Source: Bacillota bacterium (GTDB lineage: Bacteria > Bacillota > Limnochordia > Limnochordales > DUMU01). Taken from it: a stretch of 64,000 nucleotides of DNA. The stretch covers positions 1 through 64,000 of the forward strand of contig DUMU01000001.1 of the NCBI GenBank assembly GCA_012839805.1, written 5' to 3'. A program made the translations under genes and the position numbers. Below, one piece after another: positions 1-64,000 of this stretch. The first letter of the stretch is position 1, and each line of letters starts with the position of its first letter. Below the pieces are notes generated by a model that was given only the letters and a program-made list of their open reading frames with translations, made no database searches and was not told the DNA's origin.

Positions 1-2
1 CG

Positions 3-1724
3 GGGACGGCGGGGGAGGCGGGGGTGGGCCTCGCCAGTATCGTCAGGCCGGGGGCGACCGTGCTCATCAAGCCCAACATCGTGGGGCCGAGCGTCCCGGG
101 GGGCGGCCGGATAACGGATTACCGGGTGGTTCAGGAACTGGTGAACCTGGCGCGTGAGGCAGGCGCCCGCCGGGTGATAGTGGCGGAAGACCCGGTGGAC
201 AGTTCATGGGATTATGCATTCACAGTAGCCGGTTACAAGCGGATTTCCGGTGCGGAACTCTACGACCTGGACGCGAAGGCTTCGGAGTGCTATGAGGTGC
301 AACTCGACCCGAGCCTCAGCCTCACCGGTCACTCCTGGTACATGCCTCGCATTTGGTTCGACGCGGACGTGATCATCGACGTTGCCATCATGAAGACCCA
401 CTCCAACGCCGGCGTCACCCTGGCGCTCAAGAACATCGGCATCGGCGTACCGCCCCAGTCAGTGTATGCCCCCCGCCCGGGCGGCTCCAAGAACATCCTG
501 CACGATCGGAACATCGACCTCGTCATTCCCGAGATCAACGCGCTGCGCCGGGCCGACCTCTACGTGATCGACGGCATGGTCGCCGGCGAAGGCGAAGGCC
601 CGGTCACCCCGACCCCCCGCCGCATGAACCTGGTCCTTGCCTCCCGAGACCCCGTAGCTCTCGACACCATTGCCACGCTCGTCATGGGTTACGACCCGGC
701 CGATATCGCTCACATCGTCTACGCGGCGGGGCTCGGCCTCGGTACCAACGACCCCGCCCGCATCACCGTGGTCGGACAGCCGCTCAGCGCGGTCCGGGCC
801 GATCCGCCCTTCGTGCGGCCGCGCCCCGGCGGCGGAACTCCCTACAAGCGGGCTACCGTCATCCTGCGGGCAGTTCACCCGGTGAAAGTAGACGGCCGGC
901 TGGAAGCGGCAGAGTGGGAAACGGGAGCACCTCCGCTCGCTCCGGCCGAACTGGCTGCCCCCAATACCGCCGGCCCGGCCGGCCAGGTCGCGACCGGCCA
1001 GGTCGTGGAAGGGAAGACGCATTGGAAGGGGCCCTCTGACGCTTCGGCCCGGTTCTACCTTCGCTATGACGATGACCACCTTTACTTCGCCATCGAGCTG
1101 AACGACGACGCCATCGTGCCCGGTCCGGGCGCTCCGGCCGGTACGACCGCCGGTACTGGCCGAACGGTAAACACGGCAGGCGCGACCGGCGACCAAATAC
1201 GGATACGGCTGGGCGCGCGGGAAAAGCCGCTGGCAACGGCCACCAAGCCGGTGGGCCTCTTCACTTTCGTGATTCCCGGGGTGGCCGTCAAAGGGACGGC
1301 GGCGGTGGGCGTCCCCACCTCAACCCCAACCCTTATTTACCTGCGTGAAGAGTCGTCCTCCCGCACGACTCCGGCGCCGGCGCTGGTCGCCATCCCGGGC
1401 GCGCAGGCATGCTGGCGTCGAAACGAAAACGATACGGGCGCGGCCGGCCGGAGGCAGTCTGCCGGTTCTGCCGGCCCTGGCTATGCTTGGATCGTGGAGG
1501 GCTTCATACCACTCGAGTCGGTGGCGAAACTGCCGGCAGTTCAGCAGAATAAAGACAAGCAGTACTTTTTGAACCACCTGCTTCACCGGGGTCGCGAGAT
1601 TGCTTTCGACGTCGAGTTCTTAGACGTTGACTCCGGAGAGCCCTCCCCCAGCCTGCTGATCTGGTCCGGCGGCGGGAGGCTGCCTTTCGACCGGGTGGAG
1701 ATGGGGCGCGCACTCTTTTTGTGA
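3..1724 (+). CDS. DUF362 protein with C-terminal CBM9-like domain (5' truncated)
   Basis: The reading frame is open to the left edge of the window. The first in-frame start is GTG at 24, but the sequence there is already inside the conserved DUF362 beginning (VLIKPNIV), so the true start lies upstream. Residues about 1-265, counted from position 24, form the DUF362 domain, with the typical KTHSNAGVTLALKNIGIG segment. This family is poorly characterised and often found with iron-sulfur proteins. The C-terminal half (from about residue 275: VDGRLEAAEW, then LYFAIELNDD) resembles the CBM9/DOMON-like fold seen in secreted carbohydrate-binding proteins. Two low-complexity Gly/Ala/Thr stretches lie inside that domain. 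The pairing of a normally cytoplasmic domain with a CBM9-like one is unusual. Function unknown. Confidence 0.75.
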   Translation, partial: GTAGEAGVGLASIVRPGATVLIKPNIVGPSVPGGGRITDYRVVQELVNLAREAGARRVIVAEDPVDSSWDYAFTVAGYKRISGAELYDLDAKASECYEVQLDPSLSLTGHSWYMPRIWFDADVIIDVAIMKTHSNAGVTLALKNIGIGVPPQSVYAPRPGGSKNILHDRNIDLVIPEINALRRADLYVIDGMVAGEGEGPVTPTPRRMNLVLASRDPVALDTIATLVMGYDPADIAHIVYAAGLGLGTNDPARITVVGQPLSAVRADPPFVRPRPGGGTPYKRATVILRAVHPVKVDGRLEAAEWETGAPPLAPAELAAPNTAGPAGQVATGQVVEGKTHWKGPSDASARFYLRYDDDHLYFAIELNDDAIVPGPGAPAGTTAGTGRTVNTAGATGDQIRIRLGAREKPLATATKPVGLFTFVIPGVAVKGTAAVGVPTSTPTLIYLREESSSRTTPAPALVAIPGAQACWRRNENDTGAAGRRQSAGSAGPGYAWIVEGFIPLESVAKLPAVQQNKDKQYFLNHLLHRGREIAFDVEFLDVDSGEPSPSLLIWSGGGRLPFDRVEMGRALFL

Positions 1725-1910
1725 ACCGGCTCGCATGGTACTGTGGCCGCGGGTGCCGGCGCAAGGCGCGCCGGCCCAACCTGGCGCCGGAGCTGCCACT
1801 GGTACTGTATGAGTGGGGCGGAGCCGGGGCCGCTAAGGTGGGCCGGGGGGTTGGAGAGCAGTGTGGCGGGAGGGCTACATTAAATAGAAAGGGTGGGAAG
1901 CGTGGGCGGG

Positions 1911-2264
1911 ATGGATGAACCGGCGCGTGAAGCAACTGCGACGCCGGCGGGCTATCTCGTGTACACTACGACCTCATCGGAGGAAGAGGCCCTGCGTATC
2001 GGCCGGGCCGTCGTGGAGCAGCACCTTGCCGCCTGCGCCAACGTGCTGCCGGGGATCACGTCGATCTATCCGTGGCATGGCCGCATCAACGAGGATTCCG
2101 AGGCATGGTTGCTGCTCAAGACGACGGCAACCCGGCTGGCCGCCTTGATCGCTCGCATTCGCGAACTCCATTCCTACGAGCTGCCGGCCATCAACGCGAT
2201 TCGGATTGACCAGGGGCTGCCCGAGTTCTGGGACTGGGTCAAGGGGTGGGTGGATCCGGCCTGA
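1911..2264 (+). CDS. cutA: CutA-like divalent-cation tolerance protein
   Basis: A small protein of about 117 residues matching the CutA1 family along its whole length. It has an N-terminal strand (YLVYTTTSSEEEA), the conserved ACANVLPGITSIYPWHG core, a central LLLKTT strand and a C-terminal helix ending in WDWVKGWVDPA. CutA1 forms very stable trimers with a ferredoxin-like, PII-like fold. It was named for copper tolerance in E. coli, but its true role is still unsettled. The ATG at 1911 is chosen over an in-frame GTG at 1893, whose AAAGG is too close to act as a ribosome site. It lies 20 bases before the next gene, with which it may be co-transcribed. Identity is secure; function is not. Confidence 0.88.
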   Translation: MDEPAREATATPAGYLVYTTTSSEEEALRIGRAVVEQHLAACANVLPGITSIYPWHGRINEDSEAWLLLKTTATRLAALIARIRELHSYELPAINAIRIDQGLPEFWDWVKGWVDPA

Positions 2265-2284
2265 GAGCGGGGTGATTCAATAAA

Positions 2285-3226
2285 ATGAGCGAAGCAGAGG
2301 ATAGCACAGTACGTCCGCTGGCCCCGGTGGGCTGGATCGGCCTGGGGATCATGGGCCGGCCGATGGCGGCCAACCTCCTGCGGGCCGGTTATCCCCTTAC
2401 TGTTTTCAGTCGCCGTCGGTCGAGTGCAGATGAACTGGTGGCGGCGGGAGCCGTCTGGGCCGGTTCACCCGCGGAGGTAGCTGCCGCCAGCGAGGTTGTC
2501 TTCACCATGGTGACGGATTCGGCGGCGGTGGAAGAGGTAGTGCTGGGTAGGGAAGGGGTCCTGAGCGGCGCTCACCCCGGCCTGATCCTGGTGGACATGA
2601 GCACGATCGCCCCGGCGATGAGCCGCAAGATCGCGGCCGAGGCACAAAAGCGGGGCGTGAGATGCCTCGATGCTCCCGTCAGTGGCGGTGAAAAAGGGGC
2701 CCGGGAAGGAACCCTCTCAATCATGGTGGGGGGCGACGTCGAAACCCTCGCCGCCTGCCGTCCCTTGCTTGAAGTTCTCGGCAAGAAGATCACGTACGTC
2801 GGACCGGCGGGGGCAGGCCAGACCTTGAAGCTCGTCAACCAGGTGGTCTGCGGGCTCAACCTCCTGGCCATGGCGGAAGGGCTGGCGCTGGCCGATCGAG
2901 CCGGCCTCGACCTCAAGACCGTGCTCGAAGCCATCACCGGGGGAGCGGCCAGTTCGTGGATGCTGGAAAACCTGGGGCCGAAGGTGGCCGCCGGTGATTT
3001 CGACCCGGGGTTCACGGTTAGGCTCCAACAGAAAGATTTGCGCCTGGCGCTGGAGATGGCTGCGGAGCTGGCCCAGCCGCTCCCCGGTACCGCCCTCGTC
3101 CACCAGTTGTTCCGGTATCTCGAGGCGCGAGGGGAATCAGAAGAGGGGACACAGGCGCTCTACAAAGTACTGCGGCAACCCGGGTTAAGGGGCTCAACGA
3201 GGATATCCGCCGGCGGGAACGAGTAA
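2285..3226 (+). CDS. NAD(P)-dependent beta-hydroxyacid dehydrogenase (HIBADH/GarR family)
   Basis: A protein of 313 residues, normal length for the 3-hydroxyisobutyrate / tartronate semialdehyde reductase family. It has the N-terminal Rossmann motif GLGIMGRPMAANL, the substrate-binding signature DAPVSGGEKGAREGTL near residue 130, and the catalytic-lysine segment KLVNQVV near 180. The C-terminal helical domain ends at QALYKVLRQPG. These enzymes interconvert short beta-hydroxyacids and semialdehydes using NAD(P)H in the cytoplasm. The exact substrate (hydroxyisobutyrate, tartronate semialdehyde, succinic semialdehyde or other) cannot be read from the sequence, and the neighbours do not suggest a pathway. 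Start ATG follows a GGGGTGA sequence. Confidence 0.88.
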   Translation: MSEAEDSTVRPLAPVGWIGLGIMGRPMAANLLRAGYPLTVFSRRRSSADELVAAGAVWAGSPAEVAAASEVVFTMVTDSAAVEEVVLGREGVLSGAHPGLILVDMSTIAPAMSRKIAAEAQKRGVRCLDAPVSGGEKGAREGTLSIMVGGDVETLAACRPLLEVLGKKITYVGPAGAGQTLKLVNQVVCGLNLLAMAEGLALADRAGLDLKTVLEAITGGAASSWMLENLGPKVAAGDFDPGFTVRLQQKDLRLALEMAAELAQPLPGTALVHQLFRYLEARGESEEGTQALYKVLRQPGLRGSTRISAGGNE

Positions 3227-3484
3227 TCCGCGCCATCCTTGTCCCTCCGGGTGATGTGGGAGTATTCACCCATCCATCTGCCAGAGGCGGGGTGGCCCTT
3301 CCTGCTTCAAGGGGCCCCCAGGACCCTCTACACTTTTGCACCAGCATACCGGACACTACTCTTGGCCTGAGCCATGATCAGGCCGTAGGGCTGGACCGAC
3401 CCGAACTAAAGCCCCTGGAGAGGGAAGCTGCTGCGCGGGTTCTGGGCAGCAACCCTTGCATTTGCGCAACCTTTCTCCGATGAA

Positions 3485-3520
3485 TGGGGAAGCCCGCCTC
3501 CTTCAGGGGTGGCAGGACGA
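3485..3520 (+). mobile_element. Possible IS200/IS605-type right-end hairpin remnant
   Basis: The 380 bases between the dehydrogenase and the antitoxin gene hold no convincing gene. Within it, about 3494-3514 can fold as a seven-pair stem (CCGCCTC with GGGGTGG, two G-U pairs) around a CTTCA loop, preceded by GGGGAAGC. This resembles the subterminal hairpin at the right end of IS200/IS605 elements. No transposase frame was recognised next to it. The call rests on shape and loop sequence only and is weak. Confidence 0.2.
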
Positions 3521-3607
3521 GCCGCGTGACGTGGAATCCCTGCCGTACGGCCGAGAGTGCTACGCGGTGAGCTGGGGGGTGCGCTACTTGCGGGAGGGAA
3601 TGCGGTT

Positions 3608-3922
3608 ATGCCGGAGATTACAGATGCCCGCCCTGCTCAGGTTGAGGCACAAAAGCCCCAAGCCGTGGTGGTAGACAAGAGGGGAAGAATTGCGATTCCA
3701 GTTAAGCTCCGCAAGAGGCTGCAGATAGAGCCGGGGGACACGCTCTTTGTTGTCCAGAAGGGTGATGGCCTGGTTGTGGTCAACCCCCGGGCACTTTTCG
3801 AAGAGCTGGAGAAGGCGGCGGAGGAGTATCTCGAAAAGGGAGGGCCCGTGATCTCCCTCGAGGACTTCTGCAAAGAGGAGGGGATTGACCTTGCCTCAGT
3901 CAGGAAGCAGCAGGCCGACTGA
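3608..3922 (+). CDS. AbrB/MazE-type antitoxin (SpoVT-AbrB DNA-binding domain)
   Basis: A protein of 104 residues starting at ATG 3608, about 10 bases after a GGGAGGG ribosome site. Residues about 20-63 are a swapped-hairpin AbrB-type domain: VVVDKRGRIAIPVKLRKRL, then IEPGDTLFVVQKGDGLVVV. The acidic C-terminal tail, with helices ELEKAAEEYLEK and LEDFCKEEGIDLASV, is typical of antitoxins that wrap a toxin. Such proteins usually repress their own operon and neutralise the downstream toxin. A short RelE-like frame with its own ribosome site overlaps the 3' end but is broken, so this antitoxin may be an orphan. An AbrB-like regulator without toxin is the alternative. Confidence 0.8.
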   Translation: MPEITDARPAQVEAQKPQAVVVDKRGRIAIPVKLRKRLQIEPGDTLFVVQKGDGLVVVNPRALFEELEKAAEEYLEKGGPVISLEDFCKEEGIDLASVRKQQAD

Positions 3923-4013
3923 GCCGTGCAAGGTTGTGCTGACTCCTCCAGCTGCGAAGGACCTGAAGGACTTAAGGCAATTTCGCGAGAGTTCCCAGGG
4001 TGCGCAGGGGTAG
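3891..4013 (+). pseudogene. Broken RelE/ParE-like toxin remnant
   Basis: A TTG at 3891, seven bases after a strong GAGGAGGGG ribosome site inside the antitoxin gene, opens a frame of 40 codons that stops at TAG 4011. The peptide contains KVVLTPPAAKDLKDLRQF, which resembles the first strand and helix of RelE/ParE toxins (pattern V-x-L-T-P-x-A-x-K-D-L). A full toxin needs about 85-95 residues. The next 180 bases show no clear continuation in any frame, so the gene looks decayed. The overlap and translational coupling are those of a toxin gene. Similarity is by eye over about 20 residues only. Confidence 0.4.
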
Positions 4014-4203
4014 TTTCTCTTCGACATGTCGGAGTATTGGCGATGGAAGGCCCAATCGGACAGGAATTGCGCGCCATTACTTGCCATCACGCCTGAGCCG
4101 GGGCCAGGTTGTTTAGTGGCGTTCTACAGCCTCAATTGCTTGACGGCGCGACTTGCACAGTTGCAGCTTTAGCCGGCGTTTGCTCTGTGGAGCGAACAGC
4201 CGT

Positions 4204-6675
4204 TCAGCGGTCAGGGCCGGTGGGGATAGGATACCGGCCGATCGCGGTACGACGGCTTTGCCAGTACGGGTCGTCTACCTCACTTAGCTGAACCACCGGC
4301 TCCCCCTGGGTAGTCGCATGAATGAACTCGAAGTGCGAGATCGCCATCCCCACGTGGCCGTAATCGTTGAAGAAGATCAGGTCGCCGGGCAGGAGATCGG
4401 CCCGGCGGACCGGCCAGGACGGGTGCAGCCCGAACGGGGCGGCGCCGCTTCTCTGTCGCAGGTAGTCGGCCTGTTGATGGGCATCTCGGGGCAGAAAGAG
4501 CCCGTGGAGCCGGTAAAGAAGCTGCACGAACCCTGAGCAATCGAGACCGAAGCTGGAGGTTCCGCCCCAGCGGTAGGGCAGGCGCAGGAAGCGGCGGGCG
4601 GTGCGGACGAGAGAGGCACGGAGCTGGGCGGGAGTTTGCCAGGACCATTCGTCACGTCCCGGAGTCAGGTCCCGGGCCTGCATGAACCCCGCAAGGCCTC
4701 CTGGCAGCTCCACGGCCACCCATTCGGGCCGAACTCCGGGTGGGCGGTCCGCCGGTTCACCGGTGAGGTCGGTCCCGGTGGTGGTGGGCTCTGCCTTGTC
4801 CTCCGAAACGACTTTTTCCGCCCGGACGGGAACTCCCAGCGGCAAGGTGACGAGCAACCGGCTCTTGATGGAAGGGCGCGCGTACACGTTGGCAAAGAGC
4901 TGCTTGACGGTGTATATGCGGGACCCGGGGGAGTCTGAGGGCACACCCGCCGCCCGGGTCGAGCTTTCGGGGGTGGCCCGGAAGGAGGAGGAGAAGGGCA
5001 CGCTCGGTGTTAGAGAGCCAGCGGCCGGGGAGCTGACCGCCGGCGGGGCAAGGGGAGCGGAATCGAGCCAGCGGTCGGCGGCTGCAGGCGACAGTTCACT
5101 ACGGTTGAACTGCCGGCCGCAACTAGGCAGCAGGAAGCCCTCGTAGCCGTCGTACTCCAGCCGCACTCTCCACCACCTGCGGGCGTTCGTCGGGACCCCA
5201 TCGTCGGCGGGATCGGCCGGCGCTGTCTTGCCGGCGGGGTCGAGGAGGTCGAGGATCTGGAAGGTCTCGCCCATGCGGGCCTGGGTAACGACCTCGGAGT
5301 CTTCGCTGGGTTCCCGGTGAAGGCAGGCTACGGGGACGATGATGTATCCGCGCGGCGGGAGGACGGGAGATGTCTCGCCCGTAGCTTCCTCACCAGGCGG
5401 CGGGTAGCCGGCAGCTAGGGAGCGGTCGATGTAGCGGGCGAGCTTGGCCTCGTCTACGGAGAGGCCGAGGCCGGGGCCTTCCGCCAGGTACTGCCGGACG
5501 GGTTCGGTGACGCCGGCGGGGATAACGGAGATAGGGGGCTGCCCTCCTTCATCGGGCCTCCCTTCATCGGGGTGGAGACCTGGGCTCGGGCCCTTGGCTT
5601 GCGGATCGCTCTCGGAGCGGATGCCCGCGCTGGTGGGCTGGGCACCGCCGTCGGGCCGGACGATGTCATCGGCCAGGTCGAAGTACCCGTCCAAATCGAT
5701 GTAGTGAACATTACCCAACCCCAGAGCCACGCTGAGCCCGGCCGTGATTCCCACGCGGCTTTCGATCATGCACCCGATCATCGCCTTCATGCCGGCCGCT
5801 TCTGCCAGGCGAACCAGGAGCGCCGCGTTGGTCGGCCCGCCGCATTTCATGAGCTTGATGTTCACCATGTGGGCGGACCGGAGGTGGATGACCTCGAGCA
5901 GGCTCGCAGCGTCTTTCACGGCCTCGTCGGCCACGATGGGGATGGGACTGCGGCGGGTGACCTCGGCCAGACCCGCCAGGTCCTCGGCTTTGACCGGTTG
6001 TTCGATCAACTCGACGCCGGCGCCCGCTTTGTCCAGGGCCTCGACCAGGGCCACGGCCTGGTCCACGGTGTAGCCCTGGTTGGCGTCGAGCAAGAGCTGC
6101 CAACCGTGGCCAAAGCGACGTCTCAGCTCCAGCACCCGCCCGAGGTCCTCGTCCGGATCGAGCCCGATCTTCACCTTGATGCTGCGGAAACCTCGAGCCA
6201 GCAGTTCACCAACTTCGGCGGTCGTCTCTTCTCGTCCCTTGATCCCGATGCTCATGGTCGCCGGGAGGGACCGGCGGGCGCCGCCCAAAAGTTCCCGAAC
6301 CGATCGTCCCAGCACCTGCCCCCGCAGGTCCCAGAGGGCCATGTCCACGGCAGCCCGAGCCGACGGGAACGCGGCCAGTTCCTCCTCGGCCAGGGTACGC
6401 AGGGCCTCTTGCTCGAACGGGTTGCGGCCCACAAGCCGCGCCGCGGCCCATTCCCGCAGGGCCCGATACACCTCGGCCCTCCGCTCGCCGGTGACCTCGG
6501 CCACGGCCACCGCCTCGCCCCAGCCAACGCGCCCCTCATCGGTTTCGAGCCGGAGCAGAATCCCCTCCCACGCCGTGCGAGTAGCGTACGCCACCTGGAA
6601 GGCGGTCCGCCTGGGAACCCGCACCGGAATCGCCTCGGCTTTGACGATCCACCCTGCCTTCGACTGCGCCTCCAT
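4204..6675 (-). CDS. Fused L-Ala-D/L-Glu epimerase and SH3b-NlpC/P60 endopeptidase (YkfB-YkfC fusion)
   Basis: One chain of 823 residues joining two murein-peptide enzymes. Residues 8-415 are an enolase-superfamily dipeptide epimerase: KVK (K167, K169), metal ligands D198, E225 and D250, K274, and the DLD motif (327-329) that marks Ala-Glu epimerases through binding of the dipeptide amino group. Near 343-395 a Pro/Gly-rich insert precedes the family's C-terminal GPGLGLSVD segment. Residues about 443-520 and 587-672 look like two SH3b domains, then NlpC/P60 (about 685-815) with C713, H774 and H786. In Bacillus, YkfB and YkfC are separate neighbouring genes: YkfC releases L-Ala-D-Glu from murein peptides and YkfB epimerises it. 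No signal peptide, so cytoplasmic recycling is likely. ATG follows AGGAGG. No frame break was seen. Confidence 0.9.
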   Translation of the reverse strand: MEAQSKAGWIVKAEAIPVRVPRRTAFQVAYATRTAWEGILLRLETDEGRVGWGEAVAVAEVTGERRAEVYRALREWAAARLVGRNPFEQEALRTLAEEELAAFPSARAAVDMALWDLRGQVLGRSVRELLGGARRSLPATMSIGIKGREETTAEVGELLARGFRSIKVKIGLDPDEDLGRVLELRRRFGHGWQLLLDANQGYTVDQAVALVEALDKAGAGVELIEQPVKAEDLAGLAEVTRRSPIPIVADEAVKDAASLLEVIHLRSAHMVNIKLMKCGGPTNAALLVRLAEAAGMKAMIGCMIESRVGITAGLSVALGLGNVHYIDLDGYFDLADDIVRPDGGAQPTSAGIRSESDPQAKGPSPGLHPDEGRPDEGGQPPISVIPAGVTEPVRQYLAEGPGLGLSVDEAKLARYIDRSLAAGYPPPGEEATGETSPVLPPRGYIIVPVACLHREPSEDSEVVTQARMGETFQILDLLDPAGKTAPADPADDGVPTNARRWWRVRLEYDGYEGFLLPSCGRQFNRSELSPAAADRWLDSAPLAPPAVSSPAAGSLTPSVPFSSSFRATPESSTRAAGVPSDSPGSRIYTVKQLFANVYARPSIKSRLLVTLPLGVPVRAEKVVSEDKAEPTTTGTDLTGEPADRPPGVRPEWVAVELPGGLAGFMQARDLTPGRDEWSWQTPAQLRASLVRTARRFLRLPYRWGGTSSFGLDCSGFVQLLYRLHGLFLPRDAHQQADYLRQRSGAAPFGLHPSWPVRRADLLPGDLIFFNDYGHVGMAISHFEFIHATTQGEPVVQLSEVDDPYWQSRRTAIGRYPIPTGPDR

Positions 6676-6825
6676 TCATCCGGCCTCCTGTCGGATTGTG
6701 AACGGTGTGCCGACCCGACAACCTTCTGCCCCCAGGATAACATGAACCGGTGTCCTCTGCTGGCGCTGGCAGTCCTTGCAAACCAAGAGCGGGAAGGGCA
6801 TGATAGAAAACCGGGAGGGATATAG

Positions 6826-8010
6826 TTGAATTTCTGTTTCGTAGGTGAAATCACTTCCCCGTCGCTCGCCCGGTTCGTTGACGGGCTGCGCGAGGAGATG
6901 ATCCGGCACGGTCACGATTTTCTGCCCGAACCGGCCGATGACATCCAGCTGGTTTTCAATCTCATCGACCCCCAGCGGCCCCGGCCCTTTCGCCGCCGGG
7001 CCAAAGCCACCTTCGTCGTCTCGGTGGCCGAGGTTGACGAAGCGCGTAACGCCGGGGGTGAAGCAGCTCTTTCCTGGGCGCCGGGGGCGGGGGGAGCCGG
7101 GCCTGGCATTCTCAAAGAAGCCTACCCGCTGCTTATCCGGGCGGTCTCCAATCTACTGCTTTATCGAGTAAAGTCAGGCCGGGCCCACGGTGACGGGGGG
7201 CCGGTCCAACCGGGTGAACCGGTCTGGCGGACCCACTTCGTCACCCTAGAACAAGGTAGCTTCCCGGTCCCGGCTGAACTTGCCGACTGTTCACCGGAGT
7301 TTTTTGCTTACGTCTACCGCCGTCTTGAGCCCCTCGCCACTTCGCAGCTGATTATCGATAACGAATTCGTTCCCGACCTCGAGCCGGAGCTTTGGGAGGG
7401 CGACGAGCATACCGAAGAGATCTACTGGGCCGGCCAGCGCCTGGCCGAGCTCGATCTGCTGCCGGCACCTTTTCCCATCCAGGAGCTGCTGTCGCCGGCC
7501 GACTTCCGTCATGTCCAGCGGCTTTACAACCTGGGCGGCCTGAGCTACGGCAACATGAGCGTCCGGCATGACGAACGACGCTTCTGGATGAGCGCGAGCG
7601 GCGTCGATAAGTCCAGGATGCGAAAGGTCGGCGAAGAGATCCTGATGGTAAAGGACTTTGACGCCGCCCGGGGCGTTATCATCCTCAGCGTGCCACCCCA
7701 CATCGAAAAGCCCAACCGGGTGTCGGTGGATGCGATCGAGCATTGGATGATCTATCAAGAGCATCCGGGCGTGGGGGCGATCTTGCACATGCATGCCTGG
7801 ATACCGGGGATCGAGGCCACGGAGTTCAACTACCCGTGCGGTACGCGCCAACTGGCCACCGCGGTAGCCGAGAAGGTGCGGCAAGCCCCGGATCCCAACC
7901 GGGCCATCGTGGGACTGAAAAACCACGGCATGACCATCACCGGCCTGAGCCTGCACGAGATCTTCGAGCGGATCGAGGGCAAGGTCGTTCGTCAAGTGCC
8001 GATGTCGTGA
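6826..8010 (+). CDS. Class II aldolase/adducin-family protein with extra N-terminal domain
   Basis: A protein of 394 residues starting at TTG 6826, which sits behind GGGAGGG. Residues about 220-394 are a class II aldolase/adducin domain. The zinc ligands are visible as H321 and H323 (HMH) and H367 (KNHG), with E305 at the usual catalytic-acid position and SASGV at the phosphate/substrate loop. This superfamily includes fuculose- and ribulose-phosphate aldolases and epimerases and some dehydratases. Residues 1-215 are an additional domain that I do not recognise (starts NFCFVGEITSPSLARFVDGL). A dehydrogenase gene follows after 32 bases, suggesting a two-step sugar or polyol pathway. Substrate unknown. 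Confidence 0.78.
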   Translation: MNFCFVGEITSPSLARFVDGLREEMIRHGHDFLPEPADDIQLVFNLIDPQRPRPFRRRAKATFVVSVAEVDEARNAGGEAALSWAPGAGGAGPGILKEAYPLLIRAVSNLLLYRVKSGRAHGDGGPVQPGEPVWRTHFVTLEQGSFPVPAELADCSPEFFAYVYRRLEPLATSQLIIDNEFVPDLEPELWEGDEHTEEIYWAGQRLAELDLLPAPFPIQELLSPADFRHVQRLYNLGGLSYGNMSVRHDERRFWMSASGVDKSRMRKVGEEILMVKDFDAARGVIILSVPPHIEKPNRVSVDAIEHWMIYQEHPGVGAILHMHAWIPGIEATEFNYPCGTRQLATAVAEKVRQAPDPNRAIVGLKNHGMTITGLSLHEIFERIEGKVVRQVPMS

Positions 8011-8042
8011 AAAACCATCGTGAGAGTCTTTGGTGAACTGCC

Positions 8043-9455
8043 TTGAAAGCCGTTCGGTATCATCTATCGATTCCGCGTTTTCTCCTCCACCGTCTCCTCG
8101 GGAAACATTTCCCCGGGGTCTATTACCGCGCTCCTTGGGCGGCCGTGCGGCTCGACGAGATTCCCCGGCCCAAGCTTCCTGAAGTGCCGGGCGAACCTGG
8201 CCACTTACCCGGGCTGGGGCGAGTGCCGGCCTGGGTGCGGATCCGGCCCCTTTTGTCAGGTATCTGCGGTAGCGACATGGGAACCATCATGGGCAAGAAC
8301 AGCCCGGCGCTGAGCCCGTTTGTTTCTTTCCCGGCGGTGCTGGGGCACGAGCTGGTCGGGCGGGTGGTTGAACTACCGGCACCGGCGGTGATGGGGGCGA
8401 ACGGCCCGCTTCGGGTGGGCGACCGGGTGGTGGTCGACCCGGCCCTGGGCTGCCGGGCTCGCGGGCTGGATCCCTGCCCGGCCTGCCGGCGCGGGGAGGC
8501 CTATCTTTGTGAACGTTCGGCGGATGGTACGATTTCGCCCGGCATGATCCTGGGGTTCTGCCGTGACCTGCCGGGTAGCTGGGCAGAAGAGATGGTTGCC
8601 CCGGCCGAGCAGGTATTTCGCGTCCCCGACGAGGTCTCGAGCGAAAGGGCGGTTCTGGTAGAACCCTTCAGCATCGGCCTGCGCGCGGTGCTGCGCGGAT
8701 TGCAGCTTGCGAACGGAGAGAACGGCGATGGTGCCGGGAGCGGTGGTAGTGACGGGAGCGGCGGGGGCGGCAGGGAGCTCAGCCCACGGCTACAAGTTCT
8801 CATCATCGGAGGCGGGACGATCGGCCTTACCACGCTGGCCGCGATCCATCTCCTGGGCGTCGAAGGCGGCATCGACGCCGGCGTGACCGTCCTGGCGCGT
8901 CACCGGTTTCAGCGGGAACTGGCCCTCGAGCTGGGCGCGACCCGGGTGGTAGCAAACGGGACTGAGCTGGTACGCACGGCGACTGAGATTCTTGACGTGC
9001 GCACCTTCAGGCCCGTCATCGGCCCGCCCGTCTATACCGGCGGCTTTGACCTGGTCTTCGATTGTGTGGGTTCTCGCCAGACCATTGACCAGGCCCTTCG
9101 CTTGACCCGGGCCGGTGGCCGGATCGTGCTGGTTGGCGCCGCCGGCGAACTCCCCGGGCTGGATTGGACTTTCGTCTGGACTCGAGAGCTTACCATCATC
9201 GGCAGCTACGGCTACGGCGTGGAATACCGCCTGGCGGCGGTAGCGCCGTCCCTGGCGGCCGCGGTAGCGCCGGCCCCGCACACCTTTGCCGTCGCCTTGG
9301 AGCTACTGCGCCGCCATCCCGGCTACCCGCTGGAACGGCTGGTCACTCACCGCTTTCCGCTTTCTGAGTGGCGGCAGGCTCTGGCCACCAACGTTTGCCA
9401 CGGCCCGCACCGGGCCGTCAAGAGCGTCTTCGTTTTCCCGGATCGGGTGGAATAA
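8043..9455 (+). CDS. Zinc-dependent medium-chain alcohol/polyol dehydrogenase
   Basis: A protein of 470 residues, longer than the usual 340-380. Catalytic zinc residues are C75 (GICGSD) and H102-E103 (GHE). The structural-zinc lobe has four cysteines, at 137, 145, 148 and 156. The Rossmann fold follows (IIGGGTIGLTT). Extra length comes from an N-terminal insertion (about residues 10-65) and a Gly/Ser/Asn-rich stretch of about 25 residues just before the Rossmann domain. Family members oxidise sugar alcohols or secondary alcohols with NAD(P). It probably forms an operon with the preceding class II aldolase-like gene. The start is TTG at 8043 with a weak GGTGA site. Substrate not assignable. 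Confidence 0.85.
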   Translation: MKAVRYHLSIPRFLLHRLLGKHFPGVYYRAPWAAVRLDEIPRPKLPEVPGEPGHLPGLGRVPAWVRIRPLLSGICGSDMGTIMGKNSPALSPFVSFPAVLGHELVGRVVELPAPAVMGANGPLRVGDRVVVDPALGCRARGLDPCPACRRGEAYLCERSADGTISPGMILGFCRDLPGSWAEEMVAPAEQVFRVPDEVSSERAVLVEPFSIGLRAVLRGLQLANGENGDGAGSGGSDGSGGGGRELSPRLQVLIIGGGTIGLTTLAAIHLLGVEGGIDAGVTVLARHRFQRELALELGATRVVANGTELVRTATEILDVRTFRPVIGPPVYTGGFDLVFDCVGSRQTIDQALRLTRAGGRIVLVGAAGELPGLDWTFVWTRELTIIGSYGYGVEYRLAAVAPSLAAAVAPAPHTFAVALELLRRHPGYPLERLVTHRFPLSEWRQALATNVCHGPHRAVKSVFVFPDRVE

Positions 9456-9459
9456 CCCA

Positions 9460-9488
9460 TTGACGACGGGCCGGCGGCATGTTAGAGT
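9460..9488 (+). promoter_or_regulatory. Sigma-A type promoter for the T-box/aminotransferase transcript
   Basis: TTGACG at 9460-9465 and TAGAGT at 9483-9488 are separated by 17 bases. It starts five bases after the stop of the dehydrogenase gene and directly precedes the T-box leader. Confidence 0.65.
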
Positions 9489-9494
9489 ACGCGC

Positions 9495-9925
9495 ACAACC
9501 GAATCGTGGCACGATGAAGGGGACAAAAGGCTGATACGTCACGGATAGAGAGGGAGCGGTAGGTGGAAAGCTCCCCGTACGCCAGCCGATAGCCCCCCCG
9601 GAGTGCTCCCGCCGAACCCGGTCCCGGTACTTATGTCCTGGCCGTGCGGCTCCAGCAGCGGGCCACGCCTAGCGACAAGCGGATTGAACCGGGGCCAGCA
9701 GTAAGCGGCGACGGCGCCGGCCGTTATCCTGGCACCGGTTTACCCGTGGGCTCGATCTTCGCCGCGCCGCGCTCGGCGCGCGGGCCTGGTCGTAAAGAAC
9801 GGAGCTCACGGTCGGACCGGGACGAGTGACCGGCCGCATGGCCGGTAAGCAGAGTGGTACCACGGGGCAAAGAGCACGCCTCGCCTCTGCGGGATTACCC
9901 GCAGGTGCGAGGCGTTTTTCTTTTG
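9495..9925 (+). ncRNA. T-box riboswitch leader (specifier ambiguous)
   Basis: The leader holds the conserved T-box AGAGTGGTACCACGGG at 9851-9866, followed by a terminator hairpin. Upstream, the stem I apical elements AGAGAGGGAGC and GGTAGGTGGAAAGCTCC lie at about 9547-9577. TGGT in the T-box would pair with a tRNA ending in ACCA, that is with discriminator A. Aligning the specifier loop with the second T-box in this window puts AGC (Ser) at the specifier position. One base downstream, GCC (Ala) would fit the discriminator better. The sensed tRNA therefore stays open. The leader controls the aminotransferase and probably the flavodoxin-like gene. Confidence 0.85.
9877..9925 (+). terminator. 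T-box regulatory terminator
   Basis: A 17-pair stem with one two-base mismatch: arms at 9877-9893 and 9898-9914, loop ATTA, then a T-rich run (TTTTTCTTTT). It follows the T-box by about 10 bases and would be the alternative to the antiterminator. Confidence 0.85.
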
Positions 9926-9995
9926 CCGGCGTGGCCGGCCACCGAATGACGGTGGGAGTTAGACGCAAGGCGAGCGAGGTCAGGAGGAGTCGGTC

Positions 9996-11285
9996 ATGTC
10001 GTTGGTAGAGAGCAGGTCCGTGACCGTCGATATCGGTACAAGCGGGGCCAGCGAGGTTGCGGTAGACGGAGGCCCGGTGGCGGGTGGTCTCGTTTATGAG
10101 GAGTTTCTGTCCCAGGCGGCGCTTGGTATGCGTAGCTCCGACATCCGGGACATGTTCGCGCTGACCGAAGCGGGGGACGTGATCTCGTTTGCGGGTGGTT
10201 TTCCCACTCCCGATGCGTTTCCGGCGGAGCAAGCAGCTCGGCTAATGGAACGGGTGGCCCGGGATAAGGCCGGCGCATCGTTGCAGTACGGGCCAACCGA
10301 GGGCATTGGCGAACTTCGTATGGCCGTAGCCGAATTGATGCGCCGCCGCGGTGTCCCGGCTACCACCCCCAACGAAATCCTGCTCACGGCTGGATCCCAG
10401 CAAGCCCTGGACCTGATCGCCCGGAGCTTCGCCGATCCGCTCTCACCCGTCCTGGTGGAGCTCCCCGGCTACGTGGGCGGCCTGAACGCCGTTCTCGCCA
10501 GCCGCGGCCGCCTGATCGGCTGTCCCACCGACGCCCAGGGTCTCATTCCGGAAGCCCTGGTCGAGATCCTCGCGCGGCTTGCCGCCACCGGTGAGCGTGC
10601 CCGCTTTCTTTACATTATTCCCAACTTCAATAACCCTGCCGGTACCCTTTTACCCCTCGCCCGGCGGCAGCGGCTGGTGGAAATTGCCCGGCGATTCAAC
10701 TTGCTCATAGTTGAGGATGACGCCTACGGTGAACTTTACTTCGACGAACGCCCGCCCGTCCCGCTGCGGGCCCTCGCCCCGGAGCGAGTGATCTACCTCG
10801 GCTCGTTCTCCAAGGTGTTTCTACCGGGGCTCCGGGTGGGCTGGATCAACGGCCCGGAATTGCTTCTCGCCAAACTCGCCGTGGCCAAACAGGCGGCCGA
10901 TCTGTGTTCTTCCACCTTCGGCCAGTATGTGGTGCTGGAGTGGCTGAAAGAAGGTACCTGGCAGGAACACACCAACAGCCTCCGTGCCCTCTACCGGCGG
11001 CGACGTGATCGCATGCTGGCCGCCTTGCGCCGGTATTTCCCGCCGTCGGCGCAGTATACCGTTCCTTCAGGGGGCTTTTTCTTCTGGGTGACCCTGCCGG
11101 ACCTTTCCTGCACCACCCGGGAACTGCTGGTACACGCTCTCGCCCGCGGGGTCGCCTACGTTCCCGGTACCGGTTTTTGTGTGGACGGGTCGGGCGAGAG
11201 GTCGCTAAGGCTATCTTTCAGCCAGGTTGAAGAGGCGAAGATCGAGGAAGGGATCAGGCGGCTCGGGGAAGTCTTCGCCGGTTGA
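9996..11285 (+). CDS. PLP-dependent aminotransferase, class I/II (LysN/AadAT-like)
   Basis: A protein of 429 residues with fold-type I aminotransferase motifs: FAGGFPTPDAFP near 65-76, QYGPTEGIGELR, the PLP-ring segment IPNFNNPAG, IVEDDAYGELYF, and the Schiff-base lysine K273 in GSFSKVFLPGLRVGW. This is the branch containing LysN and 2-aminoadipate aminotransferases, which often accept several 2-oxoacids including branched-chain and aromatic ones. There is an N-terminal extension of about 35 residues and no MocR-type DNA-binding domain. ATG 9996 follows AGGAGG. The gene sits behind a T-box, so its product should supply the amino acid carried by the sensed tRNA. The DNA does not settle which. 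Confidence 0.88.
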   Translation: MSLVESRSVTVDIGTSGASEVAVDGGPVAGGLVYEEFLSQAALGMRSSDIRDMFALTEAGDVISFAGGFPTPDAFPAEQAARLMERVARDKAGASLQYGPTEGIGELRMAVAELMRRRGVPATTPNEILLTAGSQQALDLIARSFADPLSPVLVELPGYVGGLNAVLASRGRLIGCPTDAQGLIPEALVEILARLAATGERARFLYIIPNFNNPAGTLLPLARRQRLVEIARRFNLLIVEDDAYGELYFDERPPVPLRALAPERVIYLGSFSKVFLPGLRVGWINGPELLLAKLAVAKQAADLCSSTFGQYVVLEWLKEGTWQEHTNSLRALYRRRRDRMLAALRRYFPPSAQYTVPSGGFFFWVTLPDLSCTTRELLVHALARGVAYVPGTGFCVDGSGERSLRLSFSQVEEAKIEEGIRRLGEVFAG

Positions 11286-11794
11286 GTTTCAGACGGCCCG
11301 GCAGGAATGAACGACCAGCGGGTCAAAAACAGGAAAGCAAGGGCGCGATCGAAAGACAGGTCGAAAAGGCAGGCGTGGGTGGCTTGAAAGCGCTGGTGAT
11401 CCACAGCAGTCGCGGGCGGCTCTCTCCTCTGGTGGAGGGAGTACGGAGGGGCTTGGAGAGTAATGGTTGGACCGTAGATACGGTCGCCGCCAACCCAGCT
11501 GACTCCCGGCCCATTGCAGGCGGTTACGACATCGTCCTGGTGGGCTCGCCCGCGCTGGGCTTTTGGCACGGCCGAGCGGCCGATGATATCGAACCTACCC
11601 TGCGCCGTTGCCGGCGACTCGAAGGTATCAGCGCCGCCGCCTTCGTCACCCCTCATGCCTTTGCTACCCAAAGCGCACTGCGCCATTTGATGGCCCTCCT
11701 CGAGCGAGAGGGCGCCTTCGTCCGGGATTTCGCCACTCTGTCCACCCCCCACCAGGCCGAGGAGTTCGGCAAGCGCCTCGCCCGGCTGCGCTGA
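11282..11794 (+). CDS. Flavodoxin-like protein
   Basis: A 170-codon frame starting at TTG 11282, overlapping the aminotransferase stop as TTGA. A GTG at 11375 is also possible and gives a more typical beginning (VGGLKALVIHSSRGRLS). From there the sequence follows a flavodoxin fold: beta1 ALVIHSS with a phosphate-loop-like SSRGRLSPLVEGV, then YDIVLVGSPALGFWHGRAA, and a final part with AAAFVTPHAFAT. Flavodoxin-like proteins bind FMN and transfer electrons, but the phosphate loop here is poorly conserved, so flavin binding is uncertain. Translational coupling suggests shared control with the aminotransferase. Confidence 0.6.
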   Translation: MSFRRPGRNERPAGQKQESKGAIERQVEKAGVGGLKALVIHSSRGRLSPLVEGVRRGLESNGWTVDTVAANPADSRPIAGGYDIVLVGSPALGFWHGRAADDIEPTLRRCRRLEGISAAAFVTPHAFATQSALRHLMALLEREGAFVRDFATLSTPHQAEEFGKRLARLR

Positions 11795-11838
11795 GGACAC
11801 AGATCGTTAGCCGGTGTCGACGTCCGCACGACTCCGTA

Positions 11839-11863
11839 CCCCGGCCCGCCGGCCGGGCCGGGG
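11839..11863 (+). terminator. GC-rich hairpin downstream of the flavodoxin-like gene
   Basis: A perfect ten-pair stem (CCCCGGCCCG with CGGGCCGGGG) around CCGGC. A second small hairpin (GGGGG-TCTCGAA-CCCCC, 11860-11876) overlaps its end. No T run follows, so intrinsic termination is uncertain; it may act as an RNA-stability element. Confidence 0.4.
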
Positions 11864-11920
11864 GTCTCGAACCCCCGCCGTGCTGCTTCCCGCCCGTATC
11901 CTCGAGCATCATCAAATGTA

Positions 11921-11966
11921 CATATGTTGGTCACTGGATGGACATATAGGTCTGTTAACTTATACG
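11921..11966 (+). promoter_or_regulatory. Promoter of the efflux operon with overlapping inverted repeat
   Basis: This is a small AT-rich island in GC-rich DNA. TGGACA (11939-11944) and TATACG (11961-11966) lie 16 bases apart and would start transcription about 65 bases before the first tolC-like gene. The inverted repeat CATATGT (11921-11927) and ACATATA (11942-11948; six of seven positions pair) spans the -35 region, as expected for a repressor site. No dedicated regulator gene lies next to it. Confidence 0.5.
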
Positions 11967-12034
11967 TCGCCAAAGTGCAAGTCGAGCGTAACGCCACGGG
12001 ATGCCTAATCATCGGGAAAAGGAGAGATCGGTGC

Positions 12035-13180
12035 ATGTCGGGCCAAACGAGCTGTCTTGGAAGGACCAGGGCTTGGGCGACAGGAGCACTGCTTCTGGTT
12101 GCCGTCGGGTTGATCGCTCCCCAGGTGGCTACGGCGGCCGAGGCCGCTGCCGCCACCCAGGCTAGTTCCTTGTCTTTGTCTCAGGTGATCGACCTGGCAC
12201 TCACCAACAGTTTAGACATGAAGCTGGCCAACATTACGCTGGACAATGCCCGAATCAGCTACGAGAAGGCCAAAGCTACTGCCTTGGCCTCCGGGACCCC
12301 CTATGACCAGCAGTCGGCGGAGTCCAACTGGCAGGCCGCCCAGCGTTCGTTCCGCGCCAGCCAAGCCAGCGTGGTCATCGACGCGGTCAATCAATACCTC
12401 ACACTTATCACTTCCCAACTCAACATAAAAGTTTCCCAGGTGCAGAGGGATGCCGCCGAGCAGGCTTGGAAGATAGCCCAGGCCAGGCAGGCGGCCAACG
12501 CCGCCGGCCCCTTCGACGTGCTCAATGCCGAAGCAAGCCTCCGGTCGGCGGAGGCGAATCTTGCCCGGCTCAAGGACAGTTATGCGGAGGGCCTCGCTGC
12601 GCTGCAGCAGTTGATCGGCGTGGATAACCTGCAGATCCCGGACACCTACCCGGTCATTCAATTCCCGGCCCTTCCCAAACTGGAGGATGCGATCGCCACC
12701 GCCCAGCAAAACAGTGAGACGGTTGCTTCCCGGCGCCGGTCGCTGGAACTGGCTCGGCTCCAGTATGAACAGGACCTTCTGGAAGACCTGGCCCCCTTGG
12801 ACCGTCAAGCATCGGAGAACAGCCTCAAACTGGCCGAGCTCAACTATGAGCAGGCCCTGGCGGACATAGCCGCATCGGTTACCTCGGCTTATCACGGGTT
12901 GATCCAGGCACAGAACAATTTGCAGTTAGCCCGGCAAAATTACGAGATCGAGCAGCGCAAGTATGCCATAACCCAGCAGCAGGCTAAAGCTGGAATCAAG
13001 ACCCAGACGGAGCTGAATACGGCGCAGGCGACGCTCTGGCAGCGCCAGGCGGATGTACAGTCGGCCACCACCTCCTACCTGGTAAGCTGGCTCAAGTTCC
13101 TACAGACGATCGGGATGGATCAAGATCTGGCCGGGACGCTCAAAGGGGTTGTGAGCAATGCAGCAGCCAATAGCCGGTAG
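12035..13180 (+). CDS. TolC-family outer-membrane efflux protein (first copy)
   Basis: A protein of 381 residues from ATG 12035, which follows AAAAGGAGAG. In-frame codons upstream to 11924 are probably untranslated leader. An export signal is clear: a basic start, then ATGALLLVAVGLIAP and an Ala-rich cleavage region. The mature part is nearly all Ala/Gln-rich amphipathic helix with two related OEP repeats (each beginning like LSLSQVIDLALTNSLDMKLA and later LYEQ/NYEQ segments). That is the TolC pattern of long coiled coils forming a trans-envelope tunnel. It is shorter than E. coli TolC (about 470 mature). It heads a five-gene run with a second TolC-like gene and MacA/MacB components. Confidence 0.85.
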   Translation: MSGQTSCLGRTRAWATGALLLVAVGLIAPQVATAAEAAAATQASSLSLSQVIDLALTNSLDMKLANITLDNARISYEKAKATALASGTPYDQQSAESNWQAAQRSFRASQASVVIDAVNQYLTLITSQLNIKVSQVQRDAAEQAWKIAQARQAANAAGPFDVLNAEASLRSAEANLARLKDSYAEGLAALQQLIGVDNLQIPDTYPVIQFPALPKLEDAIATAQQNSETVASRRRSLELARLQYEQDLLEDLAPLDRQASENSLKLAELNYEQALADIAASVTSAYHGLIQAQNNLQLARQNYEIEQRKYAITQQQAKAGIKTQTELNTAQATLWQRQADVQSATTSYLVSWLKFLQTIGMDQDLAGTLKGVVSNAAANSR

Positions 13181-14663
13181 GTCGTGGGGCGAGAACGGCC
13201 GGCGACGCCGGGGGAGCCGGGCCGGGGTTGGCGTCATTGGCACCGTCCTCATGCTCGCCGGGGTGCTCTCGCCCCGGGCACTGGCTCAAACCGGCTCGGA
13301 TTCTGCCGGCCCGTTGGTGGGCCTGCCCGAGCTCATCGAGTGGGCGCAGGCGCGGAATCCGGAGGTTTTGAGCGCCCAAACCCAAGTGGCTGCTGCCCGC
13401 CGTAAGCTCGACCAGTTGCAGCGGCCTTACTCGGGAACTCTCACGGCGAACATGCAACTGCCCTGGCAACCCGGGGACGAGTTGACGCCCTCAGTTCAAC
13501 TGAACGGTAACGTGTCTTTACCGCTTGGGTTTTCCGTAAACAGTACGGTTTCGGCCGGGCGGTCATCGGCGGACGCGGCATCTTCCACTCAGATTCCTGG
13601 CACGGCCACTTTGGCCGGGCAATCCAGGGTCAAAGGGTCAGTCGGGCTGAGTGTAGATGCCTGGAATCTTCTGGCGGCCGTGCAAGGGAAGGCAAGCCAG
13701 GCCGCGCAGCTGTTACAGGCGGAAAGCGACCTGGAAAAAGCCGAACAGGCGCTGCAGGAGGCCCGCACGCAGGCACGCTTGCAGGTAGTTCAACTGTACT
13801 GGGAGATCCAGATCCTCGAGCAGCAAATCGAGCTCGAGGAGCAGAACCTGAACCAGCTGCGGCAGGCTGAGGATCGTGTCCGTACCCAAGTCGGCCGCGG
13901 GCAGGCCACGACCGGTGATCTGATCGCGGCCCAGCTCGAACGCTTCAAGTTGGAGAACCAGATACAGGCCGACCGGCAATCGCTGCGGGAAAAGATGGAC
14001 GCTCTGGTCCAGGCCACAGGGGGTAGCGGTGACTACCAGCTGAAGCCCGGGCTTCTTCCGGATACCTGGTCTGCCCCGGAACTCCAGTATGATGAGCTGC
14101 TCCAGCAAGCGCTAGCGAGCAGCGTCTCCTTGAAGGCCGACCGGGTAGCAGTGACCGTCGCTCAGTTGCGCCTGGAGGAGGCGGAGCGGGAACGGCTGCC
14201 CCGGGTTACCCTGGCGGCCCAGCTGGATATCGACTCCGGGCGACCGACGCAAGCCAGCGTGCTGGCGCGTGCCGATTGGACGGTCTGGGACGCCGGCCAG
14301 ACCGCCGGTCAGATAGACGATTTGCGGGCGGCTCTCGAGGCAGCCAGGACGCGGCTTTCCCAGGATGAGCTGGCGGTGCGCCAGGCGGTGCTGGCGGCCT
14401 GGAACAAAGTACAGCAGGCGCAGCGAAACCTGGAGCTGGCCTCCCTCCAGCGTGCGCAGGCCGAAGAGACGGCCCGGCTGGTCGACCAGCAGGCGCAGTT
14501 GGGGGCGGTAACGGAGGCCAGGAGACAGGAGGCCCAGCGTCAACTCCGCTGGGCTGAGCTGAGCCTGGCCTCGGCCCGGCACAGCCTGTTCCTGGCGGTG
14601 GCTTCGCTGCAGAGCCAGGCTGGCATGCCGGTGGACTGGGCGATCTTGGGGGTGAATCCATGA
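13158..14663 (+). CDS. TolC-family outer-membrane efflux protein (second copy)
   Basis: A protein of 501 residues whose ATG at 13158 lies 23 bases inside the preceding gene. A twin-basic start (ENGRRRRGSR) and the hydrophobic GVIGTVLMLAGVL segment give a signal peptide ending near ALAQ. It then shows typical OEP features: LPELIEWAQARNPEVLSAQ, a beta-rich stretch (GTLTANMQLPW, VQLNGNVSLPLGFSVN) and long helices rich in Gln, Glu and Ala. The second repeat starts near LLQQALASSVSLKADRVAV. The visible beta segment supports a real barrel portion. It is longer than and quite different from the first copy. It ends in ATGA overlap with the adaptor gene. Confidence 0.87.
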   Translation: MQQPIAGRSWGENGRRRRGSRAGVGVIGTVLMLAGVLSPRALAQTGSDSAGPLVGLPELIEWAQARNPEVLSAQTQVAAARRKLDQLQRPYSGTLTANMQLPWQPGDELTPSVQLNGNVSLPLGFSVNSTVSAGRSSADAASSTQIPGTATLAGQSRVKGSVGLSVDAWNLLAAVQGKASQAAQLLQAESDLEKAEQALQEARTQARLQVVQLYWEIQILEQQIELEEQNLNQLRQAEDRVRTQVGRGQATTGDLIAAQLERFKLENQIQADRQSLREKMDALVQATGGSGDYQLKPGLLPDTWSAPELQYDELLQQALASSVSLKADRVAVTVAQLRLEEAERERLPRVTLAAQLDIDSGRPTQASVLARADWTVWDAGQTAGQIDDLRAALEAARTRLSQDELAVRQAVLAAWNKVQQAQRNLELASLQRAQAEETARLVDQQAQLGAVTEARRQEAQRQLRWAELSLASARHSLFLAVASLQSQAGMPVDWAILGVNP

Positions 14664-15943
14664 GGCGCAAGGTATGGCGGTGGGCCATCGTCGTGGTCGT
14701 GCTGGCGGCAGCAGTGGTCGCTGCTTGGCAGATCTGGTTGGCCCGCAGCTCCGGGGAGCCAGCCCAGCGTGATGCCCGTGGGCGGGCGGGTATGATCACT
14801 GCGACTTTTAGGGTCAGCCGGGGCGACATACGGAGTGTGGTCCAGGCTTCCGGATATCTGGAACCCGTGACGCAACAATCGCTCTATTTCTCGACTTCCG
14901 GTCAGGTCGAGGAGGTGCTGGTCGAGCCCGGAGACCGGGTGACGAAGGGGCAGGTGCTGGCCCGCATCAGCAACTCCCAGGCCGAACTCTCCCTGCTCCA
15001 GGCGCGGAATGCGTACGAACGCTCCCGGCTGGAGGATCCACCGGCTACCATCCAGGAGAAAAGGATGCAGTGGGAGTTGGCCCAAAAGACGGTAGACGGT
15101 ATGACACTGCGTGCTCCCTTTGACGGCGTGGTGGGAGCCGTCAACATCTCCCGGGGTGACCAGGTGGACGGCAAGACGGCGGCGATCACAGTCTTCGAGC
15201 CTGGGAAGTTCCAGGTCGAGACCGACGTGGGAGAAGCCGATATCGAGAAGATCCAGGTCGGGCAGACCGCCGAGGTAAAGGTGACTGCTTATCCGGACCT
15301 GGTTTTGGAAGGAAGGGTCTCTCGCGTCGCTTTGATTGCCAAAAACCAGAATGGAGTGGTGACCATCCCGGTCACCGTAGAGGTTGCGAGTGCCGACTCT
15401 CGCTTGCGGTCGGGTCTGGGTGCGGACGTAAACATCATCATTGCCAGCGCTCAGAATGTGTTACGTGTGCCCATCGAGGCGGTAGCACCGGATCCTCAAG
15501 GGCGTTATTACGCGACCAAGGTAACGGATGATGGCCAGCAACAGGCCGTGCCGGTCGAGATCGGTGCGACCGACGGCTTGTGGGTTGAGATCAAGACCGG
15601 TCTGGCGGAAGGGGAGCGAGTGCTCACCAACAACTTTGCCCTCTACCGTAATCTGATGGCCCAGGAGGCCCAGAACCAGCAAGGGGGTCAGGGACGCAGC
15701 GGGTTCTTCCCCGGCTTCATGCAAGGACTACCCCCGGGTATGGAAGGACAGCCCCCGGGTATAGAAGGGACGACGCGCTCGAACCAGTCGAACCCCTCGC
15801 AGCAGGGAACACAGGAAGGAGCGCGGTGGCAACAGGAGGGAGCACCATCGGGGTCGCCGGCGATGTCGACCTTGAGGACGTTCCGATCCCTGGAACGAAT
15901 GGTCTCCCCGGGGGGTGGGGCTAATGCCGGCGGAGGTTTCTGA
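14660..15943 (+). CDS. macA: MacA-like periplasmic adaptor (HlyD/RND-adaptor family)
   Basis: A protein of 427 residues with one N-terminal membrane helix (WAIVVVVLAAAVVAAWQIW). It then has the adaptor layout: a lipoyl half (SGQVEEVLVEPGDRVTKGQVLARI), a very short helical hairpin (about 110-150), the second lipoyl half (LRAPFDGVVGAVNISRGDQV), a beta-barrel and a membrane-proximal domain. The hairpin is far shorter than in E. coli MacA, so its reach to a TolC partner would differ. The C-terminal 90 residues are Gln/Gly/Pro-rich and contain a repeated PPGMEGQ/PPGIEG unit. The adaptor links an inner-membrane MacB transporter to TolC. ATGA overlap with the upstream gene. Confidence 0.88.
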   Translation: MRRKVWRWAIVVVVLAAAVVAAWQIWLARSSGEPAQRDARGRAGMITATFRVSRGDIRSVVQASGYLEPVTQQSLYFSTSGQVEEVLVEPGDRVTKGQVLARISNSQAELSLLQARNAYERSRLEDPPATIQEKRMQWELAQKTVDGMTLRAPFDGVVGAVNISRGDQVDGKTAAITVFEPGKFQVETDVGEADIEKIQVGQTAEVKVTAYPDLVLEGRVSRVALIAKNQNGVVTIPVTVEVASADSRLRSGLGADVNIIIASAQNVLRVPIEAVAPDPQGRYYATKVTDDGQQQAVPVEIGATDGLWVEIKTGLAEGERVLTNNFALYRNLMAQEAQNQQGGQGRSGFFPGFMQGLPPGMEGQPPGIEGTTRSNQSNPSQQGTQEGARWQQEGAPSGSPAMSTLRTFRSLERMVSPGGGANAGGGF

Positions 15944-16649
15944 GGGCGCCGTCCACCCACGGGAAGTGGTCCGTCTTGAGAAGGTCGTCCGGCAATACAT
16001 CGTGGGCAGCGCCGTGGTGCGGGCATTGGCCGGAGTGGATCTGGTCATCCATGAAGGTGAGTTCGTAGCCATCATGGGGCCGTCAGGATCGGGCAAATCC
16101 ACGCTCATGCACATTCTGGGCTGCCTCGACCGGCCTACCTCTGGTCATTACATCCTGGACGGGGTAGAAGTGGAACGTCTGAGTGACAACCAGTTGGCCG
16201 TGATTCGCAACCAGAAGGTGGGATTCGTCTTCCAGGAGTTCAACCTGCTACCCAGAGAGACGATCCTGGCCAATGTGGAGTTGCCCATGATGTACGCCGG
16301 GATTCCCCGGCGAGAAAGAGCGCGAAGGGCGCGGCAACTCCTGGAGGAGATGGGTTTGGGTAAGCGGCTTGCCCACCGCCCCCCGGAATTGTCGGGGGGC
16401 GAGCGTCAAAGGGTGGCCATCGCCAGAGCACTGGCTAACGCCCCGGCCGTCATCCTGGCCGACGAGCCCACCGGGAACCTGGATACGAACACCGGGGCGG
16501 AGATTCTTCGCATCTTCGAAGAGCTTCATCGGAGCGGACGAACCATCGTCGTGGTCACACACGATCCCAACGTGGCCCGTCACGCGAGCCGGGTAATCCG
16601 GCTGGTCGACGGCCAAATCGTGGCCGATGAGGGGGGCGCAGCGGCATGA
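15924..16649 (+). CDS. MacB-type ABC transporter ATPase subunit
   Basis: A complete ABC ATPase of 241 residues: Walker A GPSGSGKST (52-60), Q-loop FVFQEFNLLPRETILANVELPM, signature LSGGERQRVAIARAL, Walker B VILADEPTGNLD and the switch His in VVVTHDPNVARH. The leu-leu-pro Q-loop context is typical of the MacB/LolD group. ATPase and permease are separate genes here, whereas E. coli MacB is one chain. ATG 15924 is preferred over an in-frame GTG at 15915. The gene overlaps the end of the adaptor gene and is joined by ATGA to the permease gene. Confidence 0.93.
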   Translation: MPAEVSEGAVHPREVVRLEKVVRQYIVGSAVVRALAGVDLVIHEGEFVAIMGPSGSGKSTLMHILGCLDRPTSGHYILDGVEVERLSDNQLAVIRNQKVGFVFQEFNLLPRETILANVELPMMYAGIPRRERARRARQLLEEMGLGKRLAHRPPELSGGERQRVAIARALANAPAVILADEPTGNLDTNTGAEILRIFEELHRSGRTIVVVTHDPNVARHASRVIRLVDGQIVADEGGAAA

Positions 16650-17851
16650 ACGTACGCGAGACGGCGATGGCTGCCCTGCGGGGCCTGGGGTTCTATCCCT
16701 TGCGCACCTTCCTGTCGGTGTTGGGCATCGTGATCGGAGTGGCGTCGGTAATTGGCCTGGTAGCCATCGGCGCCGGCGTGCAGGAGAGCGTAACGAGCCG
16801 GATCAGCCAGCTGGGTTCGGACGTATTGACCGTTGCTCCCGCGATGCAGCGGGGGGTCTGGGGACGGTCGACCAGCCCGACCACGGTCGATGCGAGCCTG
16901 GCCCGGGATCTGGTGGAACACAACCCCTTGATAAAGCAGGCGGTGGCGACCCTGCAGACTCAAGGAACCATGACGGTCGGTAATTCCACCCTCGATGTCA
17001 CCGTCTTGGGGGTAACGCCTGACTATGCCGACATCTTCGCTTATCCTGTACAGGTCGGACGCTTCCTGCGAACTTCGGACCAGGAGCTGGGAGCCGATGT
17101 AATAGTGCTGGGGGCAGAAGTGGCATCGACCCTCTTTTCGGATCAGGATCCCCTTGGCAAGAAGGTTCAGCTCAGCGCAGGAAACTATCCCACGCGATCG
17201 TTCGTCGTGGTGGGGGTTATGGGCTCGCTGGGACGGACGTTTGCCGGCAACTTCGACGGCCAGGTCTACATGCCGGCCAGCACCTTCTTCCGCTGGACCG
17301 GTCAACGCCGTGTGAGCTCCTTCATTCTCCGGGCGGTGAGTACGGAAGCGGCCGTGGATGCGGCCGACCAGGTGAACTTTTACCTCACCCGGCGAGTCGG
17401 TGAGAATAAGTTTCGGGTGCTAAGCCAGCAGACTATTCTGGAAACCATCACCTCGGTGGTGGGGACTCTCACCCTGTCTCTAGGGGCGATCGCCGGGATT
17501 GCCCTTCTAGTGGGCGGGATCGGCGTAATGAACGTTATGCTGGTATCGGTGAAAGAACGCACGCGGGAGATCGGTATCCGCAAGGCCCTGGGGGCGAAAA
17601 AGCGTAACATCCTGAGCCAATTCCTGCTAGAAGCAATCTTTCTGTCGCTTACCGGCGGACTTGTCGGACTCTTCGGAGGCTGGGGAGTGGCGGCGCTGGC
17701 GGCCCGCTGGGGCCACTGGCCCACGGTCCTTCCCATCTATGCCATTTTCCTGGCGGTTGGCTTCTCCACTGCGGTCGGGCTCTTCTTCGGTATCTACCCG
17801 GCCATGCAGGCCGCGCGCCTCGATCCCATCGCCGCCCTCCGTTACGAGTAA
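16646..17851 (+). CDS. MacB/FtsX-type ABC transporter permease
   Basis: A protein of 401 residues with the MacB topology: one N-terminal membrane helix (FLSVLGIVIGVASVIGLVAIG), a large extracytoplasmic domain (about 50-265, MacB_PCD) and three C-terminal helices forming the FtsX domain. Family signatures include GIGVMNVMLVSVKERTREIG, IRKALGAKKRNILSQFL and the end PAMQAARLDPIAALRYE. MacB transporters use ATP to push substrates (macrolides, peptides, lipoproteins) from periplasm or membrane through TolC. It completes the tolC-tolC-macA-macB(ATP)-macB(perm) run. No strong terminator was seen after it; the 280 bases to the MFS gene hold no gene that I can support. Confidence 0.92.
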   Translation: MNVRETAMAALRGLGFYPLRTFLSVLGIVIGVASVIGLVAIGAGVQESVTSRISQLGSDVLTVAPAMQRGVWGRSTSPTTVDASLARDLVEHNPLIKQAVATLQTQGTMTVGNSTLDVTVLGVTPDYADIFAYPVQVGRFLRTSDQELGADVIVLGAEVASTLFSDQDPLGKKVQLSAGNYPTRSFVVVGVMGSLGRTFAGNFDGQVYMPASTFFRWTGQRRVSSFILRAVSTEAAVDAADQVNFYLTRRVGENKFRVLSQQTILETITSVVGTLTLSLGAIAGIALLVGGIGVMNVMLVSVKERTREIGIRKALGAKKRNILSQFLLEAIFLSLTGGLVGLFGGWGVAALAARWGHWPTVLPIYAIFLAVGFSTAVGLFFGIYPAMQAARLDPIAALRYE

Positions 17852-18141
17852 TAACGTCCCGGGCAAGTCGCCAGCCACCTGGCAAGACGACTTCGTGACC
17901 TCCTCAGTTGAGGGTAAAGGGCTTCCTCCGGAAGTTTTTGCCGGGGGAAGTCTTTTCCCTGTGTTTGACGCGGCTATGAGCTCCACGCCGGTGCGGCAGG
18001 GCCAATCGACGCCCGTCAACCCGACCGGCCGCGCCAGGATCCGCAGGTGCTTGCACCGGCGTCCCAACTGGGGTATGATCGTGGCAAACGTCAAATAAAA
18101 CTTGGACGTACAAAGTATCTTTTACGAGGGCGGTGAGTGGC

Positions 18142-19692
18142 ATGGCGTGTGCAACGGAGCCGGCAGGGGAGGGCGGCCAGGTAAAGCTGAGCGAGATGCC
18201 CGGCGCAGCCGGAGCGCAGATCGGGACTCAAGCTCAACCTGAAGGTCAAGCTGAAGGTCAACCTCAGGCCCAACCTCGACCTCAACCTCAATCTCTGGCT
18301 CGAGCCAGGGAGCAGCCCGTAGCACAGGTCCAACCTGAAGGCGGGGAGGCCAAGCCGTTGACCGGGATTGCCTTTCTGCGGGCTTATCCGGCCTTCACCA
18401 GGCTCTGGCTCGGGCAACTGGTGTCCCGCTTTGGCGATGCGCTCGATGCCGTGGCGTTCATCTGGCTCGTACTGGAGCTGACCGGTTCGACCTTGCTCGT
18501 GGGGACTTTGATGGTGGTCAATATGCTGCCCTCGATCCTGCTCAACCCTTTCACCGGCGTCTGGGTCGATCGCGTGCGTCGCCGGCCGTTGATGATCGCA
18601 AGCGACGCGGCCCGGGCACTTACCACCGGCCTGGTTGCGGTCCTCTACATCACAAGACACCTCGAAGTATGGCATCTTTACGTAGTAACCGCCCTCAACT
18701 CGGTCTTCGAAGCTTTGGCCGTACCGGCCCGGATGGCGGTCATACCGCAGGTAGTTCCGCCGAAAGACCTGGTGTCTGCCAACTCGCTCAACAGCCTCTC
18801 CTCGAGCTTTGCTTCCCTCTTCGGGCTCTTGCTGGCCGCCCCGGTCTTCCAGTTCCTAGGGATAGCCTGGGCGATAGGTGTGGACGCCGCCACCTTCCTG
18901 TTTGCAGCCCTGACGGCAGCCGGGGCCGCCATCCCCGAACTCCTGCGAGCGTCTGATCCGCGTTGCGATCGGAAGGACGCGGCGACGCGGCCGCCCTCCA
19001 CCGCCCGGCGGGATGGGGATAAGGCAACGGTACCGGCCGGCGCCGTCGTTTCGTTCTTCCGTGAACTGCGGGAAGGGTTGCAGCTGGTTGCTACCCAGCG
19101 GGTGATACTCTATCTGATCGTCCTGGCCGGCCTGGTCAACTTTGCCGTGGGCCCCATTGAGGTTCTGATGCCCGTACACGTGAAAAGAGTACTGGAGATG
19201 GACGTGGAGCAGTTGTCCCAGGTCTACCTGGCCTTCAGCGCCGGGGCCCTCGCCAGCGGCTTTCTCACCATGCGGGTGGCCCGCGGCTGGCCGGAGGCAG
19301 TACTGGTACTCGTGGGCCTGGGGATGATGGGCACGGGGTATGCCGGCCTCTACTTCGGCCGCAACTTTCCCGTTACACTGGGGCTGATGCTGGTAATGGG
19401 TCTTGGCCAGGCCCCGGCCCAGGCGGGTCTGCAGACGGCCGTTCAGAGAAGGACGCCCCCGGAGCTCATGGGGCGGGTGGCCGGCCTGCTGAACACCTTC
19501 GCCCTGGCCGCCCTGCCTCTTTCCCTGGCCGTGACCGGCGCGGTGGCGGAGGTGGTGGCAACTCCGGTGGTCTTTGGCGGCCTCGGCCTGCTGGTCCTGG
19601 TGGCCACCGGACTCATCCTGACCCGGCCCGTCTTCGGCCTGGGTCGAATCGGGAGGCGGGGAACTGTCCTGTGGAAAAGGTCAAGCGGCTGA
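18142..19692 (+). CDS. MFS transporter with Gln/Pro-rich N-terminal tail
   Basis: A major facilitator protein of about 516 residues. The first 75 are hydrophilic and repetitive (QPEGQAEGQPQAQPRPQPQ), encoded by a degenerate CAACCT-type hexamer repeat. The membrane part starts at FLRAYPAFTRLWLGQLVSRFGDALD, the usual beginning of MFS_3-type exporters, with the loop motif DRVRRRPLMIASD and about 12 hydrophobic segments. Families of this type export drugs or siderophores; substrate unknown. ATG 18142 is preferred over GTG 18133 for ribosome-site spacing. The 3' end overlaps an ArsR-type regulator gene, suggesting that the regulator controls this transporter. Confidence 0.88.
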   Translation: MACATEPAGEGGQVKLSEMPGAAGAQIGTQAQPEGQAEGQPQAQPRPQPQSLARAREQPVAQVQPEGGEAKPLTGIAFLRAYPAFTRLWLGQLVSRFGDALDAVAFIWLVLELTGSTLLVGTLMVVNMLPSILLNPFTGVWVDRVRRRPLMIASDAARALTTGLVAVLYITRHLEVWHLYVVTALNSVFEALAVPARMAVIPQVVPPKDLVSANSLNSLSSSFASLFGLLLAAPVFQFLGIAWAIGVDAATFLFAALTAAGAAIPELLRASDPRCDRKDAATRPPSTARRDGDKATVPAGAVVSFFRELREGLQLVATQRVILYLIVLAGLVNFAVGPIEVLMPVHVKRVLEMDVEQLSQVYLAFSAGALASGFLTMRVARGWPEAVLVLVGLGMMGTGYAGLYFGRNFPVTLGLMLVMGLGQAPAQAGLQTAVQRRTPPELMGRVAGLLNTFALAALPLSLAVTGAVAEVVATPVVFGGLGLLVLVATGLILTRPVFGLGRIGRRGTVLWKRSSG

Positions 19693-20366
19693 ACCTCGAT
19701 CAGCTCAAGCTGCTGGCGCACCCCTTGCGGCAGCGAATCCTGGTGGCTTTTGCCGGTGGCGAGCCGTTGTCCGTGCAGGAACTGGCCGGGCGGCTGAAAT
19801 TGCCCCACGGTAAGGTTTATTACCACGTTCAGCGGTTGGCGGAGGGAGGGATACTGAGCGAGGTGGGCCAGCGTACCGTGAACGGCATCGTGGAAAGGCT
19901 CTACGAACCGGCAGCCGCCAGCTTCACCACTTCCGACGAAGAGTTGCGGGATCTACCGGGCTACCGCGCCGCGGCCGGCTCGGTGGCCGACCACATGTTT
20001 GCCCGGGTTGTCGAGCTGTACCGCCGGTTTCAGCAAGTCCGGCAAGAAAGAGAAAAGGCCGCTACCACCCCTCGCGGCGATGGTGGGAACCGGGAGCCGG
20101 CCGGTTTCTCCGCCAGTTTCGTCGAGCTGCACTTGACGGCGGAAGAAGAGGAAGAATTGGCCCGCCAGCTCCAGCACCTCTTTGACCGGTATCGGGAACG
20201 GCAAAGGGCGCGGCAGGGGACGCAGGAGTTGCAGAAGGCGCAGGAGGCTGAGAAGGCAGAGGCGGCGGGGGAACGCAACGCTGCGCCACTACGGCGAATT
20301 CACTACGTCGTGCTCACCTTCACCAACCTTGCGCCTGATTCTCGTTCAGGACCGCGCAAGTCTTGA
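19671..20366 (+). CDS. ArsR-type winged-helix transcriptional regulator
   Basis: A protein of 231 residues starting at GTG 19671, 22 bases inside the transporter gene. Residues about 8-75 are a winged helix of the ArsR/HTH_20 group: LDQLKLLAHPLRQRILVAF, then LSVQELAGRLKLPHGKVYYHVQRL. No metal-binding Cys pair is seen. The rest is helical and charged (ELYRRFQQVRQEREK, then a C-terminal Glu/Arg-rich stretch) and may form a coiled-coil dimer interface. It probably regulates the MFS gene with which it is translationally coupled. Its stop codon lies inside the -35 hexamer of the next promoter. Confidence 0.82.
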   Translation: MEKVKRLNLDQLKLLAHPLRQRILVAFAGGEPLSVQELAGRLKLPHGKVYYHVQRLAEGGILSEVGQRTVNGIVERLYEPAAASFTTSDEELRDLPGYRAAAGSVADHMFARVVELYRRFQQVRQEREKAATTPRGDGGNREPAGFSASFVELHLTAEEEEELARQLQHLFDRYRERQRARQGTQELQKAQEAEKAEAAGERNAAPLRRIHYVVLTFTNLAPDSRSGPRKS

Positions 20367-20391
20367 CACCGCCTCCCGTCATGGCTATAGT
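20363..20391 (+). promoter_or_regulatory. Near-consensus sigma-A promoter of the ilv-leu operon
   Basis: TTGACA at 20363-20368 and TATAGT at 20386-20391, spacing 17. The -35 element contains the stop codon of the upstream regulator gene. Confidence 0.85.
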
Positions 20392-20397
20392 AGACGG

Positions 20398-20790
20398 CAA
20401 CACGATTGGCGGTCGTTCACTGGTCGACCACCTCCCGTATCCACGGGTGTTTGGTCATAGTCGGAAAGGCGAAGACGGGGAGTAGTAGGGCGAAAGGCGG
20501 CCGAAGAGAGCCGGCGGCCGGTGTGAGCCGGTGCTGTCGATCGTCGCGAACTCGCCCCTGAGCTGCCGGCCGAAAGCCGCAGGGCAAGTAGGTTCGGACG
20601 GGATTCCGGCCGGGGTGGCCGGGAGATCGCACCCGTTAGCGTGCGACGCTTTCGAGCTTTCCAGTCGATAACGGTTGGGAGCCGGCGGAAGCGTGGTGAG
20701 CGGTCGTCGCCAAAGGGCGACGGCAAGCGGGGTGGTACCGCGAAGTGGTTCCCTTCGTCCCCGAACCCAGGGGGACGAAGGGCTTTTTCA
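20398..20790 (+). ncRNA. Leucine-specific T-box riboswitch
   Basis: All main T-box parts are visible. Stem I begins with GAAGACGGGGAGTAGTA; the AG bulge is AGAGAGCCGG and the distal loop is CCGGTGTGAGCCGG. The specifier loop reads GAA-CTC-GCCCC, giving specifier CTC (Leu) at 20551-20553. The T-box GCGGGGTGGTACCGCG is at 20727-20742. Its TGGT pairs with ACCA, that is discriminator A, as in leucine tRNAs, so both readings agree. Uncharged tRNA-Leu should favour antitermination and expression of the ilv-serA-leu-cim operon. Confidence 0.94.
20751..20788 (+). terminator. T-box regulatory terminator
   Basis: Stem CCCTTCGTCCCC (20751-20762) with the matching GGGGACGAAGGG arm, a short loop, then CTTTTTC. 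Placed directly after the T-box. Confidence 0.9.
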
Positions 20791-20827
20791 TAAGCTGAGG
20801 GTTCGATGAGCCGAAGGAGGGATCGTG

Positions 20828-22582
20828 GTGAGGATGACCGGTGCGCAAGCGGTGGTGGCAGCACTGGAACGAGAGGGTGTCGAGGTAGTGTTCGGCTACC
20901 CGGGTGGGGCGATCCTCTCGGTATATGACTGTTTATACGATTCGAAGATCCGGCATGTTCTCACCCGCCACGAGCAGGGGGCCGTACATGCGGCCGACGG
21001 TTACGCCCGGGCCACGGGACGGGTAGGGGTCTGCATCGCGACCTCCGGGCCGGGGGCGACGAACCTGGTCACCGGGCTCGCCACCGCCCACATGGACTCG
21101 ATCCCGCTGGTGGCCATCACCGGCCAGGTAGCGGTGGAGTCGATCGGCCGCGATGCCTTCCAGGAGGCCGACATCACCGGTATTACCATGCCCATCACGA
21201 AGCACAATTACCTGGTCAAGAACGCTGCCGATCTTCCTCGTATCGTCCGGGAGGCATTTCATATTGCCTCCACCGGTCGACCCGGCCCCGTGCTGATCGA
21301 CCTGCCGAAGGACGTGGCCGCTACCGAGATCGATTTTGAGTACCCGGTGGAGCTGGAGCTCCCCGGCTACAAACCGACTACCCACGGCCACCCGCGGCAG
21401 ATCCAGGAAGCGGCCCGGGCCATCGCCGCCGCCAAGCGCCCGGTTCTTTACGTGGGCGGAGGGGTGATTGCCGCCGGTGCCGCCCGGGAGGTGCGGGAGC
21501 TCGCCGAACGGTGTCACATACCGGTAACAACCACCCTGATGGGGATGGGGGCTTTTCCCGGCACCCACCCGCTCTTCCTGGGCATGCCGGGGATGCACGG
21601 GACGGTGGCGGCCAACTACGCCCTCTACGAGTGCGACCTGTTGATCGGGGTGGGAGTACGCTTCGACGACCGGGTGACGGGAGATACCCGCACTTTCTCG
21701 CCCAAGTCGGTCAAGATCCACATCGACGTCGATCCGGCCGAGATCGGCAAGAACGTGAAAGTACAGATCCCCATCGTGGGCGACGCCCGGCTGATATTGC
21801 GGGCTCTCCTCGACCAGGTGGAACCGGCCTTCCGTCCTGAGTGGGTGGCCCAGATCCAGGCGTGGAAAGAGCAGTACCCGCTCGGTTACTCGACGGAGCC
21901 GGGCAAGCTTATGCCCCAATTCGTGGTAGAGAAGATCTACGAAGTGACGGAAGGCAAGGCGATCGTGGCCACCGATGTGGGGCAGCACCAGATGTGGGCC
22001 GCCCAGTATTACCTCTTTGAGAGGCCGCGGCAGTTCATCAGCTCAGGCGGGCTGGGGACGATGGGTTTCGGTTTTCCGGCCGCGATCGGAGCCCAGATCG
22101 GGCGGCCGGGCGAGACGGTCTTTTGCATCAGTGGTGATGGGAGCTTCCAGATGAACATCCAAGAACTTGCCACCGCGGTGGAAAACAACGTGCCGGTCAA
22201 AGTTTGCGTGCTCAACAATTCCTTCCTCGGCATGGTGCGACAGTGGCAGGAGCTCTTCTACCGCCGCCGTTACAGCGCGAGCCGCATGGTGGCACCCGAC
22301 TTCGCCCGCCTGGCCGAGGCCTATGGGGCTACGGGCTTCGTGGTCCGGAAAGCCGAAGACGTGGAGCCGTCGTTGCGGCGGGCGTTGGAGATCGAAGGCC
22401 CGGTGATCATCGACTTCCAGGTGTCGCCCGAAGAGAACGTGTGGCCGATGATTCCGGCCGGTAAGAGCGTCGCGGAGCTGATGGGTTTGGACGAACTGGA
22501 ACGGGCCAGGCAGCAACGCCGGGAGGCCGAAGGCAGAAGATTGGGTACGGAGGCTCCGGTCGGAATAAATCGCGGCCGCTGA
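20828..22582 (+). CDS. ilvB: Acetolactate synthase, catalytic (large) subunit
   Basis: This enzyme joins two pyruvates, or pyruvate and 2-oxobutyrate, in the first common step of branched-chain amino-acid synthesis. The chain has about 584 residues, normal length. It shows the N-terminal thiamine domain ([15 protein letters not shown], catalytic Glu in [15 protein letters not shown]), the FAD-binding middle domain (RFDDRVTGD) and the C-terminal thiamine motif [12 protein letters not shown] ending in LNN. GTG 20828 is chosen because AAGGAGG lies seven bases upstream; GTG 20825 and ATG 20834 are alternatives. First gene of the leucine T-box operon; the regulatory subunit follows. Confidence 0.97.
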
Positions 22583-22646
22583 GGTGGCCGCCCAAGATAG
22601 CGGTCCCTGGTGGCAGCAGGCAGTTCACCGGAGGGGAGGGGGCACC

Positions 22647-23147
22647 GTGAGACACACCCTGGCAGTGCTGGTTCAAAACAAGGCGGGAGTGCTCGCCCGG
22701 GTGGCGGGGCTTTTCAGCCGCCGGGGGTTCAACATTGAGAGCATCTCGGTGGGGACGACCGAGATGCCGGGTATCTCCCGGATGACCCTGGTGGCGCAAG
22801 GGGACGACGATCAGATGGAGCAGTTGACGAAGCAGCTACACAAGCTGATCGACGTCCTCAAGATCAGCGACATCACCCACGACCAGGCGGTGGAGCGGGA
22901 ACTCGCGTTGATCAAGGTGAACGCCGAGCCGTCGAGCCGGGCCGAAGTCCTCCAGGTGGTGGACATCTTCCGGGGGAAGGTGGTGGATGTGGGAGACCGT
23001 TCGGTCATCGTGGAGGTGACGGGGGATACGGAGAAGGTAGAAGCGATGATCCAGCTCATGCGTCCTTACGGTATCAAGGAACTGGTGCGGACGGGCACGG
23101 TGTCGATGGTGCGAGGGACGCGGTCCATGGGTCAGGCTGCGGATTAG
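22647..23147 (+). CDS. ilvH: Acetolactate synthase, regulatory (small) subunit
   Basis: A protein of 166 residues from GTG 22647, which follows GGAGGGGAGGGGG; the open frame upstream to 22584 is probably untranslated. The N-terminal ACT domain reads [21 protein letters not shown] with [12 protein letters not shown], and a C-terminal IlvN-type domain follows ([28 protein letters not shown]). The subunit activates IlvB and normally gives valine feedback control. It lies 64 bases after ilvB. The 146 bases before ilvC hold a GC-rich hairpin but no gene. Confidence 0.95.
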
Positions 23148-23293
23148 GAGGCAGCAGTGCCGGCTCCCGGTGGAACCGGCAGGCGGCAGGGGGCGGCGCC
23201 GGCGGCGAGGCGAGCCGGAGCTTGCCGGTATGTGCGACCGGTGTGAGGGATATCAGAACCAAACCATTTCGACAAAGGAGCGCGAACGGAGCA

Positions 23294-24322
23294 ATGGCTA
23301 AGGTGTACTACGACAAGGACGCAGATCTGGGAGCGTTAGCCGGGCAAACGGTGGCCATCATCGGATACGGCAGCCAGGGGCATGCTCATGCCCTCAACCT
23401 GCGGGAAAGCGGCGTCAACGTGATCGTGGCCGAACTTGAGGGGAGCACGGGTTACCAGGCGGCGGTAGCCGATGGTTTTGAGCCCCTGACCGCGGCCGAG
23501 GCGGCGGCCCGGGCAGACATCGTTATGATGCTAGCTCCCGATAACCTGCAACCCGTCATCTACGAGAAAGAGGTGAAGATTCATCTTACGGCCGGTAAGG
23601 CACTGGCCTTCGCCCACGGTTTCAACATCCACTTCCGCCAGATCATTCCGCCAACCGGGGTAGACGTTTTCATGATCGCCCCCAAAGGGCCGGGTCATCT
23701 GGTTCGCCGCATGTACCAGGAGGGGAAGGGCGTGCCGGCGCTGGTGGCCGTAGAACAAGATGCGACCGGCAAGGCGCTGGCGAGGGCGCTGGCCTACGCC
23801 AAGGGCATCGGTGCGACGCGGGCCGGGTTGATCCAGACCACCTTCAAGGAAGAGACGGAGACCGACCTCTTCGGTGAACAGGCAGTCCTCTGCGGCGGGC
23901 TGACCGAACTCATCCGGGCCGGTTTCGACACTCTGGTGGCCGCCGGCTATCAACCGGAGATCGCCTATTTCGAGTGCCTGCACGAGATGAAGCTCATCGT
24001 GGACTTAATCTACGAGGGCGGCATCAGCTGGATGCGTTACTCTATCAGCGACACGGCGAAGTACGGCGACCTGACCCGTGGTAAGCGGATCATTTCCGAC
24101 GCCACCCGCCAGGAGATGAAGAAGATCCTGGGCGAGATTCAAAGCGGAGAGTTTGCCCGCGAGTGGATCCTGGAGAACCAGGCCCATCGCCCGGTCTACC
24201 AAGCTCTCCTGCGCCAGCAAGCCGAGCACCCGATCGAGAAGGTCGGCGCCGAACTGCGCAAGATGATGCCCTGGATCAAGCGGCAGGGCCTGGGAGCGGA
24301 ACAGGACAACCAGAGCCGGTAG
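23294..24322 (+). CDS. ilvC: Ketol-acid reductoisomerase (class I)
   Basis: A protein of 342 residues, the short class I form. It shows the nucleotide-binding loop [19 protein letters not shown], the segments [10 protein letters not shown] and [19 protein letters not shown], and magnesium ligands in [14 protein letters not shown] and the [17 protein letters not shown] stretch. It isomerises and reduces acetolactate or acetohydroxybutyrate to the dihydroxyacid. ATG 23294 has GGAG upstream, so the in-frame extension to 23222 is unlikely. The following step enzyme, IlvD, is not in the window. Confidence 0.97.
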
Positions 24323-24347
24323 AAAGATCAGGGGAGGGGAAAGCAGG

Positions 24348-25967
24348 ATGGAGCTTTCGGTGCTGGTGAGCGATCCGTTATCCGAAGAAGGATTAGCGGT
24401 ACTCAGGCGGGATCCGCGTATCAAGGTGGACGTACGTACCGGGCTTTCTCCCGAACAACTGCTGGAGATCATCGGCGAGTACGACGGGCTCATCGTGCGC
24501 AGCCAGACCAAGGTGACCGAGGCAGTTCTCACGGCCGGCAAGCGGTTACGTATTGTGGGGAGGGCCGGGGTGGGCGTCGATAACATCGATGTCCCCGCCG
24601 CCACCCGCCGCGGGATTCTGGTGGTCAACGCTCCCGAAGGCAATACCATCGCGGCCGCCGAGATGACGATGGCGCTTCTCCTCTCCCTGGCCCGGCTCGT
24701 GCCCCAGGCATACGTGAGCCTGGTAAAGGAACGGAAGTGGGACCGCCATTCCTTCATGGGTGTGCAGCTGCAAGGGAAAGTACTAGGCATTATCGGCCTC
24801 GGCCGGATCGGAACGGCCGTGGCCAAGCGGGCCCAGGCCTTCGAAATGCGCGTGCTTGCTTACGACCCCTTCGTTTCGGCCGAGCGAGCCGCCGAACTGG
24901 GAGTCGAGCTGGCGGAGGTAGACCGCATCTGTGAGGAGGCGGATTTCATCACCGTTCATACGCCCCTCACCCCGCAGACCAAAAACCTCATCAACCGGGA
25001 GCGCATCCAGCGCATGAAGCCGACGGCCCGGCTGATCAACTGCGCTCGGGGCGGCATCATCGACGAGGAGGCGCTAAAAGAGGCACTGGCTGCGGGCAAG
25101 ATCGCGGGAGCAGCCCTGGATGTCTTTGGCAAAGAGCCTGCCACCGACAGCCCCTTGCTGGACCTGCCCAACGTGGTCGCCACTCCCCACCTGGGAGCTT
25201 CCACGCGGGAGGCGCAGGTCAACGTGGCGGTGGACGTGGCCGAGGACTTTTTGCGCTTCGTGGCCGGCGAGCCGGTACGTAACCCGGTGAACGCCCCGGC
25301 GCTGCGGCCGGAGGTCGCGGCGGTGCTCGAACCCTACCGGCAGCTGGCCCAAAAGCTCGGCCGCCTTTACACCACGCTGGTCGGGAGGGCATATCCTGGC
25401 CTGCAGGTGGTCTACCGCGGTCCCGTGACCAATTACGACCTGCGGCCGCTCACCACGGCGGTCTTGATCGGTATCCTCGAGCCATTCTTGCACGAAGAGA
25501 TCAACCTGGTGAACGCTCCGCTCCTGGCCGAAGAACGGGGAATTCGCCTGGCGGAAGTGCGCGAACCGGACGGGCGGGTGCGGGCGCGCCCCGCGACCGA
25601 GGAGAACGGGCAAACCAGCAGCATTACGGTGCGGGCCGAAACCGAGCGGGGCGTGCGCAGCGTGAGCGGAACGGTGACCGCGGACGGTTCACCAAGGCTT
25701 ACCGAGATCGACGGATACCGTGTGGATATCGTTTCCTCCGGCTACCTGCTCCTTTCGTACCACATCGACCAGCCGGGGATCATCGGCCGGGTGGGCACGA
25801 TCCTGGGCAGCCACAACATCAACATCGCCTACATGCAGGTGGGACGGAAGGAGGTCCGGGGCCGGGCCATCATGGCGATGGGTGTCGACGACCCCGTACC
25901 GCCCGAGGTGCTGGAAGAGATCAACCGGGTGCCCGGGCTCGAAGCCACCTTCGTCACCGAGTGGTAG
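24348..25967 (+). CDS. serA: D-3-phosphoglycerate dehydrogenase (long form, ACT domain)
   Basis: A protein of 539 residues. It has a substrate and NAD domain with GIIGLGRIGTAVAKRAQAF, the catalytic Arg region NCARGGIIDEEAL and the His in the PHLGAST segment. An intervening domain (about 320-450) precedes a C-terminal ACT domain (YLLLSYHIDQPGIIGRVG). This is the long bacterial SerA that starts serine synthesis and can be inhibited by serine. It lies between ilvC and leuA, 25 bases after ilvC, so it should share the leucine T-box. That placement links serine synthesis to leucine supply and is unusual. Confidence 0.93.
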   Translation: MELSVLVSDPLSEEGLAVLRRDPRIKVDVRTGLSPEQLLEIIGEYDGLIVRSQTKVTEAVLTAGKRLRIVGRAGVGVDNIDVPAATRRGILVVNAPEGNTIAAAEMTMALLLSLARLVPQAYVSLVKERKWDRHSFMGVQLQGKVLGIIGLGRIGTAVAKRAQAFEMRVLAYDPFVSAERAAELGVELAEVDRICEEADFITVHTPLTPQTKNLINRERIQRMKPTARLINCARGGIIDEEALKEALAAGKIAGAALDVFGKEPATDSPLLDLPNVVATPHLGASTREAQVNVAVDVAEDFLRFVAGEPVRNPVNAPALRPEVAAVLEPYRQLAQKLGRLYTTLVGRAYPGLQVVYRGPVTNYDLRPLTTAVLIGILEPFLHEEINLVNAPLLAEERGIRLAEVREPDGRVRARPATEENGQTSSITVRAETERGVRSVSGTVTADGSPRLTEIDGYRVDIVSSGYLLLSYHIDQPGIIGRVGTILGSHNINIAYMQVGRKEVRGRAIMAMGVDDPVPPEVLEEINRVPGLEATFVTEW

Positions 25968-26009
25968 AGTGCGGGGGTGGGAGTTCGGCAGTTCGGGAGA
26001 GTGGTGTAG

Positions 26010-27659
26010 ATGAACGGAAGACGGCGAGTCGAGATATTCGATACCACGCTGCGGGATGGTGAACAGTCCCCCGGGGTCTCGCTGAACGTTCACGAGAAAC
26101 TGGAGATAGCCAGGCAGCTCGCTCGCCTCGGGGTGGACGTCATCGAAGCCGGTTTCCCGGTAACCTCTCCGGGTGATTTTGCTGCGGTGCAGGCCATCGC
26201 CCGTGAGGTGCACGGGCCGGTGATTGCAGCGCTGGCCCGCGCCCTGCCCGGGGACGTCGAAAGAGCGGCCGAGGCGCTGCGGCCGGCCCGGGAGCGGGGA
26301 AAGGGGCAGGCCCGCATCCATACTTTCATCGCCACTTCGCCTATTCATATGCGTTACAAGCTCCGGAAAAGCCCCGAAGAGGTGATCGAGCTGGCGGTGG
26401 CCGCGGTCAAGCTGGCCCGGCAGTACGTGGAGGACGTGGAGTTCTCCGCGGAGGATGCCACCCGCAGTGACCCGGAGTTCCTGGCCCGGGTGTTCGGGGC
26501 GGTGATCGAGGCCGGGGCGACCGTGCTCAACGTACCGGACACGGTGGGCTACACGACGCCGGCGGAGTTTTCCCGCTTGATCCGGTTCCTGCGGGAGAAC
26601 GTGCCCGGGATCGAGCGGGTGAAGCTGAGCGTTCACTGCCACGATGACCTGGGCATGGCGGTGGCCAACAGCCTGGCGGGGGTGGAGGCCGGAGCTACGC
26701 AGGTGGAATGTACCATCAACGGTCTCGGTGAACGGGCGGGCAACGCGGCGCTCGAGGAGATCGTGATGGCACTTCGAACCCGGGCCGATTTCTACGGGGT
26801 GGAGACCGGCATCGTCACGCCGGAGATCTACCGGACGAGCCGGCTCGTTTCGGCGTTGACCGGGGTCATGGTACAGCCGAACAAGGCGATCGTGGGCGAG
26901 AACGCCTTCGCCCACGAGGCCGGGATCCACCAGGACGGCATTCTTAAAGAGCGGACCACTTACGAGATAATGACGCCGGAATCCATTGGCCTCAAGCAGA
27001 GCCGGCTGGTGCTGGGGAAGCACTCGGGGCGGCATGCCTTCCGGGCTCGTTTGGCCGAGCTCGGGTACGAGCTGGGTGAACAGGAACTGCAGCAGGCCTA
27101 CGAGCGCTTTATCGAGCTGGCCGACCGCAAAAAGAACGTGAGCGACCGGGACCTGGAAGCGCTGGTGGCCGGTGCCGGCAGCCGGGCGACGGTACCGGAG
27201 GAGTACAGTTTGGAGTATCTGTCGGTAGTCTCCGGAACGGCCGGGATTGCCACGGCAACGGTGAAGCTCCGGCGGGGCGATGAGGTACGCACGGAGGCGG
27301 CCTGCGGCGACGGGCCGGTGGACGCCGCCTACCGGGCCATCGATCGCATAACCGGAGTGCATGTGGAACTGGACGGATACCAGCTCCAGGCCGTAACCGG
27401 GGGAAAGGACGCCGCCGGGGAGGTGGTCGTCCGGCTCAAGGAAGACGGCCACATCTTCGTGGGGCGGGGCCTTTCCACCGACGTGATCGAGGCGAGCGTC
27501 CGGGCCTACCTGCACGCCTTCAACAAGCTCCTCGCGGCGCGGCGGGAGGCGCAAGGAACGGCCGCCGCCGGCGGCCAGGGTGCGACCGGCAGCGTGGCGG
27601 GCGCGGCGACGGGCAAAGAAACGGGTGAAAGAGCGACCGGAACGGAGGCGCGGTCTTGA
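26010..27659 (+). CDS. leuA: 2-Isopropylmalate synthase
   Basis: A protein of 549 residues that condenses acetyl-CoA with 2-oxoisovalerate, the first committed step to leucine. It has the TIM barrel with [15 protein letters not shown] at the N-terminus and the metal-binding [13 protein letters not shown]. The C-terminal allosteric domain (from about residue 390: [34 protein letters not shown]) normally senses leucine. The last 35 residues are an Ala/Gly/Thr-rich tail absent from most homologues. It is joined to leuB by a TTGA overlap. A related enzyme, cimA, lies two genes downstream; the DGEQSPG signature places this one in the LeuA group. Confidence 0.95.
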
Positions 27660-28813
27660 ATACCGGGACAGGGAAGCCGGCGCGGATCCTGCTTCTCCCC
27701 GGCGACGGGATCGGGGTGGAAGTGATCCGGGAGGCAAGAAAGGTACTGGAAGCGGCAGCTAGACTTTTCGGGTTGAGCCTGGAGTTTCACGAAGGTTTGA
27801 TCGGGGGCGCGGCGTACGAGGCGACCGGCAAGCCCCTGCCCGACGAGACGCTAGAGGAGGCTCTGGCCTCGGACGCGGTGTTAATGGGGGCGGTGGGGGG
27901 GCCAAAGTGGGACGGCTTGCCGCCGGCGCTCCGGCCGGAAGCGGGGCTTCTCGCCATTCGCAAGGGGATGGGGGTGTTTGCCAACCTCCGCCCGGTCAAA
28001 GTCTTCCCGGCCCTGGTCCACGCCTCGTCGCTCCGCCCGGAGGTGGTGGCCGGCGTCGACGTGCTAATCCTGAGGGAACTTACCGGCGGGCTCTATTTCG
28101 GCGAGCCCAAAGGCCGTTTCCCCGCCGGCGCCGCTGCGGGCGGGGAGCGAGCCGTGGACACCCTCGCGTACACGCGGCGGGAGATCGAGCGTATCGTACG
28201 GCTCGGTTTCGAGCTGGCTCGCAGTCGCCGCCGGCAGCTGGCTTCGGTGGACAAGGCCAACATTCTCGCCACTTCCCAGCTATGGCGAGAGGTGGTGAAC
28301 GAGGTGGCCCGGGAGTTTCCGGACGTGGAAGTGAGGCACTTCTACGTGGACAACGCGGCCATGCAGCTGATACGGAACCCCCGGCAGTTCGACGTGATAG
28401 TGACGGAGAACATGTTCGGCGACATCTTAAGCGACGAGGCGGCGGAGCTTTCGGGGTCGCTCGGAATGCTCCCCTCGGCCTCGCTGGGTGAGCCCGGCCG
28501 GCCCGGGCTCTACGAGCCGGTTCACGGCTCGGCGCCCGACATTGCCGGGCAGGGGAAGGCGAACCCCCTGGCGGCCATTCTCACCGCCGCACTCTTGCTA
28601 CGCTACAGCTTGAACCGGCCCGACCACGGGGCGGCAACCGGAGGGGAAGCGGTAAGCGGGCCGGCGACGGCGGCCGCGGCGGTGGAGCGAGCGGTGGAGC
28701 GGGTTTTGGCGGAAGGGGCTCGTACGGCCGATCTTGCCCGGGCCGGAGAACCGGTGATCTCTACGGCCGAGATGGGCGACCGGGTGGTCGCCGCCCTGGA
28801 GGCCGAAGGATGA
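27656..28813 (+). CDS. leuB: 3-Isopropylmalate dehydrogenase
   Basis: A protein of 385 residues, slightly longer than usual. It starts at TTG 27656, overlapping the leuA stop. Motifs are [12 protein letters not shown] at the N-terminus, [33 protein letters not shown], and the NAD/metal segments [17 protein letters not shown] and [20 protein letters not shown]. It oxidises and decarboxylates 3-isopropylmalate, and also methylmalate made in the citramalate route. An insertion of about 15 residues near [17 protein letters not shown] adds length at the C-terminal end. The isomerase subunits LeuC and LeuD that supply its substrate are not in this window. Confidence 0.96.
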
Positions 28814-30579
28814 GGGTGGACGGGGTGGAAGAGATAAACCTTCACAAGGAATCAGAGACTCGTCATTCAGCCGGGATGCCGGCGCGGGTCGAGCTCTACG
28901 ATACCACCCTGCGGGATGGGGCGCAGCGGGAGGGGATCTCCTTTTCCGTTGAAGACAAGCGACGGATTTTGTTGCGCCTCGACGATTTCGGTGTCGACCT
29001 GGTAGAGGGCGGCTGGCCCGGCTCGAATCCCAAGGATGAAGAATTCTTCCGCCTGGCGCGTCACCTGCCGCTACGGCATTGCCGCCTGGCGGCTTTCGGC
29101 AGCACCCGGCGCCCCTACACGGCCGTGACCGGGGATCGGAATCTGGAGTTACTGCTGGCCGCGGAAACGCCAGTTGTCACCGTATTCGGCAAGTCCTGGG
29201 ATTTCCATGTAAGAGAGGCCCTCCGGGCGGACCTGGACGAGAACCTGCGCATGATCGAAGAGTCGGTGGGCTATCTTGCCCGGCACGGGCGAGAAGTGAT
29301 CTACGACGCCGAGCACTTCTTCGACGGTTTTCGGCAGAATGCGCAGTATGCCCTGGCTACGTTACGAGCGGCCTGGCGGGGCGGGGCGCGCCGTATAGTC
29401 CTTTGTGACACCAACGGGGGCTCCCTTCCCGATGAGGTACGGAACGCAGTCCTGGCCGTCCGCGAGGCTCTGGACGGGGGCGATGGGCTCATCCTGGGTA
29501 TCCATGCCCACAACGACGGTGGGCTGGGGGTGGCCAACACCCTGGTGGCCGTGGCGGCCGGGTGCAGGCACGTGCAGGGCACGGTGAACGGCCTGGGTGA
29601 GCGCTGCGGTAACGCCGACCTGTGCCAGATCATCCCGAACCTTCAGTTGAAACTGGGCTACCGGTGTGTTCCGGAGGATAGGCTGCGTACCCTGACCGAG
29701 CTCTCCCGTTTCGTAGACGAGATCGCCAATCTCCACCCCGATCCTCACCGGCCTTTCGTGGGGGCGAGCGCGTTCGCCCACAAGGGAGGAATCCACGTCA
29801 GCGCCGTGTTGCGGGATGCGGCCACCTACGAGCACGTTCAACCGGAAGCGGTGGGCAACCGCCGCCGGGTACTCGTATCGGAGCTGGCGGGCAAGAGCAA
29901 TATCCTCTACAAGGCCAGGGAACTCGGGGTGCTGAAACCTGCCTGCGAAGGCGCGGGCCGGGGTACGGGAGAAGGCGAAGGCGCAGGCACGCCGGCTGAG
30001 GGCGAAGCCGGGGGCCTGGCCGAAGCCGGCCTCGACCCGGAGAAGATACAACGGGTCGTGGAACAAGTAAAAGAGCTGGAGCATGCCGGCTACCAGTTCG
30101 AGGGAGCAGAAGGCTCGTTCGAGCTTTTGCTGCACCGGGCGCTCGGGCAGTATACGCCCTATTTCGAACTGATCGGTTTCCGGCTGGTGATCGAAAAACG
30201 TTCACCCGCTGATGAACCGCTGGCAGAGGCTACCATCAAGGTGAGGGTGGGCGACCGGGTCTTGCACACCGCGGCCGACGGGGAAGGCCCGGTGAACGCG
30301 CTGGACAACGCCCTGCGCAAGGCGCTCGAAGAGGTATACCCGGAGCTGTCGCGCTTTAAGCTGACGGACTACAAGGTACGAGTGCTAGACGAAAAGGCGG
30401 GCACGGCCGCGACGGTGCGGGTACTCATCGAGTCGGCCGACAACGGGCGGCGCTGGGGCACGGTGGGGGTCTCCCGCAACATTATCGAAGCGAGCTGGCA
30501 GGCCTTGGTGGACAGCATCGAATACGGGCTTCTCAAGGGTGGCGCACCGGCCCGGACGGTCACGTCCACGAACCACTGA
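28810..30579 (+). CDS. cimA: (R)-Citramalate synthase
   Basis: A protein of up to 589 residues of the citramalate/isopropylmalate synthase family. [20 protein letters not shown] and [12 protein letters not shown] are typical of the CimA group rather than LeuA or NifV. The metal site [14 protein letters not shown] and a C-terminal regulatory domain ([21 protein letters not shown]) are present. CimA condenses pyruvate with acetyl-CoA and so opens the threonine-independent route to isoleucine, with LeuCD and LeuB completing it. The start is ATG 28810 (ATGA overlap with leuB) or ATG 28876, where homology begins. A Gly/Glu-rich stretch (about 29945-30025) lies between the two domains. Last gene of the operon. 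Confidence 0.93.
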
Positions 30580-30760
30580 TTCGAACCACTGATTTCCTGT
30601 GAGCCCGCATATTGCCCCGTTACCCCGGGGTCAGGCGGGTAGGATCACCCCCTCGAACCGCCGAATATGGTGGTGAATCCCCAGCCTACCATCCGGGGAG
30701 GCGCGCACGACGTTCCCACCCGTCCTGGCCAACCTACCACACTTACCCGACCTGCCCCGG

Positions 30761-31708
30761 TTGCCCTTGCGGCCGGTCGACCTCGTCGATATCCTGATCG
30801 TGGCCTGGGTCATCTACCGGTTGCTGATCCTGTTACGCGGCACACGGGGCGTCATCCTGCTGCGGGGGTTCGTTTTTCTCCTGGTAGCCGCGGCGCTGAG
30901 CGGATGGCTCCGGCTACGGACCGTGAATTGGCTCCTCGAGCGTTCACTGACGGCGCTTCTGGTGGCCTTGCCGGTGGTTTTCTACCCGGAGATCCGTCGC
31001 GCTCTCGAGCGCCTGGGCCGGGGGGATCTTTTCGCGTGGAACGGGCAGGGTCTGGGTCGAAGCCCGGGCAACGGCGAGGACGGCGGTACGAGTCCGGGCG
31101 CGGGGGCGGGCACGGGGGCGAGTACGGGAGCGGGTACGGGCCGCGCCGCCGCCCTGGGCCGTAGCCTGCACGGCCTCTACCGGTGGCTTTGGGGCCACTC
31201 TCCGCCCGAGGCCGATCGCGAACGCCTGATCGACGTGGTGGTACGGGCGGCCGGCGAGCTTTCCCGGCGGGGGTTTGGTGCCTTGATCGCCATCGAGCAG
31301 GAAGTGGGACTCGGTGAGCATTTGGAGACCGGGGTGCGCCTGGAGGCCCGGCTCTCGGTGGAGCTCTTGGTCAATCTCTTCACCCCGGGAACTCCGCTCC
31401 ACGACGGGGCGGTCATCATCCGCAACGGGAGAGTGGCAGCTGCTGCCTGCTTCTTGCCTCTGGCCCGTCCGGAACGCCTGGAACGCAAGATGGGAAGCAG
31501 GCACCGGGCGGCCCTCGGTTTGGCGGAAGAATCCGACGCGCTGGTGATCGTAGTATCAGAAGAGACGCGGCGGATCTCGGGGGCTCGAGACGGCCTGATA
31601 TACTGGGACCTCGGGGAAGAAGGGCTTCGCCACTGGTTGAACGAGGCTCTCGGTGTCCCGCTCCCGGAAAAGGAATCGCCCGCGAGGGAGATGGGGGCGG
31701 GAAGATGA
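30761..31708 (+). CDS. cdaA: Diadenylate cyclase (c-di-AMP synthase, CdaA type)
   Basis: A protein of 315 residues with three N-terminal membrane helices (DILIVAWVIYRLLILL, GFVFLLVAAALSGWL, LTALLVALPVVFY) and a C-terminal DAC domain containing the catalytic DGA (215-217) and RHR (247-249) motifs. It makes c-di-AMP from two ATP at the membrane. In Firmicutes c-di-AMP controls potassium and osmolyte balance and wall integrity. A Gly/Ala/Thr-rich insert (about 93-133) separates membrane and catalytic parts and is not usual. It starts at TTG 30761. It lies in the classical cdaA-cdaR-glmM order, but cdaR is only a stub. About 180 bases before it hold no gene. Confidence 0.93.
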   Translation: MPLRPVDLVDILIVAWVIYRLLILLRGTRGVILLRGFVFLLVAAALSGWLRLRTVNWLLERSLTALLVALPVVFYPEIRRALERLGRGDLFAWNGQGLGRSPGNGEDGGTSPGAGAGTGASTGAGTGRAAALGRSLHGLYRWLWGHSPPEADRERLIDVVVRAAGELSRRGFGALIAIEQEVGLGEHLETGVRLEARLSVELLVNLFTPGTPLHDGAVIIRNGRVAAAACFLPLARPERLERKMGSRHRAALGLAEESDALVIVVSEETRRISGARDGLIYWDLGEEGLRHWLNEALGVPLPEKESPAREMGAGR

Positions 31709-31908
31709 GCAGGGGCACCACCGGGAAGGGGCGCGGGAGCAGGCGCGGGAGTATGAGCGGCCAGGGGAGCACTCTTTGGCGACGTTTCACCCGGTTCTGG
31801 GCCCGTGCGGATCTTTCGTGGCGGCTCCTGGCCCTGATCCTGGCCATTTTGCTCTGGCTGATCGCCTCGGGTGCGGTAACCCCGGGGGACGGTCGATTGG
31901 TCCTCTAG
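31705..31908 (+). CDS. CdaR (YbbR) stub: membrane helix only
   Basis: A frame of 67 codons, joined to cdaA by ATGA and placed between cdaA and glmM where cdaR normally lies. After a basic Gly/Ser/Arg-rich start it has one membrane helix (WRLLALILAILLWLIASG), matching the first segment of YbbR proteins. The chain ends at GDGRLVL. Normal CdaR has three or four extracytoplasmic YbbR repeats (300 or more residues) that modulate CdaA; none is seen in any frame over the next 130 bases. It may be a truncated gene or a minimal CdaA partner. The conserved helix and coupling argue that it is still translated. Confidence 0.65.
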   Translation: MSRGTTGKGRGSRRGSMSGQGSTLWRRFTRFWARADLSWRLLALILAILLWLIASGAVTPGDGRLVL

Positions 31909-32041
31909 TGGGCCGGGCGCCGGCCTGGCAAGCCGCCGGTTTCCCGGGTTCTGGTTCCGGCACGCCGGCCGTGGGTCGCGGTCAGGCCAAGGGCCCGGCG
32001 CGATCCGGCCCGCAGCACTCATCGATGGGGGAGAAAGCAAG

Positions 32042-33406
32042 ATGGCACGACTTTTCGGAACGGACGGCGTCCGCGGGGTGGCCAATCGTGACGTCACCCC
32101 GGAACTGGCTTTTCGACTGGGACGGGCCGCGGCGACCGTGCTGGCGGTGGACACCGATCGTCCTCTCTTCGTGGTGGGACGTGATACCAGGGCGTCGGGG
32201 GAGATGCTACAGGCAGCACTGGTAGCGGGTATGCTTTCAGCCGGAGCCGACTGCCTGGACGCCGGGGTGATTCCCACTCCGGCGGTGGCCTATCTGACCC
32301 GGCAACGGGGAGCCCAGGCCGGGGCGGTGATCTCCGCCAGCCACAATCCGGTAGAGGACAACGGCATCAAGTTCTTCGGAGCCAACGGTTATAAGCTTTC
32401 TGATGAACTGGAAAGCCGGATCGAAGAACTGGTGACCGACCTGGGAGAAGGACGCGACCGGCTCCCTCGCCCGGTGGGCGGCCGGGTGGGGCGCCTGCGA
32501 GTCGACCGGCAAGCAGGACGCGACTACCTGGCGTTTTTGATCGGCACGGCCGGGTTCCGGCTGGATGGGGTGCGGGTAGTGATTGACGCGGCTTACGGAG
32601 CATGTTTCCGGTTGGCGCCCCGTCTCTTTGCCCGGCTGGGGGCAGAGGTCCTCGGCCTTCACCTGAGTCCGACCGGGACGAATATCAACGTCAACTGCGG
32701 GTCTACTCACCCCGAGTACGCCGCCAGGCGAGTCCGGGAGGAGGGGGCCGACCTGGGGCTCACCTTTGACGGCGACGCCGACCGGCTTATCGCCATCGAC
32801 GAAAGGGGTAACATCGTCGACGGCGACCACATCCTGGCCATCTGTGCCCTGGACCGGCTGCGCCGCGACGCGCTGCCGGGGAAAACCGTGGTGGCCACGC
32901 TCTACTCCAACCTGGGGCTCCGAAAGGCCTTGCAGGAGGCGGGAGGGGAGTTGCTGGTAACGGGAGCCGGCGATCGGCAGGTGATGGAGGCGCTGCTTGC
33001 CAACGGCCTGGTACTGGGGGGTGAGCAGTCCGGCCACATCGTCTTCCTCGACTCCCACACGACCGGAGACGGTATGTTCACCGCGATTCAACTTCTCGAC
33101 GTGATGCGCCGGACCGGGCGGCGCCTGTCCGAGCTCGCAGAGGAAATGCCGGTCTTTCCCCAGGTGCTGGCCAACGTTCGGGTGAGAAGCAAAAGCGGTT
33201 GGAGCGAGATCCCCGAGGTGAAAGAGGCTCTGGAGGAAGCCAAGGCAGAGCTCGGAGCCGACGGCCAGCTGAACGTGAGGCCCTCGGGTACGGAGCCGGT
33301 GATTCGCATCATGGCCCAGGGGCCGGACCGGGGTGCGGTGGAGCGGGCGGTGGAGCTGGTCCGGCGGGCGCTGGAGGTTCACCTGGGGGCGGAGGAGCGG
33401 AACTGA
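32042..33406 (+). CDS. glmM: Phosphoglucosamine mutase
   Basis: A protein of 454 residues with full-length GlmM features: LFGTDGVRGVANRDVTPELAF at the start, the phosphoserine loop ISASHNPVEDNGIKFFG, the metal loop TFDGDADRLIAIDE, the sugar-binding GEQSGHIVF and the phosphate-binding RPSGTEPVIRIMAQG. It converts glucosamine-6-phosphate to glucosamine-1-phosphate for UDP-GlcNAc and peptidoglycan. In several Firmicutes GlmM binds and restrains CdaA, consistent with their joint operon. ATG follows GGGGGAG. Nag genes elsewhere in the window feed the same sugar-phosphate pool. Confidence 0.97.
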   Translation: MARLFGTDGVRGVANRDVTPELAFRLGRAAATVLAVDTDRPLFVVGRDTRASGEMLQAALVAGMLSAGADCLDAGVIPTPAVAYLTRQRGAQAGAVISASHNPVEDNGIKFFGANGYKLSDELESRIEELVTDLGEGRDRLPRPVGGRVGRLRVDRQAGRDYLAFLIGTAGFRLDGVRVVIDAAYGACFRLAPRLFARLGAEVLGLHLSPTGTNINVNCGSTHPEYAARRVREEGADLGLTFDGDADRLIAIDERGNIVDGDHILAICALDRLRRDALPGKTVVATLYSNLGLRKALQEAGGELLVTGAGDRQVMEALLANGLVLGGEQSGHIVFLDSHTTGDGMFTAIQLLDVMRRTGRRLSELAEEMPVFPQVLANVRVRSKSGWSEIPEVKEALEEAKAELGADGQLNVRPSGTEPVIRIMAQGPDRGAVERAVELVRRALEVHLGAEERN

Positions 33407-33600
33407 CCACCTGCGGTACGAGCCGGTTTACCGCGCAAACCCGGCTCGGAGCCTAAACCGGCCTGTACGGGAGGTCCCGGAAGTGGAGGTCGGTCAGCGG
33501 CGTCAGCGGGAGCGGGGCGGGCGTCGCTGGGCGGCACGTACGGCCTGCCGCCACCCGGTGAATGGCAGGTACTGCGCAGCGGGAGAGCGGGGCGGATGGG

Positions 33601-34005
33601 ATGGGGTACATCCTGGGGATCGGTTCGGACGTCGTGGAGGTGGCGAGAGTCCGCCGGGCGTGGGAACGGTTCGGCGAACGATTTCTGGTTCGGGTGTATA
33701 CTCCAGAGGAACTGGGGTACTGCTTGAAAGCAAGCCATGGGGGGCGCGTTGCGGAACGGCTCGCCGGCCGCTTTGCCGCCAAGGAGGCGGTGATGAAGAG
33801 CCTGGGTTGTGGACCGGGTCGCGCCCCGTGGCGAACGGTGGCCATCCTGCCCGGGGAGGGAGGGCCACCCCGGGTAGAGTTAAGGGGTGCGGCCGCCCGG
33901 CGCGCTGCTGAGCTCGGGATCGCCAAGGTGCTGGTTACGATCACCCACGAAAAAGAGTACGCCTTGGCCGTAGCCATAGCCGAGGCGGCCGTTCCGAAAT
34001 CGTGA
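33601..34005 (+). CDS. acpS: Holo-acyl-carrier-protein synthase
   Basis: A protein of 134 residues from ATG 33601, where homology begins (GIGSDVVEVARVRRA, with the metal-binding Asp). The second signature ERLAGRFAAKEAVMKSLG is present, and the chain ends with VTITHEKEYALAVAIAE. AcpS transfers 4'-phosphopantetheine from CoA to acyl carrier protein. It is followed by nnr and alr, the common Firmicute order acpS-nnr-alr. The 190 bases between glmM and this gene hold no supported gene. Confidence 0.94.
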   Translation: MGYILGIGSDVVEVARVRRAWERFGERFLVRVYTPEELGYCLKASHGGRVAERLAGRFAAKEAVMKSLGCGPGRAPWRTVAILPGEGGPPRVELRGAAARRAAELGIAKVLVTITHEKEYALAVAIAEAAVPKS

Positions 34006-34076
34006 CTCGAAACCGCGCCGGGCCGAGACCGTGGCCCGGCGGTGGCCGCGGGACATGCAGGGAGAAGGGCGCAAGG

Positions 34077-35852
34077 ATGCTTTTGGGCGACACTGATACC
34101 ATGCACTTTCTGGACGAGCAGGCCGAGAGCCGCTACGGGCTGAGCACGGCGGTGCTGATGGAGAATGCCGGTCTGGCGGTTGCCCGCCGGGTGGCGGAGC
34201 TCCTCGGTGAAGATCTTTTCCGTCCCGCCGCCCTGGCCGGCAAGAGGGTCGTGGTGTTCGCCGGCCCGGGGAACAACGGTGGCGACGGTATGGCGGCGGC
34301 CCGGCACCTGGCTCTGGCCGGGGCTCAGGTTCGGGTGCTGCTCTTTGGCCGGGCGGAGCGCTTGCGGGGTGCAACGCTGGCCAACTACCGCGCCCTGCCC
34401 GCTTTCGGGGTGGAGGTACAGGAACAGCCCGCCCCGGGGGAAGACAGGCAAACCGCTGCCGGGGAAGGCACGGGAAGCCCGGCGGCCGGGGGCGAGCCGG
34501 CCGCCCTCGCCGACGTGGTGGTGGACGCCCTGCTCGGGACGGGGAGCCGGCTGCCGCTCTCACCCCTTTTGCGACGGGCCACTTCTGCCATCAACCGGTC
34601 CGGCCGGCCGGTAGTGAGCGTGGACGTTCCGACCGGCGTGGATGCGCAAAGCGGGGAGGTCGACCCGCAGGCCGTTCACGCTACGTCTACCGTTACTTTT
34701 GGCTTGCTGAAACCGGGTCTTCTCCTGTACCCCGGAGCAGCCCGGTGCGGGGAGGTCATTCTTGAACCGATCTCGCTGCCGGTGGAGGCGATCCTTACCC
34801 GGCGCCCCCCCATGGAGCTGGTCACCCCCGAACTTCTGGCCGAGTTCCTCGGGCCGCGTGAACCTGATACTCACAAAGGAACGTACGGTCGAGTCCTGAT
34901 CGTGGCCGGGAGCCGGGGGATGGTAGGAGCGGGCCGGCTGGCGGCAGAGGGGGCGCTGCGGGCGGGGGCGGGCCTGACCGTGCTCGCGATGCCTGCCTCC
35001 CTCCTGGTCGGCCTGGCCGCTGCCCTTCCCGATTGCCTCACCCTGCCTTTGCCCGAAGCGGAGGACGGGCGGTGGGGCAGGGGGGCGGCGGAGGCCGTCC
35101 TGGCCGAGGCCGCCCGTTCGGACAGCGTCGTCATCGGCCCGGGCATCGGCCAGAGTGAAACGGTGGCCCACGAATTGCGCCAGGTGCTCACCGGCCTGGC
35201 CCAGCGCCAGACACCCTTGGTGCTGGATGCCGACGGCCTGAACCTCCTGGCCGGCTCGACCGGACCTTCCTCACCCCTTGCGGCGCTCCTGCCACCGGGG
35301 CGGGCCGTTTTCACGCCCCACCCGGGGGAATTGGCCCGGCTTTTGAGTTCGACTCGAGCAGTGGAGGAGGGGTGGGGAGCGAAGGAGGTTCAGGGAAACC
35401 GGATTCGTGCCGCGCAGGAGGCAGCCCGGCAGTTCCGGCAGACCGTGGTTCTCAAAGGGGCACATACCATTATCGCTGAGCCCGACGGGCGCATATGGTT
35501 CAACCCGACGGGGAACCCCGGGATGGCAACGGGCGGGACGGGCGATGTGCTGGCCGGCATGATCGGAGCCTTCCTGGCGCAGGGGCTGGCGCCGGAGGCG
35601 GCGGCAAAGCTGGGAGTCTACCTTCACGGGATGGCGGGGGACCTGGCGGCCGCGGCGCTGGGGGAGGCGGCCCTTACCGCCTCCGACGTTGCGGCCTGGC
35701 TGGGAGCGGCGCGCCGGCGGCTGGAGGCAAGCCGGGGGTGCCGGGAGCGTCCCTGGCGTCGCCGGCCTCTGGCAAGGTGGTACCTTGATAACGGGGATGG
35801 TGCTGATTTGCGGGGCCGTGGAGAAGGACCGGGAAGGGGCCGGTGGCGGTGA
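34077..35852 (+). CDS. nnr: Bifunctional NAD(P)H-hydrate epimerase/dehydratase
   Basis: A protein of 591 residues from ATG 34077, behind GGGAGAAGGG. The N-terminal YjeF_N domain (to about 230) is the epimerase: AVLMENAGLAVARRV, VVFAGPGNNGGDGMAAARHL, DVPTGVDAQSGEVD. The C-terminal ribokinase-like domain (about 260-560) is the ADP-dependent dehydratase: GRVLIVAGSRGMVGAGRLA, PLVLDADGLNLLAG, and the nucleotide loop NPTGNPGMATGGTGDVLAG. Together they repair damaged NADH and NADPH hydrates. A Gly/Ala-rich insert sits in the first domain (near 34440-34510), and an Arg/Gly-rich tail of about 40 residues follows. The end overlaps the start of alr. Confidence 0.95.
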   Translation: MLLGDTDTMHFLDEQAESRYGLSTAVLMENAGLAVARRVAELLGEDLFRPAALAGKRVVVFAGPGNNGGDGMAAARHLALAGAQVRVLLFGRAERLRGATLANYRALPAFGVEVQEQPAPGEDRQTAAGEGTGSPAAGGEPAALADVVVDALLGTGSRLPLSPLLRRATSAINRSGRPVVSVDVPTGVDAQSGEVDPQAVHATSTVTFGLLKPGLLLYPGAARCGEVILEPISLPVEAILTRRPPMELVTPELLAEFLGPREPDTHKGTYGRVLIVAGSRGMVGAGRLAAEGALRAGAGLTVLAMPASLLVGLAAALPDCLTLPLPEAEDGRWGRGAAEAVLAEAARSDSVVIGPGIGQSETVAHELRQVLTGLAQRQTPLVLDADGLNLLAGSTGPSSPLAALLPPGRAVFTPHPGELARLLSSTRAVEEGWGAKEVQGNRIRAAQEAARQFRQTVVLKGAHTIIAEPDGRIWFNPTGNPGMATGGTGDVLAGMIGAFLAQGLAPEAAAKLGVYLHGMAGDLAAAALGEAALTASDVAAWLGAARRRLEASRGCRERPWRRRPLARWYLDNGDGADLRGRGEGPGRGRWR

Positions 35853-36994
35853 GTTCACTTTCGATGCCAGATGCCAATGATCGTCGTCCCACCTGGGTCG
35901 AGGTAGACCTCGGGGCGATCCGGGCCAACGCCGCGGCGGTCAAAGGCCTGTTGCCGGACCGGACCCGGCTCATGGCCGTGGTCAAGGCGAATGCCTACGG
36001 CCATGGGGCAGTTCCGGTGGCCCGGGCGGCCCTGGAAGCCGGGGCCGAGTGGCTGGGGGTCGCGACGCCCGCCGAGGGTTGGGAATTGCGGGAGGCGGGG
36101 ATCGACGCGCCGATCCTCGTTCTCGGCGCCGCCTGGCCTTTCGAGGCCGAGCTATACCTTCGGGGTGACTTGCGAGCCACCATTACCAGCTTCGACGAGG
36201 CGGCCGCCCTATCGTCACTGGCCGCGCAACAGGGTGGGGTGCTCAGGGTGCATCTGAAGGTGGACACCGGCATGGGGAGGCTGGGGGTTCACTACCGGGA
36301 AGCCGGGCGATTTGCCGCCGAGGTGGCGCGGCTGCCCCACCTGGAGATAGAAGGCGTGTTCAGCCACTTTGCCACGGCCGATGAACCCGACCTTGCGTTC
36401 GCCCGCCGGCAGCTCGACCGCTTTCAGCAGGCGCTGTTCGATATAGAGCGGGCGGGGGTGGCAGCCCGTTTTCGACATATCGCCAACTCCGGCGCAATCT
36501 TTGCTCTCCTGCCCGAGGCCGCTTTCGACCTGGTCCGGCTGGGCATTTCGCTTTACGGATATTACCCGTCCCCGGCCGTCCCGCACCCCATCGTCCTGCA
36601 CCCGGCCCTGCGCTGGTTCGCCCGGGCCGTCTTTGTAAAGAGGGTCGAGGCGGGCACGCCCATCAGCTACGGGGCAACCTACGCGCCGCGGCGGCCGAGT
36701 ACCATCGTGACCCTGCCCGTGGGCTATGCCGACGGGCTTCGGCGGGAACTGAGCAATAAAGGCCGGGTGCTGCTGCACGGCCAACGGGTGCCCATCGCGG
36801 GGCGGGTCTGCATGGACCAGGTCATGGTCGATGCTGGAGATCTCGCCGTTACCGTTGGTGAACGAGCGCTCATCATCGGCGAGCAGAACGGTGCGGCCAT
36901 CACCGCCGACGACCTGGCCGGCTGGCTGGGCACCATCTCCTACGAGGTTCTCACCGGTATCAGTCCTCGCGTCCCCCGGGTTTATGTCAACTAA
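35843..36994 (+). CDS. alr: Alanine racemase
   Basis: A PLP enzyme of up to 383 residues that makes D-alanine for peptidoglycan. The PLP lysine lies in AVVKANAYGHGAVPVA, and LKVDTGMGRLGV and the catalytic Tyr region ISYGATYAP follow. The C-terminal beta domain carries GRVCMDQVMVD. The open frame starts at GTG 35843; GTG 35849 or ATG 35864 also fit, and homology begins at TWVEVDLGAIRANA. It overlaps nnr by ten bases. It closes the cdaA-glmM-acpS-nnr-alr run, whose genes converge on wall precursor supply. Confidence 0.96.
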   Translation: MAVSSLSMPDANDRRPTWVEVDLGAIRANAAAVKGLLPDRTRLMAVVKANAYGHGAVPVARAALEAGAEWLGVATPAEGWELREAGIDAPILVLGAAWPFEAELYLRGDLRATITSFDEAAALSSLAAQQGGVLRVHLKVDTGMGRLGVHYREAGRFAAEVARLPHLEIEGVFSHFATADEPDLAFARRQLDRFQQALFDIERAGVAARFRHIANSGAIFALLPEAAFDLVRLGISLYGYYPSPAVPHPIVLHPALRWFARAVFVKRVEAGTPISYGATYAPRRPSTIVTLPVGYADGLRRELSNKGRVLLHGQRVPIAGRVCMDQVMVDAGDLAVTVGERALIIGEQNGAAITADDLAGWLGTISYEVLTGISPRVPRVYVN

Positions 36995-37100
36995 CAACTG
37001 ATAATGGTCTTAAGGCTTTCCGCGGGTGAGAGGAAGCATGCTTACACTATCAGCGGCTCACCTGTTTGTCTTAGACTGGAGGCGTCAGGGAGGTAGCCCG

Positions 37101-37817
37101 ATGGAAGAAGTCCTGGATACCTCGGCCCGGCAAGTCTGTGAGACCCTAGCTGGGAGCGGGCTTTTGGCCGCGTTCTACCTTGCAGGAGGCACCGGCCTGG
37201 CGCTTCAGCTCCGGCACCGGCGTTCTCTGGATCTTGATTTCTTTCAAAAAGGCGATTCGGAAAGGATACCGGCCGGCCGGATCGCGTCCGAGTTAAGGCG
37301 GCTGTTTGGCAGTTCCCGTCTGAAGCTCGATCTTCGCCAGATGGACCAGGTAACCTGGCGCATTATGGAAACCCAGGTTAGCTTCATTGCTTACCCGTTT
37401 CGGCTGTTGTATCCCCTGGTAAGAGGAGCGTCCGTGTTACCAGCACTGGCCGGTATTGAATTGGCAGATCCCCGCGAGATTGCGGCGATGAAGGCTTATG
37501 CGTTAGGTCGGCGGACTACGTTTCGAGACTACATTGACCTCTATTTCCTTCTTCGCCAGGGTAAGATCACCCTGTCGCAGCTTATCAAGGACGCGTATGA
37601 TAAATACGTGCTGAACGGAGAGAGATTGTTTTCTGCCAAGCTGTTCTTGGAACAGCTAACCTACACCAAGGATATTGACGATAAAGAAGCAGCCCTTAAC
37701 CTCCTGTGTGAAGCGGTGGCACCGGAGGAGATTGAGTACTATTTTCGCCAGCAGGTTGCATCCTTCCTTGCGCGCGAGACAAGCGAAGTGCATCAAGACA
37801 GCAGGGAATCAAAATGA
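37101..37817 (+). CDS. AbiEii/AbiGii-family nucleotidyltransferase toxin
   Basis: A protein of 238 residues from ATG 37101, behind AGGGAGGT. The nucleotidyltransferase signature is clear: FYLAGGTGLALQLRHRRSLD followed by LDFF, then DPREIAAMKAYALGRRTTFRDYIDLYFLL, the conserved second motif of DUF1814/AbiEii proteins. AbiE-type systems are toxin-antitoxin pairs; the toxin family transfers nucleotides, in some members to tRNA 3' ends, and can abort phage infection. Base composition is visibly less GC-rich than the flanking genes, consistent with horizontal gain. It is coupled by ATGA to a small DUF6922-like gene, the likely antitoxin or partner. No RNA hairpin was seen between them. Confidence 0.85.
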   Translation: MEEVLDTSARQVCETLAGSGLLAAFYLAGGTGLALQLRHRRSLDLDFFQKGDSERIPAGRIASELRRLFGSSRLKLDLRQMDQVTWRIMETQVSFIAYPFRLLYPLVRGASVLPALAGIELADPREIAAMKAYALGRRTTFRDYIDLYFLLRQGKITLSQLIKDAYDKYVLNGERLFSAKLFLEQLTYTKDIDDKEAALNLLCEAVAPEEIEYYFRQQVASFLARETSEVHQDSRESK

Positions 37818-38149
37818 GGCTTCCCGATTCTTTGGCCCACCTATTCAAGAACTACGTTTTTGACACGTTAGACGATCAGCGGCATGCCGGGCTGGTGATC
37901 CGGACCGTACTGGCTTACGGGCAGTGGGAGGAGATTCTCTGGCTCTTTCGCCACTACGGCCGGGAAAAGGTTAAAGAGGTATTCCTCAATGACTACTACG
38001 GGGTCCGGAGTTTGCCCGAAGCGACGCTGAGCCTCTGGGAGACGCTGTTTGTTCCAGAAAGTCTGGTTCCCGTAGAAGGCGGGAGGAGAGATGCACTCCC
38101 TCCGGCGGCCGAAAAGTGGCGCCTTCGCCGCTATCCTCCGCGACGGTGA
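37814..38149 (+). CDS. DUF6922-like small protein, putative partner of the AbiEii toxin
   Basis: A protein of 111 residues overlapping the toxin gene by four bases. It reads LPDSLAHLFKNYVFDTLDDQRHAGLVIRTVLAYGQWEEILWLF, followed by RHYGREKVKEVF and SLPEATLSLWETLF. This matches my recollection of the DUF6922 group, found directly next to AbiEii nucleotidyltransferases. No winged-helix antitoxin of the classical AbiEi type is present, so this protein probably takes that role. It is largely helical with an Arg-rich end. The function is inferred from gene coupling alone. Confidence 0.65.
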   Translation: MRLPDSLAHLFKNYVFDTLDDQRHAGLVIRTVLAYGQWEEILWLFRHYGREKVKEVFLNDYYGVRSLPEATLSLWETLFVPESLVPVEGGRRDALPPAAEKWRLRRYPPRR

Positions 38150-38241
38150 AGAGAACTCGAAACGTGACTAGCGACCTTCTATCCAGGGAATATTACCCTG
38201 CGGGCGCTCTCGCCGGCGCGTAGACAGGGGGTACAGGCGGT

Positions 38242-39567
38242 ATGCAGGTCCTGATGCTGAGCTGGGAGTATCCGCCCCGGGTGGTGGGAGGGCTGGCGCG
38301 CCACGTGGCCGAACTTTCTGAACATCTGGCAGCCCAGGGACATGAAGTGACGGTGGTGACGGCCGGGGACGGGCAGCTGCCCCGGGACGGCGACCACCAC
38401 GGGGTCCGGGTGTTGCGCACCGGGATCGAGCACCCGCACCCGCCCGACTTTCTCAGCTCGATCTTGCAGCTAAACCTGGGCCTCGTGGAAGAGGTGTTGA
38501 AGGCGGGGCTGATCGACCGGGGCATCCAGATCGTTCACGCCCATGATTGGCTCGTGGCCTACGCGGCCCGAGCCCTCAAGCAGGGCCTGCGCCGCCCCCT
38601 CATCGCCACCATCCATGCTACTGAGCACGGGCGCAATCGCGGCCTCCACAACGACCTGCAAAGGTACATAAGCAACGTGGAGTGGTGGCTTACCTACGAA
38701 GCCTGGCGCGTGATAGCGTGCAGCCAGTTCATGAAAAGCGAGCTAAGGGGGGTTTTCCAGCTACCCGCCGACAAGATCCACGTTATTCCCAACGGAGTTG
38801 TTCCAGAACGCTGCCGCGACCGCCTGCCAAGCGATCTTACGGCGTTCCGTAACCGCTTTGCCGCTCCCGACGAACAGATCGTCTTCTTCATGGGGCGTCT
38901 CGTCCCGGAAAAGGGCGTTGGGGTGCTCCTCGATGCCATCCCGCAGGTGTTGACCTGGTATCCCCAAACGAAATTCGTCATCGCCGGTAGCGGCCCCCAG
39001 GAAGCGGAGCTGAAGGCAAGGGCGCGTGAACTTGGCGTCTTCGATCGGATCTTCTTTACCGGGTTCATCGACGACCAGACCCGCAACGGGCTCCTCGCCG
39101 TAGCGTCGGTAGCCGTCTTCCCCAGCATCTACGAGCCCTTCGGGATCGTGGCCCTGGAAGCGATGGCGGCCGGCGTGCCGGTGGTAGTTTCGGATACGGG
39201 AGGTCTCGGAGAGATCGTAGATCACGGCCGCACCGGCCTGAAAGCTTTTCCCGGGAACGTTCACGCCCTTGCCCAGCAGATCATGATTCTGCTGGGCTCG
39301 TCTGAACTCCGTTCGCGCCTCGCCGCCGCCGCCCGCCTCGAGGTGGAGACGATCTATAGCTGGAGCCGGATAGCGCGGGCGGTGGCGGGAGTATACGAGC
39401 GGGTCTGGGAGGAGTACGAGCGCAGTGATTGGAGACGGGGGCTCGGTGACCACGAAGACCACGAAGTTACCCGGGATGTCGCGAGTCCCAGGCCGCCGGT
39501 GCCGGCTGCGTCAGACAGGCCGTCCCGTTACGCAGGCACCTGTGCCGCCGGTGACCGCGACGCTTGA
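38242..39567 (+). CDS. GT4-family glycosyltransferase (glycogen/starch synthase-like)
   Basis: A protein of 441 residues with GT-B fold. The N-terminal domain begins MLSWEYPPRVVGGLARHVAEL, the glucan-synthase-like start that binds the sugar nucleotide; HAHDWLVAYAA follows. The C-terminal GT4 domain shows FFMGRLVPEKGVGVLLDAI and the catalytic Glu pair in YEPFGIVALEAMAAGVPVV. These features fit a GT4 glucan synthase that extends alpha-1,4-glucan or makes maltose-1-phosphate. GH57 and DUF4912 genes on the opposite strand support alpha-glucan metabolism. The last 45 residues are unconserved. The donor sugar is not proven. Confidence 0.85.
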   Translation: MQVLMLSWEYPPRVVGGLARHVAELSEHLAAQGHEVTVVTAGDGQLPRDGDHHGVRVLRTGIEHPHPPDFLSSILQLNLGLVEEVLKAGLIDRGIQIVHAHDWLVAYAARALKQGLRRPLIATIHATEHGRNRGLHNDLQRYISNVEWWLTYEAWRVIACSQFMKSELRGVFQLPADKIHVIPNGVVPERCRDRLPSDLTAFRNRFAAPDEQIVFFMGRLVPEKGVGVLLDAIPQVLTWYPQTKFVIAGSGPQEAELKARARELGVFDRIFFTGFIDDQTRNGLLAVASVAVFPSIYEPFGIVALEAMAAGVPVVVSDTGGLGEIVDHGRTGLKAFPGNVHALAQQIMILLGSSELRSRLAAAARLEVETIYSWSRIARAVAGVYERVWEEYERSDWRRGLGDHEDHEVTRDVASPRPPVPAASDRPSRYAGTCAAGDRDA

Positions 39568-39618
39568 TGAACCGTTCGCAGGCCGGGGTCACCACGCCCT
39601 GGCGGTCGGGGGTTCGGG

Positions 39619-40809
39619 TCAGTCCGTGAATCCAAGCAGGGCCTTCTTCTCCCGGAGATAGTACCGGTAGTCCTCGAGCTTTACCCCGCAGGGCACCCGG
39701 TGATCGACGTGGGGAATGAAGCCGCCCTCCTCGACCACCGGCTCGAGGCGCTTGAGCTCGGCGAGGATCGCCGGCGGGCCTTCCAGGAGCGCCGTCTTGT
39801 CGAATCCGCCCATGATGAGTATGTCCTTGCCAAACCGCTCCCGAAGCTGGACCGGATCCGACCCGGCCCGCACCTCCACCGGGAAGACGCAGTTGTACCC
39901 GGCCTCGAGCCAGAGATCGACGATACCGTTGATGTTGCCGTCGCAGTCGGTGTAGATCACGTCGACCCCGTAACGGTGAAGCAGCCTGGCAATACGCTTG
40001 TACCGGGGTAGCAGGAACTCGCGAAACATCTTGGGACTGATGATGCAGCCGTTATTGAAGCAGATATCTTCCCAGCCGGCGGCGAAATCGAATTCGATCC
40101 GCTGCAAGAACGGTTCGATGTTCTTCTCTATCATTACGCACTGGTTCTCGATGATCTCGTCCATCAGGTCCGGATCATCGTACATCATCATGGCAATGCG
40201 TTCGAAGCCCATCCAATCTCGCGGCTTGCCGAAGAGCGATCCAATCCAGATTCCGACCGGCACCTGGCTTTCCCGGCACTCCGCGGCCAGCCGATCGAGC
40301 TCAGCCGGGGAGGGTATACGTCGCGGATCTTCCGGGTCGAGCCGCTCCCGGTATTGCTTCCAGGTCTCCCGGTCCCGCACCGGGAATTCCAGATAATGGG
40401 GGATGGAGGCTTCATGCTTGCGGATCTCACAAACGATGCCCTCCCGGTCGACCACCAGTTGCTTGTCGCCTTCGTCCCGCAGCACCCTGGGCTCGAAGGA
40501 CGGGATGATCTCGAGGTTCGGTCCTACCACCATGCGCCGGTCGAACCCGAAGTACTGGTCGGCCGCGGCCTCAGAAGTGATCTCCCTGGGTAGCCCCTGG
40601 GCATGCCATTCCTCGTAGAGCTCATCCCAATAGCCGAATTCGTAGTGCGGGATCCGATCCACGCTCTGGTAATGGAAAACGCGCCGCCATCGCTCACGTG
40701 GAGTCATTCCTTTCACGTACGGGGCTTCAGGTTGAAGGAGGCTATGGGTGGAAGAGGTGGCCGGACCGCCAATCTGGTCAGGACTGGTTTCTGCCTTGCC
40801 GATACCCAT
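39619..40809 (-). CDS. Uroporphyrinogen decarboxylase-family protein (COG0407), not HemE
   Basis: The chain matches URO-D superfamily proteins outside the heme pathway: MTPRERWRRVFHYQSVDRIPH near the start, then the long barrel with YTDCDGNINGIVDLWLEAG and VRAGSDPVQLRERFGKDILI. The C-terminus FIPHVDHRVPCGVKLEDYRY is typical of this branch, which includes corrinoid-dependent methyltransferase relatives. No corrinoid protein is nearby. The start is uncertain: ATG 40809 with AAAGGA upstream is used; ATG 40707 lies at the start of homology, and the frame is open to 40923. It is transcribed towards the GT4 gene, and its genomic place between glucan genes gives no clear role. Confidence 0.8.
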   Translation of the reverse strand: MGIGKAETSPDQIGGPATSSTHSLLQPEAPYVKGMTPRERWRRVFHYQSVDRIPHYEFGYWDELYEEWHAQGLPREITSEAAADQYFGFDRRMVVGPNLEIIPSFEPRVLRDEGDKQLVVDREGIVCEIRKHEASIPHYLEFPVRDRETWKQYRERLDPEDPRRIPSPAELDRLAAECRESQVPVGIWIGSLFGKPRDWMGFERIAMMMYDDPDLMDEIIENQCVMIEKNIEPFLQRIEFDFAAGWEDICFNNGCIISPKMFREFLLPRYKRIARLLHRYGVDVIYTDCDGNINGIVDLWLEAGYNCVFPVEVRAGSDPVQLRERFGKDILIMGGFDKTALLEGPPAILAELKRLEPVVEEGGFIPHVDHRVPCGVKLEDYRYYLREKKALLGFTD

Positions 40810-40988
40810 CGCGGTTTTTGTTCCTTTCTCGAGCGGGCCTTTACCGGATGGCTGACCGGCCGCCGGCCCTGCTCGCTGAATCGCTTGGAACTGGTTCTCT
40901 ACAAACCGGGGGCAATCCTGCAAGCCGGTGCGCGCCGCCGGTGGTGCAGTTGCACTAGAAACCGTTATGCCGGGGCCGGCCGGCGGGC

Positions 40989-42824
40989 TCAGCCGGGGGT
41001 CGCGGCGTGGAGGGAGCCGGCCGGCGGGGATGAACGTGCCGGTAGCAGGTAGGGGCCACCCGTGGTCCGTTCCGTGAACGAGCGGTATTGCAAGCCGGCC
41101 GGTAGCCCCGCCGTTTGGTAGACGCGGTAGTCGAGCCAGGGGAAAACCCGGTCCTGGTCTTCTAACCGCCTTACGTAGTCCTCGTCGATCGCGCCCGCCT
41201 CGACCATGGAAAGCAGCCGGTAGAGGTGGTTCAGGTGCTGGCCGAAGCGCCGGCGCGCATACTCCACCATTGTCCCCGTCTTCAGGATGAATGCCCAGTC
41301 GCTCGCCTGGGCGAGGAGCAACTCCCGGGCGGCCTGGTTGAGAGCGCGCTCGAGCAAAGGCTTCTGGTCCGGGGTACCGGCGTAGTTCGCGGTGGCCGGC
41401 GGGTTACCGGTGCCGTTCGCTACCGCAGCGGTCGGGCCGGGTGGCGCCGCCCGGTTCGCCCACTCGATCATGCGCTCGGTCGCATGGTGCAGGTGGCGGT
41501 ACATCCAATCGTTTGCGCCCTCCAGCCATACCTCGTGGTAGCCCTTATAGCCCCAGCTGGAGACGGACGGGGTGACCACCTGCAACTGCCGGTGGTGTTC
41601 GAGGTAGGCCGTGGGCGTGATGGTGGCGATGGTGACCTGGTCGAAGGCGGTCTTGCGCAGGAAGTACTCGAGAAATAGCGGCCCCTCGAACCACCAGTGC
41701 CCGAACAGCTCGGCGTCGTAGGGGGCGAGTACTACCGGCGGCCGCTCCATCCGGGTCCGCAGGTACTCGATCTGCCGCTCCCGGTTAAACATGAAGTTGC
41801 CGGCATGAACGGCAGCCCGTTCACGCGCGGCCACCGGGTCGTAGAGCTCCTTCTCTTCGCTGCCCCGGGCGGTCACCCGGTGATACTTGATCCCGAGGGG
41901 GTGGCGGAAGTTCCCTTTCAGGTAAGGGCGCAGGTAGTCGAAATCCAGCTCCCAACCGATGTCCCGGTAAAACTCACGGTAGACGGGATCTCCGGGATAA
42001 CCCTCGTCCGCACTCCACACCTGTTTGGACGATTCCCAGTCCCGGCCGAAGCAGGCAAGCCCGCTGGGGGAGTAGACCGGTGCATAGACCGCGTAACGGG
42101 GACGGGGGGTGCCGAAAAGCAGCCCGTGGCTTTCCAGGAACGTGGCTCGTACCCCGGCCCGCGCGAGGAGAACGTCGGCCACCGGGGTGTAGCCGCATTC
42201 CGGGAGCCAAAAGCTCGTGGGCAGGTTCCCGAAGGCTCGCCGGTAGCTCTCCAGACCTACCTCGATCTGCGCCCGTACCGCCTCCGGATACAGGTCCATC
42301 AGAGGGAGGTAACCGTGGGTGGCCGCCGAGGCGAGGATCTCAAGATGCCCGCTCTCTTGCAAGGAGCGGAACCAGGGCACGAGCCGGCGCCGGTAGCGGT
42401 CCACGAACACGGTGCGGGTATGCCGGAAGAGTTCCCGGTACAGGCGGGCCAGGGGAGCAAGCTGCGGATGGAAGCGGGTGCGTTCGACCTCCCTTTCGGA
42501 GAGTTCCACCAGGCGTTCCAGCCGCCGCACATAACGCTCGATCAGCAGTTCGTCCTCGAGCATGGCGAGGAGGGGCGGGGTAAGCGACATGCTGAGCTGG
42601 AAAGGAACACCTTCATCCCGCAGGCGTAACAGCATGTTCAGCAGCGGGAGGTACGTTTCGGTGAGTGCTTCGAAGAACCACTCTTCCTCCAGCTGTTCTT
42701 CGTTTTCGGGATGGCGGACGTAGGGCAGGTGCGCGTGAAGGATGAGTGCTACGTAGCCCGCCGGTTCGCCGCCGGCCCGCAGGTGCACGGGGAGTCCGAG
42801 CAATCTGGCATCTTGCGTTGCCAT
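40989..42824 (-). CDS. GH57 1,4-alpha-glucan branching enzyme
   Basis: A protein of 611 residues. The GH57 start YVALILHAHLPYVRHPE is clear, with the nucleophile Glu at 209 in FWLPECGY and the acid Asp at 370 in APYDAELFGHWWFEGP. The helical DUF1957-type C-terminal domain (SSWGYKGYHEVWLEGANDWM, LLLAQASDWAFILKTGTM) is characteristic of GH57 branching enzymes. The enzyme would add alpha-1,6 branches to glycogen-like polymer. ATG 42824 follows AAAGGGATCGG. The next gene upstream, DUF4912, lies 19 bases away on the same strand, so the two are probably one operon. Confidence 0.93.
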   Translation of the reverse strand: MATQDARLLGLPVHLRAGGEPAGYVALILHAHLPYVRHPENEEQLEEEWFFEALTETYLPLLNMLLRLRDEGVPFQLSMSLTPPLLAMLEDELLIERYVRRLERLVELSEREVERTRFHPQLAPLARLYRELFRHTRTVFVDRYRRRLVPWFRSLQESGHLEILASAATHGYLPLMDLYPEAVRAQIEVGLESYRRAFGNLPTSFWLPECGYTPVADVLLARAGVRATFLESHGLLFGTPRPRYAVYAPVYSPSGLACFGRDWESSKQVWSADEGYPGDPVYREFYRDIGWELDFDYLRPYLKGNFRHPLGIKYHRVTARGSEEKELYDPVAARERAAVHAGNFMFNRERQIEYLRTRMERPPVVLAPYDAELFGHWWFEGPLFLEYFLRKTAFDQVTIATITPTAYLEHHRQLQVVTPSVSSWGYKGYHEVWLEGANDWMYRHLHHATERMIEWANRAAPPGPTAAVANGTGNPPATANYAGTPDQKPLLERALNQAARELLLAQASDWAFILKTGTMVEYARRRFGQHLNHLYRLLSMVEAGAIDEDYVRRLEDQDRVFPWLDYRVYQTAGLPAGLQYRSFTERTTGGPYLLPARSSPPAGSLHAATPG

Positions 42825-42843
42825 TCCGATCCCTTTCTGCTTA

Positions 42844-43932
42844 TCAGTTCGTGTCCCGCCGGATGCGGATCACGGTTTCGCAGGTATTTCCGGTGCCCGG
42901 CTGGCGGGCCACCACCGGGAGCACCAGTTCTCCATCCACCAGGTTGAACCGGGTGCGAAAGCTGCCATCCGCCGCCACGTTGACGGGCTCGCCGCCTACC
43001 GTAACCCGGGCTCCCGGTTCAGTTGAACCGTAAACGACGAGGTCGGTGGCGACCGTCAACCAGAAGGGGCGAGCGGCCGGTAGGGCTGGCTGCCGGCGTC
43101 CGGGGGAGAAGCCGGGGCTGAAGCCGGGGCTCATCAGTGCTGGGAAGGGCAGGCCCGGGGAGAAGGCCTCGCGGCCGTAGCGGGCGCGTACGGCCCGAAT
43201 CAGGGCCTCCGATGAAGTACCCGGCGGGAGTCCCACGAAACGCTGCCATACCTCTTCGATGGTCAACCATTCCGAGTCCCGGACGGGGCTTACGTCGGCC
43301 GACGGTAAGAAGGCGAGATTGGATTGAAGAAGAGGGATAAAGCGTCCGCCGGGCAAGAGCCGGCCCAGCTCGGCTCGGACCGGGGAGGTTACCGTTCCGA
43401 GCTCAACATACCAGTTGTTGGATGATCCCACCTCCGCCTGCCAGAGAGCTCGTTCATCCGCAGCGGGGCCCCCGTTGGCTTCCTCCGGGTGGCGGACGCC
43501 GGCCCCGGCTTCCACTACCCGCAGCACGGTCCGGCCCCGGTCCCACTCCGCCGGGCCCGCAGCCGAACGCGTCCTCTCCCAGGTGTCCTCGGTCACCTCC
43601 CAGTAGGCAAATAACCACCGCGGATCGCGTACGAGGAGAACCAGTCGATCCTTGCCGTACGACCCGGGAAGATCCTCGGCACCGGGGCTTGGGAAAGGCG
43701 ACCGGGCTCCAGCCCATGGTCCGGCCCCGAACCCTGATGACGGGTGGGACCGGCCGGCGCTCGAGGTCGTTTCCGTGGGGATCAAGGACGCCGGGCCCGG
43801 CAGCGAAGGCCGCGAGGAATCGGTCACGGCTTCGCCGATTCTTTCCTGGGACAACTGGGTTTCCCTCCTTGGCTCCCGTTGGTTCCCCCGCTTGGATAGG
43901 GCGGAAATGCAGCGGCCGGGGCATGGGGGCAA
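42844..43932 (-). CDS. DUF4912-domain protein
   Basis: The conserved DUF4912 signature LVLLVRDPRWLFAYWEVT appears near residue 97, with WYVELGTVTSPVRAELGRLLPGG further on. A second, Ig-like part near the C-terminus contains DLVVYGSTEPGARVTVGGEPV and ends at the stop. DUF4912 proteins commonly accompany GH57 branching enzymes and GT4 synthases and may bind glucan; biochemical function is unknown. The first 90 residues are Pro/Ser/Gly-rich and unconserved. The start at 43932 has no good ribosome site and GTG 43827 is possible. A repeated SPGF segment lies near residue 275. Confidence 0.78.
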   Translation of the reverse strand: MPPCPGRCISALSKRGNQREPRRETQLSQERIGEAVTDSSRPSLPGPASLIPTETTSSAGRSHPSSGFGAGPWAGARSPFPSPGAEDLPGSYGKDRLVLLVRDPRWLFAYWEVTEDTWERTRSAAGPAEWDRGRTVLRVVEAGAGVRHPEEANGGPAADERALWQAEVGSSNNWYVELGTVTSPVRAELGRLLPGGRFIPLLQSNLAFLPSADVSPVRDSEWLTIEEVWQRFVGLPPGTSSEALIRAVRARYGREAFSPGLPFPALMSPGFSPGFSPGRRQPALPAARPFWLTVATDLVVYGSTEPGARVTVGGEPVNVAADGSFRTRFNLVDGELVLPVVARQPGTGNTCETVIRIRRDTN

Positions 43933-43957
43933 AAAGAAGAATACCGCCTTGCTCCCC

Positions 43958-43991
43958 GGTATTATTCGCTAGCATTAGCTAGCGTTATACC
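43958..43991. promoter_or_regulatory. 34-bp near-palindrome between divergent genes
   Basis: CGCTAGC (43967-43973) and GCTAGCG (43978-43984) are a perfect inverted repeat around ATTA, flanked by GGTA and TACC at the outer ends. It lies about 25 bases upstream of the DUF4912 frame and 140 bases upstream of murQ, in AT-richer DNA. The symmetry suggests a dimeric regulator site; the lack of a T run on either side argues against a terminator. Confidence 0.5.
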
Positions 43992-44126
43992 CGTGCACGT
44001 GCCCGTCATGCCCGCCCGTAGAGGGTCAGGTGCGGGCTACGTGGTGGGAAACTCCGGAGGAGCGAGTATGCATGGAGGAAGTGTACACGGGGGCGTCGAA
44101 AACTCCCAGCGAACCGGGTGGGGAGG

Positions 44127-45062
44127 ATGGCTCAATATATGGAGGGAAATGCAGAAGGAATTCCCACTACTGAGAGTCGCAACCAGTTCACCTTGGACAT
44201 AGATACCCTTCCTACTCTGGAGATATTGCGGCGTATCAACGACGAAGACCGGAAAGTGGCCGAAGTGGTGGCGGCGGAGCTGCCGCGCATCGCCCGGGCA
44301 ACGGATCGGATCGTGGACGCCGTGGCCGCGGGCGGGCGCGTGTTCTACGTGGGAGCCGGAACGAGCGGCCGCCTGGCGGTGCTCGACGCGAGCGAGCTAC
44401 CTCCGACTTTTGGAGTGGATCCGGAGCTGGTCCAGGCGGTGATGGCCGGGGGTGAGGAGGCATTCCTGCGGGCCACGGAAGGCGCGGAGGACGATGAGGA
44501 GGCCGGTGGCAGGGATCTCGAGCGGCGGGGGCTGCAGCCGGGCGACGTGGTGGTAGGAATCGCGGCCAGCGGCCGCACCCCGTACGTCATGGGGGCGTTA
44601 CGCTACGCGGGTAGGGTGGGGGCAGGCCGGATTGCCATCGTCTGCAACCGGAATAGTCCCATGGAGGCCCTGGCCGAGGTGACCATCGCCTGCGAGGTCG
44701 GGCCGGAGGTGATCATGGGTTCGACCCGCATGAAGGCGGGAACGGCCCAAAAACTCGTGCTCAACATGATGAGCACGGCGGCGATGATCCGGCTCGGCCG
44801 GGTCTACAGCAACCTCATGGTGGACATGAGACCTACCAACGCCAAGCTCCGGCGGCGGGCGGTGAGGATACTGGCCCTGGGGGCAGAGTGCTCGGAGGAA
44901 GCGGCGGAGGCTGCTTTGCGTGCTGCCGATGGCCACACCAAGGTGGCGCTGGTGATGCTCCTTGCCCGGGTTGGCCCCTCTGAGGCCGAGCGCGCTCTGG
45001 CCGAAACGGGCGGGCATGTGCGCCGGGCGGTCCAGCGGCTGAAGACAGCCCCGGGCCTGTGA
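44127..45062 (+). CDS. murQ: N-acetylmuramic acid 6-phosphate etherase
   Basis: A protein of 311 residues from ATG 44127, behind GGGTGGGGAGG; GTG 44118 is also in frame. It matches MurQ throughout: TTESRNQFTLDIDTL, INDEDRKVAEVVAAELP, the SIS-domain loop YVGAGTSGRLAVLDASELPP, GIAASGRTPYV and GSTRMKAGTAQKLVLNMMST. It cleaves the lactyl ether of MurNAc-6-phosphate to GlcNAc-6-phosphate and lactate in the cytoplasm. Followed by anmK, nagA and nagB, it feeds a complete route from anhydro-MurNAc to fructose-6-phosphate. A palindrome upstream could be its regulatory site. Confidence 0.95.
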   Translation: MAQYMEGNAEGIPTTESRNQFTLDIDTLPTLEILRRINDEDRKVAEVVAAELPRIARATDRIVDAVAAGGRVFYVGAGTSGRLAVLDASELPPTFGVDPELVQAVMAGGEEAFLRATEGAEDDEEAGGRDLERRGLQPGDVVVGIAASGRTPYVMGALRYAGRVGAGRIAIVCNRNSPMEALAEVTIACEVGPEVIMGSTRMKAGTAQKLVLNMMSTAAMIRLGRVYSNLMVDMRPTNAKLRRRAVRILALGAECSEEAAEAALRAADGHTKVALVMLLARVGPSEAERALAETGGHVRRAVQRLKTAPGL

Positions 45063-45124
45063 AAGGTGGGAATCGACGGTGAGAGGGGGTCGCTGCCGTC
45101 CGTAACATTAAGGCCATCGGGCTG

Positions 45125-46408
45125 ATGTCGGGGACGTCCGCCGACGGGGTCGACGCCGCGCTGGTGGAAATCGATCCGGTTGCTCTTTTTGCTCCACGCC
45201 GCGGGCCGGCCTCCCGGCGAGGCGCCGTGCGGCTCCTCGCGTACCGGGAAGAGCCGTATCCGGACGACCTGAGGCAGGCCATCCTGCGCCTGGCTTCGCC
45301 GGAAAAGACACGGGTTGACGACGTCTGCCGCTGGAATTTCGCCCTGGGCGAGGTGTTCGCGGAGGCCGCCCTGGCCCTCCTGGCGGAGGCAGGTGTCGCG
45401 TCCGAGGAGGTAGAGGTGATCGGTTCACACGGGCAGACCGTCTATCATCTTCCCGAGGCGGAGCGGGTCGGCCCGTATGTGACCCGTTCCAGCCTGCAGC
45501 TGGGCGAACCGGCAGTGATTGCCGAGCGAACCGGTATTACCACCGTAGCCAACTTCCGGGCCCGTGACCTGGCCGCCGGCGGCCAGGGAGCACCCCTGGT
45601 CGCGTTCTTCGATCGCCTGCTCTTCTTCGATCCCGAACGGGTGATCGTTTTGCAGAACCTCGGCGGGATCGGCAACGCCACCTGCCTGCCCGGCCCGCTG
45701 GGGGAAGAGTCGACCTTTGCCTTCGATACCGGCCCGGGGAACATGGTGATCGATGGTGTGGTGGCCCGGCTCACCGGGGGACGGGAACGTTGTGACCGGG
45801 ACGGACGCTGGGCAGCCGCGGGAAAGCCCGATCGGGAACTGGTCGCCAGGCTTCTGGACGATCCGTACTTTGGCGCGCCGCCCCCTAAGACCACCGGCCG
45901 GGAGCACTTTGGATCGACTTTCGTCGACCGTCTCCTGGTGATGGCCCGGCAAAGGGGACTCACCCCGGCGGATGTGGTGGCTACCGCCACGCTTTTTACG
46001 GCGGCCAGCATCGCCGACCAATACCGCCGTTGGATACTGCCCCGTACCGGCGGAAAGGTGGACGCGGTTTACCTCTCCGGGGGCGGGAGCTACAACCCTA
46101 CCCTGGTGCAGATGATCAGAGATGAAGTTGGCCGTCTTTGGCCGTCTCCGGACGCCTCCGGTTTCGTGGTCGACGTTGGTCCGGCGGAATGTAGAGGTGG
46201 CTGGCCCGCGGCCGCCAAAGAGGCAGTAGCTTTTGCCGTGCTGGCGGTGGCTACTTTGCTCGGTGTTCCCAACAACCTTCCGGCAGCTACCGGTGCGACC
46301 CATCCCGTGGTACTGGGGACGATCGTTCCGGGGCGACCGGGTAAGGGCGGACGTCTGGGTGGTCCCGGGCCGGTGCGAGCGGCGCGGGCGCGGCCGGCGA
46401 CGGATTAG
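45125..46408 (+). CDS. anmK: Anhydro-N-acetylmuramic acid kinase (start disputed)
   Basis: The kinase phosphorylates 1,6-anhydro-MurNAc to MurNAc-6-phosphate, the MurQ substrate. Motifs: LMSGTSADGVDAALVEID, GSHGQTVYHLP, the ATP-site NLGGIGNATCLP and FDTGPGNMVIDGVV. The first ATG (45125) falls inside the conserved beginning. The codons just before it read RNIKAIG, which belongs to the domain, yet the frame has no ATG/GTG/TTG down to a TGA at 45080. A GTG at 45079, behind AAAGGTGGG, would join this frame if one G were missing from the G5 run at 45085-45089. The true N-terminus is therefore probably at 45079 or at a rare codon. The C-terminal 25 residues are Gly/Arg/Ala-rich. Confidence 0.92.
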   Translation: MSGTSADGVDAALVEIDPVALFAPRRGPASRRGAVRLLAYREEPYPDDLRQAILRLASPEKTRVDDVCRWNFALGEVFAEAALALLAEAGVASEEVEVIGSHGQTVYHLPEAERVGPYVTRSSLQLGEPAVIAERTGITTVANFRARDLAAGGQGAPLVAFFDRLLFFDPERVIVLQNLGGIGNATCLPGPLGEESTFAFDTGPGNMVIDGVVARLTGGRERCDRDGRWAAAGKPDRELVARLLDDPYFGAPPPKTTGREHFGSTFVDRLLVMARQRGLTPADVVATATLFTAASIADQYRRWILPRTGGKVDAVYLSGGGSYNPTLVQMIRDEVGRLWPSPDASGFVVDVGPAECRGGWPAAAKEAVAFAVLAVATLLGVPNNLPAATGATHPVVLGTIVPGRPGKGGRLGGPGPVRAARARPATD

Positions 46409-46447
46409 AATGGCTGGGGAAGAACGGCGGAGGAGGCAGGTAAAGGA

Positions 46448-47701
46448 ATGACCCGAGTTGTCATCCCATCTCGCAAGTGGATCCAGGGAGGAACGGTAAT
46501 CACTCCGGAGGAGACCATTCCCAACGGCACGGTCGTGGTGGAGGGCGAGAAGATCGTCTACGTGGGTAGCCGTGAGGACGCTCCCTCGGAGCTACTCACG
46601 GGCGCCGAGCTGGTGGAGGCCGGTGCGTATACCATCGTGCCCGGTTACGTCGATGTTCACGTACACGGAGGTGGGGGCGCGGACGCTCTCGATGGTACGC
46701 CGGAAGCAATCATGACCGTAGCGCGAGCTCACGCGCGGCAGGGTACGACCTCCTTCCTGGTAACCGCTGCCACCGCTTCGGCCGAGGACTTCCGCCGGAC
46801 GGCCCGGTCGGTGCTGGAGGTCATGCAAGCCCAGGCGGCGGGCGGCGCGCCGGCCGCCGCCGACGTGGTGGGAATGCACCTGGAGGGGCCTTTCCTCGCC
46901 CCCTCTCGTAAAGGAGCACAAAACGAAAAGTTCATCCGGGCGGTGGACGAAAGGGAGCTCGAGGAGCTGCTGGCTCTACTCGGGACGTCATTCCGGATGA
47001 TGACCGTAGCGCCGGACGCCCCGGGGGGGCTGGCCGGTATCCGCTGGCTCGTCCGGCACGGGATTGTTGCCTCCATCGGCCATACCGACGCTTCGTTTGA
47101 GCTGACCAAAGCGGCGGTGGCCCTGGGGGCGAACCATGCCACCCATACCTTCAATGCCATGCGGGGGCTGCACCATCGCGATCCGGGGACGGTAGGGGCA
47201 GTGCTCACCTCACCGGGCGTTTTTTGTGAACTGATCGCCGACGGCATTCACGTTCATCCGGGAGCCATGCGACTGGTCTACGAAGCCAAGGGAGCCGACC
47301 GGCTGGTCCTGGTGACCGATGCTTTGTCGGCGATGGGCAGGCCCGATGGAACCTACGAGCTCGCCGGGAAGACGGTCGTGGTCAAAGGGGGCGTGGCGCG
47401 CCTTGAGACCGGAGAGCTGGCGGGGAGCACCCTGAGCATGGGCCAGGCGGTGGCCAATCTGGTGCGCCGGGTGGGAGTGAGTCTCGCCGAGGCGGTGCGG
47501 GCGGCCAGCCTGACGCCGGCCCGAAGCATCGGCCTGGACGATCGCAAAGGAAGCCTTGCCCCGGGTAAGGATGCTGACCTGCTCCTCCTGAATCCCGAGT
47601 TGGCCGTTGCCCGGGTCATGATCCGGGGCACATGGCTGGAAACCGGAAACGAGGTCAAAGAGGACGGGAAAGAGGACAAGAACGAGAACAACGGAGGCTG
47701 A
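46448..47701 (+). CDS. nagA: N-acetylglucosamine-6-phosphate deacetylase
   Basis: A protein of 417 residues of the amidohydrolase fold. The metal-binding start VDVHVHGGGGADALDG, HLEGPFLAPSRKGA, the His motifs GHTDASFE and NAMRGLHHRDPG, and the catalytic Asp in VTDALSAMG are all present. It converts GlcNAc-6-phosphate, the MurQ product, to glucosamine-6-phosphate. ATG 46448 follows TAAAGGA, 39 bases after anmK. The last 20 residues are Lys/Glu/Asn-rich. It is the third gene of the amino-sugar recycling run. Confidence 0.95.
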   Translation: MTRVVIPSRKWIQGGTVITPEETIPNGTVVVEGEKIVYVGSREDAPSELLTGAELVEAGAYTIVPGYVDVHVHGGGGADALDGTPEAIMTVARAHARQGTTSFLVTAATASAEDFRRTARSVLEVMQAQAAGGAPAAADVVGMHLEGPFLAPSRKGAQNEKFIRAVDERELEELLALLGTSFRMMTVAPDAPGGLAGIRWLVRHGIVASIGHTDASFELTKAAVALGANHATHTFNAMRGLHHRDPGTVGAVLTSPGVFCELIADGIHVHPGAMRLVYEAKGADRLVLVTDALSAMGRPDGTYELAGKTVVVKGGVARLETGELAGSTLSMGQAVANLVRRVGVSLAEAVRAASLTPARSIGLDDRKGSLAPGKDADLLLLNPELAVARVMIRGTWLETGNEVKEDGKEDKNENNGG

Positions 47702-47708
47702 GGTCGAA

Positions 47709-48449
47709 GTGGAATTGGTGATCGTGGATTCTTATCGAGAACTGAGCTTGCGCGCGGCGGCGCACGTAGCCGCGCTTTTGCGGCGCAAGCCCAACGCGGT
47801 GCTAGGACTTGCCACCGGCAGTACGCCGGTAGGCCTGTACCAGGAACTGGTCCGCTTGCATCGCCAGGAGGGGCTGGATTTCTCCCGGGTCACCACGTTC
47901 AACCTTGACGAATACTGGGGATTGCCGGACGACCATCCGGCCAGCTACCACCGGTTCATGCAGGAAAACCTCTTCGGTTTGGTTAACCTTCGTCCCGAGA
48001 ATACGCACATCCCCTCCGGCACCGCCGAGAACGTGGAAGCCGAGTGCGAGCGCTATGAAGAGGCTATCCGCCGGGCGGGGGGCATCGATTTGCAGATCCT
48101 CGGCATCGGGCAAAACGGCCACATCGGCTTCAACGAACCGGGGACCCCTTTTACGAGCCGGACCCGGGTGGTCGATCTGACCGAAGATACCCGCCGGGCT
48201 AATGCCCGCTTTTTTCCCAGTCTGGAGGAAGTCCCTCGCCGGGCGGTAACCATGGGGATCGCCACCATCATGGAGGCCAGGGAAATCCTGCTTTTGGCCT
48301 CGGGTAAAGAGAAGGCAGCAGCGCTCGCCGCGGCAGTGGAGGGAGAAGTGACACCCGAGGTGCCGGCCTCCGTGCTGCAAACCCACCCGCGAGTGACGGT
48401 GCTGGCGGATCGAGCGGCGGCTGCCGGCACCCGCCGGCTCGCCGTCTAA
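47709..48449 (+). CDS. nagB: Glucosamine-6-phosphate deaminase
   Basis: A protein of 246 residues starting at GTG 47709, seven bases after nagA. Signature segments: LATGSTPVGLYQELV, FNLDEYWGLPDDHPASYH, and GIGQNGHIGFNEPGTPF with the catalytic Asp and His residues. It turns glucosamine-6-phosphate into fructose-6-phosphate plus ammonia, linking wall recycling with the glycolytic genes encoded further down. Glucosamine-6-phosphate is also the precursor used by GlmM, so the balance of NagB and GlmM sets recycling against synthesis. Confidence 0.96.
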   Translation: MELVIVDSYRELSLRAAAHVAALLRRKPNAVLGLATGSTPVGLYQELVRLHRQEGLDFSRVTTFNLDEYWGLPDDHPASYHRFMQENLFGLVNLRPENTHIPSGTAENVEAECERYEEAIRRAGGIDLQILGIGQNGHIGFNEPGTPFTSRTRVVDLTEDTRRANARFFPSLEEVPRRAVTMGIATIMEAREILLLASGKEKAAALAAAVEGEVTPEVPASVLQTHPRVTVLADRAAAAGTRRLAV

Positions 48450-48591
48450 TGGCGACGGGCGGCTTCCGACCCCGGCCGGCAGGTTCGCCGCCGTAGCCGG
48501 GGAATAGACAGAAGGGCGAGGAAGGGAGGAGAGCACCACGGCATCGGATTACGGGCCGCGTCCCCCCGAACGCCCCGCGACCGCGGCCCAG

Positions 48592-49473
48592 GTGCAGCTG
48601 GTGGTCATCACCGGAGTTTCCGGGGCGGGCAAATCGGAGGCCATCCGGTCCTTCGAGGACCTGGGGTATTTTTGTGTCGACAACCTCCCCCCTCAGCTCC
48701 TGACCGGTTTCATGCAGCTCCTGGCGGAGACGGGTTCGATCCGGAGAACCGCGGTGGTCTGCGACATCCGCGGGGGGCTTTTCTTCGAACATCTCTACCA
48801 AGCCCTGGAAGATCTAGAACGGCACGGCTTCCATTACCAGGTCCTCTTTCTTGAGGCCGCCGACCAGGTGCTGGTTCACCGCTTCAAGGAGACCAGAAGA
48901 CGCCACCCTCTGGCGCAGGAGGGTGGGACGATATTGGACGGGATCAGGGAGGAGCGGCGCCGCCTGCAAGCGATCCGGGGCCGGGCCCAGCGGATCATCG
49001 ACACCTCCCGGCTTTCGCCGCGGGAGCTGAAAGAGAAGATCGCGGCTTCTTTCCTCAACGAGTCGGACCGTCGTGAACAGGAGCTCCTGATTACGGTGAT
49101 CTCCTTCGGCTTCAAACACGGCATCCCGCTGGACTCGGACATCGTGCTGGACGTACGCTTCTTGCCCAACCCGCACTACGTGGAGAGCCTGCGGCCTTTG
49201 ACCGGGCTCGATCCCAAGGTGGCCGACTATGTCTTTCGCTGGCCGATCAGCCGGACGTTCATGGAGAAGTTGGAGGATTTCTTCGGGTTCCTCGTCCCCA
49301 ATTACGTGAGCGAGGGTAAGACCCAGCTGATTATTGCCGTTGGTTGTACCGGGGGGCAACACCGCTCCGTCGCGGTCGCCGAGCGGCTGGGAGAATTCTT
49401 GCGGGCGCAAGGCTTCCGGGTGCGGGTGGAACACCGGGATTGCGACGTGGCAGCGGTCGCGGCCCGGGATTGA
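48592..49473 (+). CDS. rapZ: RapZ-family nucleotide-binding protein (YvcJ)
   Basis: A protein of 293 residues from GTG 48592. The P-loop ITGVSGAGKSEAIRSFEDLG is followed by FCVDNLPPQLL; the C-terminal domain carries VDVRFLPNPHYVESLRPLTG-type sequence and the IAVGCTGGQHRSVAVAERL loop. In E. coli RapZ controls glmS mRNA decay with GlcN6P as signal; Bacillus YvcJ hydrolyses nucleotides and affects competence. GTG 48592 has no good ribosome site. Sixteen codons upstream the frame stays open to an ACG at 48538, seven bases behind GGGAGGAG, so initiation may be at a rare codon. whiA follows; the usual intervening yvcK is missing. Confidence 0.94.
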   Translation: MQLVVITGVSGAGKSEAIRSFEDLGYFCVDNLPPQLLTGFMQLLAETGSIRRTAVVCDIRGGLFFEHLYQALEDLERHGFHYQVLFLEAADQVLVHRFKETRRRHPLAQEGGTILDGIREERRRLQAIRGRAQRIIDTSRLSPRELKEKIAASFLNESDRREQELLITVISFGFKHGIPLDSDIVLDVRFLPNPHYVESLRPLTGLDPKVADYVFRWPISRTFMEKLEDFFGFLVPNYVSEGKTQLIIAVGCTGGQHRSVAVAERLGEFLRAQGFRVRVEHRDCDVAAVAARD

Positions 49474-49531
49474 CGGATGGTGGACAAAGAAGGAGCAGGA
49501 CCGGCGGGGAGAAGTGAGGGGAGGGTAGACG

Positions 49532-50470
49532 GTGGCCTTCTCCTATGACGTTCGGGAGGAGCTGGCCGGGCTGCCGCTGGAACGGGACTGCTGCCGCCGG
49601 GCCGAGCTTGCCGGGTTGATCCTCACCGATGCCCTGGTGGACCATTCTGGGCTGAGGATACGGGCGAGTCATGCCCTGCTTGCCCGCCGGACGCTGCGGC
49701 TTTGGCGATCGCTCACCAAGACCCCCCTCGTGGTATACGTCCGGCGTAGCGGCCGGCTGGGCGGGAGTTATGAGTACCAGTTATGCTCAGGTCCGCAGGG
49801 TGTTCAAGACCTTGCCGGGTTAGGGCTGGCGGTCGCTCCTGATCAACACTCTGTGCTGCCCGGCCCGAAGACGCTTGCCGCGCGATGCTGTCGTCGCAGC
49901 TTCCTGCGGGGGATTTTCCTCGCCCGGGGCTTTTTGAGCGATCCCGCTCGCGCCTACCAGGCGGAGATCGTGGTGGGGTCGGAGCGGGTCGCCGCCCTCA
50001 TCCAGGGGCAACTAGAGTTTCACGGTCTGCGGCCTAAGGTACGTCGTCGCCGCTCGGGCTGGGTAGTTTACTTGCAGGAGGCCGAACAGATCTCAAACTT
50101 CCTCGGCTTAATCGGAGCCTCCGGTGCCATGCTCGCTTTCGAAAACCAGCGCCTGCTGCGGCAGATGCGAAGTGAAGTGAACCGCCTGGTCAACTCCGAA
50201 ACGGCGAACGTGAGCAAGGTGGTGGCGGCCTCCTGGCGCCAGCAGGAGAAGATCCGCTGGCTGCTTTCCCGCTTCGGGGTCAACAACCTGTCTCCTGCTT
50301 TGGCCGAGATAGCCCGCCTTCGCCTGCTCCATCCCGAGGCGAGCCTGCGCGAGCTGGGCCAGCTGCTGAATCCGCCCGCCAGCAAGTCGGCGGTGAACCA
50401 CCGGCTGCGGCGGCTTCTGCATCTGGCCGACACGCTCGGGTACGTAAATGACGAGCCCGGCGGGGGCTAG
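49532..50470 (+). CDS. whiA: WhiA-family DNA-binding regulator
   Basis: A protein of 312 residues that is complete for the family. The N-terminal LAGLIDADG-like domain (FSYDVREELAGLPLERDCCR, then GSYEYQL and FLRGIFLARGFLSDP) precedes a C-terminal helix-turn-helix (LRELGQLLNPPASKSAVNHR). WhiA is a conserved Gram-positive regulator: it drives sporulation septation genes in actinobacteria and influences division and metabolism in Bacillus. GTG 49532 lies 58 bases after rapZ. In most Firmicutes the order is rapZ-yvcK-whiA; here the pair is direct. This gene is good evidence for a Gram-positive lineage. Confidence 0.95.
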   Translation: MAFSYDVREELAGLPLERDCCRRAELAGLILTDALVDHSGLRIRASHALLARRTLRLWRSLTKTPLVVYVRRSGRLGGSYEYQLCSGPQGVQDLAGLGLAVAPDQHSVLPGPKTLAARCCRRSFLRGIFLARGFLSDPARAYQAEIVVGSERVAALIQGQLEFHGLRPKVRRRRSGWVVYLQEAEQISNFLGLIGASGAMLAFENQRLLRQMRSEVNRLVNSETANVSKVVAASWRQQEKIRWLLSRFGVNNLSPALAEIARLRLLHPEASLRELGQLLNPPASKSAVNHRLRRLLHLADTLGYVNDEPGGG

Positions 50471-50487
50471 GAGGAAAACGCGGGCGG

Positions 50488-50526
50488 TTGACGAAATCTA
50501 GTGGGACGCCATATGCTACGCGGGAC
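50488..50526 (+). promoter_or_regulatory. Promoter with candidate CggR operator repeats
   Basis: TTGACG (50488-50493) and TATGCT (50512-50517) are 18 bases apart. Two GGGAC half-sites (50503-50507 and 50522-50526) are direct repeats 19 bases apart: the first lies between the hexamers and the second at the start point. The Bacillus CggR operator also uses repeated CGGGAC half-sites at about 20-base spacing, so an autoregulated glycolytic operon is likely. Confidence 0.6.
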
Positions 50527-50566
50527 GGACTGAGGCCCGCACCGTTACCTCTCGCCGGGGGGAAGA

Positions 50567-51646
50567 GTGGCTCTGGACGAAGCAACGGTACTGCAACGCA
50601 TCGCGCCGGAGCTGGTTGCCCTGGTCGACCAGCGGTACACGCTCTTGCGCCAGATCTATTTCCACCAACCGGTAGGCCGCCGGGCGCTCTCCAACCGCCT
50701 GGGTCTGCCGGAGCGGACCGTACGCAACGAGATGGAGGTTTTGAAGGCGCAAGGGTTGTTAACCGCCGAACCCGCGGGGATGGTGGTCACGGAACTGGGC
50801 GCCCAGGTGCTCGGAGAGTTGCGCGATCTGGTCCGCCAGTTCCATGGCCTGGCCGACGTGGAGCGACGCCTCGCCCGGCTTCTGGGCCTTGACCGGGTGA
50901 TCGTGGTACCGGGCGACTCGGACCGGGACGAGACCGTCAAGAAAGAGATGGCAAGAGCCACTGCCCACTACCTCCAGGAGATCCTGCAGGACGGCGATGT
51001 GGTGGCAGTCACCGGCGGGACAACCATGGCCGAGGTCGCGCGGAGCCTCCCGATGAGTACCAGTCACCGGGACATCACCGTCGTACCGGCCCGGGGCGGG
51101 TTGGGGGAGGAGGTGGAGCTAGAGGCCAATACCGTGGCGGCAAACCTGGCCCGCGCCCTGGGGGCGACCTACCGGCTCCTTCATCTTCCGGACGAGGTGA
51201 GTGAAGAGGCCCTGGCTACCCTGGCCGCGGATCCCAAAATCCGCTCACTCCTTGAACTCATCCGGATGGCGGACGTGGTGTTACACGGGATCGGCACGGC
51301 CGAGGAGATGGCTCGCCGCCGGGGATTGCGACCCGAGCAGTTGGCCGTGCTGCAGGAACGCAAAGCGGTAGGAGAGGCGTTCGGCTACTACTTCGATCGG
51401 ACGGGGAAGATCGTTTATAGCACGGGAACCGTTGGTTTACGCTTGGAGGATCTGGAGAAAGTCCCGCAGGTGATCGCGGTAGGCGGGGGATCGAGCAAGG
51501 CGCAAGCGGCGCTGGCAGTACTCGCACCTCATTATCAGAAGATCTGTATCACGGACGAGGGGTGTGCCCGTGCCATGCTCGACCTGGTCCGCCAGCAGCG
51601 CAACCAGGAGGTCGCGGCTACCGGCGGTTCACCTGCCGGCTCGTAG
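50567..51646 (+). CDS. cggR: CggR-like central glycolytic genes regulator (SorC family)
   Basis: A protein of 359 residues from GTG 50567, behind GGGGGGAAGA. An N-terminal winged helix (GRRALSNRLGLPERTVRNEM) precedes a SorC-type sugar-phosphate-binding domain: VAVTGGTTMAEVA near 145, YRLLHLPDEVSEEAL, VLHGIGTAEEMARRRGL and VGGGSSKAQAALAVL. In Bacillus, CggR represses the gapA operon and is released by fructose-1,6-bisphosphate. Its position directly upstream of gapA, with matching repeats in the promoter, supports the same job here. The 132 bases to gapA have a G-rich region but no clear second promoter. Confidence 0.92.
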   Translation: MALDEATVLQRIAPELVALVDQRYTLLRQIYFHQPVGRRALSNRLGLPERTVRNEMEVLKAQGLLTAEPAGMVVTELGAQVLGELRDLVRQFHGLADVERRLARLLGLDRVIVVPGDSDRDETVKKEMARATAHYLQEILQDGDVVAVTGGTTMAEVARSLPMSTSHRDITVVPARGGLGEEVELEANTVAANLARALGATYRLLHLPDEVSEEALATLAADPKIRSLLELIRMADVVLHGIGTAEEMARRRGLRPEQLAVLQERKAVGEAFGYYFDRTGKIVYSTGTVGLRLEDLEKVPQVIAVGGGSSKAQAALAVLAPHYQKICITDEGCARAMLDLVRQQRNQEVAATGGSPAGS

Positions 51647-51736
51647 TGGGCAGCTCCTTTCGAGCCGGCAGGGCAGGGCAGCCGGTGACCGGGGTAACAT
51701 GCAGGGCAACTTGCTGGTAAGGCAACTTGCCGGTAG

Positions 51737-52786
<1,050 letters not shown>

Positions 52787-52869
52787 CGCGGGGGCAGCAT
52801 GCCACCCGGGCGGCCAGGGCGAGCCGGGCCGCCCGGGGCGATGGCCGGCAACACAAGGAGGAAAGGCCT

Positions 52870-54060
52870 ATGCGCAAACTGAGCGTGCGCGACGTGGACG
52901 TGCGCGGCAAGCGAGTCCTCGTTCGAGTCGACTTCAACGTCCCCCTGCAAGATGGGAAGATCACCGACGATACCCGCATCCGGGCGGCCCTGCCCACCAT
53001 TCAGCTGCTCCTCGACCGCGGGGCCAAGGTGATCCTTTGCTCACACCTGGGACGCCCGGACGGCAAGGTGGTGGAGGGCCTTCGGCTTACCCCCGTAGCC
53101 CGGCGTCTGGAAGAGCTCCTGCACCGCCCGGTCACCATGGCTCCTGACTGCGTAGGGCCCGAGGTGGAGTCGCTGGTCGACCGCATGCAGCCCGGCGACG
53201 TGCTCATGCTGGAGAACCTGCGCTTCCACCCGGAGGAGGAAGCCAACGATCCCGGCTTCGCGCGGGAACTGGCACGCCTTGCCGACGTTTGGGTTAACGA
53301 TGCCTTCGGCGCCGCTCACCGGGCCCACGCCAGTACCGCCGGCGTGGGACAGTATCTGCCCGGGGTGGCGGGTCTGCTCATGGAGAAAGAGATCTCCATC
53401 ATGGGCAAAGCGCTGGAAAACCCCGAGCGCCCATTCCTGGCCATTCTCGGCGGAGCCAAAGTGAAGGACAAAATCGGGGTGATCCGCAACCTGATACCCA
53501 AGGTCGACACGCTGCTGATCGGCGGGGGCATGGCCTATACTTTCCTCAAGGCGCAGGGACTCGAGATCGGCCGCTCCATCCTCGATGAGAAAAACCTGAA
53601 ACTCGCAGGTGAACTGCTGGAAGAGGCCCGCTCCCGCGGGGTCGAGGTTTTGCTTCCGGTGGACGTGGTGGTAGCCGATCGCTTCGCCCCCGATGCCCGG
53701 ACCAAGGTGGTGCCGGTCGATCAGATTCCGGCGGACTGGGAGGGGCTCGACATCGGGCCCAAGACCCGCGAACTCTTCGCCAGCCGGATTGCCCAGGCTC
53801 GTACGGTGATCTGGAATGGCCCCTTGGGGGTCTTCGAAATGCCGGCTTTTGCCGAGGGGACGAACGCCATCGCCCGTGCCCTGGCCGAGAGCAGCGCCGT
53901 CTCCATCATCGGCGGGGGCGATAGTGCGGCCGCGGTAGAGCAGGCAGGAGTAGCCGGCCGGATGACCCACGTATCTACCGGCGGAGGTGCCTCGCTCGAG
54001 TTCCTGGAGGGCCGGGAGTTGCCCGGGGTAGCCGCACTCCAGGATGCAAAGGACGTCTAA
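52870..54060 (+). CDS. pgk: Phosphoglycerate kinase
   Basis: A protein of 396 residues from ATG 52870, behind AAGGAGG; the frame is open upstream to 52729 but that part overlaps gapA. Signatures: [50 protein letters not shown], the hinge [16 protein letters not shown] and the ATP loop [14 protein letters not shown] with [15 protein letters not shown]. It makes ATP from 1,3-bisphosphoglycerate. Not fused to tpiA, unlike in Thermotoga. Confidence 0.97.
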
Positions 54061-54118
54061 GGCGCCCGGGATGTGCGCGAGGTGCAGGCTGGGCAGGATG
54101 GCATAGGGGGTCGTCCAG

Positions 54119-56223
<2,105 letters not shown>

Positions 56224-56254
56224 TATCCTCTCCAGGGAAGGGGAGTGGCTCGCG

Positions 56255-56479
56255 ATGCGAGTGTTTCTCGAGATCATCCTGCTCCTGGTGGGGATCGCCC
56301 TGACCGCCGTGGTCGCGGTCCAGCAAAGCAAAGGCGAAGGGCTCGGCTCCATCGGCGGCGGGGCCCGGATGTTCTTCAGTAACCGGCGGATGGGCAAAGA
56401 GGCCTTGCTGGACCGGCTCACCGCCATCCTGGGCGTGACGCTGGCCTTGCTGGCGATCGTGCTCATCCTGATCGAGTAG
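56255..56479 (+). CDS. secG: SecG protein-translocase subunit
   Basis: A protein of 74 residues with two membrane helices (LEIILLLVGIALTAVVAV and LTAILGVTLALLAIVLILI). The conserved linker QQSKGEGLGSIGGGARMFF lies between them. SecG assists SecYE in protein export. It follows eno by 31 bases, a common Firmicute arrangement. The 238 bases after it hold a seven-pair hairpin (56523-56542) without a T run, and nothing else that I can support. Confidence 0.95.
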   Translation: MRVFLEIILLLVGIALTAVVAVQQSKGEGLGSIGGGARMFFSNRRMGKEALLDRLTAILGVTLALLAIVLILIE

Positions 56480-56717
56480 CCCGCATCTTCGTTGGTCGCC
56501 ACCCCCGGTAGCCTTGAACCCGCAGGAGCAGCAGCGCTCCTGGGCTCGAGCTTGCCGGGGGTTTGGCTTGCCCTGCCCCTTGCCCCTTACGGCGCTTTTC
56601 CGCGCCTTTCCTCGACTGGATCGTTTGGCATCCAGGCGGGCTTCTTTCCGGGAGGAAAGTCATAGAATCGTCTCGAAATCCCCTCCACTTCTTCAGAAGG
56701 GGTAGGTAGGGGAGTAG

Positions 56718-58451
56718 ATGCACCAGGAGGAACACGCGGTGCGTGGCCTGGCCCGCGCTCCGTGGTTTTGGATGTCCGCCGGGCTTGTGCTCGCCTTTCT
56801 GGCGGCCATGATTCTGCCCTGGCTACTTTCCGAGGCTCCCGGGCTCTTTTTCTCCCCGGGGACGCCGAGGAGAACGCAAGCACCCGGTTATGGCACAGCA
56901 TTGTACGAGGAACTGACTCAACCCGAGGTTTACTGGTTGAACCAACCTGCCGGGCGGGCGTCGTCTACCGGGCAGGGCTGGTCCAAAGGAGCTTACCGGA
57001 TCCCCTGGACCACCGCGCCTCCCCCGGAAGCGGGCCTCCCTCTCCCGCAGGCCGGGCGCCTCTACCGGCCGTGGCTGCGCCCGGTGTTGCCACCGGCCTA
57101 CATCTTCCCCCGTTTGGGTTCAGGCGGCGGGCCGGCACCGGATGAGCGGGAGTCACCGGCGTTTACGGATATCAACCCGCCGGGGTTCCCCGGTCTGCGG
57201 CTTGCCCCCTTCGTGCTTTTTCCTCTCCCACCTGAACTGAGCTTGTCTTCACTGCTTGCCACCCTGCCCTCCCCGGCGCCGGCTTCGGAGCCGCCCGCGG
57301 GAGTTCCGCCGGGCTCCACCGGCTGGAGTACCTCGCATCGGGACGAGGAGATGCAAGGTGGCGAAGCCGGTGACGAAAGCATGCCTGCCGGCAATGAAGG
57401 GGCCAGGAGGTCTACAAGGCGATGGCAGATACCGCGTCCGGCGCTGACCCCGGTCTTCGGGTTCATCAGGCGGGCCGCCCGGTATTCGCCTCTACCTCCC
57501 GGCGAGGTTCGCGGGCTTCACGCGAGCAGTAACCAGGCCGGGTCGGCCCGGATGACTTCCATCGTTCGCACTGCCGAACAAGTGGGGCTGAATGCGGTGG
57601 TCGTGGAGATCAAAGACGAGTTCGGCCGCCTGGCTTACCAGAGTCGTGTACCGCTGGCCCGGGAGATCGGCGCCGGCACCGACCGGATCCCCGATGTTCG
57701 TGCTTTCCTTGCGGACCTGCATGAGCGGGGGTTTTACGTGATAGCCCGCATGGTTACCTTCCAGGACGGCAAGCTGGCTGAGGGGCGTCCTGAGCTCGCC
57801 ATCCGCCGTCGCAGCGGGGGGATTTGGCGGAACAGCCAGGGGCTGGCCTGGGTCGACCCGGGATTGGGCGAGGTCTGGCGATACGAGGTGGACATAGCGG
57901 AGGAAGCCCTCCAGCTGGGATTCGACGAGGTCCAGTTCGACTACGTCCGTTTTCCTACCGACGGTAACATCAGCGACGTGGTCTCAGTGGTTCCGGCCTC
58001 GCAGCGGGTGACCGCCATTGCGGCTTTTCTGGACTACGCCAAGGAACGGCTTGCTCCCTACGGGCGGCCGGTCTCGGCCGACGTCTTCGGTTTCGTGGCC
58101 ACGGCCGAGGACGACCTCGGGATCGGGCAGCACCTGGAAGAGGTGGCGAGGTCCATGGATTTCGTCTCGCCCATGGTATATCCGTCCCACTATCCCAAGG
58201 GCTCTTATGGCTTCGCGGATCCGGATGCCGAGCCCTATGGCGTCATCCGCCACGCGCTGGGCGTGGCGGCCAGCCGCATCGGTACGGAGAAGCTGCGGCC
58301 ATGGCTCCAGAGTTTCAGCCTGCGGCACGTCTACGGGCCGGAGGAGATCGCCGCTCAACTGCGGGCAGTTCACGAGACCGGAATCAGTAGCTGGCTCTTT
58401 TGGAACGCCAGCGGTCGATACAACCTTCTCGAGGGTTTGCCTCCGCTATAG
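56718..58451 (+). CDS. Membrane-anchored DUF4015 putative glycoside hydrolase
   Basis: A protein of 577 residues from ATG 56718, behind AGGGGAG. An N-terminal hydrophobic helix (WFWMSAGLVLAFLAAMILPWLL) acts as anchor or uncleaved signal. Residues about 40-250 are Pro/Gly/Ser-rich linker. The C-terminal half (about 250-575) is a TIM-barrel-like DUF4015/GHL domain: VRGLHASSNQAGS, LNAVVVEIKDEFGRLAY, WVDPGLGEVWRYEV, GFDEVQFDYVRFPTDG, MDFVSPMVYPSHYP. The acidic pair in DEVQFDYVRFP would be the likely active site by analogy with other barrel hydrolases. It may act on surface polysaccharide. Substrate unknown. Confidence 0.82.
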   Translation: MHQEEHAVRGLARAPWFWMSAGLVLAFLAAMILPWLLSEAPGLFFSPGTPRRTQAPGYGTALYEELTQPEVYWLNQPAGRASSTGQGWSKGAYRIPWTTAPPPEAGLPLPQAGRLYRPWLRPVLPPAYIFPRLGSGGGPAPDERESPAFTDINPPGFPGLRLAPFVLFPLPPELSLSSLLATLPSPAPASEPPAGVPPGSTGWSTSHRDEEMQGGEAGDESMPAGNEGARRSTRRWQIPRPALTPVFGFIRRAARYSPLPPGEVRGLHASSNQAGSARMTSIVRTAEQVGLNAVVVEIKDEFGRLAYQSRVPLAREIGAGTDRIPDVRAFLADLHERGFYVIARMVTFQDGKLAEGRPELAIRRRSGGIWRNSQGLAWVDPGLGEVWRYEVDIAEEALQLGFDEVQFDYVRFPTDGNISDVVSVVPASQRVTAIAAFLDYAKERLAPYGRPVSADVFGFVATAEDDLGIGQHLEEVARSMDFVSPMVYPSHYPKGSYGFADPDAEPYGVIRHALGVAASRIGTEKLRPWLQSFSLRHVYGPEEIAAQLRAVHETGISSWLFWNASGRYNLLEGLPPL

Positions 58452-58568
58452 CCGGCCTTCGACGGACCCGGCCGTTTTGCCCCCCGGCGCTGCTGAGGCA
58501 GGAAGGTATGGGGGGCGCCGGGCCGAATAGATGGAGCAAAGGCTCTCTGCTCGCAGGGAGGCGACACC

Positions 58569-61500
58569 GTGGCGAGCCACGAATTCATCCCGCGTGGGCG
58601 GCCGGGGCCGCTCACGACTTTGTTGGTAGTCCTGGTGCTGGCGACGGCCTTTTCGATCTTGCCGTCTTTTCCCCCTGCGATGGCGGCCGCCCCTGCCTCA
58701 CCGGCGCTGCCGCCGGTCCCGGGGGAGCTTTCGATCTCCGGGACCGTGGAGTGGAGTGCCGGCTACCCGCTGGGGGAGGCCGAGGCCCTGCGAGGCACGG
58801 GGCTCGCCCCGGGGGTGCTGCGCCTGGAGCAGCGAATCCACCTGGGCTTGACCGGGGTCGTCCTGCCGGCAGTAACCGTTCGAGCCGATCTGGACAACTC
58901 GCGGGGGGACAACCTGCAGCTTCTCGCTTTGACCCTCGAGAGTCCCCAACTCCACGGGCGACTGGGCAATCAGACGACCGATAGCGAGATCCCGCAAACC
59001 ATAGCCTCTTTCTCCATAAATGGAGTTTCACTGGCCTATGACCGCTCGCATTCTCCCTGGGAGTACCGCCTGGTGGTGGGAAGGGTTACCGGAATACCGG
59101 AAAGTCGCACCTTCACCGGGGGCAGCAGCGAGGAGACGGTCCAGTACGTGCCGGGCGGCCCCGAGGTTCCCACCCGGCAGGAGGGAATCCTGGTGGCGGG
59201 TCTGGCGGGCATGCCCTCAGCGCGGCTGGCCAAAGCCGGCTTTGACGAGCAATTCACCCAGGCGTTCCTGGTCTACCGGCCCTCCGGCGAGGGTGGCGGG
59301 GGATTGCGGGAGTTTTTGGCCGGATATGGGCTCGACTACCTCTACGCGGCCGGAGGCGGTGGCGATGACGACCCGGGGGTGATCCGGGAAGGCGAAGGAC
59401 GCGCCATTCCCGGCGGGCAATACGCGGTGGTCCCCGGTGACGGGTATGAGCACATCGTCTTTCGTCGCCCCGTGTTACAGCTGGTGCGGCAACACGTTCA
59501 GGAACTAATCCAGGAGTACAACGAGAAAAACGGGCTACGGGGTGAAGCCGCCCGGCGGTATCCCTTCGTGGCCGGCACCGGCGAGGAAGAGACCTTCCTC
59601 ACCAGGCTCACGCGCGGTTTCCTCGACCTGGTGGTGGGGACGGGGGCGGGCGATCCCGACCCTTTGCTGGCCATCGGACTCCATCAGGTGGTAGCCAGCC
59701 GGCGCTTCTACGACCTGGGCCACGCCGGGATCGTGCCGGACTCGGTGGAAGTGCAGGTTTTCCAACGTAATGTCTGGCGGAAAGCGCAGGAGATTCCCGG
59801 CTTCAGCTTTACCGTCGCGCCGGAGAGCGGGGTGGTAGAGTTCAGCCTGCCGGCCGGTTTCTCCTGGGAGACGGATTCCGTTCGGGTTCATTACCGTTAC
59901 CGGGTCGCAGATAACGTTTATTGGCTGGGAACGGGGATCGTACGGGCCAGCGAGAAGGTCTACCTCAACGATCGGCTGCTCACCCGTGACCAGGACTATT
60001 CCATCGACTATGAGAACGGCCTTTTGATCATGCTCCGCCCGGTATTGCCCTCGGATCGCTTGCGTATAGACTACGAACACTATCGGGGCTGGGGTGGCGG
60101 GGGCTTTGCCGAGTACCAGGCGAACGTGGTGGGCCTGCGGTCGACGTATGCCCCGGACGACAAGACTTCGCTCACCATCGAAGGGTGGCAAGCCTGGGAG
60201 AGCGCGCTGCCCGAAGCCGAAAGGGTCAATGCCATCACCATGCCGGGGACGCATCGGGTGGCGGCCGTGAGCCTGAAGACGGAAAAAGCCGGCTTCGAAC
60301 TGGAGGCAAGCGCGGCTTTCAGCTGGAACCAGTTCCCGTTCGACGACAACCGGCGACCGCCCCAGGCGAACCAGGTGGAGACGATGGCCTTTGAACCGCT
60401 TTCCCCCTCCGGCGATGGCGTTTTGCTGGTGGGTCACCGGGCCGGCCTGACCGTTCTCTGGCGGGGGAAGGAGGAGCAATACGGCCCGATGCAGGGGGTC
60501 GCGGGGGCGGTACTCAGCCTTGCCGTCTCCCCGGAAGCATTCTGGGCCGGCACGGAAAGAGGCCTGCTGAGGGTGGCGCGAGATAGCGGGGGAAGCGGGC
60601 CGGGGATGGGTGATCCGGGCGAGTCGTCGCCCTTTGCCCGGCTGGCCAACTGGTCGCGCTACGGCCGGGCGGAGGGTTTGCCGTCGGATCGGGTGACGGC
60701 CCTGGCCATCGGCGGGGGGCGGGTGTGGGCCGGCACGGAGGCGGGGCTGGCCAGTGCGCCCCTCACCGATCTGACGAACTGGCAAACCCTTCTGCGCTCG
60801 GAAGCGATAGAAAGCCTGGCGTGGGAGGGCACGAGCCGGCGGGGAGCTCTCTGGATAGGCACCACGCGGCGGCTCGTTCGCCTGGAATGGGACGGGGAGG
60901 GGGGGACCGTGCGCGAGATCCGGCTTGTTACCGGCGAGACGCAGGCCATAACTGCGGTCTGCGTCGTGGAAGCCAGCCCCGACCTGGCCGGAGTGTGGGT
61001 GGCCACTCGGGACCGGCTTTTCCATCTGCCTGCCGGCAGTGACCCGTACCAGCCGGGCAACTGGTCTGTGGTCGCAACCGCGCCGGAGCTCGACGGAGAA
61101 TTACTGTCTCTTGTTTTCTGGCCCAACGGGGGCGGCCCCGGGCTCGACCGGCTGGCCGTGGGTACCAACACGGGCCTTTGGGTGGTAGCAGCGAACGAAA
61201 CGGGGCGGGGCTGGAACAAGTGGAGGGTCGAAGGCACCTTCGGGTGGGAGATAACGGCGGTCACGGCGGCGCCTCCTACCGCCGATCCGGTCCTTTGGGC
61301 CGGGAGCCGGGGATCGCTTCGGGCCGAACCGAAACCGGGGGATTCGTCACGCCACTTCGTGCGTTTGTGGAGCGCCAGTTCGGAAGATAGCTGGCAGGTG
61401 GTGGAGGGAGACGAGATCGGTATCCCGGGTGACGATCCCTACCGGCGTGACGACCTTCCCGCCTCCGGGCACGAGCGCAGCGGCTTCGCGGCCCGGCTCA

Positions 61501-62963
61501 GCCTCGGGCGGTCGTGGAGCTGGGGGGAGGTCGACCTTCGCCTCCTCCACATCGACCCGGGTTTCCTCACCATCGGGCAACGGCGTCGCAGTGACCTCAC
61601 CTCCGGTGAACTCGAACTCACCCTCACGCCGGCCCCCGGGCTGGGAGTGACGGCCAGCTACTCGCAACGGGTGGCGGGGCGCGAAGGGGAAGGCGAAGGC
61701 GGGCGATACCGGGCGGCGGTCTACGGCCTGTCGTTCGAAACGGCACGCTACGGCGCTCAACTGGACGGCACCTACCGCCGGGAGAACGTGGACGACCGGA
61801 ACGATGGCCGGCTCGATCAGGCACGGACGTCGGTCCGGTTGTCGGCGAGCTACGGCTTCTGGCAAGACCGGCTCCGGCTGAACGCCAGCTGGGAGGGACT
61901 GGAGTACCGTGACGTGAACCAACCGGGCTCCAATACCAGTTCCGGCGAGGTCACGGTCGGCCTGCGGGCGACTCCGTCCCGGAGCTGGTCGTGGGAGGTA
62001 GAGTTCCGGCGGCCCTGGGAGTGGTGGGCGGGTAGTTCCGGAGTCCCGCCCGGCCGGCCCGAAGCCGGCGTGGCGGTAGAGGAATGGACCAGCCGGGCCA
62101 GCTGGAATCTCACCCTGGGCGGCTCCCCGCGCCGGCCGCTTTGGCGCTGGACCGGGCTCGCCACCGCGTTGGCCGGGCGGCGGCTTCCCGGCGGTGAGGA
62201 ACAGCAGAGCCTTTACCTCCAATCGAATGCCAGCTTTGCCACGTTCATGCTGGGCACTTGGGAGGTTATTCCCGCTTTCTCCGTGCGCCACAGTTACCTC
62301 GATCCCTACTCCGGTGAACCGCATTCCATCTCGCGGGGAGAAGGTAGCACCCGCCTCACCGGGAGCCTGGCGCCGGGAATAACTGCCGAGCTTTCCGCAG
62401 GTAGTTCAGTGGAACTCGATGCTTACCCGCTCTCCCGGCGCCTCACGCAGCGCTGGTCGACCTGGTTGGCAGTGACGGCCGAGACCGGCCGGCGATGGCG
62501 CCCCGAGCTCAACCTCTCCTGGCGGGAGAGCCGATCGGTGCACCCGCGCTATGGTGAGCGCAGGACGACGGAGATGACGGTCGAAGCGGGAGTTCGTTCG
62601 CCGCTCGGGATCGCGGGCCTCGCCGCCGAGCAAGAAACGAAACTGCGCCTCGGTCGACAGCGGGAGACGCGGGAGGGTAGCCCTTCGGTGAAAACCACCC
62701 ACCAGGCTCGCCTCACCGGAATGGTCTCTTACAGCCCGGCCGGGGGCTGGGGGGTGGCGTTGACGGGGGCCGTCGAGGCGGAGTGGGAGGCACTGGCAAA
62801 GCCCAAAACCGTGGTGGAAATAGAGGGCTCGGTGGCCCGGCAGCTCGGTTCGACGTGGGACGTCGGCGTCTCCCTGACTTATCGTCGCGTTGACGGGGAG
62901 CGGGAGGGTGATCCTGCCGCCCGGGCCTGGATCCCCAAGGTGACGGTGAAGGCGGTGTTCTAG
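58569..62963 (+). CDS. Giant exported protein: beta-propeller between beta-barrel-like regions
   Basis: A protein of 1464 residues from GTG 58569, behind GGGAGGCG. An export signal covers about residues 15-42. The N-terminal 600 residues are beta-rich, with alternating strands (LRLEQRIHLGLTGVVLP, VTVRADLDNSRG) and a segment VYLNDRLLTRDQDYSIDYEN found in large outer-membrane proteins of the SprA type. About 615-960 carry six W-x-G-T-type repeats (AGTERGL, AGTEAGL, IGTTRRL, VATRDRL, VGTNTGL, AGSRGSL) of a propeller. About 967-1464 alternate hydrophobic and polar residues with Tyr/Trp/Arg, as in transmembrane barrels, and end TVKAVF, with terminal Phe as in outer-membrane proteins. I know no named family with this order. 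Role unknown. Confidence 0.65.
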   Translation: MASHEFIPRGRPGPLTTLLVVLVLATAFSILPSFPPAMAAAPASPALPPVPGELSISGTVEWSAGYPLGEAEALRGTGLAPGVLRLEQRIHLGLTGVVLPAVTVRADLDNSRGDNLQLLALTLESPQLHGRLGNQTTDSEIPQTIASFSINGVSLAYDRSHSPWEYRLVVGRVTGIPESRTFTGGSSEETVQYVPGGPEVPTRQEGILVAGLAGMPSARLAKAGFDEQFTQAFLVYRPSGEGGGGLREFLAGYGLDYLYAAGGGGDDDPGVIREGEGRAIPGGQYAVVPGDGYEHIVFRRPVLQLVRQHVQELIQEYNEKNGLRGEAARRYPFVAGTGEEETFLTRLTRGFLDLVVGTGAGDPDPLLAIGLHQVVASRRFYDLGHAGIVPDSVEVQVFQRNVWRKAQEIPGFSFTVAPESGVVEFSLPAGFSWETDSVRVHYRYRVADNVYWLGTGIVRASEKVYLNDRLLTRDQDYSIDYENGLLIMLRPVLPSDRLRIDYEHYRGWGGGGFAEYQANVVGLRSTYAPDDKTSLTIEGWQAWESALPEAERVNAITMPGTHRVAAVSLKTEKAGFELEASAAFSWNQFPFDDNRRPPQANQVETMAFEPLSPSGDGVLLVGHRAGLTVLWRGKEEQYGPMQGVAGAVLSLAVSPEAFWAGTERGLLRVARDSGGSGPGMGDPGESSPFARLANWSRYGRAEGLPSDRVTALAIGGGRVWAGTEAGLASAPLTDLTNWQTLLRSEAIESLAWEGTSRRGALWIGTTRRLVRLEWDGEGGTVREIRLVTGETQAITAVCVVEASPDLAGVWVATRDRLFHLPAGSDPYQPGNWSVVATAPELDGELLSLVFWPNGGGPGLDRLAVGTNTGLWVVAANETGRGWNKWRVEGTFGWEITAVTAAPPTADPVLWAGSRGSLRAEPKPGDSSRHFVRLWSASSEDSWQVVEGDEIGIPGDDPYRRDDLPASGHERSGFAARLSLGRSWSWGEVDLRLLHIDPGFLTIGQRRRSDLTSGELELTLTPAPGLGVTASYSQRVAGREGEGEGGRYRAAVYGLSFETARYGAQLDGTYRRENVDDRNDGRLDQARTSVRLSASYGFWQDRLRLNASWEGLEYRDVNQPGSNTSSGEVTVGLRATPSRSWSWEVEFRRPWEWWAGSSGVPPGRPEAGVAVEEWTSRASWNLTLGGSPRRPLWRWTGLATALAGRRLPGGEEQQSLYLQSNASFATFMLGTWEVIPAFSVRHSYLDPYSGEPHSISRGEGSTRLTGSLAPGITAELSAGSSVELDAYPLSRRLTQRWSTWLAVTAETGRRWRPELNLSWRESRSVHPRYGERRTTEMTVEAGVRSPLGIAGLAAEQETKLRLGRQRETREGSPSVKTTHQARLTGMVSYSPAGGWGVALTGAVEAEWEALAKPKTVVEIEGSVARQLGSTWDVGVSLTYRRVDGEREGDPAARAWIPKVTVKAVF

Positions 62964-63026
62964 GCCGGGTGGTACCCTGCCGGGTCGGGCTTCGTAAACG
63001 TTCAAGAGCGGAGGTGCATCAACGAC

Positions 63027-64000
63027 ATGGGGGTAGTTGACGGATCACGCAGGATGGGCCGGGGCCTGGGCTTGGCCCTGATCTGGTTACTCGGGCTGGT
63101 GCTCGTCTCGAGCTCTGCCGGCGCTGCCGAGCCCATATGGCCGGCCCGGCCGGTGGAGCAGTTCGCCGGCTGGCAACTCTCCGAATCGTGGACGACCCCG
63201 GTAGCGCCGGGTGTGGTTCACCTGGAAGAGCGGTTCGTGAACGGGCGGGGGGAGCGGCTGGTGGTTCACCGGCTGCAGGTAAACCTGGAGGAGCCGACCG
63301 TACGGGTGCGCCTTTCGCTCCCCCAGGGGGAAGTGCTGCCGCTTGAGACATGCAGTGCCCGGGCCCGCCGGGAAAGCCGGCCCGGGGCACGGGTGGTGGC
63401 GGCGGTGAACGGCGACTTTTACACCGTAACGCCGCCTTTCGCCGGCCTGCCCATCGGGTATGCGGTGCGAGAAGGAGAACTCGTTAACACGGGGTACGGG
63501 GGTTGGATGGCGCTGGGGGTCTGGCCGGACGGGCGGGTGGACATCGACACGCTGGGCATGGTAGGCGAGGTGGAGTTCCTGCCTCCGGCCGGTACGGCGG
63601 CTGCGGACGGCACCACCGAAGCCGCCGGCTCTGCCGACCAGGCGGAGGTAGAGACCGTAAGCTTTGCCATCGACCAAATCAACCGGCCGCGGGGTGCAGG
63701 TGGTGGGATCACCCTCTTCACCCCCACCTATGGGCCGGGAACGCTGGCGGACGGAAACGGTGTCGACGTGGTGATACGGGCCGATGAACTACCGCTGCGA
63801 CCCGGCGTGCCCTTGACCGGAACGGTCGTCGCGGTGGTGGCGGGAGAACGGAATACCTCGATCCCGCGCGACGGCCTGGTGCTCTCCGCCGCCGGCTACT
63901 CCGGTCTGCAGCTGGCCAAGGCGGCGCCGGTGGGGACGCGGGTCAAGATCACGGTGCACCTGGTGGGCTTGGGGTCCCGTACCTCCTGGGACGGCGTGGC
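63027..64000 (+). CDS. NAGPA/DUF2233-family phosphodiester glycosidase-like protein (3' truncated)
   Basis: The frame is open from ATG 63027 to the window edge, at least 324 codons. A signal peptide is evident (LGLALIWLLGLVLVSSSAGA). The hallmark of the family follows near residue 125: VVAAVNGDFYT, then GLPIGYAVREGELVNTG. Members include the uncovering enzyme of lysosomal sorting and many bacterial exopolysaccharide-linked proteins. Bacterial copies often continue into S-layer or repeat domains; the missing end prevents a check. GGAGG lies 12 bases before the start. It follows the giant propeller/barrel protein by 63 bases, so the two may share a transcript. Confidence 0.8.
   Translation, partial: MGVVDGSRRMGRGLGLALIWLLGLVLVSSSAGAAEPIWPARPVEQFAGWQLSESWTTPVAPGVVHLEERFVNGRGERLVVHRLQVNLEEPTVRVRLSLPQGEVLPLETCSARARRESRPGARVVAAVNGDFYTVTPPFAGLPIGYAVREGELVNTGYGGWMALGVWPDGRVDIDTLGMVGEVEFLPPAGTAAADGTTEAAGSADQAEVETVSFAIDQINRPRGAGGGITLFTPTYGPGTLADGNGVDVVIRADELPLRPGVPLTGTVVAVVAGERNTSIPRDGLVLSAAGYSGLQLAKAAPVGTRVKITVHLVGLGSRTSWDGV

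Follow-up and report, generated by a model that had tools for sequence, protein, structure and literature searches.

The gene at positions 58569-62963 (+ strand) of the window, i.e., the whole 64,000-nucleotide stretch of DNA analysed, encodes a protein of 1464 aa which, as judged from its sequence, probably serves a type IX-like secretion route of diderm Bacillota as its translocon in the outer membrane. This reading is based on a three-part homology to the type IX secretion system (T9SS), operon linkage in relatives, co-occurrence across genomes, and an outer-membrane marker. Since a SprA-like gene, a matching shuttle and tagged cargo are encoded in the same genome, export along similar lines probably takes place well beyond the known range of this system.

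The window is part of contig 46 of a 2.78 Mb genome (G000), in which the gene occurs in one copy. It consists of one open frame, starting with GTG 7 bases downstream of a ribosome-binding site (GGGAGG, 58556-58561, + strand, read from the sequence), and its product is assigned as a SprA-like outer-membrane protein with an inserted propeller. A scan for promoters and terminators around the gene gave results no better than shuffles. An apparent Sec-type signal peptide of approximately residues 1-40 (58569-58688), recognised by inspection from its hydrophobic stretch and AMAA end, is followed on the same strand by the N-part (residues 41-606, 58689-60386), the propeller (residues 607-960, 60387-61448), and the C-part (residues 961-1464, 61449-62960). 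Searches of Pfam and NCBIfam with the whole protein were sub-threshold throughout, except for a local SprA match. The new family proposed in the initial annotation is supported inasmuch as no Pfam or NCBIfam model covers the protein. To call it an undescribed barrel would fall short, though, as the N-part is homologous to SprA.

A profile of the N-part, built without the propeller, retrieved SprA as the sole significant match in the PDB (E 4.5e-9; next match 0.61). The alignment consists of two collinear stretches, profile positions 24-133 with SprA 149-263 (approximately residues 64-173, 58758-59087, + strand) and 396-527 with SprA 681-808. The latter is represented by a module at residues 440-503 (59886-60077, + strand), which is also the site of the local match to the SprA model TIGR04189 (E 4e-4) and carries the segment DYSIDYENG. 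An SprA-like D-Y-x-I-D-Y-E-N segment had already been pointed out in the initial annotation; the pattern DYxIDYENG at residues 476-484 was reached in 0 of 1000 shuffles, and local TIGR04189 matches were observed in 16 out of 17 homologues as well (best 2.9e-10). With 17.6 bits for the window protein and at most approximately 38 bits for its relatives, all scores are far below the curated cut-off of 200 bits, and neither the window protein nor its relatives belong to the SprA/Sov equivalog family. The significant collinear similarity outside the propeller places the protein in the SprA superfamily, and by its profile the N-part is a specific, distant SprA homologue outside the equivalog family. 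For the C-part profile, no recognisable SprA sequence match was obtained in the PDB profile search.

Compared to SprA/Sov (TIGR04189; PDB 6H3I, 8GLJ), the N-part is homologous, genes for PorV-family and C-terminal domain (CTD) cargo proteins are linked in relatives, and a very large barrel is expected here as well. SprA, however, comprises approximately 2400 residues instead of 1464, whereas the present protein carries an inserted propeller and occurs in Bacillota. The superfamily is characterised by a closed barrel of approximately 36 strands with a lateral opening; here amphipathic strands were observed, of which the N-part holds the first barrel-like ones, but the barrel model obtained with AF2 is poor.

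The propeller is a clean insertion according to the alignment, since the stretch equivalent to residues 607-960 measures 305-414 aa in 16 out of 17 homologues, as compared to 10 aa in the remaining one (L080). AF2 predicted seven four-stranded blades at approximately residues 603-943, with pLDDT values mostly of 80-90 over residues 644-904, and both profile and Foldseek searches with this region returned propellers, in agreement with the large propeller domain initially proposed. The six W-x-G-T repeats described together with it have to be replaced by seven blades with three exact repeats and degenerate ones: the exact motif occurs five times in the protein, but only those at 659, 720, and 762 lie on blade repeats, while the one at 452 is located outside the propeller and the one at 752 is out of register, and the motifs of the seven blades are mostly degenerate. 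The propeller is of the same type as the Reg_prop propellers of Bacteroides hybrid sensors (BT4673) and of PorZ, a surface protein of the T9SS that binds anionic LPS (PMC8545088). In contrast to both, a single propeller is placed within a predicted barrel protein. The PorZ model NF052228 is matched by 6 of the 17 homologues. A special fusion of PorZ into SprA was considered and rejected, because the propeller resembles those of the sensors more closely (1e-21, compared to 0.003 for PorZ).

In the C-part, the putative main part of the barrel, amphipathic strand-like windows cover 69% of the sequence as compared to 40% in shuffles (z 4.6). The same was observed for the C-parts of all 17 homologues (z 2.6-7.1), with values of -2.4 to 0.8 for the propeller and soluble neighbours. 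The last residue is Phe, as in nearly all homologues, so that the alternating-strand stretch with terminal Phe noticed beforehand is confirmed. The only PDB match of the C-part profile is the porin KdgM (E 0.025). The AF2 runs covered residues 41-640 and 265-1464 with few alignment rows, and only the propeller came out well; the C-part reached pLDDT values of 20-40, too low to show a closed barrel, and Foldseek with the modelled N-part was uninformative. Omp85 was found in all 19 family-bearing genomes, including two with short variants, compared to 78 out of 300 overall (hypergeometric 1e-12, relatedness ignored), and is also encoded in the genome of the window; for cultivated Limnochordia, diderm cell walls were reported (PMC11456536). 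An outer-membrane protein with an inserted propeller and a putative barrel, as initially suggested, is therefore supported. Due to the presence of Omp85 in all 19 family-bearing genomes of the phylum sample, close homologues in single-membrane species, named beforehand as evidence against such a protein, were not encountered there.

Homologues were identified in 7 out of 14 genomes of the order Limnochordales and, in a phylum sample of 300 genomes, in 15 further ones belonging to six additional GTDB families; where assemblies are split, some homologues are present as fragments. Another two genomes of this sample (G207 and G227) contain nothing but a short relative. Full-length homologues occur both in the order itself and in the six additional families, so that the family is spread over seven GTDB families of the phylum in all. 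The alignment comprises 17 sequences, all of which share the N-part and the C-part. In the contig profile search, a single-sequence query gave no match, and the alignment query gave three Limnochordaceae loci.

The gene is located between a DUF4015 protein gene on its 5' side (56718-58451) and a gene encoding a NAGPA-like exported protein of 913 aa on its 3' side (63027-64000 in the window, L018:5028-7769). Further upstream, an ordinary run of glycolytic genes encoding GAPDH, PGK, TPI, and enolase is situated at 51779-56223. A surface-polysaccharide role had been deduced from the DUF4015 and NAGPA neighbours; it was rejected, since this neighbourhood is poorly conserved and the NAGPA-like gene adjoins the SprA-like gene in only one relative (G002, 55% identity). 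Conserved beside the gene are instead those for PorV-family and CTD-cargo proteins. The alternative proposal of an export role gained support.

Clusters of the SprA-like gene with PorV-family and CTD-protein genes were observed in G005, G012, G108, G126, G136, G172, G181, G205, G236, and G302. The CTD proteins of these clusters are exported, and their C-terminal domain is Ig-like. By type, the cargo comprises proteases (S8 and M6), RCC1 propellers, and proteins with PKD or LTD domains. In searches against the PDB, the PorV-family profile matched best to PorV of SprA complexes (E 5.3e-8), and the CTD profile to the CTD of PorU (E 1.8e-6), followed by 8glj_D (E 0.0097), a substrate CTD trapped in the SprA translocon, both ahead of flagellar FlgD. 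The best PDB matches of the partner genes are thus components of the T9SS, in which PorV shuttles serve type A CTD cargo. With NF033709 and TIGR04183, the partner genes gave matches that in some cases exceed the curated cut-offs. Among 28 CTD genes at the loci covered, 26 have a PorV-family neighbour on the same strand within 400 bases, a figure biased upward because some loci were picked by PorV matches; PorV-family neighbours were likewise found at the loci picked by CTD alone (L128, L130-L133). In F. johnsoniae, one PorV serves all type A CTDs, and type B CTDs have shuttles of their own (PMC12618676), whereas here usually one PorV-family gene is paired with each cargo gene, which suggests a dedicated PorV-family shuttle per cargo.

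In the genome of the window, CTD and PorV profile searches revealed one such cargo-PorV pair on another contig, away from the SprA-like gene (G000:C21 95560-101547). The cargo gene (L096:3561-8633) encodes an S8 protease of 1690 aa, whose CTD qualifies as type A by TIGR04183 (32.1 bits, cut-off 23). The PorV-family gene (299 aa, L096:8649-9548) follows after 16 bases and matches NF033709 with E 1.1e-19 and 71 bits, below the cut-off of 90. With this shuttle, the exported type A CTD cargo and an outer membrane indicated by Omp85, the T9SS-like set of this genome covers some, but not all, of the features that define a T9SS. GldM gave no match in 17 genomes, but no control genome gave a match either, so that absence is not implied. 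Similarly, no PorU sortase (Peptidase_C25) was above the cut-off in 18 genomes, with one weak match in G172, and again no control matched.

Among 200 genomes of the phylum, those with strong CTDs (E < 1e-14) coincide exactly with those that carry a full-length SprA-like gene (12 genomes). Within the Limnochordales, the SprA-like gene and CTDs are found in the same 7 out of 14 genomes, and both are absent from G001, which belongs to the genus of the window, and from G007, which belongs to the genus of G004. PorV-family genes occur in 18 out of 19 family-bearing genomes as compared to 53 out of 300 overall. Applied to 27 held-out genomes, the prediction held for 3 out of 5 positives and 20 out of 22 negatives; no CTD was found in two genomes expected to have one, and two genomes expected to be free of CTDs contained one. 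All four misses concern draft genomes of families in which other members have the system.

Counting against a translocon are the location of the SprA-like gene apart from the cargo-PorV pair in the genome of the window, the low TIGR04189 scores, the poor barrel model, the C-part lacking a SprA match, the held-out misses, and the undetected GldM and PorU, for which no control matched. An alternative is a SprA-related outer-membrane protein other than a translocon, e.g., a surface glycan-binding or uptake barrel, with the PorV-like barrels and CTD proteins forming a separate display system. Such a protein would agree with a SprA homology confined to two stretches, with the undetected motor and sortase, with the frequent binding of glycans by propellers of this type, such as PorZ (PMC8545088), and with the flanking NAGPA and DUF4015 genes. 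We consider it unlikely, though, in view of the clusters with cargo and PorV genes and of the near-strict co-occurrence with CTDs, including the joint loss in G001 and G007. Markedly less probable is an ordinary T9SS, complete and taken over from Bacteroidota, in which the genes for motor and sortase exist but escaped the searches. No positive control worked for GldM or PorU, and few T9SS components were covered; the similarity to Bacteroidota SprA is very low, however (17-38 bits against a cut-off of 200), the propeller insertion is kept in 16 out of 17 members, and the family is spread over seven GTDB families, so that a recent transfer looks unlikely. The least probable explanation is a multidomain beta protein, secreted or bound to the cell wall, whose C-part is no barrel. 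It would be compatible with the signal peptide, the many beta domains and a C-part model too poor to show a closed barrel. Against it stand the amphipathic alternating strands in all 17 C-parts, the terminal Phe, the association with Omp85, and the PDB matches, of which SprA and a porin are the only ones of note apart from propellers.

For the preferred translocon, from the data above we infer barrel closure, complex formation, transport, and a role of the propeller as follows, with the Flavobacterium translocon as the model (PMC10994853). The protein would be exported by Sec and form a very large SprA-related barrel in the outer membrane, with the propeller inserted in one loop. Cargo, i.e., S8 and M6 proteases and RCC1-propeller and PKD proteins, would reach the periplasm by Sec and then enter the barrel, where its CTD would be bound by a PorV-family shuttle docked at the channel, the PorV loops reaching in through the lateral opening. 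Shuttle and cargo would leave the channel together for the cell surface, as in the Flavobacterium T9SS. The propeller may act on cargo or glycan, or serve as a gate of the channel. It is tempting to speculate, albeit with less confidence than for the translocon itself, that this is a type IX route that manages without GldLM motor and PorU sortase, in which one SprA-like propeller channel is used by cargo proteins with a PorV-family shuttle each; in that case, the T9SS translocon would be older than the FCB lineage or stand apart from it, and would draw on another energy source.

According to surveys and reviews, the T9SS is limited to Bacteroidota or at most to the FCB phyla (PMC4793230, PMC11285876, PMC11205867). 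No report of a T9SS in Bacillota was found in the literature, with a coverage that excludes preprints and most subscription papers. The protein described here is quite likely a type IX-like translocon outside this range, with a new architecture due to the inserted propeller. If true, the occurrence of a SprA-PorV-CTD set in such deep-branching diderm bacteria of the Bacillota would revise the range accepted for the translocon and perhaps its origin, explain the surface placement of proteases and other large proteins in these little-studied bacteria, and provide a system for asking what motor, sortase, and propeller each contribute. Since cultivated Limnochordia exist (PMC11456536), this reading is testable.

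Besides the full-length homologues, short SprA-module proteins of about 580-920 aa were observed in G207 (L083:2183-10099), G227 (L085:4998-9878), and G006 (L121). Two of the three contain a FlgD-like N-terminal domain, and PorV-family genes and weak-CTD proteins are located nearby; possibly they represent a reduced variant of the same route. Weak pairs of CTD and PorV-family genes also occur without a full-length SprA-like gene, at L134 (G132), where a weak SprA-module match is all there is, and at L135 (G091). In G004 (3.82 Mb, single contig; L128-L131), approximately ten CTD matches were found, including RCC1-propeller, M6, and LTD/PKD proteins, most of which adjoin a PorV-family gene.
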